Assembly (NCBI GenBank): GCA_019240405.1
Contig: JAFAYL010000013.1
Location: forward strand, 248,001-312,000
Reading direction: 5' to 3'
DNA length: 64,000 nt
Source of the DNA: Acidobacteriaceae bacterium
GTDB taxonomy: Bacteria; Acidobacteriota; Terriglobia; Bryobacterales; Bryobacteraceae
The translations under genes and the position numbers were made by a program. Below, in pieces: positions 1-64,000 of this stretch. A model generated the notes under the pieces. It was not told where the DNA came from, ran no database searches, and saw nothing but the letters and a program-made list of their open reading frames with translations. Positions within the stretch are counted from its first letter, which is position 1, and each line of letters starts with the position of its first letter.

Positions 1-156
1 TAGGCCGTATTGGGTCTCGGTCCAGTGCAGTTCCCGGCCGATGACCGGTTTCAAAATGCCGAGGACCGTCCGGTCCATATAGTTGACGGTCGTTGCGTAG
101 AACAACAGTCCGCAGATGAACCAGCGGAAATGAGGACTGGCGCGGCTGAATATCAA
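1..156 (-). CDS. MFS transporter, hexuronate-carrier type (N-terminal fragment)
   Basis: Only the first 52 codons are inside the window; the gene runs off the left edge and is missing from the ORF track. Reading the minus strand from a TTG at 156 gives an N-terminus with the first membrane segment followed by the motif NYMDRTVLG, which is characteristic of the anion:cation symporter branch of the major facilitator superfamily (ExuT and related hexuronate carriers). An in-frame TAG lies three codons upstream of the TTG, so no longer start is possible, and no clear Shine-Dalgarno is visible. The gene begins 6 bp after the stop of the GH3 gene, so the two are very likely cotranscribed, with the hydrolase releasing sugar for the carrier. 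Substrate is inferred from family resemblance only. Confidence 0.75.
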   Translation of the reverse strand, partial: MIFSRASPHFRWFICGLLFYATTVNYMDRTVLGILKPVIGRELHWTETQYGL

Positions 157-162
157 GAGATA

Positions 163-2757
163 CTACTGCGATGTGGGCTGAGTTACGCCAGACTGCGCAA
201 ATGTAACTCCTCCCGTTTTGGGCTCGCCTCCACTTACGGTGACCACACGGCCCTGAAGTTCAGATGTTTTCACTTCAAAGCTTGCGGTCCGCGCTTCGCC
301 CGCCGTAAGACGAAACCTTTTGAAACCGATTAGGCGGGGATTGCTTCCGTCCTGGTTGGATAGATAAAGTTGAGCTACTTCGTCGCCTTCGCGCGAGGAG
401 GTATTAGTAACTGACGCGCTTACTCGATACGTGTCGTTACCGGACCGTTCAAGCTTGACGTTCGAATAAGTAAATGTCGAATAGCTAAGGCCGAAGCCAA
501 AAGGATATAGCGGCTGGCCTTTGAAATAGCGGTATGTCCTATTGCTCATTGAGTAATCAGTGAAAGGGGGAAGCTGGTCGACGGATTGATAGAAAGTAAC
601 GGGAAGGCGGCCTGCTGGGTTGTTCCTTCCGCTTAAAGTATTGGCGATCGCTGTACCGGCTTCCTGACCTCCATACCATGTTTCGAGAATGGCCTTGGCT
701 TTCTGCTTTGCGAGGTTAATCGCCAAGGCGCTTCCATTAACTAGCACCAATACGACAGGCTTACCTGTGTTCAGGACTGCTTCGAGCAGATTTCGTTGCG
801 GCTCGGGAAGCTGAATGTCTGTGCGGTCTCCACCGACGAAGCCCGATATCACAAGTTTCGATTCCTCGCCCTCTAGGCGCGAATTTAAACCAAGGAATAA
901 AATCGCGAGGTCGGAGTTCTTCACTAGCTCGACTGCGCCCTTGAGAGCGGCCTCTGCAGGCGGACTCCAGACAAGTTGGAGACCGCCTCCGCCGCCTTTC
1001 TGGGAATAATCTAGGCGCAGTGTATAGGGCTTGGCAGCCTCAAGCTGGACCGCCGCGGTCTTGGGGAACATCTGCTCGTCCGGGCGCTGGGAGTCGGTCA
1101 TAAGGAGGTGACCATTTATATACAAGCGAGCCGAATCAATCCGGCCGCAACTGTGGCACTCCGGGCGGATGACTCCGAGTCTGTATTCACCGGATTGGGG
1201 AACGCGCAGATAGCCGCTCCACCGTACAGAGAAATGGTCGCGCGGAACAGCGCGGAGAACCGCGCTATCTTGCATTTCCCAATTGAAGTAACCGCGCGGC
1301 TCGACCCGCGAGAGTTGCGGAGGCCCGCCTAAGTCTTCGTTCGCGAAATACTCGACAAGCAGACCATGCTTGTTTTCGTTGATCTCAGGCGTGAGAGCAT
1401 TTTGAGGTATCAATGCAGTCCATCCGGCGACATACGTGCTCCCGAGCGCAAACTCTACGGCTGAGCGGTCGCCAAACTCGCGTTGAACGCCTTCGAGCGG
1501 AGTGATGATGCCGCAGGGAATGCCGTTGTAGTTACCAAGCAGGGCGTCCGGATCATCGGCAGTAGGGCCGATTACTGCAATATTCTTGGGCGCGTGTTCA
1601 AGCGGCAAAAGATGATCCTCGTTCTTTAGCAGCACGATGGATTTCTCGGCCGCCTCAAGCGCAACCTTCCGGTGAGCTTCAGATGCGACTTGATCCGTTC
1701 CGATTTTGGAGAACGGCACACGATCGGGCGGATCGAACATGCCAAGGCGGAAGCGAACAGCAAACAGCCGCTCGACTGAGCGATCGATTTCACCTTCGGA
1801 AATGTAGCCTTTCTGTACAGCTTCTACTAACGCTCTGTACGCTTTGCCGCATTCGAGATCAGTGCCCGCTTTTACCGCTAGCGCGGAAGCTTTGGCGGGC
1901 GAGTCCGCGAAACGATGGCCACCGTAAATGTCATCAATCGCACCGCAATCGCTGACTACATAGCCCTTAAATTTCCAGCTCTCTCGCAGATTGTTTTTTA
2001 AGAGCGATGAGCTCGCGCACGCAGGCGCGCCGTCCACGGCGTTATAGGCACACATAAGGGAGGCGACATCTGCGCTTTCCACAGTTTCACGGAATGCATA
2101 TAAATAGGTCTCTTGCAAGTCTCGCTCGCTGGGTTGCACATTGAACGCATGCCGCAAGCGCTCGGGACCGCTGTGCACCGCGAAGTGCTTTGAAGTGGCG
2201 ATTGTTTTAAAGTATTGCGGATTATCTCCTTGCATGCCTCTAATGAACTGGATCGCCATTTGCGCAGTAAGATGGGGGTCTTCCCCATAAGTCTCCTGCC
2301 CACGCCCCCACCGTGGATCGCGAAAGATGTTGATGTTCGGGGACCAGAATGTCAAGCCGTAATAGCGCCCGTGGTTGCCATGCGAAATGGCGTCGTTGTA
2401 CTTTGCACGGGCTTCTGTCGAGATAATGCTTGCGATTCGAAATTGGAGGCCCGTGTCCCACGTAGCGGCGAGTCCTATTGCCTGAGGGAAAACAGTCGCG
2501 AGCCCCGCTCGCGCCACGCCATGGAGGGCCTCGTTCCACCAATCATACGCTGGGACGCCAAGGCGGGAGATTGCAGGCGCAACATTTTGCATTTGCGAGA
2601 CTTTTTCCTCGAGCGTCATGCGAGAGACAATGCTCGCTGCGCGACGCTCGGGAGGCAGATTGGGATCGTTATAGTCGGAGCCATCACTTTGGGCTCCGGC
2701 TACAGCGAGGAGAAACATCACGAAAACAATTCCAAGGCGAAGGGACATGTGTCGCAT
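163..2757 (-). CDS. Exported glycoside hydrolase family 3 with PA14 domain
   Basis: This is a retaining glycosidase of family GH3, resembling the beta-xylosidase/beta-glucosidase branch. The N-terminal barrel starts with MTLEEKVSQM, and the nucleophile aspartate sits in VVSDCGAID. The middle of the protein carries a PA14-type carbohydrate-binding insertion, and the C-terminus has the fibronectin-III-like domain usual in this family. The ORF track begins at 2850, but a signal peptide (MRHMSLRLG followed by a hydrophobic stretch ending AGA) indicates a start at 2757 or 2748. The protein should act outside the cytoplasm on plant oligosaccharides. It is followed at once by an MFS carrier. Exact substrate (xylo-, arabino- or gluco-oligomers) cannot be fixed from sequence alone. 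Confidence 0.9.
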   Translation of the reverse strand: MRHMSLRLGIVFVMFLLAVAGAQSDGSDYNDPNLPPERRAASIVSRMTLEEKVSQMQNVAPAISRLGVPAYDWWNEALHGVARAGLATVFPQAIGLAATWDTGLQFRIASIISTEARAKYNDAISHGNHGRYYGLTFWSPNINIFRDPRWGRGQETYGEDPHLTAQMAIQFIRGMQGDNPQYFKTIATSKHFAVHSGPERLRHAFNVQPSERDLQETYLYAFRETVESADVASLMCAYNAVDGAPACASSSLLKNNLRESWKFKGYVVSDCGAIDDIYGGHRFADSPAKASALAVKAGTDLECGKAYRALVEAVQKGYISEGEIDRSVERLFAVRFRLGMFDPPDRVPFSKIGTDQVASEAHRKVALEAAEKSIVLLKNEDHLLPLEHAPKNIAVIGPTADDPDALLGNYNGIPCGIITPLEGVQREFGDRSAVEFALGSTYVAGWTALIPQNALTPEINENKHGLLVEYFANEDLGGPPQLSRVEPRGYFNWEMQDSAVLRAVPRDHFSVRWSGYLRVPQSGEYRLGVIRPECHSCGRIDSARLYINGHLLMTDSQRPDEQMFPKTAAVQLEAAKPYTLRLDYSQKGGGGGLQLVWSPPAEAALKGAVELVKNSDLAILFLGLNSRLEGEESKLVISGFVGGDRTDIQLPEPQRNLLEAVLNTGKPVVLVLVNGSALAINLAKQKAKAILETWYGGQEAGTAIANTLSGRNNPAGRLPVTFYQSVDQLPPFTDYSMSNRTYRYFKGQPLYPFGFGLSYSTFTYSNVKLERSGNDTYRVSASVTNTSSREGDEVAQLYLSNQDGSNPRLIGFKRFRLTAGEARTASFEVKTSELQGRVVTVSGGEPKTGGVTFAQSGVTQPTSQ

Positions 2758-2830
2758 TCGGTAAACGCTCACAGAGCGGCAAAATTGGAGCCGGAAATCG
2801 TACCAAGGCGGAACTGCAGATGATCTCCGC

Positions 2831-3004
2831 TCAGACCGAGCGCCGGCCACCCCGGACGAAATGCAAAATTAATGCGATCACTGCGATGATGATTAGCAAG
2901 TGAACCATACCGCCGGCGACATGGAAAGCGACCCAAGCGATCAGCCATCCGATGAGCAGAACGAAAAACAGGATCAAGAATATGAAGTCAGTCAACAGGC
3001 GCAT
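2831..3004 (-). CDS. Small two-helix membrane protein, lmo0937 family
   Basis: This 57-residue protein has two hydrophobic helices separated by a short turn containing FHVAGGMVHLL and a basic tail (RGGRRSV). That is the pattern of the lmo0937/DUF5670 family of small membrane proteins found widely in Acidobacteria and Firmicutes; the molecular function is unknown. The ORF track starts 13 codons earlier, but the ATG at 3004 is preceded at ideal spacing by GAGGAGG, which decides the start. It is transcribed away from the DUF4159 gene, with about 77 bp between their starts, so the two may share a divergent promoter region. Confidence 0.75.
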   Translation of the reverse strand: MRLLTDFIFLILFFVLLIGWLIAWVAFHVAGGMVHLLIIIAVIALILHFVRGGRRSV

Positions 3005-3010
3005 TAGATT

Positions 3011-3017
3011 CCTCCTC
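3011..3017 (-). promoter_or_regulatory. Shine-Dalgarno site fixing the start at 3004
   Basis: GAGGAGG on the minus strand lies six bases before the ATG at 3004. It supports the shorter 57-residue reading of the lmo0937-type protein over the 70-residue ORF. Confidence 0.75.
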
Positions 3018-3081
3018 GAGAGACAAACAAAACAGCATATCAAGAACGGCCAAGCACGTGCGATATGCTCAGGGCAAGGCC

Positions 3082-3930
3082 ATGCGCGCGAACGTCAGGA
3101 TGGCTTTGGTTCTAGCGACCTCCACCGTTGCTTTTCTCAGCACGTTGTACGCGGTTGAACGCGCAGTTCCGCGACCGTTCCGCGAGTATCCGGGAGTAGA
3201 GTACAGCCTAGGCGAAATTCCATTGGCGCCGGATTGGCAAGAGAAGACCGAGTGGGCGTTCGCGCGGCTGATGTACCCGCCAGGTTGGAACGACGGCTAC
3301 CGAGGGCGGTTTGACGGTGATTGGAGACAAGGATTGTCGCTGTGGACGCAGGATTTTCCACGAGCGGATCGTCACTTTTCGGCAGCCGTGCGGCGATTGA
3401 CACGTGTGCAGGTGCGTTCGGTGGAGCAACCAGTCAGCTTGGATGACGGGGACGATGTGTACAACTGGCCGTGGCTGTATGCCGTGCAGGTAGGCGAGTG
3501 GGGATTGACAGATGCTGAAGCCCAAAAGCTTCGTGATTATCTGCTGCGGGGCGGATTTTTCATGGCTGACGACTTTCATGGGACCGTGGAATGGCAGGTA
3601 TTCGAGGAGGCCATGAAGAAGGTATTCCCGGACCGTCCAATCGTCGATATTCCGGACAGCGATGCTATCTTCCATACGGTTTACGATCTCGATGATCGGT
3701 ACCAGATTCCCGGGGCGGAGCACTTGAGACTTGGCTACAAAAATGACGGATACGTGGCGCGCTGGCGCGGCATTTACGACGACAAAGGGCGAATTATGGT
3801 GGCAATCTCGTTCAACTCCGATATTGGCGATTCGTGGGAGTGGGCAGACGATCCACGGTATCCTGAAAAATTTTCGGACCTTGGGATTCGGATCGGAGTG
3901 AACTACGTCGTGTATGCGATGACACACTGA
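3082..3930 (+). CDS. DUF4159 domain protein, intact copy
   Basis: This is an exported or anchored protein: the N-terminus from the ATG at 3082 carries an uncleaved-looking hydrophobic segment (ALVLATSTVAFLSTLYAV). It is followed by a DUF4159 domain, recognisable from WAFARLMYPP near the start, the central segment LRDYLLRGGFFMADDFHG, and a C-terminal WADDPRYPEKFSDLGIRIGVNYVVYA. The domain has a flavodoxin/glutamine-amidotransferase-like outline, but no enzymatic function is established. The ORF track begins at a GTG (3058); the ATG is preferred because the hydrophobic segment follows directly. A second, decayed copy lies at 8881-9592, and homology continues about 10 bp past the stop codon. Confidence 0.8.
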   Translation: MRANVRMALVLATSTVAFLSTLYAVERAVPRPFREYPGVEYSLGEIPLAPDWQEKTEWAFARLMYPPGWNDGYRGRFDGDWRQGLSLWTQDFPRADRHFSAAVRRLTRVQVRSVEQPVSLDDGDDVYNWPWLYAVQVGEWGLTDAEAQKLRDYLLRGGFFMADDFHGTVEWQVFEEAMKKVFPDRPIVDIPDSDAIFHTVYDLDDRYQIPGAEHLRLGYKNDGYVARWRGIYDDKGRIMVAISFNSDIGDSWEWADDPRYPEKFSDLGIRIGVNYVVYAMTH

Positions 3931-3943
3931 CTCCGGACGTAGA
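3226..3943 (+). repeat. Direct repeat, left copy (DUF4159 gene)
   Basis: About 700 bp that recurs at 8881-9603 in the same orientation. By eye the two copies are nearly identical over long runs, for instance around TGTGGACGCAGGATTTTCC, with scattered mostly silent differences. The similarity extends just beyond the stop codon (ACTCCGGACG here, ACCCCAGACG in the right copy). The repeats bracket the five-gene minus-strand cassette. Confidence 0.85.
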
Positions 3944-3957
3944 AGACTATCCGATTT

Positions 3958-4977
3958 TCAAATAAGGAATTTGCCGGAAGTCCGAAAGTTTCTCTTCAGC
4001 TCAACTAGTCCGAACCCACAGGAATCGCACTTCTGTTTGCTTACCGCGTTTTCTGTCCCGCAATTCGGGCATTTGAGCATCAGGTATTGCAGATACGCCC
4101 AAGTGGCGTACCAAGTTTCTCGCTCCTGGGGTCGCAGGCAGGTGATGTCCCAGATTTTGTTCCGATACAAATCGAAAATGGATTTGAACACTTCACCATT
4201 CTCGCGATGAAAGGGAAGGGAAAGGCGATACCATGCGTAGCCGAGCAAGAGCCATCCAATTCCCAACAATGCTGTCAGGGAGGCGGATTCGATCGGCAGA
4301 ACAGTTCCATGGACGAGATGTAGGCTCACCAAGACGGATTCGCTTATCCAGACCACTGCGCCCACAAAACTGACCGCCGAAAGTATTAGAAATCCGTCCG
4401 CTACCGACCATTGGCTGTCGATCTCTTCCTTCTTGTCCTTCTCAATTTGAAGCCAGATTCGGGGCCAAAAAAATACGGAATCCATACCGTAGCGGTTTCC
4501 GGGATACTGCTCATAGCCGGCAAGGATATTACCCAGGGCCGTCGGATGTGTTGCCTCAGGATCGCCTTCGTCGTTAATTGGATAGATACGAAGCTTGTAC
4601 CAGAGCTCGTCGTACTTGCTGGGGCTCGTGGCGGATTCTGCAGCACGCCGCAATTTGGCGATTCTGGTCGCCTGTCTGCGTCGCGCCCACTCGAAAGCTT
4701 TCTCCGGCCAAAAAGTTCTTCCCTCGTAGACCTTGTAAATTTCGCTGCTCAGGGTACTAATGAGAGCACCGAGGACGAATACCAGCGCCGCGTAAAGTGC
4801 AATTCTCTCCCATGAGTAGGGTAGTTCTCCCGGGAGCTGACTCAGTGCCCAAGCCACCACGCGATATAAGACGGCTGTTGCGAGCAGGCCCGGGAGCACC
4901 ACCCGCATCAGGGTGGGAAACTGCACCATTAACACTTTCTCGGCAGTGCCTTTTGCAGCCTCGAATGGAAGCTCCAT
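3958..4977 (-). CDS. Membrane protein with C-terminal zinc ribbon, cassette gene 5
   Basis: I do not recognise a characterised family. The 339-residue protein has hydrophobic segments near residues 20-40 and 53-75, and another pair near 200-225 and 240-265. A charged cytoplasmic-looking section (RRRQATRIAKLRRAAE) lies between the pairs. A conserved-looking block YGMDSVFFWPRIW precedes the second pair. The C-terminus contains CPNCGTENAVSKQKCDSCG, a four-cysteine zinc ribbon. It is the last gene of a five-gene minus-strand cassette. The ATG at 4977 has only a weak upstream Shine-Dalgarno. The zinc ribbon facing the cytoplasm suggests a protein-protein or nucleic-acid docking role, which is inference only. 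Confidence 0.6.
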   Translation of the reverse strand: MELPFEAAKGTAEKVLMVQFPTLMRVVLPGLLATAVLYRVVAWALSQLPGELPYSWERIALYAALVFVLGALISTLSSEIYKVYEGRTFWPEKAFEWARRRQATRIAKLRRAAESATSPSKYDELWYKLRIYPINDEGDPEATHPTALGNILAGYEQYPGNRYGMDSVFFWPRIWLQIEKDKKEEIDSQWSVADGFLILSAVSFVGAVVWISESVLVSLHLVHGTVLPIESASLTALLGIGWLLLGYAWYRLSLPFHRENGEVFKSIFDLYRNKIWDITCLRPQERETWYATWAYLQYLMLKCPNCGTENAVSKQKCDSCGFGLVELKRNFRTSGKFLI

Positions 4978-5024
4978 GGATTGGCTCTAAGCTTGCCTCT
5001 CGCAACTAGTGCTCACCTTTCGAA

Positions 5025-5504
5025 TCATCGCCCGCCAGGCCGGCCTCCACCCTCACTGTGAGGTCGTGCCCCTCCAGGGCCATGTGGGCCTGGACCCTGC
5101 GGTTCCGGATTTGCGCTTGGTCGCCCTCCACCTGGGCCGTGAGGTCCAGCCTGTATGAAGTTCTGCAGATAGCTCTCGAATGTTCTGAAGACAAGATCTG
5201 CGCTCTTGTAGTCGTACCATTCAGGGAGAGCGCCGAGATGTCGGCCTGTTAGATCCAATTGTTCAGAGAAAATGGTATAGGTGGGTTGTTCGCTGGATCG
5301 AACTTCCGGCGTAATTTTCCCGGTTCTGTACTCCTGCTCAATCGCTTTTATCGTGTGTGCACGTTTATCGAGCGTTCTCGACCATTTCTCGATGCGGCCT
5401 CGTTCTTGCTCGTCATATGCGCCGTGTCTGTGCTTTCCCAGGTATGCCTGGGCATCGTCGAGGAGTTCCCGCGTCTTAAAAGTCAACTTATCCCAACGAG
5501 CCAT
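5025..5504 (-). CDS. Hypothetical soluble protein with Gly/Pro-rich tail, cassette gene 4
   Basis: No family is recognised. From the ATG at 5504 the protein is 159 residues. The first 110 are charged and helical (for example KHRHGAYDEQERGRIEKW), and the remainder is a low-complexity tail built on repeats of GPHGPGG and related Gly/Pro/His blocks. The ORF track starts at a GTG (5555) that overlaps the upstream stop codon as GTGA, but GGAGGAAA at 5507-5514 is well placed for the internal ATG, so I choose 5504. It lies 48 bp downstream of the IPT-domain membrane gene and upstream of the zinc-ribbon membrane gene. No signal peptide is seen. Confidence 0.55.
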   Translation of the reverse strand: MARWDKLTFKTRELLDDAQAYLGKHRHGAYDEQERGRIEKWSRTLDKRAHTIKAIEQEYRTGKITPEVRSSEQPTYTIFSEQLDLTGRHLGALPEWYDYKSADLVFRTFESYLQNFIQAGPHGPGGGRPSANPEPQGPGPHGPGGARPHSEGGGRPGGR

Positions 5505-5506
5505 TA

Positions 5507-5514
5507 TTTCCTCC
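5507..5514 (-). promoter_or_regulatory. Shine-Dalgarno site fixing the start at 5504
   Basis: GGAGGAAA on the minus strand sits just before the ATG at 5504. The longer GTG-initiated reading at 5555 lacks such a site, although it would be coupled to the upstream stop. Confidence 0.65.
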
Positions 5515-5551
5515 ATAAATTGAAAGAATCCGACGGCGGCGAACCAGCGCG

Positions 5552-7279
5552 TCACGTAACTGCAAACGTATAAGGCTGGGACGGGTTGTTTCCAGGATTC
5601 GTGACGACCATCCGCCAGTTGTTGCCCGCGGTCGCTATCGTCGCGCTTACGGTTAAGCGAGTTGGTGTTACGGACGTGACCGTGGCCGGTACCGCTGCAT
5701 TCGCCGGGTCAGTCAGAGAGACCGTTAGTCCCGACATGAACCCACTGCCGATAAACGTGACCGATTGAGCACCAGCAGCGTGCGTTATGGGTGCCTCGGG
5801 GTTGGCAATGCCGGGCGGGCCGAGAACGGAGAAGTTGAATGCGCCCGAAGGAGCCGATGCAGGATTCGTGACGCTAACCTTCCAAGCGCCGGGCGCGTTC
5901 AATGTCGCGTTTGCAGTCACAAGCGTAGGATGCACAGACGTAATATCCGCGCCTGTGATAGCGTGTGATCCACCGCCAGGATCAACTAGCGTCAGCAATA
6001 GGCCGCTCTGAAACCCCGAGCCAGTAACCCCGAGCGATTGGGTTCCGGCAGCCGCAGCTGGGCTCGGGGGAGTTACGCCAGTGACCGAAACGGCAGCGGG
6101 CTCCGCCGTAGTCGTAGGCTTGGCGCCCCCGGACGGAGTGAAAACTCCAGCCAATTTATTTGCGAGGTAAGGAGCGAACAGGCAAGCCGAGCCATACAGA
6201 AATGAACGAACCTCGCTCAAATCCGGGACCGTTCCATGGATAAACAGTCCCCACATAATGGCGTAGCCGATTCCAAGTACAGTCGTCAGAATTCCCAACA
6301 ACCCTAGCAACGCAATCAGCCGGCTCGTGCTGCCGAATAGAATCACGTCGCTCTTGAGTCTGATTTCCGTTGGCTGGTAGGCGGATTCTTCCGAGATCGC
6401 TTCTCCCAGTGACCATTGACCCTTCTCAATCGCCTTATTCAAATCTCGCCTGATGACCCAGAACATTGCGAAAAGCAGCAGAGCTACGAGGACGCCCACT
6501 ATTGCGAATGCGCAGAACGAAGGAGAGCGGAACTCGATTACCTGTGAATTTCCGACTGAGAACGCAAGCGGGTCAGAGAATTTGCCACCCGGATTCTTTG
6601 CCTTGACCTTCCACTTACCGGGGACCCCGAGCGTTGCAACTAAAATCACGCGCTCATGAGTTGCCGATAATATCTGATCGCTTTTTAATTCGTATTCATT
6701 TTCCTGGGGATCGATCAAAACGACGCTAACTTTTTCGTCGAAATCAGAACCGGAGAGTCTAAGCGGCTGACCAGGGGCGGTCAGAGGCACCGGTGGAAAA
6801 ACCGCGTCGAGCTTAGGTGTCGCGACGGTCTTATTCTGACCTGCGGAGTTCTTAGGTGTCTGTTGGGGAGGCTCCGGATTGGCTTTCTGCTCGGCCTTAG
6901 CTGGTGGCGTGCCAGTTTTAGGTTGGCCCGTCTCGGCAGGCTTATTCTGATCTGCGGAATTGGCTATCTGTTGGGGAGGCTCCGGATTGAGTTTCTGCTC
7001 GTTCTTAGCTGACGGGGTCCCAGTTTTAGGTTGGTAGGTCTCGGCGGACTTATCCTGATCTGCGGAGTTCTTGGCTGTCTGTTGGGGAGGCTCCGGATTA
7101 GGTTTCTGCTCGGCCTTAGCTGGCGGGCTCCCAATTTTCGTTCGTGCGGTGGCATCGGTACTCGTCTGTTCACCGCTTGCCCGCAAACTGGTCAGCTGGG
7201 CGGAAGGATTGTTTCCGATGTTCGATTGTACGAAGCTTTGATCATGGATAAAGATGAGAATCAAAAAGATCGCTGACAT
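5552..7279 (-). CDS. Repeat-bearing membrane protein with IPT/TIG-like domains, cassette gene 3
   Basis: This 575-residue protein is of unknown function. In order it has an N-terminal hydrophobic signal or anchor, a Pro/Lys/Gln-rich spacer made of three repeats of about 36 residues (KNEQKLNPEPPQQ and relatives), and one immunoglobulin-like IPT/TIG-type domain (PLRLSGSDF to LAFSVG). Membrane segments follow around residues 255-280, 325-350 and 360-380, then two more IPT-like domains (TGSGFQSGLLLTLVDPGG; IGSGFMSGLTVSLTDP) to the C-terminus. The repeated G-SGF...L-L-DP pattern is what suggests IPT folds. The layout looks like an extracytoplasmic scaffold anchored in the inner membrane. It starts 14 bp after the preceding cassette gene. 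Confidence 0.6.
   Translation of the reverse strand: MSAIFLILIFIHDQSFVQSNIGNNPSAQLTSLRASGEQTSTDATARTKIGSPPAKAEQKPNPEPPQQTAKNSADQDKSAETYQPKTGTPSAKNEQKLNPEPPQQIANSADQNKPAETGQPKTGTPPAKAEQKANPEPPQQTPKNSAGQNKTVATPKLDAVFPPVPLTAPGQPLRLSGSDFDEKVSVVLIDPQENEYELKSDQILSATHERVILVATLGVPGKWKVKAKNPGGKFSDPLAFSVGNSQVIEFRSPSFCAFAIVGVLVALLLFAMFWVIRRDLNKAIEKGQWSLGEAISEESAYQPTEIRLKSDVILFGSTSRLIALLGLLGILTTVLGIGYAIMWGLFIHGTVPDLSEVRSFLYGSACLFAPYLANKLAGVFTPSGGAKPTTTAEPAAVSVTGVTPPSPAAAAGTQSLGVTGSGFQSGLLLTLVDPGGGSHAITGADITSVHPTLVTANATLNAPGAWKVSVTNPASAPSGAFNFSVLGPPGIANPEAPITHAAGAQSVTFIGSGFMSGLTVSLTDPANAAVPATVTSVTPTRLTVSATIATAGNNWRMVVTNPGNNPSQPYTFAVT
6837..7140 (-). repeat. Three tandem 108/111-bp coding repeats
   Basis: The motif TGTTGGGGAGGCTCCGGATT recurs at 6861, 6969 and 7080, giving periods of 108 and 111 bp, both multiples of three. 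The array encodes the Pro/Lys-rich spacer of the IPT-domain membrane protein. In-frame periods imply that copy number could change without breaking the gene. Confidence 0.85.
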
Positions 7280-7293
7280 GTGAAGGGCAGCTT

Positions 7294-7809
7294 CTAGGAA
7301 CTGGCGCTCCGATAACTGCTTTTCTCTCCCGTCTCAGCGACCGCTGCACTTGCCGCTTCCGCCCCGGCGGCGGGTGCGGACGCTCCGATCGGCTTACCTC
7401 TGCCAGCACCCTGGGGCCCGACCAGCATTAGGTTCGCTAGATCGCTGATCGCGCCGCCGATCGTTCCAGGATTCCCGCTGGCAATCGCAAGGCCTAGTGC
7501 GGCAGCAGCAGAGGCTATCTTAATAACGGTCAAAGCAGTTTGAGCTTTCTTCAGCTCCTCTTTGGCCTCGGTGGTCACTGTCTTAATCTGCTCAAGATCG
7601 CACTCAATCGAACCCAGAGTATTTGCAATGTCGGACAAGGTGAAATGAGCGGAGATGTCGTCTAACTGGTGAGAGAGATCTTTCAATCGTGTCTGTTCAT
7701 CTGGCGTGAGCGATTGAAAATTCTGGTCCCGATAACTGTCTACTTGTTGCGACCACTGAAAAAACAAATCCGCTAAGTCACCGGCCGTCATGGTTGGTGT
7801 TCCGTTCAT
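7294..7809 (-). CDS. Hypothetical coiled-coil protein with Ala-rich hydrophobic segment, cassette gene 2
   Basis: The family is not recognised. The 171-residue protein is helical and acidic in its first half, with a probable coiled coil (IECDLEQIKTVTTEAKEELKKA). It then has a hydrophobic Ala/Gly-rich stretch (VIKIASAAAALGLAIASG) and a low-complexity Ala-rich tail. The hydrophobic stretch could be a single membrane helix or an amphipathic bundle. It begins 6 bp downstream of the lipoprotein gene stop and ends 14 bp before the IPT-domain gene, so it sits firmly inside the cassette operon. The residue pattern recalls small bacterial helical-bundle or pore-forming-type proteins, but there is no specific match to support such a call. 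Confidence 0.55.
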   Translation of the reverse strand: MNGTPTMTAGDLADLFFQWSQQVDSYRDQNFQSLTPDEQTRLKDLSHQLDDISAHFTLSDIANTLGSIECDLEQIKTVTTEAKEELKKAQTALTVIKIASAAAALGLAIASGNPGTIGGAISDLANLMLVGPQGAGRGKPIGASAPAAGAEAASAAVAETGEKSSYRSASS

Positions 7810-7815
7810 ATACCC

Positions 7816-8787
7816 TCAAAGCCCCTTTTCTATTTGCGGGATCAGCAATGCCAGTTGTGAGATGTACGGCTGAAGAGCGCTTCCCAGACTTTTTGCTGTG
7901 AGTTGGCCAGGCGCCTCCGCCAGCTTATTGTGCCCGGCACGGATCTGTTTCAATGCTGAGGCGAAGGCTTCTGCCGCCGCTTTCTGCTCGTCGACTTTGC
8001 CGATATCGTGCTTCCAGTCGTTGTAGACCAGTAACCGAATAGCCGGGCTTGTCTGATTCCTGACTGCGTCATCGTAGCGATCGTGCAGTGCCTTGCCCTC
8101 TGCCGCCAGAAGTCTCTCATAGTCTGTACTTACAATTCGCTGGAGCGCCTCCGTGACCTTTTCAACGTGTGGATCCATTTCCCGAATGTCTCTCTGCAAT
8201 TGACGATTCAAGCGGGCTGAGAAGAAAGCCGTCGCGACGAGTTCGGCCAGTTTACCCATAGCACTCACCTCGCCCGAATCAAATTTTGCTTTCTGCGCCG
8301 CTGCCTCAGCCTTGCTTTTCGCTGCGCCCGCTGTAGCGCTATTAGGACCGCTTTTATTGTTCTTCGCGCTGCTGTCTGCCGATTCCTTTTTGTTGCTATT
8401 GCTGGATGTGCCGAAAGACGCGAGTTGCTGAAGTGCATCGAAATAGTCCGTAAGATCCTTTGACACCTCGAGTAATCCGTCGCGCTCTTGCTGCGCGATC
8501 TCCAAATTTTGCTCCTCCAGGCCACGGTCAGGCACACACGAAGCGGGGGGCGAGGGATCTGTAAAATTTCGAGAAAGATCTTGTCGATCGCAAACAGCCC
8601 GCGCATAAGATTTAGGAATATCCTTGTATATCGCTTTACCTTCCTCCAGTGCCGTTGTGGACACACCAGCGAACCTGGCTACGGCCTCCCCAGATGCGCA
8701 GCTAAGCATGCAAAGGCAAGCCGCACTCAGCGTGAGCAGCAAACAGCAGTGAGTGGTCGACAAGTTGAGCTTCAGCGGCACATCCAT
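7816..8787 (-). CDS. Predicted lipoprotein, cassette gene 1
   Basis: From the ATG at 8787 the protein starts with a long hydrophobic leader ending in a lipobox-like LSC before ASGEA, so it is predicted to be a lipidated envelope protein. The remaining 290 residues are mostly helical, with a Ser/Asn/Lys-rich linker (SSNSNKKESADSSAKNNKSG) in the middle. No catalytic motif is recognised. The ORF track extends to 8850; the internal ATG is chosen because it puts the leader at the N-terminus, though GAGGAGG lies about 25 bases upstream and the start is therefore not certain. It is the promoter-proximal gene of the five-gene cassette, and its 5' end lies about 95 bp from the decayed DUF4159 copy. 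Confidence 0.6.
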   Translation of the reverse strand: MDVPLKLNLSTTHCCLLLTLSAACLCMLSCASGEAVARFAGVSTTALEEGKAIYKDIPKSYARAVCDRQDLSRNFTDPSPPASCVPDRGLEEQNLEIAQQERDGLLEVSKDLTDYFDALQQLASFGTSSNSNKKESADSSAKNNKSGPNSATAGAAKSKAEAAAQKAKFDSGEVSAMGKLAELVATAFFSARLNRQLQRDIREMDPHVEKVTEALQRIVSTDYERLLAAEGKALHDRYDDAVRNQTSPAIRLLVYNDWKHDIGKVDEQKAAAEAFASALKQIRAGHNKLAEAPGQLTAKSLGSALQPYISQLALLIPQIEKGL

Positions 8788-8880
8788 CCGTTCGTCATGG
8801 TCGACGAACTCCTCCTCGCATACATCAGCAGCGGATTCTATCACAATCAAAAATCAGCGAGCAGCGGTGTTTCTGTGTCG

Positions 8881-9592
8881 TATTTCGCTGTGCGATGGCA
8901 GGAAAGGACGGAGTGGGCATTTGCGCGAATGATGTACCCGCCCGGGGTAAAATGACGGGTATCGCGGACGCTTCAATAGGGATTGGAAACGGGGCCTATC
9001 GCTGTGGACGCAGGATTTTCCACGAGCGGATCGTCACTTTTCGGCAGCCGTGCGGCGATTGACACGTGTGCAGGTGCGTTCGGTGGAGCAAACAGTCAGT
9101 TTGGATGACGAGGACGATGTGTACAACTGGCCGTGGCTGTATGCAGTGCAAGTAGGCGAGTGGGGATTGACAGATGCTGAAGCCCAAAAGCTTCGCGATT
9201 ATCTGCTGCGGGGCGGATTTTTCATGGCCGACGATTTTCACGGAACATTGGAGTGGCAGGTATTTGAGGAAGCCATGAAGAAGGTGTTTCCAGACCGTCC
9301 AATCGTCGATATTCAGGACAGCGATCCGATCGTCCATACGGTTTACGATCTCGATGATCGATATCAGATTCCAGGCGCCGAGCACTTGAGATTAGGCTAT
9401 AAGAACGACGGATATGTGGCGCGCTGGCGCGGCATTTACGACGACAAAGGGCGAATTATGGTGGCGATTTCGTTCAACTCCGACATTGGCGACTCGTGGG
9501 AGTGGGCAGACGATCCACGGTATCCAGAAAAGTTTTCGGACCTGGGGATTCGGATCGGCGTGAACTACGTCGTGTATGCCATGACACACTGA
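8881..9592 (+). pseudogene. Decayed second copy of the DUF4159 gene
   Basis: This copy begins within the homologous coding sequence (YFAVRWQERTEWAFARMMYPP) with no start codon or membrane segment. It then has a one-base insertion near 8946-8950 that produces VK-stop instead of the WNDGYRGRF seen in the intact copy. After that point the frame is open to the stop at 9592 and closely matches copy one, including FFMADDFHG and WADDPRYPEKFSD. The ORF track reports only the 180-residue remnant from 9050. The loss of the 5' end coincides with the edge of the five-gene cassette. The remnant stops 10 bp before the mandelate-racemase-family gene, probably the ancestral neighbour. Confidence 0.8.
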
Positions 9593-9603
9593 CCCCAGAC
9601 GAG
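8881..9603 (+). repeat. Direct repeat, right copy (DUF4159 remnant)
   Basis: Right-hand partner of the repeat at 3226-3943, same orientation, slightly diverged. Together they bracket about 4.9 kb. Confidence 0.85.
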
Positions 9604-10733
9604 TGAAAATCACAAGGATACAGGCCGCCGGATTGCGCGGAGCTACGCCAGAGGGCGGCTGGGCGACCGAGATCGAGCCGAGCGACTGCGTCCACACGTT
9701 AATTGCAGTCTTCACGGATGAAGATGTTATCGGGTGGGGCTCGGCTTTCACGAACGATGCACTGGTGCAAGCCGCGCTTAACGTTTTGATGCCGCTGTAC
9801 ACCGGGGAGAACCCTCTCGAACCGGAGCGAGTAACTGAAAAGCTCAACGCACACACGTTTTGGCTCGGGCGTGGTGGAAGTCTCACGCATGCGATCAGCG
9901 GGATCGATATTGCGATGTGGGACATCCTTGGAAAAACTACCGGTCAGCCCGTAGGTAGATTGCTCGGCGGGCGCTGTCGTGATCGTGTCAGGCCCTATGC
10001 GTCGCTCTTGATGCAGGAACCCGGACGGCTTTCAGAACAGTTGGCGTGCATTCGTGATCAGGGATTTCAGGCGTTCAAGATCGGTTGGGGGCCGTTCGGC
10101 AGGGCGGGCAACGCAAGAGATGAGCAGATCATCCGTGCTGCGCGCCACGCGGTGGGACCCGACTCGATGCTGATGGTCGATGCGGGCGCGAGCAATGCAT
10201 TCTGGCCTCACGGGTATAAATGGGCTGCACGAACCGCTGATATGCTCGCTGACTACGATGTTTACTGGTTTGAGGAGCCGCTTCCTCCTGACAATTTTCG
10301 CGATTATTTGCTACTCAGGAAGAATTCGCCCGTGCCGATTGCGGGCGGCGAAGTTTTGACGCGCCGCCAATCTTTTGCTCCTTGGCTTCAGCGTGGCGCG
10401 CTTGATATCGTGCAGCCAGATGTTACGAAAGTCGGCGGTATTTCCGAGGAGCGCAGGATTGCGTGGCTGGCCGAAGACAATGGGATTCGGTTTGTTCCAC
10501 ATGGCTGGAACACCGCACTGGGTTTGGCTGCGGATCTCCAACTCGCCTCGGCCATTAAGGGTACTGATTTAGTCGAATATCTCACCGGATCGCCGTTCAT
10601 CGATGAGATTGTCGAAACTAGGTGGGAATTGGATCATGATGGAATGCTATCGATACCTATGCGGCCCGGCCTTGGCGTTTCTCTCAACCTCGATGCGGTC
10701 GAAAAATACACGGGGACGAAGTTCCAAGTCTAG
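9603..10733 (+). CDS. Enolase-superfamily (mandelate racemase/muconate cycloisomerase) enzyme
   Basis: The 376-residue protein has the expected two-domain build: a capping domain with NAHTFWLGRGG, and a barrel with the acidic metal ligands in MLMVDAGAS, YWFEEPL and PIAGGEV. The general base pair is DIVQPDVTKVGG and FVPHGWNT, the Asp-His dyad of the mandelate racemase subgroup. The usual KxK on the second strand reads FKIGWG, so the second lysine is replaced by glycine. It should abstract an alpha proton from a sugar acid or lactone, as dehydratase, racemase or cycloisomerase. The GTG start follows the DUF4159 remnant by 10 bp, and the stop is 3 bp before the next ATG, so it is translationally coupled to a glycosidase. 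Acid-sugar catabolism is the likely role. Confidence 0.85.
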   Translation: MKITRIQAAGLRGATPEGGWATEIEPSDCVHTLIAVFTDEDVIGWGSAFTNDALVQAALNVLMPLYTGENPLEPERVTEKLNAHTFWLGRGGSLTHAISGIDIAMWDILGKTTGQPVGRLLGGRCRDRVRPYASLLMQEPGRLSEQLACIRDQGFQAFKIGWGPFGRAGNARDEQIIRAARHAVGPDSMLMVDAGASNAFWPHGYKWAARTADMLADYDVYWFEEPLPPDNFRDYLLLRKNSPVPIAGGEVLTRRQSFAPWLQRGALDIVQPDVTKVGGISEERRIAWLAEDNGIRFVPHGWNTALGLAADLQLASAIKGTDLVEYLTGSPFIDEIVETRWELDHDGMLSIPMRPGLGVSLNLDAVEKYTGTKFQV

Positions 10734-10736
10734 GAA

Positions 10737-12539
10737 ATGAGCCGCAGTATTGCTGTCGTAGTGTTTTCGACTCTGCTGCTTGCGATTCCGCCTTTAGCGC
10801 TCCTGAGTGCGGAGAATAGTCACGCGCGTTATCTGATTCCACGCCGGTCAAGCCAGATACATGATGGTTTCGGGATCAATTCGGATCTGCCGCGCGACCC
10901 TTTCATTCCATGGAACCGAAGGTGGTGGACCCGCATGTTTGATGCCGGGGTGAATTTCGTTCGAATCGGCCAATACGAAAACAGTTCTGACTACACGAGC
11001 TGGGAATGGGTGGAGCGGAAACGCGGCGAGTACAGCGTAGTGCCGGATTTGGATGATTACGTCGACTCACTCGTTGAGAATGGGGTGCATATCGAAATAC
11101 AGCTCTTGTATGGCAACCCGTTATATACGTCTCCTAGTGGACGTCCACTGACGAGCGTTGTGCCGAAGGCGGGTGGTTTTCACAATCCCGACAGAAGTCT
11201 CTATTCGATATTCTGGCCCCCAAAAACAGACGAGCAAATTAGAGCCTTCACGAAGTATGTCTCATGGATGGTGAATCACTTTCGCGGCCGCGCGGAATAC
11301 TACGAGATTTGGAATGAACCGAACATCGAATACTGGAACCCTGCTCCAAACCCGGAAGGCTATGGCAAGCTTTTCAAGGCCTCTGCAGCCGCAATCCACG
11401 GCACTGACCCGAAGGCCAAAACAGTGTTCGGTGGACTCGCCGGAGCGGATGTGGACTTCGCCAAGCGCGCACTTGACGCTTGCGATTGCGCTGCGGCAAT
11501 CGATGTGTTCGCGTATCACAACTATCCTGACTACGGGCACAATCTGAATCCAGAAGCAACACATGAGCATGCCGACACGAATGCTTCTTCAAAACCGCTG
11601 CGTGACATGGTGCACAATTATCCAGGGATTCGCAAAGAGATCGTTTTCTGGGACGACGAATTCAATGATGGGATTCCGTCGTGGACGAACTCGGACGAAT
11701 CAGTGCAGGCGAAGTACATTCCAAGAGGCCTGATTATTGACAGGGCGGAAGGTGTCCGCACCTTCGTATGGCTAATTGTTGGCGCGACGAATGGAAATGA
11801 GAGCGATGATTTTGGGATGCTGCACGGGCTCATGTTCCGCCCAGATGATTTCAAGCCGCGGCCTGCGTACTCGGCGCTTCGGAATACAAATACGTTGTTC
11901 TCGGATACCCATGTCGATTTTTCTACTAAAGTCGAGAGCGAGGCCGCTGTGCTTTCCGAGCAGCCGCGCTTCTACTCGTTTCGGTCTTCTGAAGGTAAAG
12001 CAATCATCGCGTACTGGGTGCCCGTGCTTAGTGAGCCTGGTGACCAATTTGCGAGGCTAAAGATCACGCTTCGAATAACAGGTTCGGGAATTCGGAATCC
12101 TGTTTTGGTGGATGTGAGATCGGGGGAAATTCGCGATCTCTCTTGGAGACCTGGAACAAGTGATACGTTGGAGAGTCTGCCACTGACCGACAGTGTTCTA
12201 GCGATCACGGATCAGAGCTTCTTTGACTGGCCTGAATTGCCGGAGGTCCCAAGTGATTTGAATGCGACGAACGCCCGGGGGCGAGTCGAACTGACGTGGA
12301 AGATGCATGAAGGTCACCCGCAGAGTGTATCGGTTGAGCAACGCATTGGACGGAAAGGGCGGTGGGAATTAAGGTCCAAGTTGCCGGGCAGGGCGGCTTC
12401 GTTCACGGATACAAGAGCGCCTGCCGGCGAGGACGAGGTGTTCTATCGCGTAAGGGCAGAAAACGGCAGTGGTGCGTCGGCCTACTCGAATGTAGCGGAA
12501 CTCGGCTGGGAGGCCTTCAAAGACTTGCGCAAAAAATAG
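10737..12539 (+). CDS. Exported clan-A glycoside hydrolase with C-terminal Fn3 domain
   Basis: The protein has a signal peptide (SRSIAVVVFSTLLLAIPPLALLSA) and a TIM-barrel catalytic domain with the clan-A pair. The acid/base glutamate is E194 in YEIWNEPN and the nucleophile is probably E308 in FWDDEFND. A C-terminal fibronectin-III domain spans about residues 505-595. The overall look is closest to GH39-type beta-xylosidases or related GH families. It should act on hemicellulose-like glycans outside the cytoplasm. It overlaps the convergent GNAT gene by 58 bp at the 3' end and is coupled to the upstream enolase-superfamily gene, which suggests that its product is an acidic or oxidised sugar. 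Family assignment within the clan is uncertain. Confidence 0.75.
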   Translation: MSRSIAVVVFSTLLLAIPPLALLSAENSHARYLIPRRSSQIHDGFGINSDLPRDPFIPWNRRWWTRMFDAGVNFVRIGQYENSSDYTSWEWVERKRGEYSVVPDLDDYVDSLVENGVHIEIQLLYGNPLYTSPSGRPLTSVVPKAGGFHNPDRSLYSIFWPPKTDEQIRAFTKYVSWMVNHFRGRAEYYEIWNEPNIEYWNPAPNPEGYGKLFKASAAAIHGTDPKAKTVFGGLAGADVDFAKRALDACDCAAAIDVFAYHNYPDYGHNLNPEATHEHADTNASSKPLRDMVHNYPGIRKEIVFWDDEFNDGIPSWTNSDESVQAKYIPRGLIIDRAEGVRTFVWLIVGATNGNESDDFGMLHGLMFRPDDFKPRPAYSALRNTNTLFSDTHVDFSTKVESEAAVLSEQPRFYSFRSSEGKAIIAYWVPVLSEPGDQFARLKITLRITGSGIRNPVLVDVRSGEIRDLSWRPGTSDTLESLPLTDSVLAITDQSFFDWPELPEVPSDLNATNARGRVELTWKMHEGHPQSVSVEQRIGRKGRWELRSKLPGRAASFTDTRAPAGEDEVFYRVRAENGSGASAYSNVAELGWEAFKDLRKK

Positions 12540-12940
12540 CGCGTATGTCCGGGCGGGTAGTCAGGCAGTTCACCAAAAACGAGATAGCCATTCTTTTCAT
12601 AAAACGAGCGCGCCTGAAAACTGAACGTATCCACCCATGCATTGCCACAGCCATGTGCTCGGGCTGCTTGCTCGGCCGCGACTAATAATCTGCGGCCTTG
12701 CCCTTTGCCGCGTGCTTGCTCAGAAACCCAGAGAGTGTCCACGAAGAGCCACTGATAGGAGATTTTGCCGAAGAGCCCACCGGTGAACTCCTTATTGGAA
12801 TCAAGAAGAGTGAGAAGCAGGGAAATGCGCTCGGGATTTTCGACGATCGAAGCGTTGTACTTGCGAAGACACTGTTCAAGGTGGCTCACTTCGGTGTCGG
12901 GCGGAGCAGCATCTACCGTAATGGTGTAATTCGCTTCCAT
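12482..12940 (-). CDS. GNAT family N-acetyltransferase
   Basis: This acetyl-CoA-dependent acyltransferase has the GNAT core: a beta strand WLFVDTLWVSEQARGKGQGRRLL that contains the acetyl-CoA pyrophosphate loop (RGKGQG), followed by TFSFQARSFYEKNGYLVFGEL, motif B. The ATG at 12940 gives 152 residues, normal for the family; the ORF track start lies 13 codons upstream. The 3' end overlaps the end of the glycosidase gene on the opposite strand by 58 bp, so the two C-terminal coding sequences constrain each other. The substrate is unknown; related proteins acetylate small amines or antibiotics. Confidence 0.85.
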   Translation of the reverse strand: MEANYTITVDAAPPDTEVSHLEQCLRKYNASIVENPERISLLLTLLDSNKEFTGGLFGKISYQWLFVDTLWVSEQARGKGQGRRLLVAAEQAARAHGCGNAWVDTFSFQARSFYEKNGYLVFGELPDYPPGHTRYFLRKSLKASQPSSATFE

Positions 12941-13122
12941 AGCGTCCAGCTTACTGGGCGGGGTGCCGGCGCAAATCAATCCGGCCGAGCGATTCGAATT
13001 TCACATGCACGGCCCCGGGGGTCACGGTTTTACTGGAACGTTCAATTCTCTGGTTGTCGAATCCCAGGCGAAAGGCTGAAGATGGTACATACGGAGCATG
13101 GTCCCGTTGCGGGCCCTTTGCG

Positions 13123-14151
13123 ATGAACTTGTTTCCATATTTCGAAGAATCTTTCGATCGCCTTGACAATTATCTTCGCGAGTTTGTGCGCGAGCAGTTG
13201 CTCGAGCGCCGAAACAAACTCGAGCATGCAATTGCGCGATCAAATAAACCTGCGCCGCTAGAACTGCTTCTGGAAGAAGTGGACGGCGCCCTTGAACGGA
13301 TGGAGACAGGCTCGTTCGGAGTTTGTGAAACCTGTCACCAAGCGATCGAGCATGATCGTCTGGTTAGCGATCCGCTCACGCGCGTTTGCTTGAGCCATCT
13401 CTCGAAACGCGAGCGAGATGCTCTGGAGAATGATCTTCAACTCGCGGCCCGGGTTCAACAGGGGCTGTTGCCTAAGCAGAATCTTAATCTTGACGGGTGG
13501 CAGATCTGCTATCACTACGAGCCGGCCGGGCTTGTCAGTGGAGACTACTGCGACTTTGTGAATGCCGGTCAGGCGGGGCTCTACTTTATGGTGGGCGATG
13601 TGTCCGGTAAGGGAGTGGCAGCGTCCATGCTGATGGCACATTTACACGCCATGTTCCGTACTCTGATTTCGGTAGAGCTGCCGCTAAAAGGCATGCTCGA
13701 CCATGCGAACCGGGTCTTCTCCGAGAGCACCTTGCCTAATCAGTACGCGACTCTAGTTTGCGGGCGCGCTCTGCCGAGCGGCAGAATTGAGGTCTGTAAC
13801 GCAGGTCATCCTGCACCTCTCGTGTTTCGCGATGGAGATGTTCGTCCGCTTGAAACATTTGATCTTCCAGTAGGTATGTTTGCCGGCGAGGAATTTTCCG
13901 TGACCGAAATTCAACTGGAATCAGGTCAGGGCATGGTCATCTATTCAGATGGACTCTCGGAGGCGACGGATAGTTCGGGTTCCGAGTATGGCGCTGAGCG
14001 CCTTCGGAAAGTGCTTGGCCGAACTCCAATCGGAGGCCCCAGTGAACTGGTTACACTCTGCCGGCAAGATCTTGCTGCATTTTGCCGCGACAGTACCTTA
14101 ACAGACGATGTGACGCTTTTTGTGCTGGGACGGAACGGTCGGGCACAGTAG
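13123..14151 (+). CDS. PP2C/SpoIIE-type serine phosphatase with DksA-like zinc finger
   Basis: The C-terminal 230 residues form an RsbU/SpoIIE-type PPM phosphatase, with metal-binding motifs GDYCDF, GDVSGKG, IYSDGLSEA and DDVTLFVL. The N-terminal part (about residues 1-100 from the ATG at 13123) is a helical region followed by CETC and, after 17 residues, CLSH. This is the shape of a DksA/TraR-type zinc finger with the last cysteine replaced by histidine; LERMETGSFGVC closely resembles the approach to that finger. The phosphatase would dephosphorylate an anti-sigma antagonist or similar partner, and the finger is a plausible sensor or RNA-polymerase docking module. It ends 3 bp before the convergent MATE gene. 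Confidence 0.85.
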   Translation: MNLFPYFEESFDRLDNYLREFVREQLLERRNKLEHAIARSNKPAPLELLLEEVDGALERMETGSFGVCETCHQAIEHDRLVSDPLTRVCLSHLSKRERDALENDLQLAARVQQGLLPKQNLNLDGWQICYHYEPAGLVSGDYCDFVNAGQAGLYFMVGDVSGKGVAASMLMAHLHAMFRTLISVELPLKGMLDHANRVFSESTLPNQYATLVCGRALPSGRIEVCNAGHPAPLVFRDGDVRPLETFDLPVGMFAGEEFSVTEIQLESGQGMVIYSDGLSEATDSSGSEYGAERLRKVLGRTPIGGPSELVTLCRQDLAAFCRDSTLTDDVTLFVLGRNGRAQ

Positions 14152-14154
14152 CCT

Positions 14155-15576
14155 TTAAATGGTCTGTCGTTTCCAAGCTCCGCGCCGAAAGAGTATTAGC
14201 GCTGCAGCGGTAAACACGAGGTCGGCTATGGGAACGGCGGAGAAGGCGCCCCGGGGCCCGAGTGAGAATCGAATCGCAAGCAAATAAGCGATCGGAAGCT
14301 GCACTACCCAAAAGGCGAGAAAGTTGATGAGAGTTGGCGTGGTCGTATCGCCCGCGCCGTTGAAACCTTGCATCAGCACCATACCCCAGGCATAGCTCAC
14401 GTAAGCCAATGCGATGATTTTCAGACACGATACAGCGGTGGTCGAAACCTGTAAATCACTTGTGAAAACTGAGACAAGAGCGTGAGAGAACAAGAGAAAC
14501 GCGATCGAAATCAGACCGAGATAAAGCATATTGTAGAAGCCGGTGCGGTAAACGGAACTCTCCGCGCGATGCGGCTTCTTGGCGCCGAGGCTCTGTCCAA
14601 CCAGCGTTGCGGCCGCGTTACTGAGCCCCCAGGCGGGCAGAATGGTGAAAATGATGATGCGAATTGCGATTGTGTAACCCGCAACAATCGGGCTCCCGAA
14701 GGTGGAGATCACTCGGACCAAGCCAATCCAACTGGCGGTCGCTATCAGAAATTGAATGATTCCGGTTGCAGACACCCTCAGAAGCCGCATCATTACAGAG
14801 ATGTCCAGGCGCACATGCCTGCGGCGCACAATCACACGGTTCCTTCCATTGCTGAGCTGCCAGAGTTGGAATAGAACACCGATGCCGCGTCCCGTTGTTG
14901 TCGCGACGGAGGCGCCGAACACTCCAAGGCGTGGAAACGGTCCCCATCCGTTTATCAGGCAAGGATCAAGCACAATGTTGATTGCGTTGGCAAGCCAAAG
15001 GGTTCGCATGGCGAGGGCGGCATCTCCTGCCCCACGGAAGATGCCGTTGATGAGGAAGAGGAGGAAGATCACGGCTGAGCCGCCAAGCATGAGTTGGGTG
15101 TAGCGAGAGTTAGCCTGAACGGGCTGCGGGCCACCCATCAGCTTCAGCAATCTAGGCGCGGTCGCAATTCCGATAATTCCGACTATGGCGGAAACGAACA
15201 ATCCGAGAACAATTGCTTGAACGGAGACGTCGGCCGCTCCTTCGGTATCTTTTTCGCCGGTGCGGCGGGCAACAAATGCAGTTGTGGCGATACTCAGGCC
15301 GATTGCCACACCGAACACGATAGTGAGCAAGGACTCGGTGAGGCCGACGGTCGCGATAGCGTCGGAACCAAGGCGCGACACGAAAAATACGTCGACAATT
15401 CCAAAGAGGGATTCCATGACCATCTCAAGGATCATGGGAATGGCGAGCAGGACGATGGCACGGTTGAGACTGCCTTCTGTAAAGTCCTGATGAGTGCCCT
15501 GGAGCGCTTCCTTAAGCATTCGATGTGGAGTCTGTTGGACAGCGCCGCCGTCAGTCCGAAGCGCCGTTGGAACCAT
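14155..15576 (-). CDS. MATE family efflux transporter
   Basis: A multidrug and toxic compound extrusion antiporter with about twelve membrane helices. The N-terminal LAIPMILEMVMESLFGIVDVFFVSRLG is the standard first half of the MATE fold, and the second half repeats the topology after about residue 240. The protein exchanges Na+ or H+ for cationic drugs across the inner membrane. The ATG at 15576 lies inside the upstream thioesterase gene (26-bp overlap); an alternative ATG at 15519 would give a normal cytoplasmic N-terminus of the family. The overlap suggests cotranscription with the thioesterase. Confidence 0.9.
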   Translation of the reverse strand: MVPTALRTDGGAVQQTPHRMLKEALQGTHQDFTEGSLNRAIVLLAIPMILEMVMESLFGIVDVFFVSRLGSDAIATVGLTESLLTIVFGVAIGLSIATTAFVARRTGEKDTEGAADVSVQAIVLGLFVSAIVGIIGIATAPRLLKLMGGPQPVQANSRYTQLMLGGSAVIFLLFLINGIFRGAGDAALAMRTLWLANAINIVLDPCLINGWGPFPRLGVFGASVATTTGRGIGVLFQLWQLSNGRNRVIVRRRHVRLDISVMMRLLRVSATGIIQFLIATASWIGLVRVISTFGSPIVAGYTIAIRIIIFTILPAWGLSNAAATLVGQSLGAKKPHRAESSVYRTGFYNMLYLGLISIAFLLFSHALVSVFTSDLQVSTTAVSCLKIIALAYVSYAWGMVLMQGFNGAGDTTTPTLINFLAFWVVQLPIAYLLAIRFSLGPRGAFSAVPIADLVFTAAALILFRRGAWKRQTI

Positions 15577-15976
15577 CCATTATGGTCATGAGCTTTGCCC
15601 GGATGTGATCGGGAATAGGAATTGAGCGCTCGGTTTGAGCATCGATGCACGCAACGGTTACTGAGCCTTTTGCGGCGAGCTCAGAGCCTTTGAAAGTACG
15701 AAATTCGAACCGAGCGGAGGATCGCCCTATCCTTGTTAAACGCGCTTCAATCTCGATCGAGTGGTCATGGGCGAGCGCAGTCATGAAATCACATTCAACG
15801 TGCACGCGCGGCAGTCTGTAAGCTCGGCGCAAGTCGTATGTGATGCCGACGGTACGCAGAAGCTCAATTTCTGCGGATTCGAAATAGCGAAACATGGCGG
15901 TGTAGTGGATTCGGCCGCTTGCATCTGTATCGATGAAGCGAATCCGGGTCTGGAACCGAAATGGCTCGCGAGGCAT
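15551..15976 (-). CDS. Acyl-CoA thioesterase of the 4HBT (YbgC-like) family
   Basis: This is a single hotdog-fold domain of 141 residues. The 4-hydroxybenzoyl-CoA thioesterase signature is visible at RFIDTDASGRIHYTAMFRYFE, where the first Asp region supplies the catalytic acid. The central helix is followed by YRLPRVHVECDF, another family hallmark. It hydrolyses short acyl-CoA or acyl-ACP thioesters in the cytoplasm. The gene is read divergently from the DUF2784 gene, whose start is less than 40 bp away, and overlaps the start of the MATE gene. Confidence 0.85.
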   Translation of the reverse strand: MPREPFRFQTRIRFIDTDASGRIHYTAMFRYFESAEIELLRTVGITYDLRRAYRLPRVHVECDFMTALAHDHSIEIEARLTRIGRSSARFEFRTFKGSELAAKGSVTVACIDAQTERSIPIPDHIRAKLMTIMDGSNGASD

Positions 15977-16014
15977 AAACTTCAGGATGGCATTGGGGTC
16001 TGATGAGGAGTGAT

Positions 16015-16407
16015 GTGGCGAGTGTCGAATTCACTAGCTTAGCTGGAGGGACGGTGTTGGTTGCGCACGCCGTCTGGATTGTATGGGTGATTTTAGGGGT
16101 GTTTTGGACTCGCAACCGGCCGCTGCTCACGTGGTTTCACATTGCGTCGCTCGTATGGGGGATTGTGGTGGAATTAGGACCGTGGGAGTGTCCATTGACA
16201 CTTCTGGAACAGTTCTTTAAAATGCGAGTGGGCGTGAATCGATATCAGGGTGGATTCATCGTTCACTGTCTGGATGAGATCGTATATCCCGACCTGCCAA
16301 GACCTCTGGTGGCGTGGGTAGGAGCGGGAATTTGCGGCGTAAATCTAATCATTTACGCGCACCGGTATTGGAAGCAAAGGCGGGTTGATCTGCAACAATA
16401 TAGATAG
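16015..16407 (+). CDS. DUF2784 membrane protein
   Basis: Small integral membrane protein of the DUF2784 family, recognised by the block ELGPWECPLTLLEQFF followed by YQGGFIVHCLDEIVYPDLP. There are three or four predicted helices; function is unknown. An ATG at 16003 opens the ORF in the track, but GAGGAG sits immediately before a GTG at 16015 and the family usually starts close to the first helix, so the GTG is preferred. The choice changes only four residues. Confidence 0.8.
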   Translation: MASVEFTSLAGGTVLVAHAVWIVWVILGVFWTRNRPLLTWFHIASLVWGIVVELGPWECPLTLLEQFFKMRVGVNRYQGGFIVHCLDEIVYPDLPRPLVAWVGAGICGVNLIIYAHRYWKQRRVDLQQYR

Positions 16408-16465
16408 TTACCCTTAACGGGAGATCGAGTCCGTTTCATTGTGACTCCCGCTCCCGCGACCCGTT

Positions 16466-19400
16466 GTGAATCTAACGAACAAAAATCAGAGCGGTAACGG
16501 CCATTCTGCAGGATCACTAGTTGCCGGAGATCTCTCGCTTGCCTTCGGGTTAACGTTTGAAGATCTTTACGAGCGGGACGGACTGGTGAAACTCGATGGA
16601 ATTTTTCTGCAGGAGCTCGAGAAAGCTGCGCCGGAGTTGTGTCGAAGATTGCTTGAGGCACGTCGAGACCCGAACACGCTTCATCAGAAACAAAGCTCGG
16701 AGTTGATCATCGAATTGGCGCCTTGCCTAGAAGACTTTATCTCGGAACTATTCGGCATCGAGCGAGAGCTTCGCGACTTGCGGTTCCGACACTCGGAGCT
16801 AGCGCCGTTGTACTACGTCAAGCGGCGGTTTGTGCAGAGAAAGGCGCTAACCGGATATACGCCCGAACGCGCGAGCGAGATTGACGGTTTCGCGGTGGGC
16901 GCGGAACTTGAGACGTTGATGCAGGAACCGCTGACCGAGATGGCGTTTGCGACTCACGTCGAAAAATGGCTCCAATCAGAAGCTGAGCACGAAGAACATC
17001 TTCGGCTTGCATCGCAATATGCAGCGTGGGCGACGCTCGCGCCGGAAGGTAAAGAGAAGCACCAGCGAGGGGTGTTGTTTAAGACGCCTAAGAAGCTCGA
17101 CATCTATCGATTGATTCCAGTTGAACCGGTGGCAAGCGATGGTTTGGTTCGCCTGAAGTTGAGAGATGACCACCATCACTATCGAAGGCGACATCGAGAA
17201 GGTTTTCAGTTAACTGATGCGGGAATGGATCTCACACGTGCGCTCGACCAAGCCTATTACTGCATTAAATGCCATAAGCAGGAGAAGGACAGTTGCTCGA
17301 CCGGTCTGAAGGAAAAGGATGGCTCGTTTAAGCGCAGCGTTCTTGGCGTGCCGCTAGCAGGTTGCCCGCTAGATGAAAAAATTTCAGAGATGAATCTGGT
17401 TAAGGGTGAGGGCAACCCTGTGGGCGCGCTTGCTATTGCTGTAATCGATAACCCGATGGTCGCAGGTACCGGACACAGGATCTGCAATGACTGCATGAAA
17501 TCATGCATTTTTCAGAAACAGGAACCCGTGGATATTCCGCAAATCGAGACGCGATCTCTAAAGGATGTGCTCGAGTTTCCGTGGGGATTTGAGATTTATA
17601 GTCTTTTAACGCGTTGGAATCCGCTGAATTTTGGACGCCCGTATCCGCGCATTCCCACAGACCACAAGGTTTTAATAGCCGGGCTTGGTCCGGCAGGCTT
17701 CACGCTGGCGCATCACTTGATGAACGACGGGCACACAGTTGTCGCGGTGGATGGGCTGAAGATCGAGCCTCTTCCGGACGACCTTTCCGGAATCGATGTA
17801 AGTGGACGGAGATGTTGGTTCCGGCCAGTTCGCGATGTTTCCGAAATCTATGAGCGTTTAGATCAGCGCGTCATGGCGGGATTCGGGGGTGTAGCGGAAT
17901 ACGGGATTACAGTTCGTTGGAACAAGAATTTTTTGAAGGTGATCCGTCTGCTCATTGAGCGGCGCCGCCAGTTCAGGATGTTTGGCGGCGTGCGATTCGG
18001 CGGGACCCTTACTGCCGACAGCGCCTTCGAGATGGGATTTGATCACATCGCGATATGTGCAGGAGCGGGCCGGCCAACTGTGATTCCGATGAAGAACGGC
18101 TTAGTTCGGGGCGTGCGCCAGGCCTCCGATTTTTTAATGGCTTTGCAGTTGACCGGGGCTGCTAAACACGATTCACTGGCGAACCTCCAAATCCGCATGC
18201 CGATTGTCGTGATTGGCGGCGGTTTGACTGCTATCGACACTGCGACCGAGTCGATGGCGTACTACATCGTGCAAGTCGAGAAATTTTTGAAGCGTTATGA
18301 GCTGCTCGTGCAAGAACTCGGTGAGCGCGAGGTGCAGTCGGCCTGGACAGAAGAAGAGGCTGAAGTCGCTCATGAGTTTCTAACACATGCGCGAGCGATT
18401 CGTGCTGAGTGCGCGAAGGCAGCTCGTGAAGGAAGAGCGCCGCGTTTTGTTGACCTGTTGAACGCATGGGGCGGCGTAACGATTGCGTATCGAAGGAGAC
18501 TGATCGATGCACCGAGTTACACGCTGAACCATGAGGAGGTCGGAAAGGCACTAGAGGAGGGGATTACTTTCGCAGAGTGCCTGGTTCCAGAAGAAGTAGA
18601 AGTCGACTCTAACGGAGGCGCCAAAGCCGTTCGGTTTGACAAGCATCGTTATGACGATGGCCTCGGGTTGGCATCAACGGGAGATAAAGTTGTCCTTCGC
18701 GCAAGAACGGTTTTGGTAGCCGCAGGAACGCAACCCAACACAGTGCTAGCTCGTGAGGACGAGCGCAATTTCACGGTGGACGGCCGGTTCTTCCGAGCTG
18801 TGGACGAAAACGGAAATCCGGTGAAGCCGGAACGAATTGCCAAACCTTCGGCTGCCCACGTTTTAATCTCAGTCAGACCGGATGGACGGGCAATCAGTTT
18901 TTTCGGCGATCTGCATCCTTCTTTTTCTGGCAACGTGGTGAAGGCAATGGCAAGCGCGAAGCGGGGATACCCGGTACTGACGCGTATCTTGTCGCGCGTG
19001 GCGCCGTCCGAGCCTAGCCCATCTAAGCTTATCGAGAAACTTAATGATGAATTGCGGGCTACTGTGCAGGATGTGATCCGATTGACGCCGGACATTGTAG
19101 AGGTAGTGGTTCGCGCCCCGCTTGCGGCGAGGGCCTTTAAACCAGGGCAATTCTACCGTCTGCAGAATTATGAAACTCTGGCGTCCCGGGTCGATGGAAC
19201 TACGCTCGCGATGGAGGGGCTGGCGCTCACGGGCGCATCGGTAAATTTCAAAGAAGGGCTCCTCTCAACCATCGTTCTTGAAGTCGGAGGGTCATCGGAC
19301 ATTTGCGCTTTGTTGAAGCCGGGTGAGCCCGTCATTTTGATGGGTCCGACGGGTACACCGACCGAAACGCCGGCGCAGAAAACGGTCTTGTTGGCGGGCG

Positions 19401-20038
19401 GTGGCCTCGGGAATGCCGTACTTTTTTCGATTGGGCAACAGCTTCGCGCTTCTGGTTCGCGCGTAATCTATTTCGCGGGTTACAAAAAGATCATCGACCG
19501 GTACAAGGTTGAAGAGATCGAGAAGGCAGCCGATGTTGTCGTATGGTGCTGCGATGAAGCGCCGGGATTCACGCCGGGTCGCGTTCAGGACAGCGCATTT
19601 GTCGGAAACATCGTCGAAGGAATGCTGGCTTATGGGCGAGGCGATCTGGGAGAAACTGAAATTCCACTTCGTGCGGTGGACCGCTTGATGGTCATTGGCT
19701 CAGATGGCATGATGCGCGCTGTCCAGGAAGCGCGGCATACCGTGTTACGCCCCTATTTAAAACCGGAGCATCACGCGATTGCGAGCGTCAATTCTCCAAT
19801 GCAATGCATGATGAAGGAGATTTGTGCGCAGTGCCTCCAAGTGCACAAGGACCCGGAGACTGGTAAGGAGACGGTCGTCTTTTCCTGCTTTAATCAGGAT
19901 CAGCCGCTGGATCATGTCGAATTCGGCGGTCTGCGGATGCGGCTGTCACAGAACAGCACGCAGGAGAAGCTGACGAAACTTTGGGTGGATCACTGCTTGC
20001 GCAGCATAGGCACGCGGCCCGTCCTCGTAACACAATAA
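16466..20038 (+). CDS. Large iron-sulfur flavoprotein: GltD-like oxidoreductase fused to PyrK-like module
   Basis: The 1190-residue protein combines three parts. Residues 1-250 have no clear match. Around 260-360 are cysteine motifs (YYCIKCHKQEKDSC, AGCPLDEKISE, CNDCMKSC) resembling the [4Fe-4S] domain at the start of GltD and dihydropyrimidine dehydrogenase. A two-dinucleotide oxidoreductase follows, with FAD motif LIAGLGPAGF and NAD(P) motif VVIGGGLTA. The C-terminal 300 residues look like PyrK/ferredoxin reductase: FKPGQFYRLQN, LLAGGGLGNAV, and a cysteine cluster CMMKEICAQC plus a later C for [2Fe-2S]. It should shuttle electrons between NAD(P)H and another acceptor in the cytoplasm. The GTG start is the first available in frame. 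It sits 7 bp before the mannonate dehydratase gene. Confidence 0.8.
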   Translation: MNLTNKNQSGNGHSAGSLVAGDLSLAFGLTFEDLYERDGLVKLDGIFLQELEKAAPELCRRLLEARRDPNTLHQKQSSELIIELAPCLEDFISELFGIERELRDLRFRHSELAPLYYVKRRFVQRKALTGYTPERASEIDGFAVGAELETLMQEPLTEMAFATHVEKWLQSEAEHEEHLRLASQYAAWATLAPEGKEKHQRGVLFKTPKKLDIYRLIPVEPVASDGLVRLKLRDDHHHYRRRHREGFQLTDAGMDLTRALDQAYYCIKCHKQEKDSCSTGLKEKDGSFKRSVLGVPLAGCPLDEKISEMNLVKGEGNPVGALAIAVIDNPMVAGTGHRICNDCMKSCIFQKQEPVDIPQIETRSLKDVLEFPWGFEIYSLLTRWNPLNFGRPYPRIPTDHKVLIAGLGPAGFTLAHHLMNDGHTVVAVDGLKIEPLPDDLSGIDVSGRRCWFRPVRDVSEIYERLDQRVMAGFGGVAEYGITVRWNKNFLKVIRLLIERRRQFRMFGGVRFGGTLTADSAFEMGFDHIAICAGAGRPTVIPMKNGLVRGVRQASDFLMALQLTGAAKHDSLANLQIRMPIVVIGGGLTAIDTATESMAYYIVQVEKFLKRYELLVQELGEREVQSAWTEEEAEVAHEFLTHARAIRAECAKAAREGRAPRFVDLLNAWGGVTIAYRRRLIDAPSYTLNHEEVGKALEEGITFAECLVPEEVEVDSNGGAKAVRFDKHRYDDGLGLASTGDKVVLRARTVLVAAGTQPNTVLAREDERNFTVDGRFFRAVDENGNPVKPERIAKPSAAHVLISVRPDGRAISFFGDLHPSFSGNVVKAMASAKRGYPVLTRILSRVAPSEPSPSKLIEKLNDELRATVQDVIRLTPDIVEVVVRAPLAARAFKPGQFYRLQNYETLASRVDGTTLAMEGLALTGASVNFKEGLLSTIVLEVGGSSDICALLKPGEPVILMGPTGTPTETPAQKTVLLAGGGLGNAVLFSIGQQLRASGSRVIYFAGYKKIIDRYKVEEIEKAADVVVWCCDEAPGFTPGRVQDSAFVGNIVEGMLAYGRGDLGETEIPLRAVDRLMVIGSDGMMRAVQEARHTVLRPYLKPEHHAIASVNSPMQCMMKEICAQCLQVHKDPETGKETVVFSCFNQDQPLDHVEFGGLRMRLSQNSTQEKLTKLWVDHCLRSIGTRPVLVTQ

Positions 20039-20045
20039 TTGCGCG

Positions 20046-21116
20046 ATGAAGCTCGGATTAGGGCTGTACCGGCATATGCTGACGAGCGAATATTATGCAT
20101 TTGCGCGGCAAGCCGGCTGTACGCATGTAGTTGTTCATTTGGTCGATTACTTCAACCAAGAAGAGTCGCCCTCGCGGACTAATCAGCCCATAGGCAGCAA
20201 ATTTGAGCCGTGGGGCGTTGCGGGTGAGGCCGATAAACTCTGGACCCTGGAAGAGCTGAAAAGGATCCGGCAGGAGGTCGCCGAAGCAGGTCTCACGCTT
20301 GCGGCGATTGAAAATCTAGATCCGGCGCATTGGTGTGACGTTCTTCTCGATGGACCTCGACGGCCTCAGCACATTGAGAACGTAAAGGCCATTATTCGCC
20401 GGATGGGAGAAGCAGAAATTCCCGTGCTGGGATACAACTTCAGTTTGGGCGGCGTGTGCGGGCGCGTTAGCGGGCCGTTTGGCCGTGGAGGTGCAATCAC
20501 GGTGGGCATGGATGGACCTGTGGACGCGCCAATTCCCAATGGAATGATTTGGAATATGATCTACGATCCCGAGGCGCCATCGGGGACGTTGCCGTCCATC
20601 TCGCACGAAGAGCTGTGGCGCAGGTTGGAAAACTTCTTACTTGAAGTGGTCCCAGTTGCGGAGAACTCGGGTGTTCGATTGGCCGCCCATCCTGACGATC
20701 CACCGATGCCGATGATGCGGCAGCAGCCACGTTTGGTTTACCAGCCGCATATGTATCAAAAACTAATCGATTTGGCGCCGGGCGATAGCAACGCGCTCGA
20801 ACTTTGCGTCGGTACGCTTGCGGAGATGACTGAAGGCGACGTGTACGATGCTGTCGACCAATACAGCAAACAAAAGAAAATTGCCTATATCCACCTGCGG
20901 AACGTCAGAGGGAAGGTGCCGCATTACCAAGAAACGTTTATCGACGAAGGCGATGTGGATATGCTGCGCATTTTGGGGATTCTTCATCGAAACAGCTTCG
21001 ATGGCGTGATCATTCCCGATCACACGCCGCAAATGATATGCGCTGCGCCGTGGCATGCTGGTATGGCTCATAGTTTGGGTTTTATCGCGGCGGGCCTGCA
21101 AGCTCTTGGGTGTTGA
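20046..21116 (+). CDS. uxuA: Mannonate dehydratase
   Basis: This TIM-barrel enzyme dehydrates D-mannonate to 2-keto-3-deoxygluconate in glucuronate breakdown. Family features are the segment VRLAAHPDDPPMPM with a metal-binding histidine, LCVGTLAEM, HLRNVRGKVPHYQETF, and the C-terminal DEGDVDMLRIL and GVIIPDHTPQM. At 356 residues it is slightly shorter than the E. coli enzyme but within the range of the bacterial branch. It lies directly after the large flavoprotein gene, and a hexuronate-type carrier is present at the left edge of the window, which fits a uronate-using lifestyle. The assignment to uxuA rests on motif recall, not a search. Confidence 0.8.
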   Translation: MKLGLGLYRHMLTSEYYAFARQAGCTHVVVHLVDYFNQEESPSRTNQPIGSKFEPWGVAGEADKLWTLEELKRIRQEVAEAGLTLAAIENLDPAHWCDVLLDGPRRPQHIENVKAIIRRMGEAEIPVLGYNFSLGGVCGRVSGPFGRGGAITVGMDGPVDAPIPNGMIWNMIYDPEAPSGTLPSISHEELWRRLENFLLEVVPVAENSGVRLAAHPDDPPMPMMRQQPRLVYQPHMYQKLIDLAPGDSNALELCVGTLAEMTEGDVYDAVDQYSKQKKIAYIHLRNVRGKVPHYQETFIDEGDVDMLRILGILHRNSFDGVIIPDHTPQMICAAPWHAGMAHSLGFIAAGLQALGC

Positions 21117-21260
21117 CTGAGCTGGAATCACTTCGCAATTGCTCAACCAAGGCTCTTCTATATAGGCTATGACAAATGTGGCCTTTGCGACCTTGACTTT
21201 CGTAATCCGCTCGTCGTCTGGCCATGCGATACCGCGAAAGGTGGTTATCTACAGTGGAAT

Positions 21261-21998
21261 TTAGGAAGCTGGACACCCGGGCTTTCGTTGAACCCACCGC
21301 CAACCCGAACCGTCGAACGCGAGAATATCGATTGGGGGTGCCGTTGTCTCGGGAGATTCCTTGATCTCCAGATCAATTAACCGCGTTATCAGACTAATCG
21401 CACCGTTGTCGCTGCGAACGGAAGGAAATCGCCCCCCTAAATATTCATCGATCGCCTTCCGTTTCCCGAGAAAAATAAAATCATATCGGCCTGGAACAGC
21501 CGATGAATAGGTCCGCCGATCGCTCTTGATCCGCGGCTTTGAAACATTTCCGTTTGTGCGGTACCACTCCACGCTGACCGAGAGCAAGTTATCTTCGAGG
21601 CCAATAAATGCCGCTTCGAGGATAAGCCCTTTGCGCGCACTGCTCTCGACCCGGCCTTGCGCGGCAATAGCTTGGGGAAGAAATTGCCGCATCTTGTCAC
21701 GAAATTGCTCGATCGCGAATTGTACTGTCGGACTGCTGCGACCCACTTCCGCGCCGATGCTTGCCACTTGCTGGTTGTTTGCATAGGTGAGTCCGGAGGC
21801 CACAAACAGGAGTTGTCCGGCAGGCACGATCTTGCATACCGAACCCTCATACATTTCGCCCGTCTCGCGATAACTGCGCCGGCTGTCGGCTCCGATATAG
21901 AGCGTTTTCGCGCTGCGTAAGATGACGATACTCGTTCCGTACGCCGGGACGACGCAGGCCAGGATAAATGTGACGGGAATCAATCGCCGTGTGAACAA
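21261..21998 (-). CDS. Exported proteasome-like Ntn hydrolase (predicted)
   Basis: A TTG start at 21998 gives an N-terminal signal peptide (FTRRLIPVTFILACVVPAYG) with an Ala-x-Gly cleavage site. The first mature residue would be T22, followed by SIVILRSAKTLYIGADSRRS. This matches the start of proteasome beta subunits: the threonine as residue 1, the ADSR aspartate exactly at +17, and a KI motif (VCKIVPAG) placing the lysine at +35, close to the usual 33. The remaining sequence (FVASGL, QFAIEQFRDKM) fits the Ntn fold. The protein would act as an autoprocessed or signal-peptidase-activated hydrolase in the periplasm. It is the last gene of the phoH-to-BON operon, 5 bp after the BON gene. The substrate is unknown; ordinary HslV or Anbu proteins are cytoplasmic. 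Confidence 0.6.
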   Translation of the reverse strand: MFTRRLIPVTFILACVVPAYGTSIVILRSAKTLYIGADSRRSYRETGEMYEGSVCKIVPAGQLLFVASGLTYANNQQVASIGAEVGRSSPTVQFAIEQFRDKMRQFLPQAIAAQGRVESSARKGLILEAAFIGLEDNLLSVSVEWYRTNGNVSKPRIKSDRRTYSSAVPGRYDFIFLGKRKAIDEYLGGRFPSVRSDNGAISLITRLIDLEIKESPETTAPPIDILAFDGSGWRWVQRKPGCPAS

Positions 21999-22003
21999 TA
22001 GCT

Positions 22004-22303
22004 CTACTTAGGCGGGCCAACGATTAGCTCGTTATCTACTTCCTTGACACCCTTCACTTTTTTCGCGAGTTTGGTGGCGCGATTTTTGCCCTTTTCTGTA
22101 TCCACACGACCTTTGATCGTGACGACGCCATCCTTCACCGTTACGTCGAACGCGCCGCCTTTAACATCCTGATCAGTCGCCAACCGCATTCGAACCTGAT
22201 CGAAAATCCGGTCGTCGGAAGTGGCCACCTTCTGTTGGCCTGTGAATCCGGCCTGCGCAACCGTGGCGGCAAAGAACAGGGCAAAGATAAAACAACGCTT
22301 CAT
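22004..22303 (-). CDS. Secreted BON-domain protein
   Basis: A signal peptide (MKRCFIFALFFAATVAQA) is followed by one BON domain, shown by VRMRLATDQDVKGGAFDVTVKDGVVTIKG and the terminal KKVKGVKEVDNELIV. BON domains bind phospholipid or stabilise envelope complexes in the periplasm. The ATG at 22303 overlaps the era stop codon as ATGA, so the two are translationally coupled; the ORF track start ten codons upstream would lie inside era. Confidence 0.85.
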   Translation of the reverse strand: MKRCFIFALFFAATVAQAGFTGQQKVATSDDRIFDQVRMRLATDQDVKGGAFDVTVKDGVVTIKGRVDTEKGKNRATKLAKKVKGVKEVDNELIVGPPK

Positions 22304-23214
22304 GTACTCTCTGAGCCTATCATCGAGCGCCAATCGACAGAATTGAGGAATCGAGGATCTTCACGCCAGTGCGGCTTAACCTTGACAAACACGGATAGGA
22401 ACACCTTATTTCCGAGCAGGACTTCCAATTGCTCGCGCGCTTCCGAGCCGATTTTCTTTAGCATTTGGCCCTTATTGCCGATGAGTATCGTTTTTTGGCC
22501 CGGCCGCTCAACGTGAATCGTAGCCGCAATCGTTATCAACTTGGGGCTCTCTTGCCATTCGTCGATTAGAACCGCGGCCGCATGTGGAACCTCATCACGG
22601 ATCGCGTGCAGAATGCGCTCGCGGATGATCTCTGCTGCCAAGAACCGCAACGGCTGATCGGTCAAGTAGTCCTCGGGAAACAAAGCGGGACCTTTGGGCA
22701 GGTATGACTCCATGACTCGCCTGAGATCGTCCAGCCCATCACGCGTTCTCGCCGATACCGGCACAGCATCCGCAAATGGAAACAATTCCATATACCGCTG
22801 AATGAGCGGCAGCAAAAGCCGTTTGTCTTGAACCCGGTCGATCTTATTCGGGACGAGCAGACCTTTTGCTGCTCGTGGTATCACGTCAACGGCTTCCTCG
22901 TCCTCCGGAGTCAAGGGTCGCCCGGCATCAATCACGTAGAGAATCAGATCGGGCTGTCCGAGCGCGTCTCGCACCACGTCCATCATCCGTTTGTTGAACA
23001 GCGTGTCCGATTTATGAATGCCCGGCGTATCAACAAAAACGATTTGAGCGTTCGGCGTTGTTAGTACGCCCCGAATGGTTGTGCGAGTCGTTTGAGCTTG
23101 ATGCGCAGTGATCGCAAGCTTCTGGCCCACCAGAGCATTCAGCAGAGTCGATTTACCGGTGTTTGGCCGGCCTGCAATCGAGACGAATCCAGCTCGGTGC
23201 GGGGTTTCTGTCAC
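22300..23214 (-). CDS. era: GTPase Era
   Basis: The protein is a ribosome-assembly GTPase that binds the 3' end of 16S rRNA. The GTPase motifs are present: GRPNTGKST (G1), a T-rich switch I (TTRTTIRG), DTPGIH (G3) and NKID (G4). The C-terminal KH domain has the GNKGQMLKKIGSEAR motif. At 304 residues it is full length. The GTG start overlaps the corC stop as GTGA, and its own stop overlaps the BON gene start, so it is embedded in a tightly coupled operon phoH-ybeY-corC-era, a common bacterial arrangement. Confidence 0.95.
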   Translation of the reverse strand: MTETPHRAGFVSIAGRPNTGKSTLLNALVGQKLAITAHQAQTTRTTIRGVLTTPNAQIVFVDTPGIHKSDTLFNKRMMDVVRDALGQPDLILYVIDAGRPLTPEDEEAVDVIPRAAKGLLVPNKIDRVQDKRLLLPLIQRYMELFPFADAVPVSARTRDGLDDLRRVMESYLPKGPALFPEDYLTDQPLRFLAAEIIRERILHAIRDEVPHAAAVLIDEWQESPKLITIAATIHVERPGQKTILIGNKGQMLKKIGSEAREQLEVLLGNKVFLSVFVKVKPHWREDPRFLNSVDWRSMIGSEST

Positions 23215-24485
23215 GAATTCGCAGCAACCGGCGAAAGAGTGCCGACTCGCGAGATGCGCACCTGCTCGACTCGGCGTTCATTCCCGGCGAGCACCTGCAC
23301 GCGAATTCCCCCGCGTTCTACCGTCTCGCCGACCTGCGGCACGTGACCGACCCATTCAGCGACCAAACCGCCTAGAGTGGTCGATTCAGTATCGCCCTCC
23401 GGACGGAAATTGAGAAGATCCTGCAACCGGTCAAGGTCTAGGCTTCCGGGCGCTACGAAGACATGTTCGGACTCCTGATGCACATCGCGATCGGGCTCGT
23501 GCTCATCGCGAATCTCGCCAAGGATTTCTTCGACCAGATCTTCCATAGTGGCGACTCCGGCCGTGTTTCCGTACTCATCCACCGCGATGACAATATGTGA
23601 GCCGTGGGTTTGCATATCGCGCAAGAGATCACTGACAGGCTTGGTTTCCGGGACCAGCTCGACAGGCCGTATCAAGTCCTTGAGTACCCTGCTTTGTCGA
23701 TCTTCCGGGTCGAGCTCGAACATGTCGCGCACGTGAACAAAACCAATTACGTTGTCGATTGTGCCCTCGTATACGGGTATCCGCGAGTACTGTTCGTGAA
23801 TGACAAGCTGCCGGAGATCTTCAAGCGATTTATCCGCCGAAATGGCCACAATGTTGGGCCGCGGAGTCATTACTTCACGCACACTCTTATCCCCGAATGC
23901 AACCACGGAATGGATCAGCTTCCGGTCTTCTTCTTCGAGGATCCCCTCTTCAGCGCCCGCGGTAATAAGGGCTTCGATGTGCTCGACCGAATCCGTCGCG
24001 GCCGTTTCGCCTGCTACTGCGTTGTCCAAATCCACTAAAGACTGGAACATGCGCAAAAGCGCAGTGAGTGGCGACGCGCAGACAGCCAGGAGCTTAACGG
24101 CAGGCAGTAAGCGCAACATCCACGCACCGGTCGTCCGTCTATAGAGAAAAATCGGGATCAGGTATGTGGTGACCAGCATCACGAGAAACGATAAGCCAAC
24201 CGCTTCAAGTATGCTCTGCCAATGGGGAACCCCTGGCCGGACCAGCGCGCAGAAATAAAACACGCCGGTCAACGGAAGCGACACATGCTTAACGAGAGAA
24301 AAGGTCAAAGAGCCGCGCTCGACTTCAAGCCCGATTTTTTCCGCCAGGCTCTCCCGAAAATATTGGAGCGATGGAACCTCGCGTTTAATCAGGCGCAGAG
24401 ACTCCAGATAGAGCAACTGCACGAAAGACACAAAGCCGAGCAGGCAAGTGAAGAAGAGCGCGAGTGCAAGGCAAAAAAGACTCAT
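23211..24485 (-). CDS. Hemolysin C/CorC-family (CNNM, DUF21) transporter
   Basis: An integral membrane protein with a DUF21 membrane domain in the first 190 residues (about four helices, beginning SLFCLALALFFTCLLGF). Two CBS domains follow (REVMTPRPNIVAIS; LVPETKPVSDLLRDMQ), with a C-terminal CorC/HlyC transporter-associated domain (GLVAEWVGHVPQVGETVE). The family is linked to Mg2+/Co2+ efflux or homeostasis. The ATG at 24485 overlaps the ybeY stop as ATGA, so this start is chosen over the ORF-track start 22 codons upstream. Confidence 0.9.
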   Translation of the reverse strand: MSLFCLALALFFTCLLGFVSFVQLLYLESLRLIKREVPSLQYFRESLAEKIGLEVERGSLTFSLVKHVSLPLTGVFYFCALVRPGVPHWQSILEAVGLSFLVMLVTTYLIPIFLYRRTTGAWMLRLLPAVKLLAVCASPLTALLRMFQSLVDLDNAVAGETAATDSVEHIEALITAGAEEGILEEEDRKLIHSVVAFGDKSVREVMTPRPNIVAISADKSLEDLRQLVIHEQYSRIPVYEGTIDNVIGFVHVRDMFELDPEDRQSRVLKDLIRPVELVPETKPVSDLLRDMQTHGSHIVIAVDEYGNTAGVATMEDLVEEILGEIRDEHEPDRDVHQESEHVFVAPGSLDLDRLQDLLNFRPEGDTESTTLGGLVAEWVGHVPQVGETVERGGIRVQVLAGNERRVEQVRISRVGTLSPVAANS

Positions 24486-24967
24486 TGCAGTAATGTCGAG
24501 CCTGACGCTCTCATGATGAGCGTGGCTGGCAAGTGGAATTTGGATCTCCATCTCCGCTCTGCACGAGCCATTGCCCCCCGGTCGCGCGCGTGATCCATGC
24601 CGATCAAATGGAGAACGCCATGTAGCATGAGTATCCGAACCTCATCAATTCGCGAATGCCCGTTCTCCATTGCTTGCGCTTCCGCCCTGTCAACCGAGAT
24701 TGCAATTTCACCGAGCGTGCTCCCGTCTCGGGCTGGAAACGACAGAACGTCAGTCGGACAATCTTTCGCGAGAAACATGCGGTTTAAATTCTGGAGTTCA
24801 CGGTCGCGCGTGATCAAACAGGTGAAAGCGCGGCCTGAGGTAACCTGACATGCCAACGTGCGGGCAAACGCTGCAACCGCCTGCTTTTCATGTTGTGAAA
24901 ATCTGCGCTCGGGAGGAAAGGCCCGAAAAAGCACCGTTCCGTCACCTTCAGGAGGATCGGAAGACAT
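24482..24967 (-). CDS. ybeY: Endoribonuclease YbeY
   Basis: A single-strand-specific metallo-endoribonuclease involved in 16S rRNA 3' maturation and ribosome quality control. The zinc-binding signature is complete: HGVLHLIGMDH. The length of 161 residues is typical. It begins 9 bp after the phoH stop and overlaps the corC start by four bases. Placement directly after phoH is the usual bacterial gene order and supports the call. Confidence 0.95.
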   Translation of the reverse strand: MSSDPPEGDGTVLFRAFPPERRFSQHEKQAVAAFARTLACQVTSGRAFTCLITRDRELQNLNRMFLAKDCPTDVLSFPARDGSTLGEIAISVDRAEAQAMENGHSRIDEVRILMLHGVLHLIGMDHARDRGAMARAERRWRSKFHLPATLIMRASGSTLLQ

Positions 24968-24976
24968 GTTTTACTT

Positions 24977-26038
24977 CTATGCGGCTGGGGGAAACTCCGG
25001 AATATCTACTGTTGTATTGGGGGAAGGCTCCGCAGGCGTTTCCTGCGCAGGATCGGTGCCGAGTTTGAGCGCAAGCTGCCGTCCTGCTCCAATCATTTCG
25101 TTGTAACGGTCATACGCTTTAACGATTCGTTGGACCAGAGAGTGACGCACCACATCGCGCTCATCGAAATTGACGAATGCGATTCCTTCAACGCCCCTCA
25201 ATACCTCAGCCGCATTCAGTAGGCCGCTCTTCTTTCCTGGCGGCAGGTCAATTTGGGTTTGATCGCCCGTCACTACCATTTTCGAATTAAAGCCTTGCCG
25301 GGTGAGCATCATCTTCATTTGCTCGATACTGGTGTTCTGCGCTTCATCGAGAATAATAAAACAATCGTTGAGCGTACGTCCGCGCATAAAAGCGAGCGGG
25401 GCGATTTCAATCACATTGCGCTCGAGCAGTTTTTCCACACGCTCGGCGTCAATCATGTCGAATAGCGCGTCATACAGAGGGCGGAGATAGGGATCAACTT
25501 TCTCCTGTAGCGTGCCGGGCAAAAATCCAAGATGTTCGCCTGCTTCAACGGCTGGTCGGGTCAGTATGATCCGGCTCACGCGTTTGTTCAGGTGCGCAGA
25601 AACGGCCATCGCAACCGCAAGGTAAGTTTTTCCTGTTCCTGCCGGTCCAATCCCAAAGGTTAGATCCTGGTTTTCGATAGCATCGACATAGCGCCTCTGA
25701 TTCACGGTTTTGGGCGCTAGCACTTTCTTGCCAAAACTGCGGGATTTTCCACTCTCAACCAACCGGCGGAGCGATACGTTCGGGTCGCTCGTAACGACGC
25801 GCATGTAACTGTTCAGGTCGCCGTTATTGAAGACATGGCCTTCTTTCACGAGGCTGACATAGTCTTCGAGAATGCGCTCGGCTCGCCGCACCTGCATTTC
25901 CTCGCCTTCGAGCTCAAGCGAATCACCGTCCATAAGACGGGTGCGCAAAGACAACTCGGCCTCGAGTAAACGAATATTCTCGTCGCGAGTGCCAAACAAA
26001 GACTCGATTCCGCGAGAGATCTGAACGGAAGATTTCAT
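24977..26038 (-). CDS. phoH: PhoH-like ATPase
   Basis: A cytoplasmic P-loop ATPase of the PhoH/YbeZ family, thought to work with YbeY in RNA processing. An N-terminal KH-like region precedes the ATPase core, with Walker A GPAGTGKT, Walker B FIILDEAQN and the family block TGDQTQIDLP. The ORF track starts at a TTG (26041), with an ATG at the next codon (26038), which is preferred. It is the first gene of the operon that runs through era to the Ntn hydrolase. A possible promoter lies about 150 bp upstream. Confidence 0.93.
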   Translation of the reverse strand: MKSSVQISRGIESLFGTRDENIRLLEAELSLRTRLMDGDSLELEGEEMQVRRAERILEDYVSLVKEGHVFNNGDLNSYMRVVTSDPNVSLRRLVESGKSRSFGKKVLAPKTVNQRRYVDAIENQDLTFGIGPAGTGKTYLAVAMAVSAHLNKRVSRIILTRPAVEAGEHLGFLPGTLQEKVDPYLRPLYDALFDMIDAERVEKLLERNVIEIAPLAFMRGRTLNDCFIILDEAQNTSIEQMKMMLTRQGFNSKMVVTGDQTQIDLPPGKKSGLLNAAEVLRGVEGIAFVNFDERDVVRHSLVQRIVKAYDRYNEMIGAGRQLALKLGTDPAQETPAEPSPNTTVDIPEFPPAA

Positions 26039-26184
26039 CAATAGAGGAATGGTGAAGCGCTCAATACGGCGAGGTGGCCGGGCAAACAGGCACTGCCAAT
26101 CTCAGAAAGCTCAGGGATAGAAGAACTTAAGAGCGGGGCCGGTTGAACCCGCTGGCGCGGACGCCGGAAGCTCATTCGTTTCTA

Positions 26185-26190
26185 AGTATA
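26185..26190 (-). promoter_or_regulatory. Possible -10 element for the phoH operon
   Basis: TATACT on the minus strand, about 147 bases before the phoH ATG. The matching -35 is poor, so the call is tentative. Confidence 0.3.
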
Positions 26191-26377
26191 GCACTTTTGG
26201 GGTAGGAGCCCCAGGGCCGAACTGCTAAAAACGGCTCGTGCTTACCGGACTTTCGCGACAGCTTTACCGACCCCGATTTCGAGGTATTTCGGCCAGTCCT
26301 GAACTAACAGTCACAAAAGTTGCGAATTTTTCTCAAAAAATTTTTTTCAATTATTTTCAGGCATTTAGTCGCGGGTT

Positions 26378-26415
26378 CGTACAAACGAAACACTGTTTCG
26401 AACCCCTGTTCGAAA
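26378..26415. promoter_or_regulatory. Overlapping palindromes including a LexA-like box
   Basis: Three inverted repeats lie in series: TTCGT-ACAA-ACGAA (26378-26391 region), CGAAAC-ACT-GTTTCG (26386-26400), and TTTCGAAC-CCCT-GTTCGAAA (26396-26415). The last has perfect eight-base arms and contains TCGAAC-N4-GTTCGA, which matches the SOS box recognised by LexA in Gram-positive bacteria and mycobacteria. The site lies about 105 bases before the ATG at 26521. Whether LexA of this organism uses this motif is unknown. Confidence 0.55.
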
Positions 26416-26506
26416 TATCTGCGTGTTAGCTTCGGGTCGCTCACGAGATCTTCTCGCGAGTGAAATTCAGCCGGAGGCCCGGAGCCGTTCTGGGCTGTGC
26501 ATTTTT

Positions 26507-26513
26507 GGGAGGG
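26507..26513 (+). promoter_or_regulatory. Strong Shine-Dalgarno fixing the start at 26521
   Basis: GGGAGGG lies seven bases before the ATG at 26521. It rules in favour of this start over the one eight codons upstream in the ORF track. Confidence 0.75.
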
Positions 26514-26520
26514 AAATCAC

Positions 26521-27264
26521 ATGGGCGAATTGATCATGATGCCGACGCGGAATGCAGAGATCGCCGAAGTAAGCAAGCAGAGCAGCGAGACGCCGACTCA
26601 CGTTGCAATCTCTAGCATTGACTTTTCAGTTTGGAAGTCAGCGCCTAAAGAGAGAACGCCGGCTTACTTCCCGACATACTCGACAGTCTCGAAGGCCATG
26701 CAAACCGCCATGCGCATCTGGGTCCGCGAGTGGTTCGCGGCCAACGTTGAGATTCTCCTCCGGCCGCATACTGCTTATGCAATTCTGGTTTACCAATGTA
26801 CGCATCCTTTCTCCGGCAAACCGACAAACATCTTCACATACGATATCCAGCAGACCGAGGCTCTTGACCGGGCGTTCGCATCTGCGGCCAATAAGTTGGG
26901 GCGCGAGTTGAAAGCGCTTGACACGAAGCGGTTCCCATGGTTCACCCGCGAGCACTATTTCGCATATCGCAGCAAAGAAGTCGTGAAGTACGTCGCAAAG
27001 AATCGCCGCGCGATCTATAAAATGCTCAATGTCGAAACGGTTCTGATGGACAGCATTCTGAAATTCGCGATTATTGACATTCCGAGGCTGGGTCTGGACG
27101 AAGCGGTCGTTGTGCTGCGGAGAGCGTTCAACACGCAATTGCGGCGTTTTTCAGATGAAGTGGACCTCAGCGATCGCGCCGAGCAGTTGTTGCAGATCGC
27201 TACCGATGCGCTGCTGAGCAAGTTACCGCAGGAGAATGTGATGCCGCTGCCTATCGCGGCGTAA
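26521..27264 (+). CDS. Protein of unknown function behind a LexA-like box
   Basis: I do not recognise a family. The 247-residue protein has no signal peptide or membrane segment. It contains aromatic and basic blocks such as MRIWVREWFAANVEILLRPHTAYAILVYQC, KRFPWFTREHYFAYRSKEVVKYVAK and, near the C-terminus, a leucine-rich helical stretch (DEAVVVLRRAFNTQLRRFSDEV). It looks like a folded, mostly helical cytoplasmic protein. It stands alone between phoH (divergent) and an aldehyde dehydrogenase (convergent), with a strong ribosome-binding site, an elaborate palindromic upstream region and a strong terminator, so it is probably a well-expressed, regulated single gene. Confidence 0.75.
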   Translation: MGELIMMPTRNAEIAEVSKQSSETPTHVAISSIDFSVWKSAPKERTPAYFPTYSTVSKAMQTAMRIWVREWFAANVEILLRPHTAYAILVYQCTHPFSGKPTNIFTYDIQQTEALDRAFASAANKLGRELKALDTKRFPWFTREHYFAYRSKEVVKYVAKNRRAIYKMLNVETVLMDSILKFAIIDIPRLGLDEAVVVLRRAFNTQLRRFSDEVDLSDRAEQLLQIATDALLSKLPQENVMPLPIAA

Positions 27265-27277
27265 GGATTTTGGTTTG

Positions 27278-27307
27278 AAAGGAGCAGATGCTGTGGTCTG
27301 CTCCTTT
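27278..27307. terminator. Bidirectional intrinsic terminator
   Basis: An 11-bp perfect stem, AAAGGAGCAGA / TCTGCTCCTTT, with an 8-base loop, lies between convergent genes ending at 27264 and 27318. The A-rich and T-rich stem ends supply a short U tract in both directions. Confidence 0.85.
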
Positions 27308-27317
27308 CTGTCGCAGG

Positions 27318-28802
27318 TTACAACTTCACCGTTACGGTCTTGATCTCTGAGTATTGCTGCAAGCCATACTCGCCGAGCTCGCGCCCGATTCCAGACTGCT
27401 TGAAGCCGCCGAACGGCGCTGCTGCGTCGAATACGTCAAAGCAGTTAATCCACACAGTTCCGGCTCGAACATTATTAGCAATGTAATGCGCCTTGCCGAT
27501 ATCGCGCGTCCAGACCGCTGCAGCAAGTCCATACATAGTATTGTTGGCGCGCTCGACAAGCTCATCCATATCGCTGAATTTCATAATGCTCATGACGGGC
27601 CCAAAGATTTCTTCTTGGGCTATCTTCATGTTGTCTTTCACGTCTGCGAAAACCGTGGGAGCAACGAAATAGCCCTTATCACCAATGCGCTCGCCGCCGC
27701 ACATTAGTTTCGCGCCTTCCCGTTTGCCCGCTTCAACGTAGCTCAGCACCTTATTAAATTGATCGTTGTCAACCTGCGGCCCTTGCTCCGTCTTTGTATC
27801 GAACGGGTCGCCGACGGTGCGGCGCTTTGCGCGCTCCGTGCTGCGCGCCACGAATTCATCGTAAATTTTGTCCTCGACAAACGCGCGCGATCCTGCGCAG
27901 CAGCATTGGCCTTGATTGAAGAAGAGAGCGAAGTGCGAGCCTTCCACGGCCTCCTCCAGGTCTGAATCGGCGAAGACGATGTTCGGGCTCTTGCCGCCTA
28001 ATTCCAAAGTGACTCGTTTCAGATTGGTCTCCGCGGCGGCTTGCATGATGAGATGGCCGACCTCCGTCGACCCTGTGAAAGCTATCTTATCCACATCCAT
28101 GTGCAGCGCTATGGCTGCGCCTGCTGTCGGACCATAGCCCGGTAGAATGTTCACTACACCTTCAGGGAAACCCGCCTCGACGATCAACTCGCCTACGCGA
28201 AGAGCTGTTAGAGGCGTCTGCTCGGCAACTTTCAAAACCACCGTGTTGCCGCAAGCCAGAGCCGGTCCGAGCTTCCAGGCCTGCATAAGCAGCGGGAAAT
28301 TCCAAGGGATGATTTGACCGACTACGCCTACGGGTTCATGCCGTGTATAACAGAAATAGTCGCCCGCAATCGGTATTGTCTTTCCTTGGATTTTGTCCGC
28401 CCATCCGGCGTAATAGCGGTAACACGCAGCGACCAGCGGCAAGTCGGCGGTGCGTGCGATATGCCGGGGCTTTCCATTGTCTAAAGCTTCGAGCGTTGCC
28501 AGCTCATCTGCGTTCTTCTCAATCAGATCGGCAAGCCGGCTAATCAGTTTGCCGCGTTCCGAAGCGGACATTTTTCTCCAGGGACTCTTCGAATGGAACG
28601 CCTTGCGCGCGGCTTTCACGGCAAGATCGACATCAGCCGCATCAGCCTCTGCAACTTTGGCTATGACCTCGCCAGTGGCAGGATTGACAGTGTCGAATGT
28701 TCTCCCCGAGACGCTGTCTACCCACTCATTGTTAATCAAAATTTTGGTTTGCTTTACTTGCGCTTGTGCCGAAGTTTTCGGTTCGGTAAGAACGGTTGCC
28801 AT
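27318..28802 (-). CDS. NAD(P)-dependent aldehyde dehydrogenase
   Basis: Full-length (494 residues) class 1/2-type aldehyde dehydrogenase. The general base glutamate is in [11 protein letters not shown], and the catalytic cysteine in [33 protein letters not shown] and [11 protein letters not shown] contribute to cofactor binding. It oxidises an aldehyde to the acid in the cytoplasm; the substrate is not specified by context. The ATG at 28802 is preceded by AAAGGAG at short spacing. Transcription ends at the shared terminator at 27278-27307. Confidence 0.93.
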
Positions 28803-28878
28803 AACACTCCTTTCAATGCACGTGACTCCTGAAACTCACCACCGAAGTCCATCATATTCCAAGTCCTGTGAGAGAGCT

Positions 28879-30105
28879 TCAGGTCCGTACACTGACGCGT
28901 TTCCATTGCTTGCCTACGCGGATGACGAGCACCTCGCCGCCGTGGGCCATCAGAAGGTCTTTCTGAATGTGTCCGTTAATTTCGACGGCGCCTGCCTTTA
29001 TCTTTCGTGTTGCGTCAGTAACGCTCGGGGCCAAGCCTATCAGAGCCATCAGTTTATCGACGCGAATGCCTTTTTCGCTTGAAGCTGAGGCTGGAAGATC
29101 GACAGTTTCCGTATCTGCCGGCTCCAGTCCTTGGCGCACTTCTCGCGTGAACGCTTCGCGGGCAGAATCTGCATCTCCAGCGGAGTTGAAGTTAGCCACG
29201 ATCTGAGTGCCGAGCGCCATCTTTACTTCCATCGGATCCTTTCGGCCCGCAGCGACATCATCGCGGAGCTCGGCGATCGCGTCCATCTGCATATCGGTCA
29301 GCAGTTCGTAGTAGCGATACATCAGATCGTCGCTGATTTGCATGACTTTCCGAAACATTATTTTGGGGGGCTCCGTGATGCCGATGTAATTTCCTTTGGA
29401 CTTGGACATCTTTTCGATTCCGTCCAAGCCTTCCAGGAGCGGCGTAGTTGCGATGATCTGTGGCTGCTGGCCGTAATCTCTTTGGATCTCGCGGCCCACC
29501 AGGAGATTAAACTTTTGGTCGGTGCCGCCCATTTCCACATCGCATTCGAGCGCAAATGAGTCGAATCCCTGCGCCAGGGGATAGAGCAGCTCGTGAACAG
29601 AAATCGGTACGCCGTCTTCGACACGCTGGCCGAAGTAGTCGTGTTCGAGCAGCCGCGCGAGAGTGCATTTTGAGCAGAGCCGGATCACGTTCTCAAATGT
29701 GAGCGGCCGCAGCCAGTCGCTATTGAATCGGATCTCCGTTTTCTCGGAATCGAGAATTTTGAAGACCTGTGCTTTATATGTTTCTGCGTTTCGCTGGATC
29801 TCCTCCGTGGTCATGGGAGGGCGTGTGATGTTGCGGCCGGTGGGATCGCCGATGAGACCGGTCATGTCGCCAATTAAAAAAATCACCGTATGCCCTAGAT
29901 CCTGAAAGTGCTTCATTTTCCGGAGTAGAACCGTATGGCCGAGATGTAGATCTGGAGCTGTGGGGTCGAAGCCCGCCTTCACGCGGAGCGGGCGACCTTG
30001 TTTGCCGTAAGTGATCAACCGTTCGCGTAACTCGTCTTCGCGAATCAATTCAGCCAATCCCTTTTTGAGGTAATTGATCTGTTGCTCAACAGGAGGAAAG
30101 TGCAC
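28879..30105 (-). CDS. tyrS: Tyrosyl-tRNA synthetase
   Basis: A class I aminoacyl-tRNA synthetase with the HIGH motif as HLGHT and the KMSKS motif as KMSKSKGN. It has a tyrosine-binding core (DPTAPDLHLGHT) and a C-terminal S4 RNA-binding domain (GIRVDKLMALIGLAPSVTDATRKIKAGAVEINGH). The 408-residue length fits the TyrZ branch. The start is GTG at 30105. No T-box-like leader was noticed in the 90 bp upstream, which separate it from the divergent symporter. Confidence 0.95.
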   Translation of the reverse strand: MHFPPVEQQINYLKKGLAELIREDELRERLITYGKQGRPLRVKAGFDPTAPDLHLGHTVLLRKMKHFQDLGHTVIFLIGDMTGLIGDPTGRNITRPPMTTEEIQRNAETYKAQVFKILDSEKTEIRFNSDWLRPLTFENVIRLCSKCTLARLLEHDYFGQRVEDGVPISVHELLYPLAQGFDSFALECDVEMGGTDQKFNLLVGREIQRDYGQQPQIIATTPLLEGLDGIEKMSKSKGNYIGITEPPKIMFRKVMQISDDLMYRYYELLTDMQMDAIAELRDDVAAGRKDPMEVKMALGTQIVANFNSAGDADSAREAFTREVRQGLEPADTETVDLPASASSEKGIRVDKLMALIGLAPSVTDATRKIKAGAVEINGHIQKDLLMAHGGEVLVIRVGKQWKRVSVRT

Positions 30106-30198
30106 GATCTTTCACTATAATGGTCAGCCAGATTCAGGGCATTCTAAATGGCCCGCACAGAATACTGCGTTAGCCTCCATGCGTTAGGCTAGTCGTTC

Positions 30199-32001
30199 AT
30201 GCACCTGCACGTCGTCGATTGGATCATCGCCTCGGCTTGTGTTCTGATTTGCTTTCTTCCGGCATTAGCGTTTGGAAAGCGCTCCGGGAAAAACACGTCG
30301 GAGTTCTTTGCTTCGGGGCGTTCCGTTCCGTGGTGGCTGGCGGGGATTTCTCTCGTTGCGACTACGTTCTCGAGCGACACTCCGAATCTCGTCGCAAATA
30401 TTGTTCGGACACAAGGCGTCGCAGGGAACTGGCAATGGTGGGCGTTTACGCTAACCGGAGTAGCGACGGTGTTTTTTTTTGCGAGATTGTGGCGCCGGTC
30501 AGGCGTTCTGACGGACCTCGAGTTCTACGAAATGCGGTATTCGGGGATATCCGCGAGCGCTGTGCGAGGCTTTCGCGCGGTGTATCTGGGCCTGCTTTTC
30601 AACTGCATGATTATGGCGACCGTCGATCTTGCAGCCGTCAAAATCGCCGGCGTGCTGTTTGGTCTCAGTCGCTGGGAGACGCTGCTTGGAGTCGGATTGC
30701 TGAATGTCGTTTTTGCCGCACACTCCGGTTTATGGGGCGTGCTGGTGATCGACATGTTCCAGTTCTTCATCAAGATGGCGGCGGTGATCGCGGCAGCGTA
30801 TTTCGCCGTCGAATTGCCGCAAGTTGGCGGGTTGAGCGGGCTGCTGAGCAAACTTTCGCACATTCACGGTCCGGGCGGGCTGAGCTATTTGAGCATGCTT
30901 CCCGATTTCACAAATAACTGGACGCTCGCTGTCGCGGTTTTCGTGATGCCGCTCGCCGTTCAATGGTGGGCGGTCTGGTATCCAGGCGCGGAACCCGGCG
31001 GCGGAAGTTATGTGGCGCAGCGGATGCTTGCGTCCAAATCGGAGAAAGACTCGCTCGGCGGGACCTTGTTTTTCAACCTGGCGCACTACGTGTTGCGCCC
31101 CTGGCCGTGGATCCTGGTTGGGCTCGCATCCTTGATTGTCTATCCAACGTTGGCCGATATCCGGCGAGCATTTCCGAATGTGGATCCGGCTTTGATCGGC
31201 AATGACATCGCATTCCCGGCTATGCTGCGCTTTCTTCCTGTGGGATGGATCGGGCTGATGGTGGGCGGGTTAATTGCCGCGAACTCGTCGACAATTCTGA
31301 GCCATCTCAATTGGGGAGCGTCGTATCTGGTTCACGATTTTTACCGCCGCTTCCTCAAACCGGGAGAAAGTGAACATCATTACGTCACAGCGGGACGAAT
31401 GGCGACGGTGCTGCTTTTTGTGCTCTCGTCAGCACTGGTGTTTGCCCTGCAAACGGCGCAACAGAGTTTCAACATCATTTTGCAAGTCGGCGCGGGAACT
31501 GGGTTGCTTTATCTTCTCCGATGGTTTTGGTGGCGCGTCACAGCGTGGTGCGAGATTGTTGCGATGCTCAGCTCGTTCGGCATATCGGTCGTGTTTGCAG
31601 TGATGAGCAGACGTGGCACGGCGCCCAGTACTGACCAGCAGCTCCTGACGACCGTGATTTTCACGACCATCTGCTGGCTCTTGACCGCGTACGTCGGGCC
31701 GAAAACCGATCTCCAGGTGTTAAAAGACTTCTACACCAAAGTGCACCCGTTTGGGCCCGGTTGGCGCCGCATCCGAATCGAAGCGGGCATTTCAAAAGCT
31801 GAAGCGGCAGCTTGGGCGAAAACGGATAACGTTCCTCTCGCGATGGTCGGGTGGGTTAGCGGGATTAGCGTGATTTGGTCGGGACTCTTTCTGGTCGGGA
31901 ATCTTCTTTACGGGCGGATTGGATACGTGATGCTCTTGTCGGCTGTTTTTGTTGTAAGTGGGTTGGTGCTCGTTGGGGTAATCAGGCGGCTGTGGAATTA
32001 G
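30199..32001 (+). CDS. Sodium:solute symporter family protein
   Basis: About thirteen membrane helices with SSS-family features: an early GKRSGKNTSEFFASGRSVPWWLAG, followed by ATTFSSDTPNLVANIVRTQG, the Na+-binding region. The family imports sugars, amino acids or organic acids with sodium. The substrate is not predictable, but the downstream convergent genes handle sugar phosphates. At 600 residues the protein is near the upper end for the family because of an extended C-terminal helical part. The gene overlaps the end of the nucleotidyltransferase gene by four bases. Confidence 0.88.
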   Translation: MHLHVVDWIIASACVLICFLPALAFGKRSGKNTSEFFASGRSVPWWLAGISLVATTFSSDTPNLVANIVRTQGVAGNWQWWAFTLTGVATVFFFARLWRRSGVLTDLEFYEMRYSGISASAVRGFRAVYLGLLFNCMIMATVDLAAVKIAGVLFGLSRWETLLGVGLLNVVFAAHSGLWGVLVIDMFQFFIKMAAVIAAAYFAVELPQVGGLSGLLSKLSHIHGPGGLSYLSMLPDFTNNWTLAVAVFVMPLAVQWWAVWYPGAEPGGGSYVAQRMLASKSEKDSLGGTLFFNLAHYVLRPWPWILVGLASLIVYPTLADIRRAFPNVDPALIGNDIAFPAMLRFLPVGWIGLMVGGLIAANSSTILSHLNWGASYLVHDFYRRFLKPGESEHHYVTAGRMATVLLFVLSSALVFALQTAQQSFNIILQVGAGTGLLYLLRWFWWRVTAWCEIVAMLSSFGISVVFAVMSRRGTAPSTDQQLLTTVIFTTICWLLTAYVGPKTDLQVLKDFYTKVHPFGPGWRRIRIEAGISKAEAAAWAKTDNVPLAMVGWVSGISVIWSGLFLVGNLLYGRIGYVMLLSAVFVVSGLVLVGVIRRLWN

Positions 32002-32738
32002 AAGCCGGCGTTCACGGCGGCCAAATCCTCCGGACGCCCGACGTCCCGCCAGCTTCCCGCAATCGGAGAAATGCGAAGTTCAAGCGAATCTTCGAGCATC
32101 GTGTCGAGCGCTGACGTCAGTTCGTATTCATTGCGCGGGGACGGCTCAAGCCGCTCGAGGTAGTGGAACAGGATCGGGCGAAACGCGTAAAAGCCTGCGC
32201 CGTTCCAATGAGTGGTCGACGTGCCTTTCGGCGGCTTCTCAATGATGCTTTGGATTCGGCCATCTTCTTCATAAACCGCCGCGCCTTGCCACGGATCATC
32301 GACGGCTTTTACAGCGAGCACGGCCGCCGTTTCCAAATTTCTCCCGAGAATATCCGAGCAACGCAGATATTCCGAGGGGTCGCAGAGGATATCCGCGTAG
32401 GTGAGAAGAAACGGTTCATTTCCGATGAAGTCCTTCGCAAGGAGCGCGGCGGAGCCAGTTCCATTTACAGGGTCCTGGACTCGAAATTCGAGCGCCGGAT
32501 GAAGACCCGACGGCGGCTGCCAATCACGAAAATGGCTCTCGATCATTTCATGACGATAGCCGACGACAACGAAGAAATTCTCGATGCCAGCCATGGCGAG
32601 CCGCTCGAGAATGTGCTGAAGCATGGGTTTGCCCTGGATCGAGAGCATCGGTTTCGGGATCTCGCTTGTGATCTTGCCCATCCGCGTTCCTTTTCCTGCC
32701 GCGAGTACCACAGCGTGCCGGATAAAACGTTCACTCAT
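31998..32738 (-). CDS. Sugar-1-phosphate nucleotidyltransferase
   Basis: A cytoplasmic NTP-transferase of the GT-A-like fold: VVLAAGKGTRMGKITSEIPKPML is the nucleotide-binding signature, and LLTYADILCD carries the metal-binding aspartate. It makes a nucleotide sugar from NTP and a sugar-1-phosphate. Its ATG overlaps the galactokinase stop by eight bases (ATGAGTGA), so the two are translationally coupled. A kinase producing the sugar-1-phosphate followed by this transferase implies a short salvage route to a nucleotide sugar. Which sugar and which nucleotide is open. Confidence 0.88.
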   Translation of the reverse strand: MSERFIRHAVVLAAGKGTRMGKITSEIPKPMLSIQGKPMLQHILERLAMAGIENFFVVVGYRHEMIESHFRDWQPPSGLHPALEFRVQDPVNGTGSAALLAKDFIGNEPFLLTYADILCDPSEYLRCSDILGRNLETAAVLAVKAVDDPWQGAAVYEEDGRIQSIIEKPPKGTSTTHWNGAGFYAFRPILFHYLERLEPSPRNEYELTSALDTMLEDSLELRISPIAGSWRDVGRPEDLAAVNAGF

Positions 32739-33882
32739 TCAATGCTCCTGCCGAGGGTTTCGCAGCGAACAAATGTTTGTCCGGATCGAAATCAGCGCTG
32801 TGACGGGAGTAGTAGTTCCGCACAAGATGCCCGCGAACACGATCGCAATCCGAAGCCTCACATAGAATAACTACGCAGCCGCCAAAACCGGCACCCGTGA
32901 GACGTGCGCCCAAGGCTCCCGATTTTAGGGCGCCATCGACGAGCTCATCGAGCGCAGCCGAGCTAACCCGAAGCCGGTCTCGCAGGCTCGCATGGGAGGC
33001 CGAAAGCAGTTTGCCGAACTGTGCGCCGTCCCGTTGTAGCAGTGCCGTGACGGCGTCGCTCACGCGAAAACTCTCGCTCACAACGTGCAGAAAGTAGTCA
33101 AGTTCGAGCGCATTCAGGCGGCCGTCTGCAGCACCCTGCGCAGCTAGCGCGGTGAGTGCCTCTAGTGAACGATTTTCGATTGCTGATCGAAATGATTCGA
33201 ATCCAAGCTGCTGTACCGCGCGGCGTGCGATCGTCCGGCGAGCGTTGTACTCTGCTCGCATGGCTCCGGACTTCTCCGCTGATGTGAGACTGTGACCAAT
33301 GAGAAAACACCAGTCTTCTGGTATCGGGATGGGTGAGAGCTTAAGCGGGGCAAAATTGATCAAAAGGGCACATCCCGCCTCAGATTGGAGCACGGCCGCG
33401 TGATCCATGCCTCCGCCGCGCGTCCCGACGAAGTGTTCCGCCTGTGGTAGCACGTCCATTAATTCGTCGAACGTTGCGCGAATGCCATTCGCTCGGAGTA
33501 AGGCAAGTGTGAAGCCCGTAAGCAGGGCGGACGAAGAAGACAAGCCTGCCGCCGGCGGCAAATCGGAGGTGATCGCAGCATCGATGCCCCGTTCGAGAGT
33601 CCAACGGCAATTAGCCGCCTGTGCAGCCGCTTTCAGATAATTCGCCCAATCGCCCGGTGGCCCCGGCTCGAATTGCGAATTCAAAGTAAATTGTCGTTCA
33701 CCATAACCCGAGCTCGCGGCATGAACCGAAGCGTCATTCCGCGCCCGAAAGGCAATCGAAATCCGCCGCTGAATCGCGATCGGCAACACGGGAAGATCGT
33801 GATAATCGATGTGCTCGCCTATGAGATTCACGCGCCCGGGAACCGAAACGGAGGAGTTGAAAGCGTGATTCGGGTCGAGCAT
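32731..33882 (-). CDS. galK: Galactokinase-type GHMP kinase
   Basis: GHMP-family sugar kinase with the galactokinase signature VPGRVNLIGEHIDYHD at the N-terminus, ATP-binding LPPAAGLSSSSAL and C-terminal GARLTGAGFGGCVVIL. It phosphorylates galactose, or a related sugar, at C1. At 383 residues it is full length. It starts 13 bp after the GH32 gene stop and overlaps the nucleotidyltransferase start. Other GHMP sugar-1-kinases (arabinose, glucuronate) share these motifs, so galactose specificity is likely but not proven. Confidence 0.85.
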   Translation of the reverse strand: MLDPNHAFNSSVSVPGRVNLIGEHIDYHDLPVLPIAIQRRISIAFRARNDASVHAASSGYGERQFTLNSQFEPGPPGDWANYLKAAAQAANCRWTLERGIDAAITSDLPPAAGLSSSSALLTGFTLALLRANGIRATFDELMDVLPQAEHFVGTRGGGMDHAAVLQSEAGCALLINFAPLKLSPIPIPEDWCFLIGHSLTSAEKSGAMRAEYNARRTIARRAVQQLGFESFRSAIENRSLEALTALAAQGAADGRLNALELDYFLHVVSESFRVSDAVTALLQRDGAQFGKLLSASHASLRDRLRVSSAALDELVDGALKSGALGARLTGAGFGGCVVILCEASDCDRVRGHLVRNYYSRHSADFDPDKHLFAAKPSAGALNE

Positions 33883-33895
33883 CCGGGAACGTTGC

Positions 33896-35458
33896 TTAAG
33901 GTATGGAGTAGACGGAACGAAAGTTGGATACGTTCACTGATACGGGGCCGGGTTGACCGCCTTTCAAATACATCCGTATCCCTCTTGCATCAGCTAAAGG
34001 AAAAACCAGGTCCGTTATGGTCACGCGCCCGCCCTGTGCGAAAATCTCCACCGAGCATCGGTCGACCAAGATCTCGAGCCGAAGCGAGTCTCCATGGAGC
34101 GGTAGCGTAGCTGCCGTGCGCGCGGGGAAATCTTTACTGAAGGCGGTCACGCCGGCATGCGTGCGATCAACGAATACCTTCTCGTTGCGCTGGTTGTAGC
34201 CAACAACTAAGTAGCTTCCATCAGCCGTTAATAATTTCCAGCCGACCTCCTCAGCTCTACCGAGCGAGATCGTGGAGTCTAGCTCGAACGCGCGGCCCTT
34301 CGCAACGTCACCTTCTGAAAGATTTCGATTCAGCTCTTCAATGCTTTGATTGGTCAGGACGATGCTCTGAGACCGCAAGGCTTGGAGCGATTTAATCGGC
34401 TGCTCGACCAGCCGGACGCCTTCTATGGTGGTTCTCAGTGATAACTTTCGTGGGATCGTCATTTGCCCGCGCCAAGGATGGGTCGGCACGGCGGCAGCGC
34501 ATTGCCAATTGTTCATCCAGCCAATCATCACCTGTGGTTGATTTCGAGGAAGTCCATTGAGTGTCAAAGCACAGTAGCAGTCCTTTCCGTAATCTGTCCA
34601 CAGCGTAAGTGAGGAGGGATTATCGTTTACGAATCTCGCGCCGTCAAAGCTTCCGATGAAGTACTGTTCGCCTGATCCGCCCTGAAGACCTCCCGGATTA
34701 AGTCCTACCTTCAACACCCAGCGCGTTTTCGCCCGGCTGCCGTCGACGGGGAGTTCGAAAAGCTCCGGGCACTCCCACTGACCGCCGGTTGCACCCGCTG
34801 GGCCGAAATCACTGACGTGATTCCAGTGCTTCAAGTCTGGCGAGCGATAGAACGCGACCTTGTGATCGTTGGGAAGTGATACCAGCATCACCCAGCAGGC
34901 GGCTTGATCGGACCAGAACACTTTTGGATCGCGAAAATCCGCAAGATTCAGGTTTAGTACCGGATTATGTTCATACTTCGTCCAAGTGCGGCCGCGATCG
35001 TTGCTGAACGCGAGATTCTGTGTCTGAAGCCCGCTCTTTGACCCCTTTGGCGGCGCGTATCCGGTGTATACCGCAATAAGGCAAGGCTTCTTGCCTGTGC
35101 AGAATCCGCTTGTATTGCGCTGATCGATAACCGTACTTCCGGTAAAGATCATGATGCCGTTTTCTTCCGGGAGAGCAACCGGCAATTCGCGCCAATGCAG
35201 CAGATCGCGGCTCACGGCGTGACCCCAGCTCATGTGTCCCCATTCGTCGCGCAACGGGTTGAATTGAAAAAATAAGTGGTACTCGCCTTCGAAATAGACC
35301 AAACCGTTCGGGTCGTTAGTCCAGTTCTGACGAGGCGAAAAGTGATACTGTGGCCGGTAGGGTTCATCGTAGAGCGGCGTAGATCGGTGCTGCGCTTCAA
35401 ATCCCGCGATTGTGAGACTCAGCAGATAGATGAGCCGGCCGACTTGCAAGCATTCCAT
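33896..35458 (-). CDS. Exported glycoside hydrolase family 32 (fructan/sucrose hydrolase)
   Basis: A beta-fructosidase with the complete GH32 triad: nucleophile in WTNDPNG, transition-state stabiliser in FRDPKVF and acid/base in QWECPELFEL. A five-blade propeller is followed by the C-terminal beta-sandwich. A signal peptide (MECLQVGRLIYLLSLTIAGFEAQ) suggests action outside the cytoplasm on sucrose, levan or inulin. It sits between a HAD phosphatase and the galactokinase in a probable four-gene operon. Confidence 0.92.
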   Translation of the reverse strand: MECLQVGRLIYLLSLTIAGFEAQHRSTPLYDEPYRPQYHFSPRQNWTNDPNGLVYFEGEYHLFFQFNPLRDEWGHMSWGHAVSRDLLHWRELPVALPEENGIMIFTGSTVIDQRNTSGFCTGKKPCLIAVYTGYAPPKGSKSGLQTQNLAFSNDRGRTWTKYEHNPVLNLNLADFRDPKVFWSDQAACWVMLVSLPNDHKVAFYRSPDLKHWNHVSDFGPAGATGGQWECPELFELPVDGSRAKTRWVLKVGLNPGGLQGGSGEQYFIGSFDGARFVNDNPSSLTLWTDYGKDCYCALTLNGLPRNQPQVMIGWMNNWQCAAAVPTHPWRGQMTIPRKLSLRTTIEGVRLVEQPIKSLQALRSQSIVLTNQSIEELNRNLSEGDVAKGRAFELDSTISLGRAEEVGWKLLTADGSYLVVGYNQRNEKVFVDRTHAGVTAFSKDFPARTAATLPLHGDSLRLEILVDRCSVEIFAQGGRVTITDLVFPLADARGIRMYLKGGQPGPVSVNVSNFRSVYSIP

Positions 35459-35511
35459 CAGATCACACTTGCAATCGGGGGCCGGCCCATGTCCGCGCTA
35501 CGTGGCGGAGC

Positions 35512-36333
35512 TTAGTTCACCGCAGTGGCCGGAACACTCGTGCGGCAGAGTGTGATGGAGTCCGTGCGAACCTTGTCCCAATCCCTAAGCACGAATCCGT
35601 GTGATTCAAAGAGCGCACGGATCTTTGTAGATTCCCAGCCGAAGAGATCCTCGAGGATCGGAATCAGAACACTTAGCGCGTCATCGCTGAGAACCGTCCG
35701 TTTCGCGATTTGTGTGAGGTACTTGTTCTCCGATACCGCAATGGTCAGGCCATCCAAGCGATTCACGTGGAGCATAACGTGAATATCGGAGCTACCGTCG
35801 CCGACATACACCAGATTGTTGTGCGCGATAGGCAGGCTGGCCCGGAGCTGGTCTAAGACAACAACTTTTCCATAACCCGCTGGCAGCCGGACGACAGATT
35901 GAATTTCGTGCGATTCAGGATCATAACGAAAGCGAGTTCCGAAAATGTGGTCGGCGGGGACGATTCCCTCAAGCGCAGACTGTATGACTTCTTCCGGAGC
36001 CGCCGAGACGACATAAAACTCAAATTGATGGCCTTCGAGATCTCGCAGAAGATCAGAAAGCAACCGGATGTTTTCTTTAAGCCGAATTCGCTTACCCACT
36101 TCCGTCAAGTGTTCTTTGCGAATGCGCCGAAATTCGGGATCGTGAAGCAATAAGTACGCAAGCTCTCCACCCTGTTGCACCAAGTTGATGGCAGACAGGC
36201 CGGCAACTCGTTCTTTGAATCCCGTGACACCAAGCAGTTCGCTCAGCACGACACCAGAATCGTTGAAACTCAGAGTGTGATCGAAATCGCTGACGAATAG
36301 ATAGCGCTTTACTTTATCGTCCGAATGTTGCAT
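35512..36333 (-). CDS. HAD-superfamily hydrolase, SerB-like
   Basis: Cytoplasmic phosphatase with the HAD motifs: SDFDHTL (nucleophile Asp and acid/base Asp), [10 protein letters not shown] (motif II Ser) and [11 protein letters not shown] (motif IV acidic pair). The cap region suggests a small phospho-substrate. It is the first gene of a minus-strand group HAD-GH32-galactokinase-nucleotidyltransferase; the GH32 gene begins 53 bp downstream. A role in dephosphorylating a sugar phosphate is plausible from context only. Confidence 0.82.
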
Positions 36334-36545
36334 GAAAAGATTCCTTTCTTTGTTGATGAACTTGATTTCCTAGCGGGCTGCGCATTGCGTGGCGGCAACT
36401 TGCAGCGGGCCTCGGCAGGGAGGAAAGCGAACTACTACGTGGTGGCGGCGAAGATCGCAGTCGCGAAACTCGCTCACATGTCTTCGATGCCACTATACTA
36501 TCTCGAGTTGCGTGAATTGAAGAAGCCGTTCATTGTGAATTACTT

Positions 36546-37883
36546 ATGACACGCCGCGCGGATCTGGATGCCGTTATCATTGGGGGCGGCGTCGCTGGAA
36601 TAGCGGCACTGCGCGAGCTCGATCGAGCCGGATGGAAGGTATTGTGCCTCGAAGCACGCGATCGCGTTGGCGGCCGGATTCTGACGATTCGAGATCCTCT
36701 GTCACCGATTCCGATTGAGCTCGGGGCCGAGTTCATCCATGGCCGGTCACCGGAGATCTGGGACGTAATCAAGTCTGCGAAACTAACCGCCTACGAGTGC
36801 GCTGATAGAGCGGTTTATCTGAAGAACGGCGAGCCAAAAGCCCTCAGGGATGCTTGGGAGCAAGTTGATTACGTTATGACGGACATGCAGAAGGCGGCAG
36901 AGAGAGGTAAAGACCGCAGCTTCGCCGAATTTCTGAAAAGATCCAAGCACTCAGGAAATGCGAAGCGACTCGCAGCTTCTTATGTGGAAGGATTCAATGC
37001 AGCCCGGCAGGAAGTGATCGGGATCCGTTCGCTCGCCCAAGATGCTCGCGCGTCCGATGAAATCGATGGCGACCGCTCGTTCCGGATTCTGAACGGATAT
37101 GAGGCAATTGTGATCCAGCTCGCAAACGGGATTATCGGTCTCGATTCCAAGTTGCGGCTGAATTCAGCGGTTGAGAAAATTGAATGGCAGCGAGGCTCTG
37201 CCACAGTTCACTTCCGCGAAGCGCTTACTGGGCAGGGAGAAAGCGTTCGAACCCGCGCGGTGATTGTTGCTGTTCCGCTCGGCGTGCTGCAAACAAGTCC
37301 CGGCGCGGTCGGCTCGTTTCAGTTCGACCCTGAGCCTTCAGATACCCTCGAGGCAGCGCGTTCGCTCCGTTTCGGGCAGGTGATGCGAGTCGCCCTGCGC
37401 TTCCGGGAAGCGATCTGGGAGACCAATAAAGATATTTCAGATGCTGGATTCCTGCTCTCTGACGAGCCTCGATTTCCGACCTGGTGGACGCCGCTGCCGG
37501 TCCGAGCTCCCATAATTACAGGATGGAGCGCCGGGCCTCGGGCGGACGAACTTTTAGGGCAGCCTCGCTCATTCGTTATCGCGCAAGCGCTTGGAGCTTT
37601 GGCCTCAATCACCGGCTGTCCGCGAGCGCGTGTGGACAGTTTACTTGAAGGAGCGTATTTTCACGACTGGCATGGGGACGCGTTCGCTCAAGGCGCCTAC
37701 AGTTACGTCCCCGCAGGGGCGCTTGCAGCACGCAAAAAGCTGGCCGAACCGGTATGCGAAACACTATACTTTGCGGGCGAAGCGACCGATCTGAACGGCC
37801 ACAGCGCCACTGTCCACGGAGCCATTGCATCAGGAAAGAGAGCCGCGCGAGAGTGCATCGCGTCGGCTGGATGCACCATCTAA
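36546..37883 (+). CDS. Flavin monoamine oxidase family protein
   Basis: An FAD-dependent amine oxidase. The dinucleotide fold VIIGGGVAGIAALRELDRAG with VLCLEARDRVGGRI is at the N-terminus. The C-terminal FAD motif is YFAGEATDLNGHSATVHGA. It oxidises a primary or polyamine, producing aldehyde, ammonia and H2O2. No signal peptide is seen, so it is cytoplasmic. It is divergent from the HAD gene across about 210 bp. A possible -10 (TATACT, 36494-36499) lies upstream. A neighbouring aldehyde dehydrogenase could take its product, but it is 8 kb away. Confidence 0.9.
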   Translation: MTRRADLDAVIIGGGVAGIAALRELDRAGWKVLCLEARDRVGGRILTIRDPLSPIPIELGAEFIHGRSPEIWDVIKSAKLTAYECADRAVYLKNGEPKALRDAWEQVDYVMTDMQKAAERGKDRSFAEFLKRSKHSGNAKRLAASYVEGFNAARQEVIGIRSLAQDARASDEIDGDRSFRILNGYEAIVIQLANGIIGLDSKLRLNSAVEKIEWQRGSATVHFREALTGQGESVRTRAVIVAVPLGVLQTSPGAVGSFQFDPEPSDTLEAARSLRFGQVMRVALRFREAIWETNKDISDAGFLLSDEPRFPTWWTPLPVRAPIITGWSAGPRADELLGQPRSFVIAQALGALASITGCPRARVDSLLEGAYFHDWHGDAFAQGAYSYVPAGALAARKKLAEPVCETLYFAGEATDLNGHSATVHGAIASGKRAARECIASAGCTI

Positions 37884-38020
37884 GGGTCAGCTGTTCGAAT
37901 TCTTTGTGACGAAATGCGAACTTTTTCCGCGATTCTCCGTCTAAGACAGTTGTGTCGGCGCCGGAAGCAACGGCGAGGTGTGTCACGATAGAAGTAACCC
38001 CATTTAGTTGAGTCCCCTTC

Positions 38021-39295
38021 GTGTCTAAATACAAATTGAGAATAGGGTTAGCGGCGATCGTTGCCGGCGCATGGGCGTGTGTAACGCTCCTTTCATCGTG
38101 TTCCAAGAAGGGCGCGGCTAACGCGCAGGTGATGGCCATGATGATGATGCAAGCGGTCCCGGTGCGCGCAGTCCAGGCGGTTGCGGCGGACGTGCCGCTA
38201 GAGGTGTCAGCGGTCGGCAATGTTGAGGCAATTAGCACCGTCGATGTGAAATCGCGAGTCGCGGGGCAAGTCCTTCGGGTCGATTTTCAGGAAGGCCAGG
38301 ATGTCCAAAAGGGACAGCTTCTTTTTGAGATTGATCCTGAGCCGTTGAAGCGACAGGTTGCTGAAATTCAAGCTGACCTAGTCAAAGATTCGGCGCTCGA
38401 GCAGCAAGCCCGCGCGAATGTGACAAGAGACGAAGCCACGTTGAAACAAGCCCGGTCGCAAGCTGAGAGGGGCGTTGCATTATCGAAAGAGGGTATCTTT
38501 TCAAAGGAGCAGACGGAGCAGGTAGTCGCGACGGCAGATGCGGCACAAGCTTCTCTCGATGCGGACAAAGCTGCGGTTGAGAGCGCCGTCGCCTCGATAA
38601 AAGCCGATCGCGCGCGCCTAGCCCAGACCAGTCTCCAACTCAGCTACACGAATCTTGGTGCTCCGATTACTGGTCGCGCGGGGGCGATCAGCGTGAAGGC
38701 AGGAAATCTCGTAAAGGATAATGATGCTGCGCTGGTCACGATTTTGCAGGTTTCACCTATTTACGTTTCGTTTGGAGTGCCCGAGCAACTTCTTCCCGAA
38801 GTGCGAAAGTATAATGCCGAACATCCGCTACTAGTTCAAGCCACTGCCGACGGCGAGAAAACCCTGACCGGCACTCTTCGTTTTATCGACAGTTCGGTAG
38901 ATATGACCACGGGCACAATCAAGCTGAAAGGTCTATTCGAGAATTCGGAGCGCGTGTTGTGGCCGGGTCAATTTGTAAACGTGCGCGCACAGTTGAATTT
39001 AGAGCACGATCGTATTGTTGTCCCGAGCCGCACAGTGCAGACCGGCCCACAAGGCAAGTACGTGTGGGTAATGAACCCGGACACCACCGTTGCTATGCGT
39101 CCGGTTCAGGTGTTACGCAACTATCAAAGCCCGAACGCAGGCGAACAGGCCGTAGTGGCCAATGGTCTAAAGCCGGGAGAAATGGTAATTTCGGAAGGAC
39201 AGATGCGGCTTGCTCCTGGCGTGAAGGTGCGGCTGCTTAAAGCTAACGCTCAGCTCGGAGATGCAGGATCCGCGAACGCGGGAGCCGGCTCCTAA
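38021..39295 (+). CDS. RND efflux periplasmic adaptor (membrane fusion) lipoprotein
   Basis: HlyD/AcrA-type adaptor linking an inner-membrane RND pump to an outer-membrane channel. An N-terminal lipobox-like LLSSC marks lipidation. A lipoyl/barrel-sandwich region (VKSRVAGQVLRVDFQEGQDVQKGQLLFEIDP) is interrupted by a long coiled-coil hairpin (KQARSQAERGVALSKEGIFSKEQ). A beta-barrel and membrane-proximal domain follow. Start is GTG at 38021. Nine bases separate it from the pump gene. No local regulator gene or outer-membrane channel gene is seen. Confidence 0.92.
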   Translation: MSKYKLRIGLAAIVAGAWACVTLLSSCSKKGAANAQVMAMMMMQAVPVRAVQAVAADVPLEVSAVGNVEAISTVDVKSRVAGQVLRVDFQEGQDVQKGQLLFEIDPEPLKRQVAEIQADLVKDSALEQQARANVTRDEATLKQARSQAERGVALSKEGIFSKEQTEQVVATADAAQASLDADKAAVESAVASIKADRARLAQTSLQLSYTNLGAPITGRAGAISVKAGNLVKDNDAALVTILQVSPIYVSFGVPEQLLPEVRKYNAEHPLLVQATADGEKTLTGTLRFIDSSVDMTTGTIKLKGLFENSERVLWPGQFVNVRAQLNLEHDRIVVPSRTVQTGPQGKYVWVMNPDTTVAMRPVQVLRNYQSPNAGEQAVVANGLKPGEMVISEGQMRLAPGVKVRLLKANAQLGDAGSANAGAGS

Positions 39296-39304
39296 GGTAC
39301 TCGC

Positions 39305-42300
39305 ATGCGCTTCACCGATTTCTTCATTCGCCGGGCCATTACGACGACCTTGATAATGGCCGGCATTCTCATTTTTGGTCTTCTTAGTTACTTCACGCTG
39401 CCGATCAGCAATCTACCCGCTGTCGAATATCCAACGATACAGGTTTCCGCTTCGCTTCCCGGGGCGAATCCGGACATTATGGCATCTTCGGTGGCAACGC
39501 CGCTCGAAGCCGAATTTTCGACGATTGCCGGGATCAATAGTATGTCGTCATCGAGTTCGCTCGGCACAACCGCGATCACGCTGCAATTCGATTTGAGCCG
39601 GAACATCGACGCTGCCGCTCAGGATGTGCAGGCAGCCATCGCGCGGGCGCAAGGGGCGCTGCCCACGAATATGCCCGCTCCACCTTCCTATTCGAAGGTG
39701 AATCCTGCCGAGCAGGCGATTGTTTATGTCTTTGTCACCTCGAAGACGATGACTTTGGCGCAGCTTGATCAATACGCCGAGACTATGATGGCGAGGCGTC
39801 TCTCAATGGTCAGCGGCGTTGCGCGGGTGATGGTGTATGGGTCTCAGAAATACGCCGTGCGGGTTCAAGCCGATCCAGAGAAACTCGATGCGCGGCAGGT
39901 GGATTTGGAAGAGGTCCGGACTGCGTTGGCGAGTGGGAGCGTCAATCTGCCTGCCGGCTCCTTGTACGGCTCGACGAAATCCTATACTGTTCAGTCGAAC
40001 AGCCAGCTCACATCGGCTTCGCAGTTCGCGCAACTTATCGTTACGTACCGCAATGGCAGCCCCGTTCGTCTCAATGAGCTCGGGAATGTGTTCGACAGCG
40101 TGAGCAATGACAAAACGAGATTCTGGGTAGCCAATAACCTCGGCATCGTTCTGGCTATTCAAAAGCAACCCGGCACTAACACCGTGGAGGTGGCTAACTC
40201 CATCACGGCCTTGCTTCCCATCATGCAGCGATCGATGCCAGCGGGAGTTCAAATAGGGCGATCATTCGATGTCTCGCAAAACATTCGAGAATCCATCCGC
40301 GACGTGAAGTTCACATTGATCCTCACCGTTTGCCTGGTGATCGGAGTTATTTTTGTTTTCCTTCGAAATGTTTCGGCGACCGTGATTCCCAGTCTGGCTG
40401 TTCCCTTATCGCTGTTAGGAACGTTCGCAGCGATGAAGCTGCTGGGCTTTACGATCGACATGCTCTCGATGATGGCGATGACGCTCTCTGTGGGTTTCGT
40501 TGTGGACGACGCGATTGTCATGCTCGAAAACATCGTGCGCCACATGGAAATGGGGAAACCGCGTTGGGAGGCGGCGATAGAGGGCGCACGAGAGGTCGGT
40601 TTCACAATCGTCTCAATGACGGTGTCGCTGGTTGCCGTATTCATTCCAGTGCTATTCCTGGGCGGTATCATAGGCCGGCTGTTGCGCGAGTTCTCAATCA
40701 CCATCGCGGTCGCCGTATTGATTTCGGGCGTGATCTCGTTGACTCTCACGCCGATGTTGTGCAGCCGTTTCCTCCGTCATGAACTTCATTCACGAAGTCG
40801 GTTTTACGAGTGGTCCGAGCGGTTCTTTACCTGGTTGAATGACGCTTACCGCCGGACTCTCCAGACCGTTCTGCATTTCAAGAGAGCCACTTTACTTGCT
40901 AGCTTGGTCCTCACCGTGGCAACTGTTTACCTGTTTGTTGTGATGCCGAAAGGCTTCATGCCAACCGTGGATCAAGGCATGGCTTTCGGCGGAGATGAGG
41001 CTGCGCAAGATACGTCTTTCGATGAGATGGTCCGGATTCAGCAGAAACTGAATGCGATCGTTCGTGGCAACCCGTGGATCGACACATATGTATCCGGAAC
41101 CGGCGGCTTCTCTGGACAGAATCAGGGTTTCATTTTCGTTGCCTTCAAAGACGCCAAACACCGGCCGAAGGCTAATGTCATTTTGGGTCAGTTGATGGGC
41201 CAGCTAATGAGAGTTCCGGGCGTCATGGTTTTCTTGCAAGTGCCGCCGTTGATCACTCTCGGACAGAACGAAGGCCGCAGTCAGTATTCCGTTGCGCTGC
41301 AAGACGCGGATACAGGGGAGCTTTACAAATGGGCTCCGGTGCTCGAAGCGAAGCTCCGTACGATCCCGCAAATTCAGGACATCTTCAGTGATTTGCGCCT
41401 GAGCAGCCCGCGTTTGGACGTGCAGATCGATCGGAACCGGGCACTGGCGTTGGGCGTAACGCCCGATGCGATCGCGAATACTCTCTACGATGCATACGGG
41501 AATCGCCGGGTGACTACGATTCAGGCGGCCTCCGACCAGTACGACGTCATCTTGGAAGTATTGCCGAAATATCAGCGCGATCCGGCGGCGCTCGAGGATC
41601 TGTACATTCGCTCGAATCAAGGCAAAATGGTTCCGCTCTCGGCAGTAAGCCAACTGAAGCAAACTGTTGCGCCGTTGAGTGTGAACCACATTGGCCAGTT
41701 GCCGGCGGTGAACTTTCAGTTCAATGTGAGACCGGGGGTGTCGTTGAGTCAGGCGACCGGTGTGGTGGACGAAGCGGCGCATCAGATCGGAATGCCCGAC
41801 ACTGTCAGCTTTAGTTATCAAGGTACGGCCGCCGCGTTTCAAAGCTCGGTGCGGGGGCTGGGAATTTTGCTGATTATCGCAGTGTTTGTCATCTACCTGG
41901 TGCTCGGCATTCTCTACGAGAGTTTCATTCATCCGATCACGATTCTTTCGGGACTTCCGGCGGCGGGCTTGGGGGCGTTGCTCACGCTCCTACTCTTTGG
42001 CGATGATCTTAATCTGTACTCATTCGTCGGAATCGTGCTGCTTCTTGGGATTGTTAAGAAGAACGCGATCATGATGATCGACTTCGCTCTCGACGCGCAA
42101 CGCAAGGAAGGGAAACCCCCCGAAGAGGCGATCTTCGAGGGCGCTCTGAAACGCTTCCGCCCAATCATGATGACCACAATGGCGGCTTTGCTCGGAACGT
42201 TGCCGGTCGCGTTTGGTACGGGGGCGGGCGGTGAGGCTCGGCGTCCTCTCGGTCTTGCTGTTGTGGGGGGACTCGTTGTGTCGCAAGTTTTGACGCTTTA

Positions 42301-42418
42301 CATCACTCCCGTGATTTACCTGTACTTGGACCGTCTGCAGACTTGGCGCCGAGCACGCAAGGAGCCGGCGAGAGTACCGGGCGCATGGCCGACGGAAGAA
42401 ACGTTGGTGAATCGATAG
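39305..42418 (+). CDS. RND multidrug efflux permease (HAE1/AcrB type)
   Basis: A 1037-residue proton-driven inner-membrane pump. The first helix and porter start (FFIRRAITTTLIMAGILIFG; NLPAVEYPTIQVSASLPGA) and the proton-relay DD pair in TM4 (VGFVVDDAIVMLENIVRHME) are intact. Two repeated halves of six helices and large periplasmic loops are present; the second half ends with GIVKKNAIMMIDFALDA. The family exports drugs, detergents and bile-salt-like compounds. It is paired with the upstream adaptor gene. Confidence 0.95.
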   Translation: MRFTDFFIRRAITTTLIMAGILIFGLLSYFTLPISNLPAVEYPTIQVSASLPGANPDIMASSVATPLEAEFSTIAGINSMSSSSSLGTTAITLQFDLSRNIDAAAQDVQAAIARAQGALPTNMPAPPSYSKVNPAEQAIVYVFVTSKTMTLAQLDQYAETMMARRLSMVSGVARVMVYGSQKYAVRVQADPEKLDARQVDLEEVRTALASGSVNLPAGSLYGSTKSYTVQSNSQLTSASQFAQLIVTYRNGSPVRLNELGNVFDSVSNDKTRFWVANNLGIVLAIQKQPGTNTVEVANSITALLPIMQRSMPAGVQIGRSFDVSQNIRESIRDVKFTLILTVCLVIGVIFVFLRNVSATVIPSLAVPLSLLGTFAAMKLLGFTIDMLSMMAMTLSVGFVVDDAIVMLENIVRHMEMGKPRWEAAIEGAREVGFTIVSMTVSLVAVFIPVLFLGGIIGRLLREFSITIAVAVLISGVISLTLTPMLCSRFLRHELHSRSRFYEWSERFFTWLNDAYRRTLQTVLHFKRATLLASLVLTVATVYLFVVMPKGFMPTVDQGMAFGGDEAAQDTSFDEMVRIQQKLNAIVRGNPWIDTYVSGTGGFSGQNQGFIFVAFKDAKHRPKANVILGQLMGQLMRVPGVMVFLQVPPLITLGQNEGRSQYSVALQDADTGELYKWAPVLEAKLRTIPQIQDIFSDLRLSSPRLDVQIDRNRALALGVTPDAIANTLYDAYGNRRVTTIQAASDQYDVILEVLPKYQRDPAALEDLYIRSNQGKMVPLSAVSQLKQTVAPLSVNHIGQLPAVNFQFNVRPGVSLSQATGVVDEAAHQIGMPDTVSFSYQGTAAAFQSSVRGLGILLIIAVFVIYLVLGILYESFIHPITILSGLPAAGLGALLTLLLFGDDLNLYSFVGIVLLLGIVKKNAIMMIDFALDAQRKEGKPPEEAIFEGALKRFRPIMMTTMAALLGTLPVAFGTGAGGEARRPLGLAVVGGLVVSQVLTLYITPVIYLYLDRLQTWRRARKEPARVPGAWPTEETLVNR

Positions 42419-42440
42419 CTACTAGGGCTATGCTGAAAAA

Positions 42441-43751
42441 GTGAATCTTCCGAGATTCGTCCTCGTCGAGCAAGTCTTCCCAGATCGCGCAATTCCCAAT
42501 ATCAAGGAGCGTGTTCACGCGGAGCTATCGCGCTCCGGCTTTGCTTCGCGTATTCCTCCGGGCGGTCGCGTCGCAATCGGCGTAGGCAGCCGTGGAATAT
42601 CTAACATAGCGACAATAGTTAAAGCAATCATTGAATTCTGGAAGAACGCCGGAGCTCGCCCGTTCATTTTCCCCGCGATGGGGAGTCATGGCGCAGCGAC
42701 TGCTGAAGGACAGGCCGATGTGCTCGCTCATTACGGTATTCACGAAGCGACAATCGGCGCGCCGGTGATCAGCTCTCTTGATGTGGTCTCGCTCGGCAAG
42801 ACTTCCGAAGGCATCGACACATTCATGGACCGGAGCGCGTATGAGTCGGACGGCATACTTCTTGTCCCGCGCGTCAAGTGGCACACCGATTTCTCGGGTT
42901 CTATTGAAAGCGGTCTCTTCAAGATGCTTGCGATCGGAGTCGGCAAATTTGCCGGCGCCAGGCAGTACCACACATTCGGATACCGGCTTGGACTAGAGCA
43001 GGTGATCCGCAGCGCAGGTTCTAAAGTTTTGTCGAGCGGCAAAATTTTAGGCGGGCTCGCGATTCAGGAAGGCGCTCATCACGAAACTGCCGGGTTGGTC
43101 GCCATTAGCTCGTCCGAGGGCGGGGAATTTATGCTGGCAAAGGAAGAGTCGCTTCTGAATGAAGTGAAATCTTGGAAAGCAACGTTACCCGCTCCTGAAA
43201 TCGACATCTTGATTGTCGACGAGATCGGTAAAGACATCAGCGGTGCTGGTATGGATACGAAGGTGATCAATCGTGGTATTAACGGCGATTACAATCCGTT
43301 CTCCGACATCCCCAAAGTCCATCGCGTATATGCGCGGGGATTGAGCGAGCTCACGTATCACAGCGCTATCGGCATTGGCTTGGCGGATATTATTCATGAT
43401 CGATTGCTTGATGGTGTCAACTGGAGGCCCACTTACCTCAATTCGCTAACTGCCTGTACGCCAGCGGGAGTTCGGACGCCTATTCATTTTGCGAGTGACC
43501 GTGAAGTGCTGGAGCACATCGCGCCTACCGTCGGAAAGACCGATTTCGCCGAAGTGACATACTGCCGGATTCGGAACACGCTTAGTCTGGTGCATGTATC
43601 TGTAAGCGAAAACCTGCTCCCATCGCTGTACCCGAGCGCCGAGCCAATCTCGGCGCCATTCGAAGCGCCATTCACTCGCCAAAGCGATTTTGGTGATTTC
43701 GAAGCAGCCGCGAAGAGCGTGTCCGTATATTCCGAAACTGCGCGGAGCTGA
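42441..43751 (+). CDS. LarA-type lactate racemase domain protein (DUF2088)
   Basis: A protein of the nickel-pincer lactate racemase superfamily. The N-terminal half has AIGVGSRGISN and PAMGSHGAATAEGQ. The central KWHTDFSGSIESGLFKMLAIGVGK contains the His and Lys residues expected around the cofactor attachment site, and DEIGKDISGAGMDT begins the C-terminal domain. Members racemise or epimerise 2-hydroxy acids. The start is GTG at 42441. No larB or larC is visible nearby, but a LarE-type sulfur transferase is encoded at 60.5 kb. The substrate is unknown. Confidence 0.8.
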   Translation: MNLPRFVLVEQVFPDRAIPNIKERVHAELSRSGFASRIPPGGRVAIGVGSRGISNIATIVKAIIEFWKNAGARPFIFPAMGSHGAATAEGQADVLAHYGIHEATIGAPVISSLDVVSLGKTSEGIDTFMDRSAYESDGILLVPRVKWHTDFSGSIESGLFKMLAIGVGKFAGARQYHTFGYRLGLEQVIRSAGSKVLSSGKILGGLAIQEGAHHETAGLVAISSSEGGEFMLAKEESLLNEVKSWKATLPAPEIDILIVDEIGKDISGAGMDTKVINRGINGDYNPFSDIPKVHRVYARGLSELTYHSAIGIGLADIIHDRLLDGVNWRPTYLNSLTACTPAGVRTPIHFASDREVLEHIAPTVGKTDFAEVTYCRIRNTLSLVHVSVSENLLPSLYPSAEPISAPFEAPFTRQSDFGDFEAAAKSVSVYSETARS

Positions 43752-43758
43752 AACTCTC

Positions 43759-44403
43759 GTGATAAGAGACCAGAAAACGTCCGCGGCGGAATGGGTTCCG
43801 CGCACCCACGATCTGATCAAGCTCCGTTTGGCGGCGGCGGCCTGCCGCGGTTGTGAGCTATACCAACACGCCACCCAAGTGGTTTTTGGGGACGGTCCCA
43901 AGGACGCGAAGGTCGTAATGGTTGGAGAGCAACCGGGGGACGAGGAAGATCGAAAAGGGCATCCGTTCGTCGGCCCGGCAGGCCGATTGCTAAGCAAGGC
44001 TATGCACGAGGCCGGCCTAGATCGGGAGAAGATTTACGTCACGAACGCCGTGAAGCATTTCAAATTCCTCGAGCGAGGCAAGCGGCGGATTCACGCGAAA
44101 CCCAACGGAATTGAGATTTCCGCTTGCCGGCCTTGGCTTGAAGCAGAGCTGGCGTCCATTGAGCCGGAGCTTGTTGTTTGCCTGGGCGCCACGGCGGCGC
44201 AATCACTCATGGGTTCCAGTTTTCGAATCACCAAAGACCGCGGCAATTTCTTCCCCCACCGCTGGGCCAAGCAATTGGTTGCGACGGTGCATCCCTCTGC
44301 AATCCTGCGGCTTCCTGAGAGATACGAGGAAGAGTATGGGTTGTTTCTGCGCGATCTACGATTGATCGCGGCTCGCGTCAAGGAACTGGAATTGGCTAGT
44401 TAA
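43759..44403 (+). CDS. Uracil-DNA glycosylase family protein, UdgX type
   Basis: This iron-sulfur family-4-like uracil-DNA glycosylase has the cysteine motif CRGC near residue 29, active-site GEQPGDEED and HPSAIL, and the distinctive insert KRRIHAKP. In UdgX of mycobacteria the KRRIH loop histidine becomes covalently bound to the DNA after uracil removal; here it would be H112. A GTG at 43759 (after the LarA-type stop) is preferred to the ORF-track start, which overlaps the upstream gene by about 60 bp. It is convergent with the SirB1-like gene, overlapping by four bases. Confidence 0.88.
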   Translation: MIRDQKTSAAEWVPRTHDLIKLRLAAAACRGCELYQHATQVVFGDGPKDAKVVMVGEQPGDEEDRKGHPFVGPAGRLLSKAMHEAGLDREKIYVTNAVKHFKFLERGKRRIHAKPNGIEISACRPWLEAELASIEPELVVCLGATAAQSLMGSSFRITKDRGNFFPHRWAKQLVATVHPSAILRLPERYEEEYGLFLRDLRLIAARVKELELAS

Positions 44404-45218
44404 TTTAGGCCGGCTTTCCAACGCTCAATCAACAAAAGCTGCTTCTGAACCTGCTCTCGTTCCGGCGCATCCGGCTCCAGCCGGAGATAGGTTTCGAGAT
44501 CGACCTTTGCCGCTCGATGGTTCAGTTGGCGAAGGTGGATCAGACCACGATGACGGTATTCCTCGGCATAACCAGGCATAGCGTCAATCAGCAGATCGAG
44601 TACCTGCCGCGCCTTCTCCAGAGCGTGACCCCGCAAATAAATTGCTTTCAGATTGCTCAACATTCGCACGAGAATCTGCTGTTTGTTCACCGGAGCGAGC
44701 ACAGCAGGATTGGTTCGAAGATCCACTCCGCCGGTTTCCTTTGCCAGCGCGCAACACTCACCAAAAGAAAGAATGCGGCCGCGATTGAACGGATCAATCC
44801 AATATCGCGAGTCGGCATCTTCATAAGCGACGATGAAGTGGCCGGGCAAACCCACACCATAAACTGGGCGTGATAGCCGGCGGGCAAGCTCAATATAGAC
44901 AACAGCCAGCGAAATCGGAATCCCGAGCCGCCGCGTTAATACCGAGTTGAGGCAGCTATTCCGAGGATCGTAATAATTCTCTTCGTTGCCCCGAAACTGG
45001 AGCGTCTCGAACAGGAGTTCGTTGGTCGCCTTGATGAAATCCAGGCCGGAAGACCTGGGGTTTAACTGAGACCCGATCTGCTGTGCCAGAGTTTCGAGGC
45101 GAAAAAGCGAGGCATCAAAGTCAAGCCCTGGAAACTCGATGCTCGCGACTTCGAGAGCCGCGATGTCAAGCGTGACTTTTGAGCGTTCGTGCCATAAAGC
45201 GTCGCGCAAGCGCTCCAC
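44400..45218 (-). CDS. SirB1/transglutaminase-like protein with tetratricopeptide-like tail
   Basis: A 272-residue protein of the SirB1 family: NYYDPRNSCLNSVLTRRLGIPISLAVVYIELARR and VGLPGHFIV are the core, with the cysteine-histidine pair of a transglutaminase-like fold. It is followed by two TPR-like helices (EYRHRGLIHLRQLNHRAAKVDLETYL). The biochemical role of the family is unsettled. It is transcribed convergently to the UdgX gene and stands 85 bp after the end of the MBOAT operon. Confidence 0.85.
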   Translation of the reverse strand: MERLRDALWHERSKVTLDIAALEVASIEFPGLDFDASLFRLETLAQQIGSQLNPRSSGLDFIKATNELLFETLQFRGNEENYYDPRNSCLNSVLTRRLGIPISLAVVYIELARRLSRPVYGVGLPGHFIVAYEDADSRYWIDPFNRGRILSFGECCALAKETGGVDLRTNPAVLAPVNKQQILVRMLSNLKAIYLRGHALEKARQVLDLLIDAMPGYAEEYRHRGLIHLRQLNHRAAKVDLETYLRLEPDAPEREQVQKQLLLIERWKAGLN

Positions 45219-45303
45219 GCGAGATAGCTTACCACTCAGAGTGGATATCCGTCATGAGCCATTAATACTAGTCCGAGTCAGCGTCTAAAAAAAAGGCCCG
45301 GGA

Positions 45304-46743
45304 CTAAAACGCTTTGTAGACGATATCCGGCGCCGGCGCATTCAGGAACGCGACAACAGAAGCGGAAACGGTCAGCAGCGCTGTATCCCAGACGGTCCGA
45401 ACATATCGTGACAGTAACAGCGGCTCGTCGCGCAACTCGATCGACAAGATCCACTCGCGAAGGCTCTCATAAACAGCGAGCACGGCAGTCGCACCCAAGA
45501 AAATCGCTAGCCAGACAGTGGCGATTGCAGTCGGCTGCAAAGCTCGGGTCATTGCGCCGATCTGCGCCCAGCTCGACCAGAACCAGAGCAAAGTGAAAGT
45601 GAACCAAGTGAACGTAAGACCTCTGGTGAAGGCGATATAGATCGGGTCGGCCGCTAGCACTCGGTATCGTTTTCGGCCTATGGCTTTGGCGATCAATACT
45701 TGCCAGAGCCGGTTTACGCTTACGCCCAAACCTAGCAGGACACCATAAACGATAAACTCGGATGTTCTGCCGTGCCAGAGTCCTATTAGAAAAAAAGTGA
45801 CAAATAACGGCAAAACTCCTATGAACGGCTCAATCTGCGGAGAACGAAATCGCCGCACCAAGCTGATTGCCAGCGGATTGTAAACGTAGGTCTTGAGCCA
45901 ATCGGACAATGTAATATGCCACCGGCTCCAGAAATTGATGAAGTTGTCGGACGAGAAGGGCCGGTTGAAATTCTCCGGAAGTTCGAGCCTAAGAAAGCGG
46001 GCTATGCCGATAACGATATCGATATACCCGGAGAAATTGCAATATAGATAGAGCGGATATGAAGCCGCGATAACGATGCCTATGAGCACCCGATTTGGGA
46101 AAGGCTGATTGGGCGTAAGAGTAACCAGTGCACGCTGCTGCACGGAAGATAACAGCAGTGAAAGAACATTGACTTTGAAAAACCCGATAACGATGCGCTC
46201 GAGTGCCGCCCCGGAGATGAATGCCGTCAATGGTAAACGCACGGGCGCGAGCTGCATCCGCTCGAAATCCTGATAACGCTGAATCGGGCCGGATACCAAG
46301 GTCGCGAAATTCAGCGTGTAATTCAAATAAGAGATTAAGCCGATTCTTTCGGGCAGCATGTTCTGATGGGCGTCAATGATGAGATGGAGAACTCGGAAGA
46401 ATATGTACGAGAGCCCGATCGTCAGGTAAGGAAACCGCAGGAAAAGCGGTTCGGGAATAAACGTGTATTTCTTAAGCCAAATATAGATCAGGATCGTGCC
46501 GCACATCAGCAGCGCAAAGGCCAACCGGGTACTTCCGTTCTGCATCGCGCGCACGCCTAGAAAACCGATCGCCAAAAAACCAACCAGCGGCAGGTATGCC
46601 AGCGGGTTTGTCGAAAAGGTAGCGAGAAAGCAAAGGCTCGCTACCAGAAGGATGGTTTGTCGCCAAGCAACGGAGCGGCCGAGGTTGTGCACAATCACGA
46701 CAATCAGAGCGAAAGCGAGAAATTGAAATGAGGCCGAACCCAT
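45304..46743 (-). CDS. MBOAT family membrane O-acyltransferase (AlgI/DltB type)
   Basis: An integral membrane acyltransferase of about eleven helices. The family active-site histidine is in the helix LIGLWHGRTSEFIVYG, and the second conserved histidine is in NFWSRWHITLSDWLKTYVYNPL. The GFFKVNVLSLLL and FSGYIDIVIGIARF blocks are typical of AlgI-like proteins. Such proteins take an acyl group from an intracellular thioester and pass it across the membrane. It is the last gene of the cluster MaoC-ACP-FkbH-SGNH-MBOAT, 11 bp after the SGNH gene. A T8 tract follows the stop on the transcribed strand. Confidence 0.9.
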   Translation of the reverse strand: MGSASFQFLAFALIVVIVHNLGRSVAWRQTILLVASLCFLATFSTNPLAYLPLVGFLAIGFLGVRAMQNGSTRLAFALLMCGTILIYIWLKKYTFIPEPLFLRFPYLTIGLSYIFFRVLHLIIDAHQNMLPERIGLISYLNYTLNFATLVSGPIQRYQDFERMQLAPVRLPLTAFISGAALERIVIGFFKVNVLSLLLSSVQQRALVTLTPNQPFPNRVLIGIVIAASYPLYLYCNFSGYIDIVIGIARFLRLELPENFNRPFSSDNFINFWSRWHITLSDWLKTYVYNPLAISLVRRFRSPQIEPFIGVLPLFVTFFLIGLWHGRTSEFIVYGVLLGLGVSVNRLWQVLIAKAIGRKRYRVLAADPIYIAFTRGLTFTWFTFTLLWFWSSWAQIGAMTRALQPTAIATVWLAIFLGATAVLAVYESLREWILSIELRDEPLLLSRYVRTVWDTALLTVSASVVAFLNAPAPDIVYKAF

Positions 46744-46754
46744 TTAGTTTTTGG

Positions 46755-47933
46755 CTAGCTTGTTCGATTGCGAATTTTGCATCCTGAAAATGCCGGAATT
46801 CCACTGTCCGTTATTTGTTCCACAATTGCGTCCGCGATGATGCCCTCTCCTTTGGAGTTGGGATGACTGTTCTCGGAATAGAACAATCCGTTAGAAGTTG
46901 ACAGCCGGCTGAAGCTCCTGGAAACTTCCACATACCCGATGCCATGTTTCTCCGAGATCTCGGCAAGTCTCCGTTCGAAAGCATGAGGGTTTACGCCAGC
47001 GGGTAGATCGCGAGACGTTAGCAGAGCAGCGGTTACACGGTGCGGAATGCCGACGACCACGAATGGAATGTGCAACGCGTGAAGCCTCTCCGCCATCTCG
47101 CCAAGCAAAAGGTCGAGATCGGCAAGCCGTTTTTCCCAGGCGGGCGTCAACGGGCTGCGAAGAAAGGCAGCGTGCTCCCTATCGAGCAGAAACAGCTTTG
47201 CGTAAGTTTGCTCATCCTCGTAGAGGAAGTGCTGGGCTACGAACACCGTGCGGCTTTGTGAGAGAGCGTCCTTCATCCTGTGCCCAATACCTAGCTTGAT
47301 CGGAGGCGGCGCAGGTAGGGGCTGGCGAGTCTTCCGCGAGGCGAGTACTTCGGGGTCGATAGGGTGCTCGATATCGAAAGCCGTCAGCACTAACATCACG
47401 ATATCGGGGTGCATTGCGAGAGCTTCGTCTAGACGCCTATACGCGTGAAGGGGCGTGGAACCTGCGATCGCCATATTCTGAAATTCCACGTTTCTGTGGC
47501 AAGCACGGCTTAAAACATCAGTAGCTCGCGCGGCAAATGTATCAGGGTACGGGATCATATATCCCTCGGCCGTGGACGAACCCATCAAAGCCACCCTGAT
47601 TGTGCCCGGAGGCTTAACGCCACATGGGGTGGGCGTGCGGTATCCGCAATCGTTGAATTTCTCCACAACCCAGGGGCTTTCAGGGGCTTTCATTCGCGCG
47701 ACGCAGTTGGGTTTGTGACGCGGACCAGTAACCGGGTCATCGGCACGGCAGGTATCATGGCCCCCTTCGACCCAAATCATCCTGGTAACCACCTCGGTAG
47801 CGCCGAACATCACCGCCACAGTCGCCAAACTGAGCAGGGGCAGGATGACAAAATCCCGCCGCGGCAAGCGATGCGACGAGAGTTCAGATGGCTTTGCTAT
47901 GACGCTGCTTGTGCTATCGAGGCTGTTTGGCAT
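46755..47933 (-). CDS. SGNH/GDSL-type extracytoplasmic acyltransferase or esterase
   Basis: An N-terminal membrane anchor (FVILPLLSLATVAVMFGAT) is followed by a periplasmic SGNH domain. The nucleophile serine is in VALMGSSTAEGY, and the asparagine block is probably in MAIAGSTPLHAY. The catalytic histidine near the C-terminus is in SENSHPNSKG, with Glu in place of the usual DxxH aspartate. In the Dlt and alginate acetylation systems an SGNH protein (DltD, AlgJ/X) completes transfer of the acyl group received from MBOAT. Its ATG overlaps the fkbH-type stop by one base (TAATG), so expression is coupled. Confidence 0.85.
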   Translation of the reverse strand: MPNSLDSTSSVIAKPSELSSHRLPRRDFVILPLLSLATVAVMFGATEVVTRMIWVEGGHDTCRADDPVTGPRHKPNCVARMKAPESPWVVEKFNDCGYRTPTPCGVKPPGTIRVALMGSSTAEGYMIPYPDTFAARATDVLSRACHRNVEFQNMAIAGSTPLHAYRRLDEALAMHPDIVMLVLTAFDIEHPIDPEVLASRKTRQPLPAPPPIKLGIGHRMKDALSQSRTVFVAQHFLYEDEQTYAKLFLLDREHAAFLRSPLTPAWEKRLADLDLLLGEMAERLHALHIPFVVVGIPHRVTAALLTSRDLPAGVNPHAFERRLAEISEKHGIGYVEVSRSFSRLSTSNGLFYSENSHPNSKGEGIIADAIVEQITDSGIPAFSGCKIRNRTS

Positions 47934-49861
47934 TAATTCAACTCTGTTGCGAAGATTTCGAAACCGATAGATTTCACCGTCATGGGAGCGGGTTGAACGC
48001 TGGCGGTAGCTACATCCAGCTCCCAGATCGTTGTCCCGTCAGGATGCGCCTGAATATGAGTGAATCCGAGTTTCGCATAGTGATCCACAACTAATTGATT
48101 GCGATCTGTCGGCCGATAGACACCGATCAGTTTGCGGATCCCGCGACGGCCGGCGTGCTCGAGAACTTCGCGCAAAACCATATCTTCCACGCGCCTGCCC
48201 AACACCCGGCAGCTCATCAGCCAAGTATCGATTTCCCACACATCGTCAGAGCTGGGCCGGCAGATGACAACACTGATCATTCCGTTGTCGCCAAAGGAGT
48301 CAGACAACCGGACCTGCAGCGTGAAGCAGCTTGGGTCCTGCTCCAATGCGGCGACTTCGGCCTCTGTATATCGCCGGGTCGTGAGATTATACTGGTTCGA
48401 TTTATTAACTAACTGTGCGATCCGTGCTCGCCCAATGCGCTCGAAAGGCTGAAACGTGATTTCCATGTTAAGCGATGCTAGGTACGCTTCCACATCACCG
48501 GCCTGGTTCTGCAGGGCTACACGCCGGGCATTGTCCTGATAGAAATTCGCGCGCGCTAGATCCTCTTCAGAAAAAATAACCGACTCAAAATAACCGGCGG
48601 CGGTCAGGGTCCGGGCATAAAGCGCCGGATCAGATGGCAGTTCCGGAACGGCGACTTGTGGCAGGAGTTCCCGTACTAGCCCGCGCTCGACCGGGTTGTC
48701 GTCAAGCAATACCATCGATTCGAGGCCAAGTGACAACTCCTCAGCAATTGCCTTAATGTTGGTCGCCTTATCATTCCAATTGGCCTGAAAGACCGCGATG
48801 TGGTCCTCGCGCACTAGCATCTCTGGATGTTTTCTGAAAGGCAATCGCGCCACGTCGTCGTTATTTTTCGAAGAAACTGCCAGTACGATTCCGCGCTCTC
48901 TCAGATCCAACGCAAGCCGCTGAATGCTTAGAAATGCTTCGCCAGTGGGATCGCCTTGTGTGCATTGAATACCTTCGAGGCCGTCATCTCCGATCACACC
49001 GCCCCATAGAGTGTTGTCCAGATCGAGAATCAAGCAGCGGTGGCTTTTTCCGCGAAGTGCGGCAATGATCCTGGCAACATGATCGGCGTAGAGTGGCAGA
49101 AACGTAGTTGAGAATGGCAACTTCGCCATATTCCACTGTGTCGGGGAGTGCCATTCCGCGAGACCGACCGTCTCGGCTAAACCAGCGACATCCAGAAGAA
49201 GGTCGCCCGTCCCAAGAACTTGTTCAGCAATATTGCGATTCAGAGCGTCGATTAAGCTGCGAGGCGCTCCCGCGAGTGCGCGATCAAGGCTGCCAAATAG
49301 GCGTTCGGGAGGCGCCGCTAGCGTCTGCAGGATACAAATGGCTTTACTATTCGCCTTAACGCCGGCGCGGATCGTCTGAATGTAATTTAAAGCAGCCTCG
49401 AGAACGGCTTCGGCCGATGACGTGTTCCCCAATTTCGCGCGAAGAGTAAAAGCCCGGAAGTCAACCGCAATGAGCACCGCATCGGGATTCGAGCGATACA
49501 GATTCGAGTCAGGAGAAACCGCATCTTGGACGACCTGACCGTAGCTGGATTTGAAGCACTCCAGCGCGATTCCATGGCGCGCCGCAGTACCGACCAGACA
49601 AGGAATAATGAATTCGAGAGTGGAGTTGCTTAGAACTCCCAATCGAAACGGAATCAGCGGAGCTAAGGAATTTCCCTCGTTCCGTGCTCCTTCGATGACC
49701 TTAGCTAACCGGCTTAACTGGTTTTCGGTTAGGGAGTACGAAGCTAAAGCTTGAATACGCCTTCCAAGATCTTCCGTCGATTCAAGCAGAGAACGGCACT
49801 GTTTTGAGAAGTCGGAAGGCGGTTTCGGCAACCAAAATAGATTTGCGTGAGGGTTCGTCAT
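47933..49861 (-). CDS. FkbH-like HAD-IIIC enzyme
   Basis: A 642-residue FkbH-family protein. Residues 1-250 form the SGNH-like N-terminal domain (RLGVLSNSTLEF), and the middle is a HAD-IIIC phosphatase (RCLILDLDNTLWGGVIGDDG). The C-terminal 170 residues form a GNAT-like domain (NLTTRRYTEAEVAAL, CRVLGRRVEDMVL). FkbH proteins load a D-glyceryl group from 1,3-bisphosphoglycerate onto an acyl carrier protein. The adjacent ACP and MaoC genes support this use. It is in the same coupled operon as the SGNH and MBOAT genes. Confidence 0.93.
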   Translation of the reverse strand: MTNPHANLFWLPKPPSDFSKQCRSLLESTEDLGRRIQALASYSLTENQLSRLAKVIEGARNEGNSLAPLIPFRLGVLSNSTLEFIIPCLVGTAARHGIALECFKSSYGQVVQDAVSPDSNLYRSNPDAVLIAVDFRAFTLRAKLGNTSSAEAVLEAALNYIQTIRAGVKANSKAICILQTLAAPPERLFGSLDRALAGAPRSLIDALNRNIAEQVLGTGDLLLDVAGLAETVGLAEWHSPTQWNMAKLPFSTTFLPLYADHVARIIAALRGKSHRCLILDLDNTLWGGVIGDDGLEGIQCTQGDPTGEAFLSIQRLALDLRERGIVLAVSSKNNDDVARLPFRKHPEMLVREDHIAVFQANWNDKATNIKAIAEELSLGLESMVLLDDNPVERGLVRELLPQVAVPELPSDPALYARTLTAAGYFESVIFSEEDLARANFYQDNARRVALQNQAGDVEAYLASLNMEITFQPFERIGRARIAQLVNKSNQYNLTTRRYTEAEVAALEQDPSCFTLQVRLSDSFGDNGMISVVICRPSSDDVWEIDTWLMSCRVLGRRVEDMVLREVLEHAGRRGIRKLIGVYRPTDRNQLVVDHYAKLGFTHIQAHPDGTTIWELDVATASVQPAPMTVKSIGFEIFATELN

Positions 49862-49899
49862 GGGTTAGCAGCGGGAGAGAGCCGGGACCGGACTACCAG

Positions 49900-50139
49900 T
49901 CAGGTCTTGGACTGAATGAGATCCACAAACTCACCGACGTTCTTCAATCTGGCAATCTCGGCTGCGGAAAACTTTACGTGGAATGCCTCTTCGGCTGTAA
50001 GCACAAGCCGGATATGACTCACACTGTCCCATTCATCGACATCGTCGGCTGTGAGATCTGGGCGCACCTCAATGGAATCGTCATCAAAGACATCGTGAAA
50101 AACACCTGTGAGTTTTTGGTAAATCTCGCTAGTCTCCAT
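49900..50139 (-). CDS. Acyl carrier protein
   Basis: A 79-residue acidic four-helix carrier. The phosphopantetheine attachment serine is S39 in DEWDSVSHIRL. No other gene of fatty-acid synthesis is nearby, so it is most likely the dedicated carrier of the FkbH enzyme encoded 38 bp downstream. It lies between the MaoC-like and FkbH-like genes. No holo-ACP synthase is encoded here. Confidence 0.92.
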   Translation of the reverse strand: METSEIYQKLTGVFHDVFDDDSIEVRPDLTADDVDEWDSVSHIRLVLTAEEAFHVKFSAAEIARLKNVGEFVDLIQSKT

Positions 50140-50192
50140 TCACCTTCTCGCTAGATCGAAGTTTTTTCCGTAGGCATAGATGAGCGATGTCT

Positions 50193-50681
50193 TCACCGAT
50201 CCATTCCAGAGCTGTTGCCGTCAGCCGGTCTTTTATCCCGCATCGCGGCTGCCGGTTCGGCCAAAAACGTGGCGGTGAGTTTCCCGCGCACCAAAATATC
50301 CGGACCGTTTAGCATCGCGATTTTCAGAACAACCGAACGGATCGCTTCCTGAACCTGTGTCACTTCGGCGCGGACATCGATTCGGTCGCCAGCGATGGAT
50401 GCCTTTACAAAATCGAGCATCACAGAAGCACAGACCGCGTGTTCGAAGTTCGTGCCGACAATTCGAGAGAGAAGGGTCGCCAAGAGAAAACCATACTGAA
50501 CACGGTCCGGGAAGCCGAATCGTTTCGCCGTTTCCGGACTCGCATGAATGGCACTGTGATCCCCGCTCAGAGCGGCGAATTGGTCCATCTCTGCATGACC
50601 GAAACTCTCCGAGGCCTGGAACACCTGGCCGATCTGAATCTGCTCGAAACGCGCCGGGGCTGACGTTACATTTGGTGACAT
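50193..50681 (-). CDS. MaoC-like (hotdog) acyl dehydratase/hydratase
   Basis: A single-domain hotdog hydratase of 162 residues. The hydratase motif LSGDHSAIH supplies the Asp-His pair, and RVQYGFLLATLLSRIVG matches the usual following helix. MaoC proteins hydrate or dehydrate 2-enoyl/3-hydroxyacyl thioesters. As the first gene of the ACP-FkbH-SGNH-MBOAT operon it probably shapes the ACP-bound acyl group before export. ACP starts 53 bp downstream. Confidence 0.87.
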   Translation of the reverse strand: MSPNVTSAPARFEQIQIGQVFQASESFGHAEMDQFAALSGDHSAIHASPETAKRFGFPDRVQYGFLLATLLSRIVGTNFEHAVCASVMLDFVKASIAGDRIDVRAEVTQVQEAIRSVVLKIAMLNGPDILVRGKLTATFLAEPAAAMRDKRPADGNSSGMDR

Positions 50682-50930
50682 TTAATCCTAATGAGGCGTT
50701 TCAACGATTGGTTTGTGCTCGTTTTGGGGCACAGCTCAATCGAATGTCATTGAATATGTCGTGAAAGTTGTTGATAAGTCTCAGTTGGCTGCACTCCCGA
50801 GCCCGCAAATATAACCCAAGCGGCACGATCCTACTCAGATTATCGCTCAGGGGGTTGTCAGTAGCGCCCAATGGCGAAGCCCGGTACGGGGACCGATACG
50901 GCGCTGTTCCGGCCAGCCTGACTAGCTCTG

Positions 50931-53651
50931 TTATTCGTGCCTGAGCGCGAGTGTCGGCTCGATACGCGAGGCTCTCCAAGCGGGCAGAAAAGCGGCCGTG
51001 ACACCCGCGACCACGATTACAAGAGCTGCTGAAACGATGGTCAAAGGATCGAAAGCAGATAGCCCGAAGAGGGCCTTACTGAACAACTTGCCTAATGAAC
51101 AGGCCGCCAGGATTCCGACTACCAGTCCAAGCATGAGGAGGCGCAGCGTGTCCGCCATAACCATTCCCAGAATCCCTGATCGTTCCGCGCCGAGTGCCAT
51201 TCGAATTCCGATCTCCGCAGTGCGGCGGACCGTAAGGTAGGACATCACTCCATAAAGGCCGATTGCCGCGAGCACGAGTGCGAGCAGGCCAAAAAAGCTC
51301 GACAATTTAGCGACAAGCTTCTCTTGATCGAGAGTCTCGTCTATCAAAACGGCGGCAGGTTTCAAGCTCGTGATCGGAAGTTTAGGATCGACGTTCTTAA
51401 TGGCCCCGCGAACGGAATTCGAAAGTGCGCTGGATTCGATGCGTGTGCGGATCTCAAAATTCATCGTTTCGATCTCGTCACGGTGTTGGAGGTAAGCTTT
51501 GTAAAAACGCCGAGGGACCGGTTCGCGAAGATCTCTTTGTTTCGCATCACGAACGACTCCGACGATAGATACGGCGGTCCGGTCCTTCCCATCGCCCTCA
51601 AAGATATGCCTCCCGAGCGGATTTACCTGGCGGAAATAGAAACGCGCCATCTTCTCGTTAATGACTGCCACTTTGGGCGCAGTCTCGGTATCTTGCGGCC
51701 CGATTCCGCGACCCAGAATGACAGGGGTACCTACGGTTTCGAAATAATTTGGACCGACGCGATCGTAGCCATTGAGCTTGTCTTCTTTCGAGCGGTATGC
51801 ATAACCTTCTACTTCGGCGTCCGTTTCGGAATCGGTGCCGCTGAAGAGCCCGTTCTCTGAAACTGTTGCGCTTCGTACGCCTGGTAAATTTTGTAGGCGC
51901 TCGATCACTTGCCTGGCAAGTTGATTGACTTGGTTGTCCTTATAACCCGCAGTTTTGAAATCGACTTCCGCGAGCAGCAGTCCTTCGCGCGTATATCCGA
52001 CGTCCATGTTCTCCAGATTGCGAAGGGTACGGATGAACAGGCCGGCTCCGACCAGCAGGGTTAGAGAAAAAACAATCTGAGAAACAATTAGCGCCTTCCC
52101 GAAGCTTTGCGCAAATCCGTGAGACTGTCCGGACTTACTGTCTTTGAGGCTCGAGACGAGGTCAGAGCAGGTGGTTTGAAGAGCAGGCGCGAGGCCAAAT
52201 AGCAACCCCGCAATGATCGACACAGCGGCTGTAAACAACAGAACCGCTGCATCGAGATGCACGTCCACTGGCGTTTGGTCGCTTCGCGAAATAAATCCGA
52301 GGAGAAGGTGGCTTCCCCATTGCGCGAACAGGAGTCCGGCGCCTCCTCCAAGGAACGAAAGCGCCAGACTTTCAGTCAGAAGCTGCCGGACAAGCCTAGC
52401 TTGCCCAGCCCCAACTGCCAGACGCAAGCTCATTTCACGGCTTCTGCTGGTTGCGCGCGCGAGCTGTAAGTTTGCGACATTAGCGCAGCAAATCAGAAGC
52501 ACTAACAAAACAATTCCCATCAGTGCGATCAGTGGGAGAGAGAGCTCATGGCGCAGGCGGGAAAAGCCTTTGGCTCCAGAAGAAACCTGAATGGTTTCCT
52601 GACGCAGGCGGCGGAGGTCTTCACCGCCCATGCTTGAACTGTAAAGTTCGGTAAAGATCTGGGGCGCCAAATCGCGTACTGCTGCGGCTGCCCGCGCCTG
52701 TGACACGCCGGGTTTCAAGCGCCCCATCAGCATGAGCCAGCTCACGCGCGTGTCTTTGAGGTAATTATGCCCAGGATTGGCTTGCGCTTGCATTGTGATG
52801 GGGAACCAAACGTCCATAGGGACACCGACAATGTCGCCAAAAAATTCAGGCGGCATCACTCCGATGATCGTGAAAATGGAGCCGTTCACTGAGATTCGCT
52901 GGCCGACAACTGCGGGATTGCGCGCAAACCGCCGATTCCAGCAGGCGTAGCTGATGACCACGACGGGTGCGCCTCCTTCGACGTGAACCTCCTGCTCGTC
53001 AAAAGTGCGCCCGATTAGGGCAGGTACTCCGAGCACCGAAAAATAGTTCCCGGTTACAAAGCGGCCGCGCAGCTTTCCGCCTTGCACTTCTGAACTCGGT
53101 CGTCCGCCAGCCGGTAATATCTCGAGATATTCGCTTCGGCCACTTGCATAAACATCGGAAAAAACACGATTGCGTTCTCGAAACCGTTCATAAAAGGGAT
53201 AGGAGAAGAGATCTGTTCGACCGGAACCCTCCGACACGCTACCGACCCGTGTTGTATCGCCTATTGCGACTAGCTCATTGGAGTTTCGGACAGGCAAGGC
53301 TTTCAAGAGCACCGCGTCGATCAAACTGAAAATTGCAGTATTCGCTCCAATTCCGAGTGCGATCGACAGGACGGCAATAGCAGTGAATCCCGGGCTTTTG
53401 CCCAATAATCTCGCCGCGTAGCGAAGATCCTGGCCTAATCGCTCGAATGAAGTCCAGCCCCAGATTTCGCGCGTCACCTCCTTAATCAGTCCTGCATTTC
53501 CGAATTCACGCCGCGCAGAGTATTGGGCTTCTTCCTTTGAGTCGCTGCGATCGACCTTATCGCGGGCTGCCATTTGAAGATGCGAGCTGATTTCTTCGTC
53601 GAAATCTTCTTCACGCACACGACGCTTGCTCCAGGGGCGCAAGAGGCTCAT
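50931..53651 (-). CDS. ADOP-type orphan permease (MacB/FtsX family)
   Basis: An Acidobacterial duplicated orphan permease. After a short soluble N-terminal section (EEDFDEEISSHLQMAARDKV) comes the first membrane helix (FTAIAVLSIALGIGANTAIFSLIDAVLL) with a periplasmic MacB-PCD domain. The half repeats later with three helices (LLVLLICCANVANLQLARATSR). The C-terminal FtsX domain has GLYGVMSYLTVRRTAEIGIRMALGA. No ABC ATPase gene is adjacent. The ATG at 53651 overlaps the PadR stop as ATGA, so the ORF-track extension upstream is rejected. Confidence 0.93.
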   Translation of the reverse strand: MSLLRPWSKRRVREEDFDEEISSHLQMAARDKVDRSDSKEEAQYSARREFGNAGLIKEVTREIWGWTSFERLGQDLRYAARLLGKSPGFTAIAVLSIALGIGANTAIFSLIDAVLLKALPVRNSNELVAIGDTTRVGSVSEGSGRTDLFSYPFYERFRERNRVFSDVYASGRSEYLEILPAGGRPSSEVQGGKLRGRFVTGNYFSVLGVPALIGRTFDEQEVHVEGGAPVVVISYACWNRRFARNPAVVGQRISVNGSIFTIIGVMPPEFFGDIVGVPMDVWFPITMQAQANPGHNYLKDTRVSWLMLMGRLKPGVSQARAAAAVRDLAPQIFTELYSSSMGGEDLRRLRQETIQVSSGAKGFSRLRHELSLPLIALMGIVLLVLLICCANVANLQLARATSRSREMSLRLAVGAGQARLVRQLLTESLALSFLGGGAGLLFAQWGSHLLLGFISRSDQTPVDVHLDAAVLLFTAAVSIIAGLLFGLAPALQTTCSDLVSSLKDSKSGQSHGFAQSFGKALIVSQIVFSLTLLVGAGLFIRTLRNLENMDVGYTREGLLLAEVDFKTAGYKDNQVNQLARQVIERLQNLPGVRSATVSENGLFSGTDSETDAEVEGYAYRSKEDKLNGYDRVGPNYFETVGTPVILGRGIGPQDTETAPKVAVINEKMARFYFRQVNPLGRHIFEGDGKDRTAVSIVGVVRDAKQRDLREPVPRRFYKAYLQHRDEIETMNFEIRTRIESSALSNSVRGAIKNVDPKLPITSLKPAAVLIDETLDQEKLVAKLSSFFGLLALVLAAIGLYGVMSYLTVRRTAEIGIRMALGAERSGILGMVMADTLRLLMLGLVVGILAACSLGKLFSKALFGLSAFDPLTIVSAALVIVVAGVTAAFLPAWRASRIEPTLALRHE

Positions 53652-54010
53652 GACCATCCCACCTCGCTTGCTGGATTCAGAACACCCGTAATCGCTTCCA
53701 CCATTTGGGACCAGCGGCTTCGCTCGGAAGCGAGCTGCCTTTTGCCCGCAGGCGTGAGCCGATAATATTTCGCGCGCTGGTTTGTGTCCGTAAGCCTCCA
53801 TTCCGATTTCAACCAACCCTGCTTTTCTAAGCGATGAAGAGCCGGATAGAGCGATCCCGTCTCAACATGTAGCAGGTCTCCGGAGTGGGCGCGGATCACG
53901 TTTCCAATTCCGTAGCCGTGCTGAGGACCCCACTGAAGGGTTTGAAGAATGAGCATATCGAGCGTGCCCTGCAACAGCTCGATGCGGTTCTGATACCGAT
54001 TCGCAGGCAT
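53648..54010 (-). CDS. PadR-family transcriptional regulator
   Basis: A 120-residue winged-helix regulator with the family opening LLQGTLDMLILQTLQWGPQHGYGIG, the LHVETGSLYPALHRLEKQGW recognition region and the TPAGKRQL wing. It is translationally coupled (ATGA) to the ADOP permease. A perfect palindrome GTAGA-CAT-TCTAC lies immediately before its ATG, suggesting autorepression. Its likely ligand is unknown. Confidence 0.92.
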   Translation of the reverse strand: MPANRYQNRIELLQGTLDMLILQTLQWGPQHGYGIGNVIRAHSGDLLHVETGSLYPALHRLEKQGWLKSEWRLTDTNQRAKYYRLTPAGKRQLASERSRWSQMVEAITGVLNPASEVGWS

Positions 54011-54046
54011 GTAGACATTCTACGCTAAAGGATGTAGCGCGTCTAC
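54011..54046. promoter_or_regulatory. Paired PadR operator-like palindromes
   Basis: GTAGA-CAT-TCTAC (54011-54023) and GTAG-CGCGT-CTAC (54034-54046) lie 23 bp apart centre to centre, between the divergent PadR and D-aminoacylase-like genes. The first resembles the palindrome upstream of the second PadR gene (TAGATGTCTA core). Confidence 0.6.
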
Positions 54047-54071
54047 TACCGCTATTCACGTCGGCTCGCCT

Positions 54072-54077
54072 TATAAT
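54072..54077 (+). promoter_or_regulatory. Consensus -10 (TATAAT) for a probably leaderless transcript
   Basis: TATAAT ends six bases before the TTG start of the D-aminoacylase-like gene, so transcription would begin at or within a base or two of the start codon. No good -35 is seen, which may fit operator-mediated control. Confidence 0.55.
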
Positions 54078-54083
54078 TCTGAT

Positions 54084-55754
54084 TTGGCCATAAGATCCTT
54101 TCTTCTGCTTGCATTCGCGGCGATCGGCGCGGCCGCGCCTCCGGAACGATTCGACATTGTTATACGGAACGGGCACATTATCGACGGCACGGGTTCGCCT
54201 TGGTATGCGGGCGATGTAGCCATACGAAATGGCCGGATTGCGCGAATTGGCTCATTGGCGGATGCTCCGGCGGCGCGTGTAATTGACGCGCAGGGGATGG
54301 TGGTTGCGCCGGGGTTCATCGACATGCTCGGGCAATCTGAACTGTCGATGCTTGTCAATCCGCACGTGCCTTCGAAGATTTTTCAAGGGATCACGACGGA
54401 GATTACTGGAGAGGGCAGCTCGATCGCGCCCCTAAATGCGCGTGTATTAGCCGCGGACCGGCCGGGGTATGCGCATTACGGCGTTAAAGCCGACTGGACG
54501 ACGTTTGCTGAATACTTTGCACGGCTTGAGAAGCAAGGGCTGGGTATCAATCTTGCGAGCTACGTTGGGGCGACCCAGGTGAGGCGCGTGGTCATTGGCG
54601 ATGATAATCGCGCGCCCACGGCGGCTGAATTGGAGCGAATGAAGGCGCTTGTCCGCGATGCGATGCAGCAGGGCGCGGTGGGCGTTTCGACATCTCTCCA
54701 ATATGCTCCTGCGCCGTATGCGACGACAGAAGAACTGATCGCGTTGGCGACGGAGGCGGCGAGATTCGGAGGCATCTATGCGAGCCATATGCGAAGCGAG
54801 GGCGACACGATTGACGTCGCGCTCGATGAAGTGTTCCGAATCGGACGCGAGGCAAACATTCCGGTGGAGATCTGGCACCTGAAAGCGGCGGGAAAGCGCA
54901 ATTGGGGCCGAATGCCGGAAATTGTAGGTCGGATCGAGCAGGCGCGAAGCTCGGGCGTGGATGTCGAGGCGGATACTTATGCCTGTCCGGCGTGGTTCAA
55001 CAGCTTTTCTGCGTTCGTTCCCCCATGGGTGCATGACGGCGGGGACGCGAAGATGGTGGCGAGGCTAAAAGATCCTGCGATGCGCGCGCGCATTCGCAAG
55101 GATATGGAGAATGACAGCTCGGCGTGGGACAACGAATGGTTGGAGATTCCGGGGCCGGAAGCAATTCTGGTGAGTGTGGTCGAGAATTCGAAGCTGATGC
55201 CGCTGCAGGGGAAGACGATTGCCGAGATTGCCAAAGAGCACCAGAAGGACCCAATCGATACGATTTTTGATTTGCTTATCGAAGATCCGGGAATGTCTGT
55301 TGCTGTGTTCGGAATGTCTGAGCAGGACATTACTTACGCGCTGAAGCAACCCTGGGTTTCGGTGGACAATGATTCGCAAGGCACGGCGCCCGACGGAATT
55401 CTGGGGAAGGAGCATCCGCATCCGCGATCCTACGGGACATTCCCTCGCATTTTGAGGAAATATGTTCGGGAGGAGAAGCTGCTGACATTACCGGATGCGA
55501 TTCGCAAGTTTAGCGCATTACCGGCTCAGCGCATGCGCCTTGCCGATCGCGGGGTGCTGAAGGAGGGGATGCGGGCTGATGTCGTGGTTTTCGATCCGAA
55601 CACGATTCACGACGTTGCAACGTTTGAAAATCCGAACCAGTTGTCTGTGGGAATGGAATATGTGTTCGTGAACGGGATTGCGGTGATTGACGACGGCAAA
55701 ATGACGAACGCGCTACCTGGAAAGGTGCTGCGAGGCGCTGCTGCCGGCAGGTAG
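54084..55754 (+). CDS. D-aminoacylase-like amidohydrolase, atypical metal site
   Basis: A secreted (signal peptide AIRSFLLLAFAAIGAAA) amidohydrolase-fold protein with the N-acyl-D-amino-acid deacylase outline: VIRNGHIIDGTGSPWYAGDVAI, QGITTEITGEGSS, GIYASHMRSEGD, PVEIWHLKAAG and the C-terminal AQRMRLADRGVLKEGMRADVVVFDP. The usual HTHDD after APGFID reads MLGQSE, so the HxH metal ligands are absent, and the GNCG cysteine region reads GEGS. The start is a TTG, six bases after a TATAAT box. Catalytic activity on D-amino acid derivatives is therefore uncertain. It overlaps the convergent kinase-like gene by 42 bp. Confidence 0.78.
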   Translation: MAIRSFLLLAFAAIGAAAPPERFDIVIRNGHIIDGTGSPWYAGDVAIRNGRIARIGSLADAPAARVIDAQGMVVAPGFIDMLGQSELSMLVNPHVPSKIFQGITTEITGEGSSIAPLNARVLAADRPGYAHYGVKADWTTFAEYFARLEKQGLGINLASYVGATQVRRVVIGDDNRAPTAAELERMKALVRDAMQQGAVGVSTSLQYAPAPYATTEELIALATEAARFGGIYASHMRSEGDTIDVALDEVFRIGREANIPVEIWHLKAAGKRNWGRMPEIVGRIEQARSSGVDVEADTYACPAWFNSFSAFVPPWVHDGGDAKMVARLKDPAMRARIRKDMENDSSAWDNEWLEIPGPEAILVSVVENSKLMPLQGKTIAEIAKEHQKDPIDTIFDLLIEDPGMSVAVFGMSEQDITYALKQPWVSVDNDSQGTAPDGILGKEHPHPRSYGTFPRILRKYVREEKLLTLPDAIRKFSALPAQRMRLADRGVLKEGMRADVVVFDPNTIHDVATFENPNQLSVGMEYVFVNGIAVIDDGKMTNALPGKVLRGAAAGR

Positions 55755-56381
55755 GCCGGCTTTGCTGTTCAAAAGATCCATCTCGGTGAGGATCATCTTG
55801 ATGACGGCGTCATCGCCGGGTTCGGAATTAATCATCAGGTGATAGAGTGAGCGCTCCGGCCAGTTTGCTCCATAGTATTTCTTGACAAAAGCGGCGCGCT
55901 CGCGATCGACGCTCTGAATTAGATCTTCGGCCTCGCGTTCGCTCTTTCCAACTGCTTTTAAACGGCGTAGCTTTTCCTCCGGAGGCGCGTAGATGAAGAC
56001 ACGCAGCGTATCATCGCGATTTCGGAGAAACCATGGGGAGCCGCGTCCAATAATGATGCAGTCACCGCGATCGGCGATTCCAGTGACGATGTTCTCGAAG
56101 ATTTGAGCGAGGTGCTCGGCGTCTAGGAGCTCGAGACGGCCTCCACCCTGGAGGCTTTCTTCATAGCTGCCGCGCATGAAGATTTTCACGAGGCGATAGA
56201 AGGTGGGATCGGGGCGCTCTTCGCGCTGCTCGACGGATTTGACATCACATTTGAGCTGGCGCGCGATTTCGCAAGTGATGGCACGGTCCCAAAGCGTCCA
56301 GCCCAACTGATCGGATAGTTTCTTCGCGATCGCGGCTGCACCGGAACCGTACTCCCGCTCAATCGTAATGATTCTGATCAC
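55713..56381 (-). CDS. Cytidylate-kinase-like family protein
   Basis: A 222-residue P-loop kinase relative of the Cytidylate_kin2 family: the nucleotide-binding loop is the family-typical EREYGSGAAAIAKKL, followed by LGWTLWDRAI, CIIIGRGSPWFL and RVFIYAPPEEKLRRL. It probably phosphorylates a nucleotide or small molecule, but the family is not well characterised. The 3' end overlaps the D-aminoacylase-like gene by 42 bp (convergent). Confidence 0.8.
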   Translation of the reverse strand: MIRIITIEREYGSGAAAIAKKLSDQLGWTLWDRAITCEIARQLKCDVKSVEQREERPDPTFYRLVKIFMRGSYEESLQGGGRLELLDAEHLAQIFENIVTGIADRGDCIIIGRGSPWFLRNRDDTLRVFIYAPPEEKLRRLKAVGKSEREAEDLIQSVDRERAAFVKKYYGANWPERSLYHLMINSEPGDDAVIKMILTEMDLLNSKAGLPAGSSASQHLSR

Positions 56382-56484
56382 GCGTAGCTCCGCCGTGCTT
56401 TTTATTGTAGGCCGAAAACCGTGGTAGCGCGTCCCGTAAGTAGGAGCACGGACTAGAAGCCTGAAGCGATGGGAAGCGGCTAGT

Positions 56485-59141
56485 CTATTCTTCGCGAAGC
56501 GCGACTGCCGCGTCCACCAGGGACGCTCGACGTGCCGGCAACAGCGTGGCGAGAATCACGGCTCCGGTTAATGTGCCCACCACGAGTGCGTGGATCGCGA
56601 TATCCCATGTTTTGACTCCAAAAAGCAGCGTGGAAGCAAAACGATTTAAGGCCAGTGAAGCCAGCCATCCTGCAGATAAACCGAAAAGCAGAAGGCGTGC
56701 CGCGTTGCGGCTAACCAGCCGCAAAAGTTCCTTACGCGTGGCGCCCAGAGCCGCACGAATTCCAAATTCGCGTGTTTGTACTGTAACCGAGTAAGAAATC
56801 ACGCCGTAGACCCCGACCGCCGCTAGCACGAGCGCCAGCCCAGCAAAAAGCGCGAGAAGCGACAAGGTAAAACTGCGTTCAGCCACGGACGCACGGAGGT
56901 AATCCTCTAGCGGGCGGACATTGAATACGGGTTGTGTTTTATCGGCTGCAACGAAGGCGTTGCCGGCTGCCTTTTCAAGGCTTCGCGGGTTTACTCGCGT
57001 TCTCGCGACCAGCGAATAGTTAAAGTCAAGGTTCTGCGCCTGTGGAATATATGCGGCCATGTCAGCGGAGCGATCCAATCCATATTGGCGGATATCGCCT
57101 ACAATTCCGACAATCGTTGCCCAAGGCGCTTCTTCATGCCGTCCGCCAAGTTGGATATGCTGCCCGATGGGATTGTCTCTGGCAAATTGCGATTTTGCGC
57201 AGCTTTCACTGATAATCGCCACCGGCTGCGCACCTCTGTGATCCTGATCTGTGAAGAGGCGCCCCTGCCTTAACGGAATTCGCATCACGCGGAAGTAGCC
57301 AGGCGACACAGAGTACCGGTCGACGCTCGCTGCTTCTGAGGGATTCGCAAGGGGGCGTTCTCGGATGTGGAGACCTGCAGTGTCGAAATCCGCAAAGGGC
57401 AGCGTGCTTGTCATGGCACTCGCTTCGACTCCGGGATTCAGGTTCAAATGTTCCATCGCTTGTTTGTAGTAACCAAGCTCCGCGTCAGGATTTTTGTAGC
57501 GCGTGCTGTAGACGTATGTTTCGAGCGAGAGGACGTTCTTAGAGTCGAAGCCAGGATCGACGTTCAGCAATCGCCCGAAGCTCTTGCCAAGCAGTCCGAC
57601 ACCGAAGAGCAATAAGAACGCCAGCGCGATTTGTGCGGTTACTAAGGCTCTGCGGAAACCGGACTTGCCCGGGCCCGACGTGGATTTTCCGGATGCTTTG
57701 AGCGCCTCGTTGAGATCGATTCTCGTTGCTCGAAGAGCAGGCACGGTGCCAAATCCAATGGCGGCGCATATACTGACGGCCAACCCGAAGAGGAGCGCAG
57801 TGAAATCAATTCGTGTCTCGGCTAATCGTGGGATTTCATCCGGCGCTATGGAAGCCAGGATTCGCGTACCCCACCAGGCGAGCACGACGCCACCCAATCC
57901 GCCTGTGGCGGCGAGCAACAGACTTTCTGTGAGCATTGGCGAACGAGTCTTGCTCTAGTTGCTCCAAGCGCAGCCCTCATCGTGATTTCCTTAGCTCGAA
58001 CGCTGGCCCTCGCTATAAGCAAACTCGCGACGTTTGCACACGCGATCAGAAGTACAAAGCTCACAGCGGCGAATAACAACCACACGCCAGCCCGAATTCT
58101 TTGTCCTACGATTTCGTCTAACAGCGGTGTTACGGTTACCCGGATAGCGGGGTCATATGACTCAGGATGCTCACGCACGATGTCTCGCATAATGCTGTTT
58201 AACTCGGCATCGCCCTGTCCGGGTGTGATACCTTGCTTCAGCCGCGCAACTAATTGCAAGTGTTGACAGCTCCGGCAAGCATCTGGCTGCCCCAGCGCGT
58301 AACCGAGGGGCGCAAAGATTTCACGGCTTTCTTCCGCATGCGAGGATGCGAACGTTGAGAGTGGCCGAAAACCGGGTGGCAGAACGCCCACGATGGTAAA
58401 GGACTTCTCATTTAACCGAACAACTCTGCCGAGGACATGAGGATCGCCGCCAAAACGGCGCATCCACAGTCCGTTACTCAGGATCAGTACGTTCCAGCGG
58501 TCGGGGCGGTCCTCTTCGGGTGTAAAGGATCGCCCGAGCTGCATTCTTACGCCGAGCGTTCCGAAAAAGCTCGAGTTTACCCGCAGTCCGTTCACTAGCT
58601 CTGGTCTTCCAGCCTCGATCAGCGCGCTGTGCCATGTACGATAAAGCGCCATTCTTTCGAAGGAGCGGCTGCGTGTGCGCCAATCTTGTGTGGTTGTGAA
58701 ATCTACCGTTACGCCGCGAGGCGATCCTGGAATGGTGGAGGCGATCATTACCAGCCGGTCCGGGTCAGGGTAGGATAGCTGGTTGAGCAAAACCGTTTTA
58801 ACGATGCTGAAGATGGCTGTGTTTGCGCCTACACCTAGCGCCAGCGTTATAACTGCCGCGCATGTAAATGTTGAATTCTTGCGCAGCTCGCGCGCCGCAA
58901 ATTGAAGGTCTTTAGCGGCTGTTTCGAGCCAACTCACGACGTTGGTATCACGGGTCTGTTCTTTAATCTGAGTGCGGTTTCCGAACCGGCGGATCGCCTC
59001 CTCGCGGCTGACGCTTTCCGGCATCCCAGTTGCATTGCTGTCTCGAATTCGCGACTCAATGTGAAATTGAATTTCCTCATCTAGGTCACGTGTCATTTTT
59101 TCTGGTCGAAGCAGATTGAAAATGCGGCGGAGCAACGACAT
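56485..59141 (-). pseudogene. ADOP-type permease gene broken by a one-base frameshift
   Basis: The two ORFs in the track (57846-59177 and 56485-57936) form one ADOP permease. The first half ends in frame at GATRARLVRQ and then runs out of frame (CSQKVCCSPPQADW). The second half continues with LTESLLLAATGGLGG, exactly as expected after RQ in this family. A single missing base near 57935-57940 explains the break. The start at 59141 (MSLLRRIFN) lies 10 bp after the PadR stop. The remaining protein has the periplasmic domain (LPPGFRPLSTFAS) and a C-terminal FtsX unit (GVYGVISYSVTVQTREFGIRAALGA). This may be a true pseudogene or an assembly error. Confidence 0.85.
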
Positions 59142-59151
59142 TGATTTCCTG

Positions 59152-59487
59152 CTATGCGAACTTGAGCACTTGAGCAACCGCTTGCGTCAATTGCGCCCAA
59201 CCACGCTCTTCCTCGGCCAGATGCTTACGGCCTTTGGCGGTAACCGAGTAATACCGGGCTCTTCTGTTGTTCTCTGAGGAGCCCCATTGGGCTCGCAGCC
59301 ATCCGGACTGAGTCATGCGATGAAGCGCGGGATAGAGGGACCCCTCTTCGAGATGCAAAACCCCGTTTGAAATCTTCTCGATATGCAAGGTAATGCCATA
59401 TCCGTGCATGGCTCGGCGAGACGCGAGCGTTCTTAGCACGAGCAAATCGAGTGTCCCTTGAAGGGAATCTTTATCGCGCTTAGTAAT
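59152..59487 (-). CDS. PadR-family transcriptional regulator with probable ATT start
   Basis: The ORF track starts at residue M (59445), but the frame is open upstream and encodes TKRDKDSLQGTLDLLVL, the conserved PadR N-terminus that the short version lacks. No ATG, GTG or suitable TTG exists there before an in-frame TAG; an ATT at 59487 has AGGAG eight bases upstream, so it is the likely start. The rest is standard: MHGYGITLHIEKIS, LEEGSLYPALHRM and VTAKGRKHL. It is followed by the broken ADOP permease and preceded by a large palindrome, implying autoregulation. Confidence 0.82.
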   Translation of the reverse strand: MTKRDKDSLQGTLDLLVLRTLASRRAMHGYGITLHIEKISNGVLHLEEGSLYPALHRMTQSGWLRAQWGSSENNRRARYYSVTAKGRKHLAEEERGWAQLTQAVAQVLKFA

Positions 59488-59496
59488 GGCGTCGTC

Positions 59497-59516
59497 TCCT
59501 ATAGATGTCTATAGGA
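59497..59516. promoter_or_regulatory. Perfect 20-bp palindrome, likely PadR operator
   Basis: TCCTATAGA-TG-TCTATAGGA has nine-base arms around a two-base centre. It overlaps the Shine-Dalgarno of the second PadR gene. The core TAGATGTCTA resembles the palindrome before the first PadR gene. Confidence 0.7.
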
Positions 59517-59606
59517 AGTGTCGTTCAATTCAAAACTGCTGTCAAGTGCTATTCGCAGGCGGGCTGCATTGCGGCCTGGGCTTCAACGCGGCAAGTAACC
59601 CCCGGG

Positions 59607-60437
59607 TTACTCGTACGTTGCCGTCTTTTTGACGTATCTGCCGTGTTCGGGAAGGGCGATACGGTCAAACTCCGCAGCGAGCCGTTGAAGTTGATCAGGA
59701 ACTTCATTGCCGCTCATGGGCAGGCCGTGGCCGGGAGCGATGGTGGTTGGCCGCAGGGCTGCGAGTTTCTCGACAGATCGCCGAGCGGAGTCCCGATCAG
59801 GCGTGTAGTAGGCGGGAGGACCGTGAAGCTCGGGTGTCTGCTTTGCTACCGCGAGGAAGGATTCTTGCTTTGTGGTGCAGAATGCGTCCCCGACGACGAG
59901 CGTTTTGTCTTCCGACCGGAAGAGCGATATGTGCCCGGGCGCGTGTCCTGGCGTGTGGATATATTGCCAGCCGGAAAGCGTGGGAACCGAGCCACCCGAT
60001 GGCAAAGGGGAGACGCGGCCGCTAATGTTGACCGAAGTGCGCGGATACAGGGGTGAAAGGACGGCCATGAGTCCGCCGCCGACTGAGGAGTCGGGAGGTG
60101 GGTATTTGGCCTGAGCCGTGAGATACGGAAATTCATCCAGGTGAGCATAAACAGGAACGTCCCAATCTTCGAGCAGGGCGTCGAGAGCGCCGACGTGATC
60201 GAAGTGGCCGTGTGTCAGAACAATTGCGGCGGGTCTCGAACGTTTGCCGAAGTGGTCCTCGGCCCAACTCTTAATTTTTTCAGCCGAGAAATGAATTCCG
60301 GCATCGATCAGAGTCCAGCCTCCTTCGCGAGCTTCGATGGCGAATACGTTGACAAATAGGATCCGAACACCGATGAGGCCGGGAGCGATGTTGTCGAGCG
60401 AAACGGCTTCGTAGGAGGGTAGAGTTATTGCATCCAT
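59607..60437 (-). CDS. MBL-fold metallo-hydrolase
   Basis: A cytoplasmic metallo-beta-lactamase-fold hydrolase of 276 residues with the zinc-binding THGHFDHVG, a second histidine in HTPGHAPGH, the bridging aspartate in LVVGDAF, and the C-terminal APGHGLPM. The subtype resembles glyoxalase II-like or acyl-homoserine-lactonase-like hydrolases, but the substrate is not determined. No signal peptide. It stands alone between the second PadR gene and the divergent LarE gene. Confidence 0.87.
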   Translation of the reverse strand: MDAITLPSYEAVSLDNIAPGLIGVRILFVNVFAIEAREGGWTLIDAGIHFSAEKIKSWAEDHFGKRSRPAAIVLTHGHFDHVGALDALLEDWDVPVYAHLDEFPYLTAQAKYPPPDSSVGGGLMAVLSPLYPRTSVNISGRVSPLPSGGSVPTLSGWQYIHTPGHAPGHISLFRSEDKTLVVGDAFCTTKQESFLAVAKQTPELHGPPAYYTPDRDSARRSVEKLAALRPTTIAPGHGLPMSGNEVPDQLQRLAAEFDRIALPEHGRYVKKTATYE

Positions 60438-60543
60438 TGTGATTCCACTGTCACGGAAGGATGAGGAGTCGTCAACTCGGAAACCCTCGTAAAGAGGTTG
60501 AAAGGCGCGGCTCTGGTCAATGAGCCGAGGTGCGCGTGATGGC

Positions 60544-60549
60544 TATACT
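60544..60549 (+). promoter_or_regulatory. Possible -10 element for LarE
   Basis: TATACT lies six bases before the ATG at 60556 and inside the longer ORF-track reading. If real, it would favour the shorter start and a leaderless transcript. Confidence 0.35.
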
Positions 60550-60555
60550 TCGGAT

Positions 60556-61431
60556 ATGGCGGCGCTGGTTACGCTTGGGGGCGATGCCGCTCAGTTCGAC
60601 TCCGTAGAGTTGGGGCGGAAAGAGGAATCGCTTTTCGCGGGTATTCGCGGCTTGGGCCCGGTGATTGTCGCGTATTCGGGCGGCACCGATTCGGCTTATT
60701 TGGCTTGGGCTGCGTGGCGGGTTCTGGGTGACGATGCTCTCGCGATTACAGCCGATTCACCGTCTATTCCGGAGTCGCACAAGCGTGATGCAGAGGCGTT
60801 TGCGCGCGAGTGCGGATTCAGGCATGAGTTCATACGGACATATGAGTTCGAGAATCCGGATTACGTGAAGAATGATTCCGACCGGTGCTTTCATTGCAAA
60901 GACGAGCTGTTCAGGCGCTTGGAAGCATATGCGGCAGAGCGGCAGTTTGCCGACATTGTGTACGGCGTGAACAAGGATGATTTGGGAGATTACCGTCCGG
61001 GCCAGTGGGCGGCGAAGTTGCACGGGGTGAAGGCACCACTGGCTGAGGCTGGGCTGACGAAGGCGGAGATTCGCGAATTGGCGCGCAGGGCGGGTCTGGC
61101 GATATGGAACCGGCCGGCTGCCGCATGCCTTAGCTCGCGAGTGCCGTACGGAATCGCTGTCACGCCGGAGACGATCAAGGTGATCGAGCACGGCGAAGAG
61201 GCGATTCGAGAGCTTGGCTTCAGGCAGTTTCGGGTTCGTATCCACGGAGATCTCGCGCGGATTGAAATCGCGAAAGACGAGTTGCCGAAGGCGCTGACGA
61301 TGGAGAGCGCTCAGGAGCTGACCGCGATTTTTAAACGGCTCGGATTTCTGTACGTGACGCTAGATTTGGAAGGATACCGGCAGGGCTCACTGAATGCAGT
61401 TTTGCAGCGAGCTGGCGAGAACCGCGGTTAA
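60556..61431 (+). CDS. larE: LarE-type sulfur transferase
   Basis: A PP-loop ATPase (SGGTDS) that installs sulfur on the nickel-pincer precursor of lactate racemase. LarE features include DSPSIPESHKRDAEAFA, GVNKDDLGDYRPGQWAA, KAPLAEAGLTKAEIRELAR and AACLSSRVPYG. Three cysteines are present (C123 and C126 in DRCFHC, and C203 in ACLSSR, numbering from the upstream ATG at 60520). This is the pattern of LarE proteins that hold a [4Fe-4S] cluster instead of sacrificing one cysteine. The shorter start at 60556 is chosen because a -10 element seems to lie between the two ATGs. A LarA-type protein is encoded 18 kb upstream. It overlaps the convergent FmdB-type gene by four bases. Confidence 0.9.
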   Translation: MAALVTLGGDAAQFDSVELGRKEESLFAGIRGLGPVIVAYSGGTDSAYLAWAAWRVLGDDALAITADSPSIPESHKRDAEAFARECGFRHEFIRTYEFENPDYVKNDSDRCFHCKDELFRRLEAYAAERQFADIVYGVNKDDLGDYRPGQWAAKLHGVKAPLAEAGLTKAEIRELARRAGLAIWNRPAAACLSSRVPYGIAVTPETIKVIEHGEEAIRELGFRQFRVRIHGDLARIEIAKDELPKALTMESAQELTAIFKRLGFLYVTLDLEGYRQGSLNAVLQRAGENRG

Positions 61432-61754
61432 TCCGACTTTGCTTCGGAAGAAGTAGATTTCTTTTCCGAGGAACTGGACGCTGGAGCGGGTGTGTCTGTG
61501 GCGCCTGAGGGTTTCGCTTCGGGCGCCGTCTTGTCGCCCGCTTTCTTGTCGCCTCCGTCCTTTTCAGCCTTGGAACCGCGCGCATAATCGGTGACGTACC
61601 AGCCGCTGCCCTTAAATTGAAGCGCGGGAGCGGAAAGCACCCGGTGGACCCGGCCGCCGCACTTTTCGTGATTGGTAAGGGGCGGGTCAGAAAACTTCTG
61701 CATCACCTCAAACAGGTCACCGCAATTTTCGCACTGGTACTCGTAGAGTGGCAT
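61428..61754 (-). CDS. FmdB-type zinc-ribbon protein
   Basis: A short protein beginning MPLYEYQCENCGDLFEVMQKFSD, the FmdB regulatory/zinc-ribbon family signature, followed by KCGGRVHRVLSAPALQFKGSGWYVTDYAR. The C-terminal 50 residues are low-complexity (Lys, Ala, Ser, Pro), as is usual in the family. Function is not established; it may act on gene regulation or as a chaperone. It starts 23 bp after the S41 peptidase-like gene, so they are cotranscribed. Confidence 0.9.
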   Translation of the reverse strand: MPLYEYQCENCGDLFEVMQKFSDPPLTNHEKCGGRVHRVLSAPALQFKGSGWYVTDYARGSKAEKDGGDKKAGDKTAPEAKPSGATDTPAPASSSSEKKSTSSEAKSD

Positions 61755-61777
61755 GTTCGAATTGGATCAGTCCGCCC

Positions 61778-63070
61778 TTAACGCTCCGGGTGATGCGGAG
61801 GACTCTTTTCGAGAATCGGCGGCCGATCGCTTGTGACAGTGGGTGTGTTCTCGCCGCTTGTCAACTGGGCGAGAGTTGTCTTTCCGGTAACCAGATCGAT
61901 GGACTGCTTCAGCAGATTGTCTTCGGTGCTCTTCGGGGCTGTTCCCGGAATTGGATTGCCGTCCTGATCGAGCTCGGGCCCGTTATCGTTTTCGGCGAGC
62001 TGAACGGAGGGAACGACGCCCGTATCCTGAATTGCTTTGCCGCCGGGTGAGTAGTATTTTGCGACCGAGAGAATGACGGCCCCGCCATCTTCCATCTGAA
62101 TTGTTTTGCGGAGACTTGCATCACCGTAGCTTCGCTCGCCGACAATCTGGGCTCGCTTGTCGTCGAGAAGCGCAGCGGCCGCAATTTCGGCACCGCCCGC
62201 CGTCGCGCGATCGGTGATGACGACCAGCGGACCCTTCCAGAGATCGTCCTGGGACTTGGCGTCAAATTCTGTTTGCGCGGTTTTCTGACCTTTGAGCGCG
62301 GCAATTTCGCCTGTGTCGAGGAAGAGATTGGCGAGTGGGACTCCCATTTCAGGATCGCCCGTAGAGCAATGCCGGAGATCGAGCACGATGTACTTCGCTC
62401 CCTGTTTCTTCAGGTCTTGCAGCCTTGCTTTGGCTTCGTCGATTCGATTCGCGGCCAAGCTAGTCACGTGCAGATATCCGACTTTTTCGGGCAGAAGCTT
62501 CTCTACAACTTGAGGAAATGCGATGACGGCCCGGCGGAGAGTGATTTTTTGAGGTTCCGGGCTGCGAAGGCGCAAGACGGTCACGTCGACTGCGGAATTG
62601 GGATCTCCTCGAAGGAGCTGCTCGGCGTAAGCGAGCGGCATGTCGCGGGTGGCGATGCCGTTGATGCTCTCGATGAGATCGCCAGTCGTGATGCTCGCTT
62701 GCTCGGCTGGGGAACCGGGCAAGGCGTCGACTACCGCGACGTAGCCGTAGCGCTTTGCCAAGATGAGGCCCACTCCGGCTTTGGCGAAATCTTGAGTTTT
62801 TTCATATTGTCGGTATTGATCGGCGTTCAAATAACTGGCAAAAGGATCAACCGACTCGAGAAGGCCGTTGATTGCGCCTAAGGTAACGCTCTTCATGTCC
62901 GGTTCTTCGACGTATTCCAACTTAATGCGCTCAAGAACTTCTGTATAGACCTTCAGATGGCCATAGACGTCGTCTGGCCCGACAGCGCGTCCGGTTCGAG
63001 CGCCTATCAAGAGGAGAACGACGACGCAAGTTGAACTTGCAAGAATGGTCCATTTAAAACGGCTGTTCAT
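61778..63070 (-). CDS. S41 (CtpA) family protein lacking the Ser/Lys dyad
   Basis: A signal-anchor (RFKWTILASSTCVVVLLLIGA) is followed by a peptidase-type N-terminal helical region, a PDZ domain (GVGLILAKRYGYVAVVDALPGSPAEQASITTGDLIESING) and a C-terminal S41 core. In active CtpA proteins the segment before AEI reads SASxSE, with the catalytic Ser three residues before Glu. Here it is RATAGGAEI, placing G292 at the Ser position. The Lys of GKGS is replaced by D317 in ERSYGDAS. The gene is therefore predicted to encode a catalytically dead paralogue, possibly a scaffold in the periplasm. It precedes the FmdB-type gene. Confidence 0.88.
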   Translation of the reverse strand: MNSRFKWTILASSTCVVVLLLIGARTGRAVGPDDVYGHLKVYTEVLERIKLEYVEEPDMKSVTLGAINGLLESVDPFASYLNADQYRQYEKTQDFAKAGVGLILAKRYGYVAVVDALPGSPAEQASITTGDLIESINGIATRDMPLAYAEQLLRGDPNSAVDVTVLRLRSPEPQKITLRRAVIAFPQVVEKLLPEKVGYLHVTSLAANRIDEAKARLQDLKKQGAKYIVLDLRHCSTGDPEMGVPLANLFLDTGEIAALKGQKTAQTEFDAKSQDDLWKGPLVVITDRATAGGAEIAAAALLDDKRAQIVGERSYGDASLRKTIQMEDGGAVILSVAKYYSPGGKAIQDTGVVPSVQLAENDNGPELDQDGNPIPGTAPKSTEDNLLKQSIDLVTGKTTLAQLTSGENTPTVTSDRPPILEKSPPHHPER

Positions 63071-63177
63071 TGGGATTTCAGGGCGTCATTCAAAGTATAT
63101 CGAATTGACAGTCCGGCGACGTAGACGTAAGCTGGCCCGTCGCTTCGCATAGGGCTCCACTTCTGCGGAGGAAATCT

Positions 63178-64000
63178 CTACGCCGGGATCGAAATAGGGA
63201 TGGCCGGTTCAGGGGCGCATGCGGAGGCCCCGGGCGCGAGATCAAAACGGGCGGTGAAGTGGAAGATACTTCCGATGCCCGGCTCGCTTTCGACCCAGAC
63301 GCGCCCACCCATCAACGCGACCAACTGAAACGAGATGGTAAGGCCGAGCCCGGTGCCTCCGTATCGCCTAGTCGACGAGGTATCTGCCTGCGTGAAAGCT
63401 TCGAAGATGCTCTTCTGCTTCTGCGTCGGGATGCCAATTCCTGTATCGGCGACGGCGAAATGCAACAGCGCTTGCCCATCCGAGATTCGCTCGGGAGTCA
63501 CCGAGACAGTGACGCTGCCTTGGCTAGTGAACTTGATGGCGTTGTCGGTGAGGTTCAATAAGACCTGGCGGACGCGAAGCGGGTCGCCGACCAGGTTTGT
63601 TGGAATGCTGGGCGCGAGCTCCGTGCGCAGATCCAAATTTTTCTGGCGGGCGCGGAGCGATACGGACCGAACCAGTTCATCAACAGATGCCAAAAGATTA
63701 AACGGCGTTTTTTCAAGCGTAAGCTTGCGAGCTTCGATTTTCGAGAAATCGAGTATGTCGTTGACGATGGCGAGAAGCGAATCGCTTGAAATCTTAACGA
63801 CCTCCAGATATTCCCGCTGTTCGTCAGTCAATTCGGTGCTGAGCGCGACGTCGGTCATTCCCAAAATTCCGTGAATCGGAGTGCGAATTTCGTGACTCAT
63901 GTTGGCGAGAAAATCGCCCTTAGCCCGGCAGGCGGCCTCGGCGGCTTCTTTAGCCATCGTGAGCTCTTCTTCGGTACGCTTTCGTACATCTATTTCTTCT
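63178..64000 (-). CDS. Sensor histidine kinase, C-terminal part (cut by window edge)
   Basis: The minus-strand frame is open to the end of the window, beyond the ORF-track start at 63957. It encodes the end of a coiled coil (RKRTEEELTMAKEAAEAAC), the HisKA dimerisation helix with the phosphoacceptor histidine (GDFLANMSHEIRTPIHG), and an ATPase domain with N box (NLTDNAIKF), G1 box (DTGIGIP) and GTGLGL. It ends shortly after with no receiver domain seen. The N-terminal sensor region lies outside the window. Confidence 0.92.
   Translation of the reverse strand, partial: EEIDVRKRTEEELTMAKEAAEAACRAKGDFLANMSHEIRTPIHGILGMTDVALSTELTDEQREYLEVVKISSDSLLAIVNDILDFSKIEARKLTLEKTPFNLLASVDELVRSVSLRARQKNLDLRTELAPSIPTNLVGDPLRVRQVLLNLTDNAIKFTSQGSVTVSVTPERISDGQALLHFAVADTGIGIPTQKQKSIFEAFTQADTSSTRRYGGTGLGLTISFQLVALMGGRVWVESEPGIGSIFHFTARFDLAPGASACAPEPAIPISIPA

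Follow-up and report, generated by a model that had tools for sequence, protein, structure and literature searches.

An acidobacterial family of putatively exported proteasome-like hydrolases with two predicted modes of exposing the catalytic threonine

The window, a 64,000 nt stretch of an Acidobacteriaceae genome, carries on its minus strand a gene that sequence comparison assigns to a hitherto unnamed family of proteasome-like enzymes with export signals. The fold, homology, active site and export signal, and the position of the cleavage site relative to the nucleophile, were computed across this family. At family level, the existence of an exported proteasome-like hydrolase with two modes of exposing Thr1 is well supported. 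For the window protein itself, the preferred reading (probability about 0.7) is an exported proteasome-like N-terminal nucleophile (Ntn) hydrolase in which loss of the leader would leave Thr22 as residue 1, and which would be active outside the cytoplasm with a Cys34–Cys221 disulfide (numbered from Thr22).

The 245-aa ORF described in the initial annotation is present at 21261–21998 (minus strand). It begins with TTG, ahead of which there is a weak ribosome-binding site; an in-frame TAA at 22010–22008 closes the frame upstream, leaving few alternative starts. The features of the gene and its neighbours are given below, with Thr22 counted as 1 in the family numbering (T1, D17 and so on).

21261..21998, minus strand: precursor (245 aa, TTG start) of the putative secreted proteasome-like Ntn hydrolase; a relative (L002) is 60% identical
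21936..21998, minus strand: predicted signal peptide, residues 1–21, MFTRRLIPVTFILACVVPAYG; from the sequence, and from 47 members with a signal-peptide-like region N-terminal to T1
21933..21935, minus strand: Thr22 (T1), nucleophile of the predicted mature protein; aligned with Thr1 of HslV, BPH and 20S beta subunits in profile searches; Thr, Ser or Ala (48, 2 and 1) in 51 relatives
21885..21887, minus strand: Asp38 (D17), catalytic triad; 51/51 relatives
21831..21836, minus strand: Cys55–Lys56 (C34–K35); Lys in 51/51, Cys in 48/51; K35 corresponds to proteasome Lys33, and C34 is a possible disulfide partner
21792..21794, minus strand: Gly69 (G48), corresponding to oxyanion-hole Gly47; 47/51 relatives
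21273..21296, minus strand: C-terminal signature, Trp235 (W214) to Cys242 (C221); Trp in 42/51, Cys in 47/51
21264..21935, minus strand: mature domain, residues 22–245, with a predicted proteasome-type fold (AlphaFold2 pLDDT 89.7, pTM 0.89; Foldseek against the PDB)
22004..22303, minus strand: upstream neighbour, a small exported BON-domain protein (Pfam BON, 6.3e-17), within a longer span of 22004–22333; its start is probably the ATG at 22303, which overlaps the stop codon of era
22300..23214, minus strand: era, in the same-strand cluster
23211..24551, minus strand: gene for a CBS-domain membrane protein, named from reading the sequence
24482..24967, minus strand: ybeY, named from reading the sequence
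24977..26041, minus strand: phoH-like gene, named from reading the sequence

Searches of Pfam, NCBIfam and the PDB (phmmer) with the window protein alone returned nothing of use. The first search of 60 related genomes gave matches in four, one of them the window itself; in their matched parts, the other three sequences were 60, 25 and 40% identical. Since T1, D17 and the Cys-Lys pair are kept in all three, a profile was built and iterated, which yielded about 50 relatives, nearly all from Acidobacteriota; sampling covered Acidobacteriota genomes and one IMG/VR contig. The family is patchy within the phylum: among the sampled genomes it occurs in 42/349 of the window's class and in 9/162 and 11/193 of two other classes. 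Scanning the genome contigs with the weak C-terminal pattern gave only three loci, all already known, and tblastn against plasmids and phages found no relatives. The IMG/VR contig (IMGVR_UViG_3300044827_000006), a predicted viral sequence, carries a member with a signal peptide and the site VVS/TT (L036:4806-5693, plus strand; a slash marks a putative cut here and below), among phage-like genes encoding a repressor, NinG-type nucleases and a Mom-like protein; this member is unmatched in the phage collection. At L033/L035 (contig 113 of G555) the two halves of a member match in different frames, suggesting a mid-gene frameshift, and this may be a pseudogene or an assembly error.

The initial annotation had pointed to Thr at position 1, Asp at 17 and Lys near 35, and these are kept across the 51 aligned relatives, many of which are only about 20% identical. 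Gly157 is present in 49/51; the window protein, in addition, reads Ser47–Gly48. To judge from this conservation, the combination of T1, D17, K35 and G48 in the window protein is not chance. A proteasome homologue group has been defined by Thr1/Ser1, Asp17, Lys33 and Gly47 (Fuchs et al., 2021; PMC8665760). Thr or Ser occupies the aligned position 1 in 50 of the 51 members and would be the mature N-terminus on prediction; the equivalents of Asp17 and Lys33 are in register with HslV, and the equivalent of the oxyanion-hole Gly47 is also present, including in the window protein. The two sequences with Ser at position 1, L070 and L077 (PEIG/S and LEGG/S), both carry a propeptide of the kind described below, and Ser at this position is what an N-terminal nucleophile family allows. 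In one locus (L056:1486-2145, minus strand), Ala is found at the T1 position and Thr at position 2 (SCYG/ATIVV), which would fit a displaced cleavage site or a copy that has lost activity.

The mature window sequence was modelled with AlphaFold2 together with 12 aligned relatives, giving a confident model. Comparison of this model with the PDB by Foldseek gives 205 matches at E≤0.001, with E down to 8.7e-8, and the best 50 of the 205 are all 20S proteasome subunits or Anbu. The proteasome-like Ntn fold that the initial annotation had expected of the mature protein is thus what the prediction gives. A propeptide-bearing member, L012, modelled from its own alignment (pLDDT 88.9), has the same fold and 440 Foldseek matches at E≤0.001, with 20S subunits among the matches listed. 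TM-scores of 0.44–0.62 (query-normalised) indicate a shared core and a divergent periphery, and both models contain the beta-sheet core with two helix pairs, H1–H4, that proteasome homologues share (PMC8665760).

Sequence profiles lead to the same family. A profile of 13 members matches HslV at E 0.006 and BPH at 0.014; with 46 members HslV is the best match (E 1.5e-5), followed by BPH and 20S beta subunits. Nearly all of the known proteasome-family matches align from position 1 of the larger profile, which places T1 in register with the known nucleophile. The Pfam Proteasome model (PF00227) gives no match to the window protein at E≤10, so that its curated cut-off is not reached, and matches 8/46 relatives at E≤0.1, the best at 1e-4. 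NCBIfam gives one weak proteasome match among family members, and the PHROG 'peptidase HslV family' matches four. The window protein also lacks a match to PF02275, the choloylglycine hydrolase model; its nucleophile is Thr rather than Cys1.

The leader, MFTRRLIPVTFILACVVPAYG, runs from two Arg residues through a hydrophobic stretch to AYG, after which comes Thr22. The export signal proposed at the outset therefore holds up, as a signal-peptide-like leader that is also found in 47 relatives, where a charged start and a hydrophobic stretch lie ahead of T1. The Tat motif pattern has no match among the family leaders. A signal peptide is absent from L029 (which starts M/T) and L030 (MTSLLSG/T), and the leaders of L007 and L014 are short or unclear. 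L029 (L029:1489-2148, plus strand) looks cytoplasmic and is in frame with an upstream ORF with a kinase-like end (GGFGEAWLGEDV), with a stop between them.

A second feature is associated with these leaders. C34 and C221 are both present in every aligned member that has a signal peptide. Both are missing from the signal-less L029 and L030 and from L059, in which the N-terminus is unclear, and C221 is missing from L014; the exception is L007, which keeps the two residues without a signal peptide. This pattern is a separate indication of export and fits a predicted Cys34–Cys221 disulfide formed outside the cytoplasm. It also bears on the idea of a peptidase of HslV or Anbu type that stays in the cytoplasm and has a hydrophobic N-terminus by chance. 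This idea could draw on HslV being the best sequence match and on the signal-less L029 and L030, but is barely credible given the ordinary HslV (L020) already encoded in the genome, the 47 relatives with signal-peptide-like N-termini, and the invariant Cys pair that is lost in some signal-less relatives.

How T1 becomes the N-terminus differs among members, which we sorted into A-type (32 members) and B-type (15 members). In the A-type, with which the window protein is counted, T1 directly follows the end of the signal peptide, usually at an AxA-like site. Clean examples are ARA/T (L027), AEA/T (L008), VSA/T (L009), ATA/T (L011), AFA/T (L050), VWA/T (L058), SHA/T (L028) and LSA/T (L013). In the family as a whole, L003, L010, L054 and L056 are not compatible with a cut immediately ahead of T1. 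Among the 47 members with signal peptides, position −1 holds Ala 23 times, Gly 20 times, Gln twice, and Ser and Leu once each; Ala precedes T1 in 23/32 A-type members against a local Ala rate of 16% (binomial probability about 5e-12 if relatedness is ignored). A signal-peptidase site directly ahead of the nucleophile is thus supported as a recurring feature of the family sequences.

Direct exposure is not universal, as fifteen relatives use a propeptide ending in Gly. In these B-type members a signal-peptidase site is followed by a propeptide of about 4 to 15 residues and then by Thr or Ser, as in ARA/QLEGG/S, SGA/ELHTKSTTG/T and ASA/QIKTGTG/T, and Gly ends the propeptide in 15/15. Proteasome beta subunits as a rule carry Gly just ahead of Thr1 where they cut themselves, and by analogy the B-type members probably process themselves once exported. 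On a quick tree, one supported branch holds 11 of the 15 B-type members and the others lie dispersed over the tree; at least four switches between A and B are required, so that the two modes have probably been interchanged more than once.

Cleavage directly ahead of the nucleophile, as put forward in the initial annotation, is supported as a property of the family. In the window protein AYG/T satisfies the −3/−1 rule; for this particular leader the score is weak. With an approximate form of the von Heijne (1986) weight matrix, AYG/TS scores −2.3, VPA/YG −3.0 and ILA/C −6.3, none of which is strong. In L002, the 60% identical relative, LHA/T has Ala at −1 and scores 4.0, and the cut favoured by the matrix lies three residues ahead of T1.

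The weak score of AYG/T and the similar score of VPA/YG mean that an earlier cut, by two residues, with self-processing at the Gly/Thr bond may apply. Activation in the window protein would then take two steps, signal peptidase cutting after VPA (residue 19) and the enzyme itself removing Tyr-Gly. The Gly at −1 in the window protein, L073 and L074, and the Gly that precedes T1 or S1 throughout the B-type, speak for this course, which we nevertheless regard as rather unlikely: in the closest relative, L002, the residue at −1 is Ala, the Ala found in most A-type members suits signal peptidase and not the Gly/Thr rule, and the AYG site itself conforms to what signal peptidase is expected to accept at −3 and −1. 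Thr22 would be the first residue whether the cut falls after Gly21 or after VPA with self-removal of Tyr-Gly.

The weak score could also be taken to mean that the N-terminal segment is retained and that the product is a membrane-anchored, inactive protein with a proteasome fold. Inactive proteasome-fold subunits have a precedent in the 20S alpha subunits, but D17 and K35 never vary in the family and Thr/Ser at position 1 and G48 hardly do, as would be expected only under selection for catalysis, which makes retention highly improbable. The initial annotation had also raised ILAC as a lipobox. The hydrophobic stretch of the leader does end in ILAC, and signal peptidase II would cut before Cys15, leaving Thr22 seven residues inside the protein and not as nucleophile. 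This was rejected, and a lipoprotein is extremely unlikely, because the standard pattern is matched by 5/47 relatives but not by the window protein, which has Arg among the six residues preceding the Cys, the signal peptide of L002 contains no Cys, and T1 with D17 and K35 would lose any role.

The preferred reading, direct exposure of an exported enzyme, may be set out as follows. The signal peptide would carry the precursor across the inner membrane, and its removal, for which signal peptidase I cutting after Ala-Tyr-Gly21 is the most likely agent, would make Thr22 the first residue. Free Thr1 would join Asp17, Lys35 and the oxyanion hole at Gly48 in the catalytic centre of an extracytoplasmic amide-bond hydrolase, and the Cys34–Cys221 disulfide would stabilize the exported enzyme. 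The precursor would be inactive in the cell because its nucleophile is held in a peptide bond before export. In the B-type sister branch, a short Gly-ending propeptide would be kept after export and activation finished by the enzyme itself, as in proteasome beta subunits. We infer cleavage, the disulfide, activity and a location in the periplasm or beyond from the computed features of the family.

The genomic setting says less about function. The minus strand carries phoH, ybeY, the CBS gene, era, the BON gene and the window ORF, which overlap one another or stand a short distance apart, and the window ORF begins 5 bp past the BON gene stop; the era/ybeY neighbourhood noted initially is therefore a real same-strand cluster. 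The BON gene follows era in 14/14 loci of the genus, and the Ntn gene lies inside this cluster in two genomes only, that of the window and G013. In G013 (L100:519-4109, minus strand) a gene for an S41/PDZ (tricorn-like) peptidase stands between the BON gene and the Ntn gene, which overlaps it by 4 bp, and a gene for an AhpC/TSA-like protein of thioredoxin fold follows on the other side. A neighbour survey across the family, by inspection, revealed no conserved partner, the neighbours being variable. With occurrence in two genomes and differing neighbours elsewhere, the link to era and ybeY shows where the gene landed and carries no information on its role. A link to defence was rejected, PADLOC giving weak single matches only. 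Two further proteins of the window genome (L021 and L022) match the proteasome family above the Pfam cut-off; L022 reads M/TYCLGIATEEGLVMASDS and is perhaps a cytoplasmic Anbu- or WPH-like protein.

Comparison with known systems sets the family apart. HslV has the proteasome fold and, like the window protein, Thr1, D17, a Lys at the K33 position and a Gly at the G47 position. HslV, however, acts in the cytoplasm together with the ATPase HslU, whereas the window protein carries an export signal, exceeds HslV by about 50 residues and is encoded next to BON, era, CBS, ybeY and phoH genes rather than hslU; the conserved C34 and C221 and the C-terminal W...C motif are also features of the window family and not of HslV. 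Proteasome 20S beta subunits share the fold and active site with the whole family, and the Gly-ending propeptide before Thr1 with the B-type; unlike them, the window protein is below the PF00227 cut-off, has no adjoining alpha partner and is predicted to be exported. BPH, Anbu and the 22 homologues of Fuchs et al. (2021; PMC8665760) resemble the family in standing alone, in Thr1/Ser1, D17, K33 and G47, and in having no known ATPase partner. The text of that study mentions no signal peptides, secretion, periplasm or Acidobacteria, and reports propeptides in proteasome beta subunits and HslV and in no other homologue; overlap of the present family with one of its 22 clusters is possible. A secreted proteasome-like family is not described in Pfam, NCBIfam, the text of PMC8665760 or a wider literature search.

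Choloylglycine hydrolases and penicillin V acylases, like the A-type, have the signal-peptidase site immediately ahead of the N-terminal residue that acts as nucleophile, and in Gram-negative penicillin V acylases exposure of the nucleophile by signal peptidase is known. They differ from the window family in belonging to another Ntn family, with a Cys nucleophile and about 320 aa, and no sequence similarity was found. Both choloylglycine hydrolases (PF02275) found in the window's class have such a site directly before the catalytic Cys, IDA/C (L098) and AWA/C (L099), and the signal-peptidase route thus appears to exist in another Ntn family. The route of activation that the initial annotation had called new may be so for the proteasome family, for which no description was found, but not for Ntn enzymes as a whole.

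To our knowledge, proteasome relatives in the literature are all treated as intracellular, usually tied to an ATPase or chaperone. What a proteasome-type hydrolase could do without ATP is a question prompted by this large exported family, whose active site is intact. A broader and tentative proposal is that these proteins are a distinct proteasome branch that has left the cytoplasm and become, in Acidobacteriota, an ATP-independent, possibly ring-shaped extracytoplasmic Thr protease, with export-coupled activation and two modes of exposing Thr1. Export would then act as a natural safety catch, there being no nucleophile before it, and signal-peptide removal would be a third way to Thr1, in addition to autolysis and removal of Met. 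The division into A- and B-types, in turn, opens the question of how an autolytic propeptide and a signal-peptidase site swap in evolution.

Follow-up and report, generated by a model that had tools for sequence, protein, structure and literature searches.

Does a CtpA-like protein with Gly and Asp in place of its Ser/Lys dyad still act as a protease and, if not, what is it kept for? The question is raised by an open reading frame in a 64,000-nucleotide stretch of an Acidobacteriaceae genome, hereafter the window (GenBank assembly GCA_019240405.1, contig JAFAYL010000013.1, positions 248,001 to 312,000). A preliminary description had read the product as a pseudoprotease, possibly a substrate trap or scaffold, in an operon with an FmdB-type zinc ribbon protein. 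The features concerned, in window coordinates and residue numbers of the window protein, are as follows.

61778..63070, minus strand: pseudo-CtpA (S41 pseudoprotease), 430 aa, ATG start; open reading frame, Pfam S41 and PDZ matches, AF2 model and CtpA fold match.
62993..63064, minus strand: N-terminal hydrophobic helix, residues 3-26; AF2 helix and hydrophobic sequence, putative export signal or membrane anchor.
62789..62965, minus strand: N-terminal dimerisation region, residues 36-94; within the pseudo group defined below, constraint is strongest here.
62780..62782, minus strand: Lys97, replacing the hinge Phe (Phe105 of H. pylori CtpA, HpCtpA); alignment.
62570..62770, minus strand: PDZ domain, residues 101-167; Pfam PDZ_6 at 114-167.
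62003..62485, minus strand: S41 core fold, residues 196-356; Pfam PF03572.
62360..62362, minus strand: Thr237, replacing the P1-binding Gly (Gly246 of P. aeruginosa CtpA, PaCtpA); alignment.
62195..62197, minus strand: Gly292, replacing the nucleophile Ser; codon GGC, alignments.
62120..62122, minus strand: Asp317, replacing the general-base Lys; codon GAT, alignments.
61428..61754, minus strand: zinc ribbon protein of the FmdB family, starting 23 nt after pseudo-CtpA; Pfam Zn_ribbon_8, TIGR02605.

The architecture of the S41 family of CtpA (CTP-3) proteases is present in the window protein, namely the S41 fold, the PDZ domain and the N-terminal dimerisation region. Pfam matched Peptidase_S41 (1e-33) and PDZ_6 (3e-10), and several CtpA/Prc NCBIfam models matched, all below their own cut-offs. 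An AF2 model built with 74 relatives reached a pLDDT of 91, and its best PDB matches in Foldseek were CtpA. AF2, Pfam and the fold match thus agree that the PDZ domain, the hydrophobic helix and the surrounding fold are kept, as the preliminary description had stated. The protein is predicted to be exported and is probably tethered to the membrane.

Both catalytic features, the nucleophilic Ser and the general-base Lys, are absent. Alignment with the PaCtpA structure 7rpq and with 7rqh, the S302A mutant whose sequence differs at the nucleophile, paired Gly292 with Ser302 and Asp317 with Lys327, the very positions assigned to them at first reading. The flanking segments ATAGGAEI and YGDAS align free of gaps, and the window protein holds no alternative Ser/Lys pair. 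An alignment with E. coli Tsp also puts Gly292 and Asp317 on the Ser and Lys. The preliminary description had allowed for a misplaced alignment with an intact Ser and Lys elsewhere; the sequence of the S302A crystal and the gap-free flanks rule this out. Thr290 was considered as a substitute nucleophile and rejected, the same column being Ser or Thr in active enzymes.

The losses extend to substrate binding and activation. After DLR, where the canonical substrate strand reads NNPGG, the window protein has HCSTG and has lost Pro-Gly-Gly. In the activation relay the hinge Phe has become Lys97 and the His corresponding to PaCtpA His84 is Phe77; Arg154 of the PDZ domain is retained here and is variable across the wider group. 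In PaCtpA, S302A and K327A each abolish activity and G246M cripples the enzyme (PMC11021448), while HpCtpA F105R is locked in the resting state (PMC12749690). No protease activity is expected of the window protein.

We searched 297 Acidobacteriota genomes, with three further retrievals, and took the best match per genome. In nearly all Acidobacteriota genomes sampled, the best S41 match lacked the dyad. Another 25 genomes, picked for a weak best match, were profile-searched with one further retrieval; most held a shorter dyad-less S41 protein (mostly 360-490 aa) beside a canonical Ser/Lys S41 protein of 500-700 aa. Among these 25, a dyad-less S41 protein was not found in G001, G034 and G176, and those in G004 and G102 were doubtful. 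Canonical proteins with Ser and Lys (SK) are also present in nearly all genomes checked; the window genome has eight S41 matches, of which the two best (L001, L002) keep both residues.

For all later comparisons the pseudo group comprises 119 dyad-less S41 proteins, drawn from 105 genomes of 57 Acidobacteriota families and from 14 named loci. Not one of the 119 has Ser and Lys together; the pairs found instead are GR, GE, GD, GL, GA, GQ, DD, NS, WT, RW and others. The close named relatives of the window protein are Bryobacterales MAGs, L132 showing 63% identity over the tree columns, and a loss private to one MAG is ruled out by the absence of the dyad throughout the relatives. The pseudoprotease reading is strongly supported by this shared loss. 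What the relatives conserve is the loss of the dyad. The particular substitutions, whose conservation the preliminary description had put forward for checking, vary: even among close relatives in the clade of the window protein (L132, L138, L154, L135), several members have Asp or Asn at the nucleophile position where the window protein has Gly292.

To look beyond the phylum, we scanned named GTDB genomes from one PDZ motif, a seed that may miss rarer cases; relatives came from Cyanobacteria, Pseudomonadota, Chloroflexota and Bacillota, among others. L142 (Arg/Glu) and L192 (Ser/Thr) apart, all of these relatives carry Ser/Lys. The same two were the exceptions when 12 non-Acidobacteriota genomes were examined in full, every other S41 protein listed being SK. 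L142, together with L261 of the same genome, comes from a MAG labelled Alphaproteobacteria, with the NPGG loop intact and canonical copies alongside; judged from its sequence, it is an independent and more recent dyad loss. L192 and L258, from a Chloroflexi MAG, retain Ser and have Thr for Lys, another separate case. Two further labels drew attention. A contig of a MAG labelled Acidimicrobiia (L129) carries an acidobacterial pseudo-CtpA with EnvC, RuvX/MltG and ThrRS neighbours, and the taxon label is probably wrong; the S41 protein of a MAG labelled Tatlockia (Legionellaceae; L187) groups inside Cyanobacteria in the tree described next, a probable binning error.

In a tree of 184 rows, from which the columns around both catalytic residues had been removed, one branch (97% SH-aLRT) separated the 119 acidobacterial dyad-less proteins from 63 SK proteins, L142 and L192. 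The canonical S41 proteins of Acidobacteriota themselves fall on the SK side. At least three changes of dyad state are needed, one each for the pseudo group, L142 and L192. The SK proteins are spread over phyla, which implies a root among them; on that rooting the pseudo group would be one clade with one loss. Its deep branches are not well resolved, and long branches occur among them.

Gene neighbourhoods were counted at 78 pseudo-group loci. A gene named EnvC-like by homology, its product having a coiled coil and M23 in Pfam, lies directly upstream on the same strand in 35 of the 78, and an SddA-type deacetylase (divergent; Polysacc_deac_2, PF04748) directly downstream in 16. The complete order envC-ctpA-sddA, with a dead protease, is found at 14 of the 78 loci. 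P. aeruginosa has envC-ctpA-PA5135 with an active CtpA (PMC12569750), and E. coli has envC-sddA (PMC12440217). Divergent RuvX/MltG genes lie upstream in 24 loci and PBP1A downstream in 13; the RuvX, MltG and ThrRS neighbours may reflect shared synteny rather than function. The window locus departs from the operon, with a histidine kinase upstream in place of EnvC and FmdB downstream in place of SddA. The septal peptidoglycan link therefore rests on relatives, since EnvC is not adjacent in the window's clade. That clade has lost EnvC from the locus, and FmdB is the obvious candidate partner there. The FmdB neighbour singled out by the preliminary description is real, and is the next gene in 10/10 members of the clade. 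The association arose late and is specific to the clade, EnvC, SddA and other peptidoglycan genes being the telling neighbours across the wider group; as the key partner, FmdB was rejected because it follows pseudo-CtpA solely in that clade.

Six loci (L281, L284, L316, L317, L118 and L291) have a long TPR protein downstream of pseudo-CtpA. The TPR proteins tested match LbcA (PA4667) among solved structures, a non-specific match because designed TPR proteins score higher. Should this protein prove to be an adaptor of the LbcA type, these loci would encode it together with the dead protease.

Where selection now acts was examined by comparing columns of the 119 pseudo-group proteins with 61 canonical ones, 327 columns being ranked by conservation. 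In the pseudo group the Lys column, Lys in 61/61 canonical proteins, has dropped to rank 319 of 327, and the P1-Gly column (PaCtpA Gly246), equally invariant in the canonical set (Gly in 61/61), to rank 323 of 327. At the nucleophile column, Ser in all 61 canonical proteins, 97 of the 119 have Gly. The hinge Phe column is Phe or Tyr in 52/61 canonical proteins and mostly Lys, Pro, Ala, Thr or Gln in the pseudo group; the His84 column is likewise replaced. Asp231, Arg233, Glu295, Gly311 and Gly316 are retained, as is PDZ Gly101 (116/119), and the dimerisation-region columns Tyr36, Val45, Tyr53, Val54, Gly65 and Gly69 have gained constraint; Tyr53, Gly65 and Gly69 are the residues of this region that vary least. 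Relative entropy was calculated from equal-sized random samples and depends on set sampling. For the dimerisation region, PDZ domain and core, respectively, it was 0.93, 0.97 and 1.04 among pseudo-group proteins; the canonical S41 proteins of Acidobacteriota gave 1.27, 1.01 and 0.90, and other canonical ones 1.19, 0.95 and 0.96. The dimerisation region is thus the most conserved part of the pseudo group and the core the least, whereas canonical S41 proteins show the reverse. In PaCtpA the dimerisation region forms the dimer and binds the adaptor LbcA, and activation runs through it (PMC11021448).

The predicted conformation was compared with solved CtpA subunits. The window model matched resting subunits, with TMt values of 0.81-0.84 to 9ku0 (F105R) and 0.67 to 4c2e, better than active ones (0.57-0.58 to 8sxe_A, 8sxf_A, 8sxg_A and 8sxh_A; 0.53 to 4c2c). 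As a control, L001, a canonical paralogue from the same genome modelled in the same way, matched the active subunits (0.80-0.83 to the A chains of the 8sx structures, 0.64 to 4c2c) better than the resting ones (0.52-0.55 to 9ku0, 0.50 to 4c2e). With one best model each, this is suggestive of a pseudoprotease that adopts the resting CtpA conformation and a canonical paralogue that adopts the active one.

The simplest reading, which we hold at a little over an even chance, starts from an ancestral operon of the order envC-ctpA-sddA. Its CtpA would have become catalytically inactive early in acidobacterial history, while the operon itself persisted, and would have been retained to act by binding, scaffolding or regulating the remodelling of septal peptidoglycan without proteolysis. 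Pseudo-CtpA would dimerise through its N-terminal region, held in the resting conformation, and would bring together, or restrain, septal peptidoglycan enzymes and their activator (EnvC, amidases, the SddA deacetylase), bound through the dimerisation region and the PDZ domain. PBP1A or others may have become its partners later, in Terriglobia. The further-reaching version we regard as evenly balanced: CtpA would have become an obligate non-proteolytic part of the EnvC machine, its resting fold fixed, its function moved from the core to the dimerisation region and its connections rewired to PBP1A and FmdB in Terriglobia, making it a phylum-wide cell-division pseudoprotease.

Of the other explanations, the best placed is that the dead CtpA adjusts proteolysis as an inhibitor or decoy, either by pairing, via the dimerisation region, with the canonical S41 protease of the same cell or by competing with that protease for its adaptor. 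A canonical SK protein is at hand in nearly all genomes checked, the region under raised constraint is the one that carries the LbcA site used in PaCtpA activation (PMC11021448), and LbcA-like TPR proteins stand downstream in the six loci above. However, the paralogues are distant, sit on separate branches and are not encoded together, the dimerisation region is the least conserved part of the canonical paralogues, and designed TPR proteins outscore the TPR match. We consider this explanation unlikely.

Somewhat less likely still is a substrate trap, in which the PDZ domain and groove would sequester the C-termini or chains of peptidoglycan hydrolases. The laboratory variant CtpA-S302A, which pulls down MepM and lytic transglycosylases (PMC6050968), offers a precedent, and the PDZ fold and Gly101 are kept; but the substrate-pairing strand (PGG) and the hinge for the active, substrate-holding state have decayed, and the AF2 model is in the closed resting state. 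The preliminary description had left trap and scaffold side by side, as an inference. The scaffold is favoured by the data, because constraint lies in the dimerisation region while the substrate-binding strand and activation hinge have decayed, a pattern unlike that expected of a trap holding substrates in the active groove.

It is improbable that the old S41 fold has acquired a different chemistry or, as in IRBP, serves to bind a small ligand. Thr290 and Glu295 are almost invariant and IRBP turns up as a distant solved relative, but the Lys and P1-Gly columns drift freely, and no new residue has become fixed around the former active site, because the Thr290 and Glu295 positions are conserved (Ser/Thr and Glu) in ordinary S41 proteases too. 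A decaying pseudogene or sequencing artefact, to which the lost catalytic residues might point, is refuted, because a loss common to every one of the 119 relatives excludes chance or sequencing error and intact frames in these relatives, together with strong purifying selection (dN/dS 0.024-0.144 in 14/15 close pairs, 0.24 in L010/L011), mean that the gene is not decaying.

The scaffold reading can be set against known systems. The CTP-3 protease CtpA of P. aeruginosa, which works with LbcA (7rpq, 8sxe-8sxh), shares the domain order of dimerisation region, PDZ and S41 core, the fold and the place in the envC-ctpA-PA5135 operon (PMC12569750), but its Ser302, Lys327, Gly246 and His84 are all replaced in the window protein. 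H. pylori CtpA (9jr1, 9ku0) has the same fold, and its resting subunits are matched by the window model (TMt 0.84 for F105R); it is, however, an active, self-contained protease, and Lys97 of the window protein stands where it has Phe105, the residue that permits exit from the resting state. IRBP (retinol-binding protein 3) has an S41 fold without proteolysis, as here, and a weak sequence match to the window protein; it differs in being a eukaryotic ligand carrier of repeated modules. Its S41 folds bind retinoids. CspC and CspA of C. difficile are bacterial dead proteases kept for signalling, of the subtilisin type and thus of another family and process. In Agrobacterium, ATU2773 is an SddA-like deacetylase without metal ligands in the envC operon, for which a regulatory role was proposed (PMC12440217); the dead member of the operon is the deacetylase there and the protease in Acidobacteriota.

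We found no earlier description of S41 pseudoproteases or of acidobacterial CtpA in the open-access journal literature covered. In databases these genes will appear as S41 peptidases, and a nearly universal acidobacterial gene therefore carries a misleading function. If the scaffold reading is true, the envC-ctpA-sddA operon would work with a CtpA that is dead across an entire phylum, the protease fold itself would have a septal job, and the role of CtpA besides cutting would become testable. The pseudo group provides a natural set of putative resting-state CtpAs with many different catalytic-site substitutions.

Some local details were also seen. The LytM motif is broken in the EnvC-like protein of L116 (SNGVTI) and intact in that of L118 (HPGLD). 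L113 and L114 have, immediately upstream of pseudo-CtpA, a secreted protein resembling VWA-domain proteins, in the position held by EnvC elsewhere. In the window, a gene for LarE, a sacrificial sulfur transferase (TIGR00268, 305 bits; 60520-61431, plus strand), is convergent to the pseudo-CtpA/FmdB pair.
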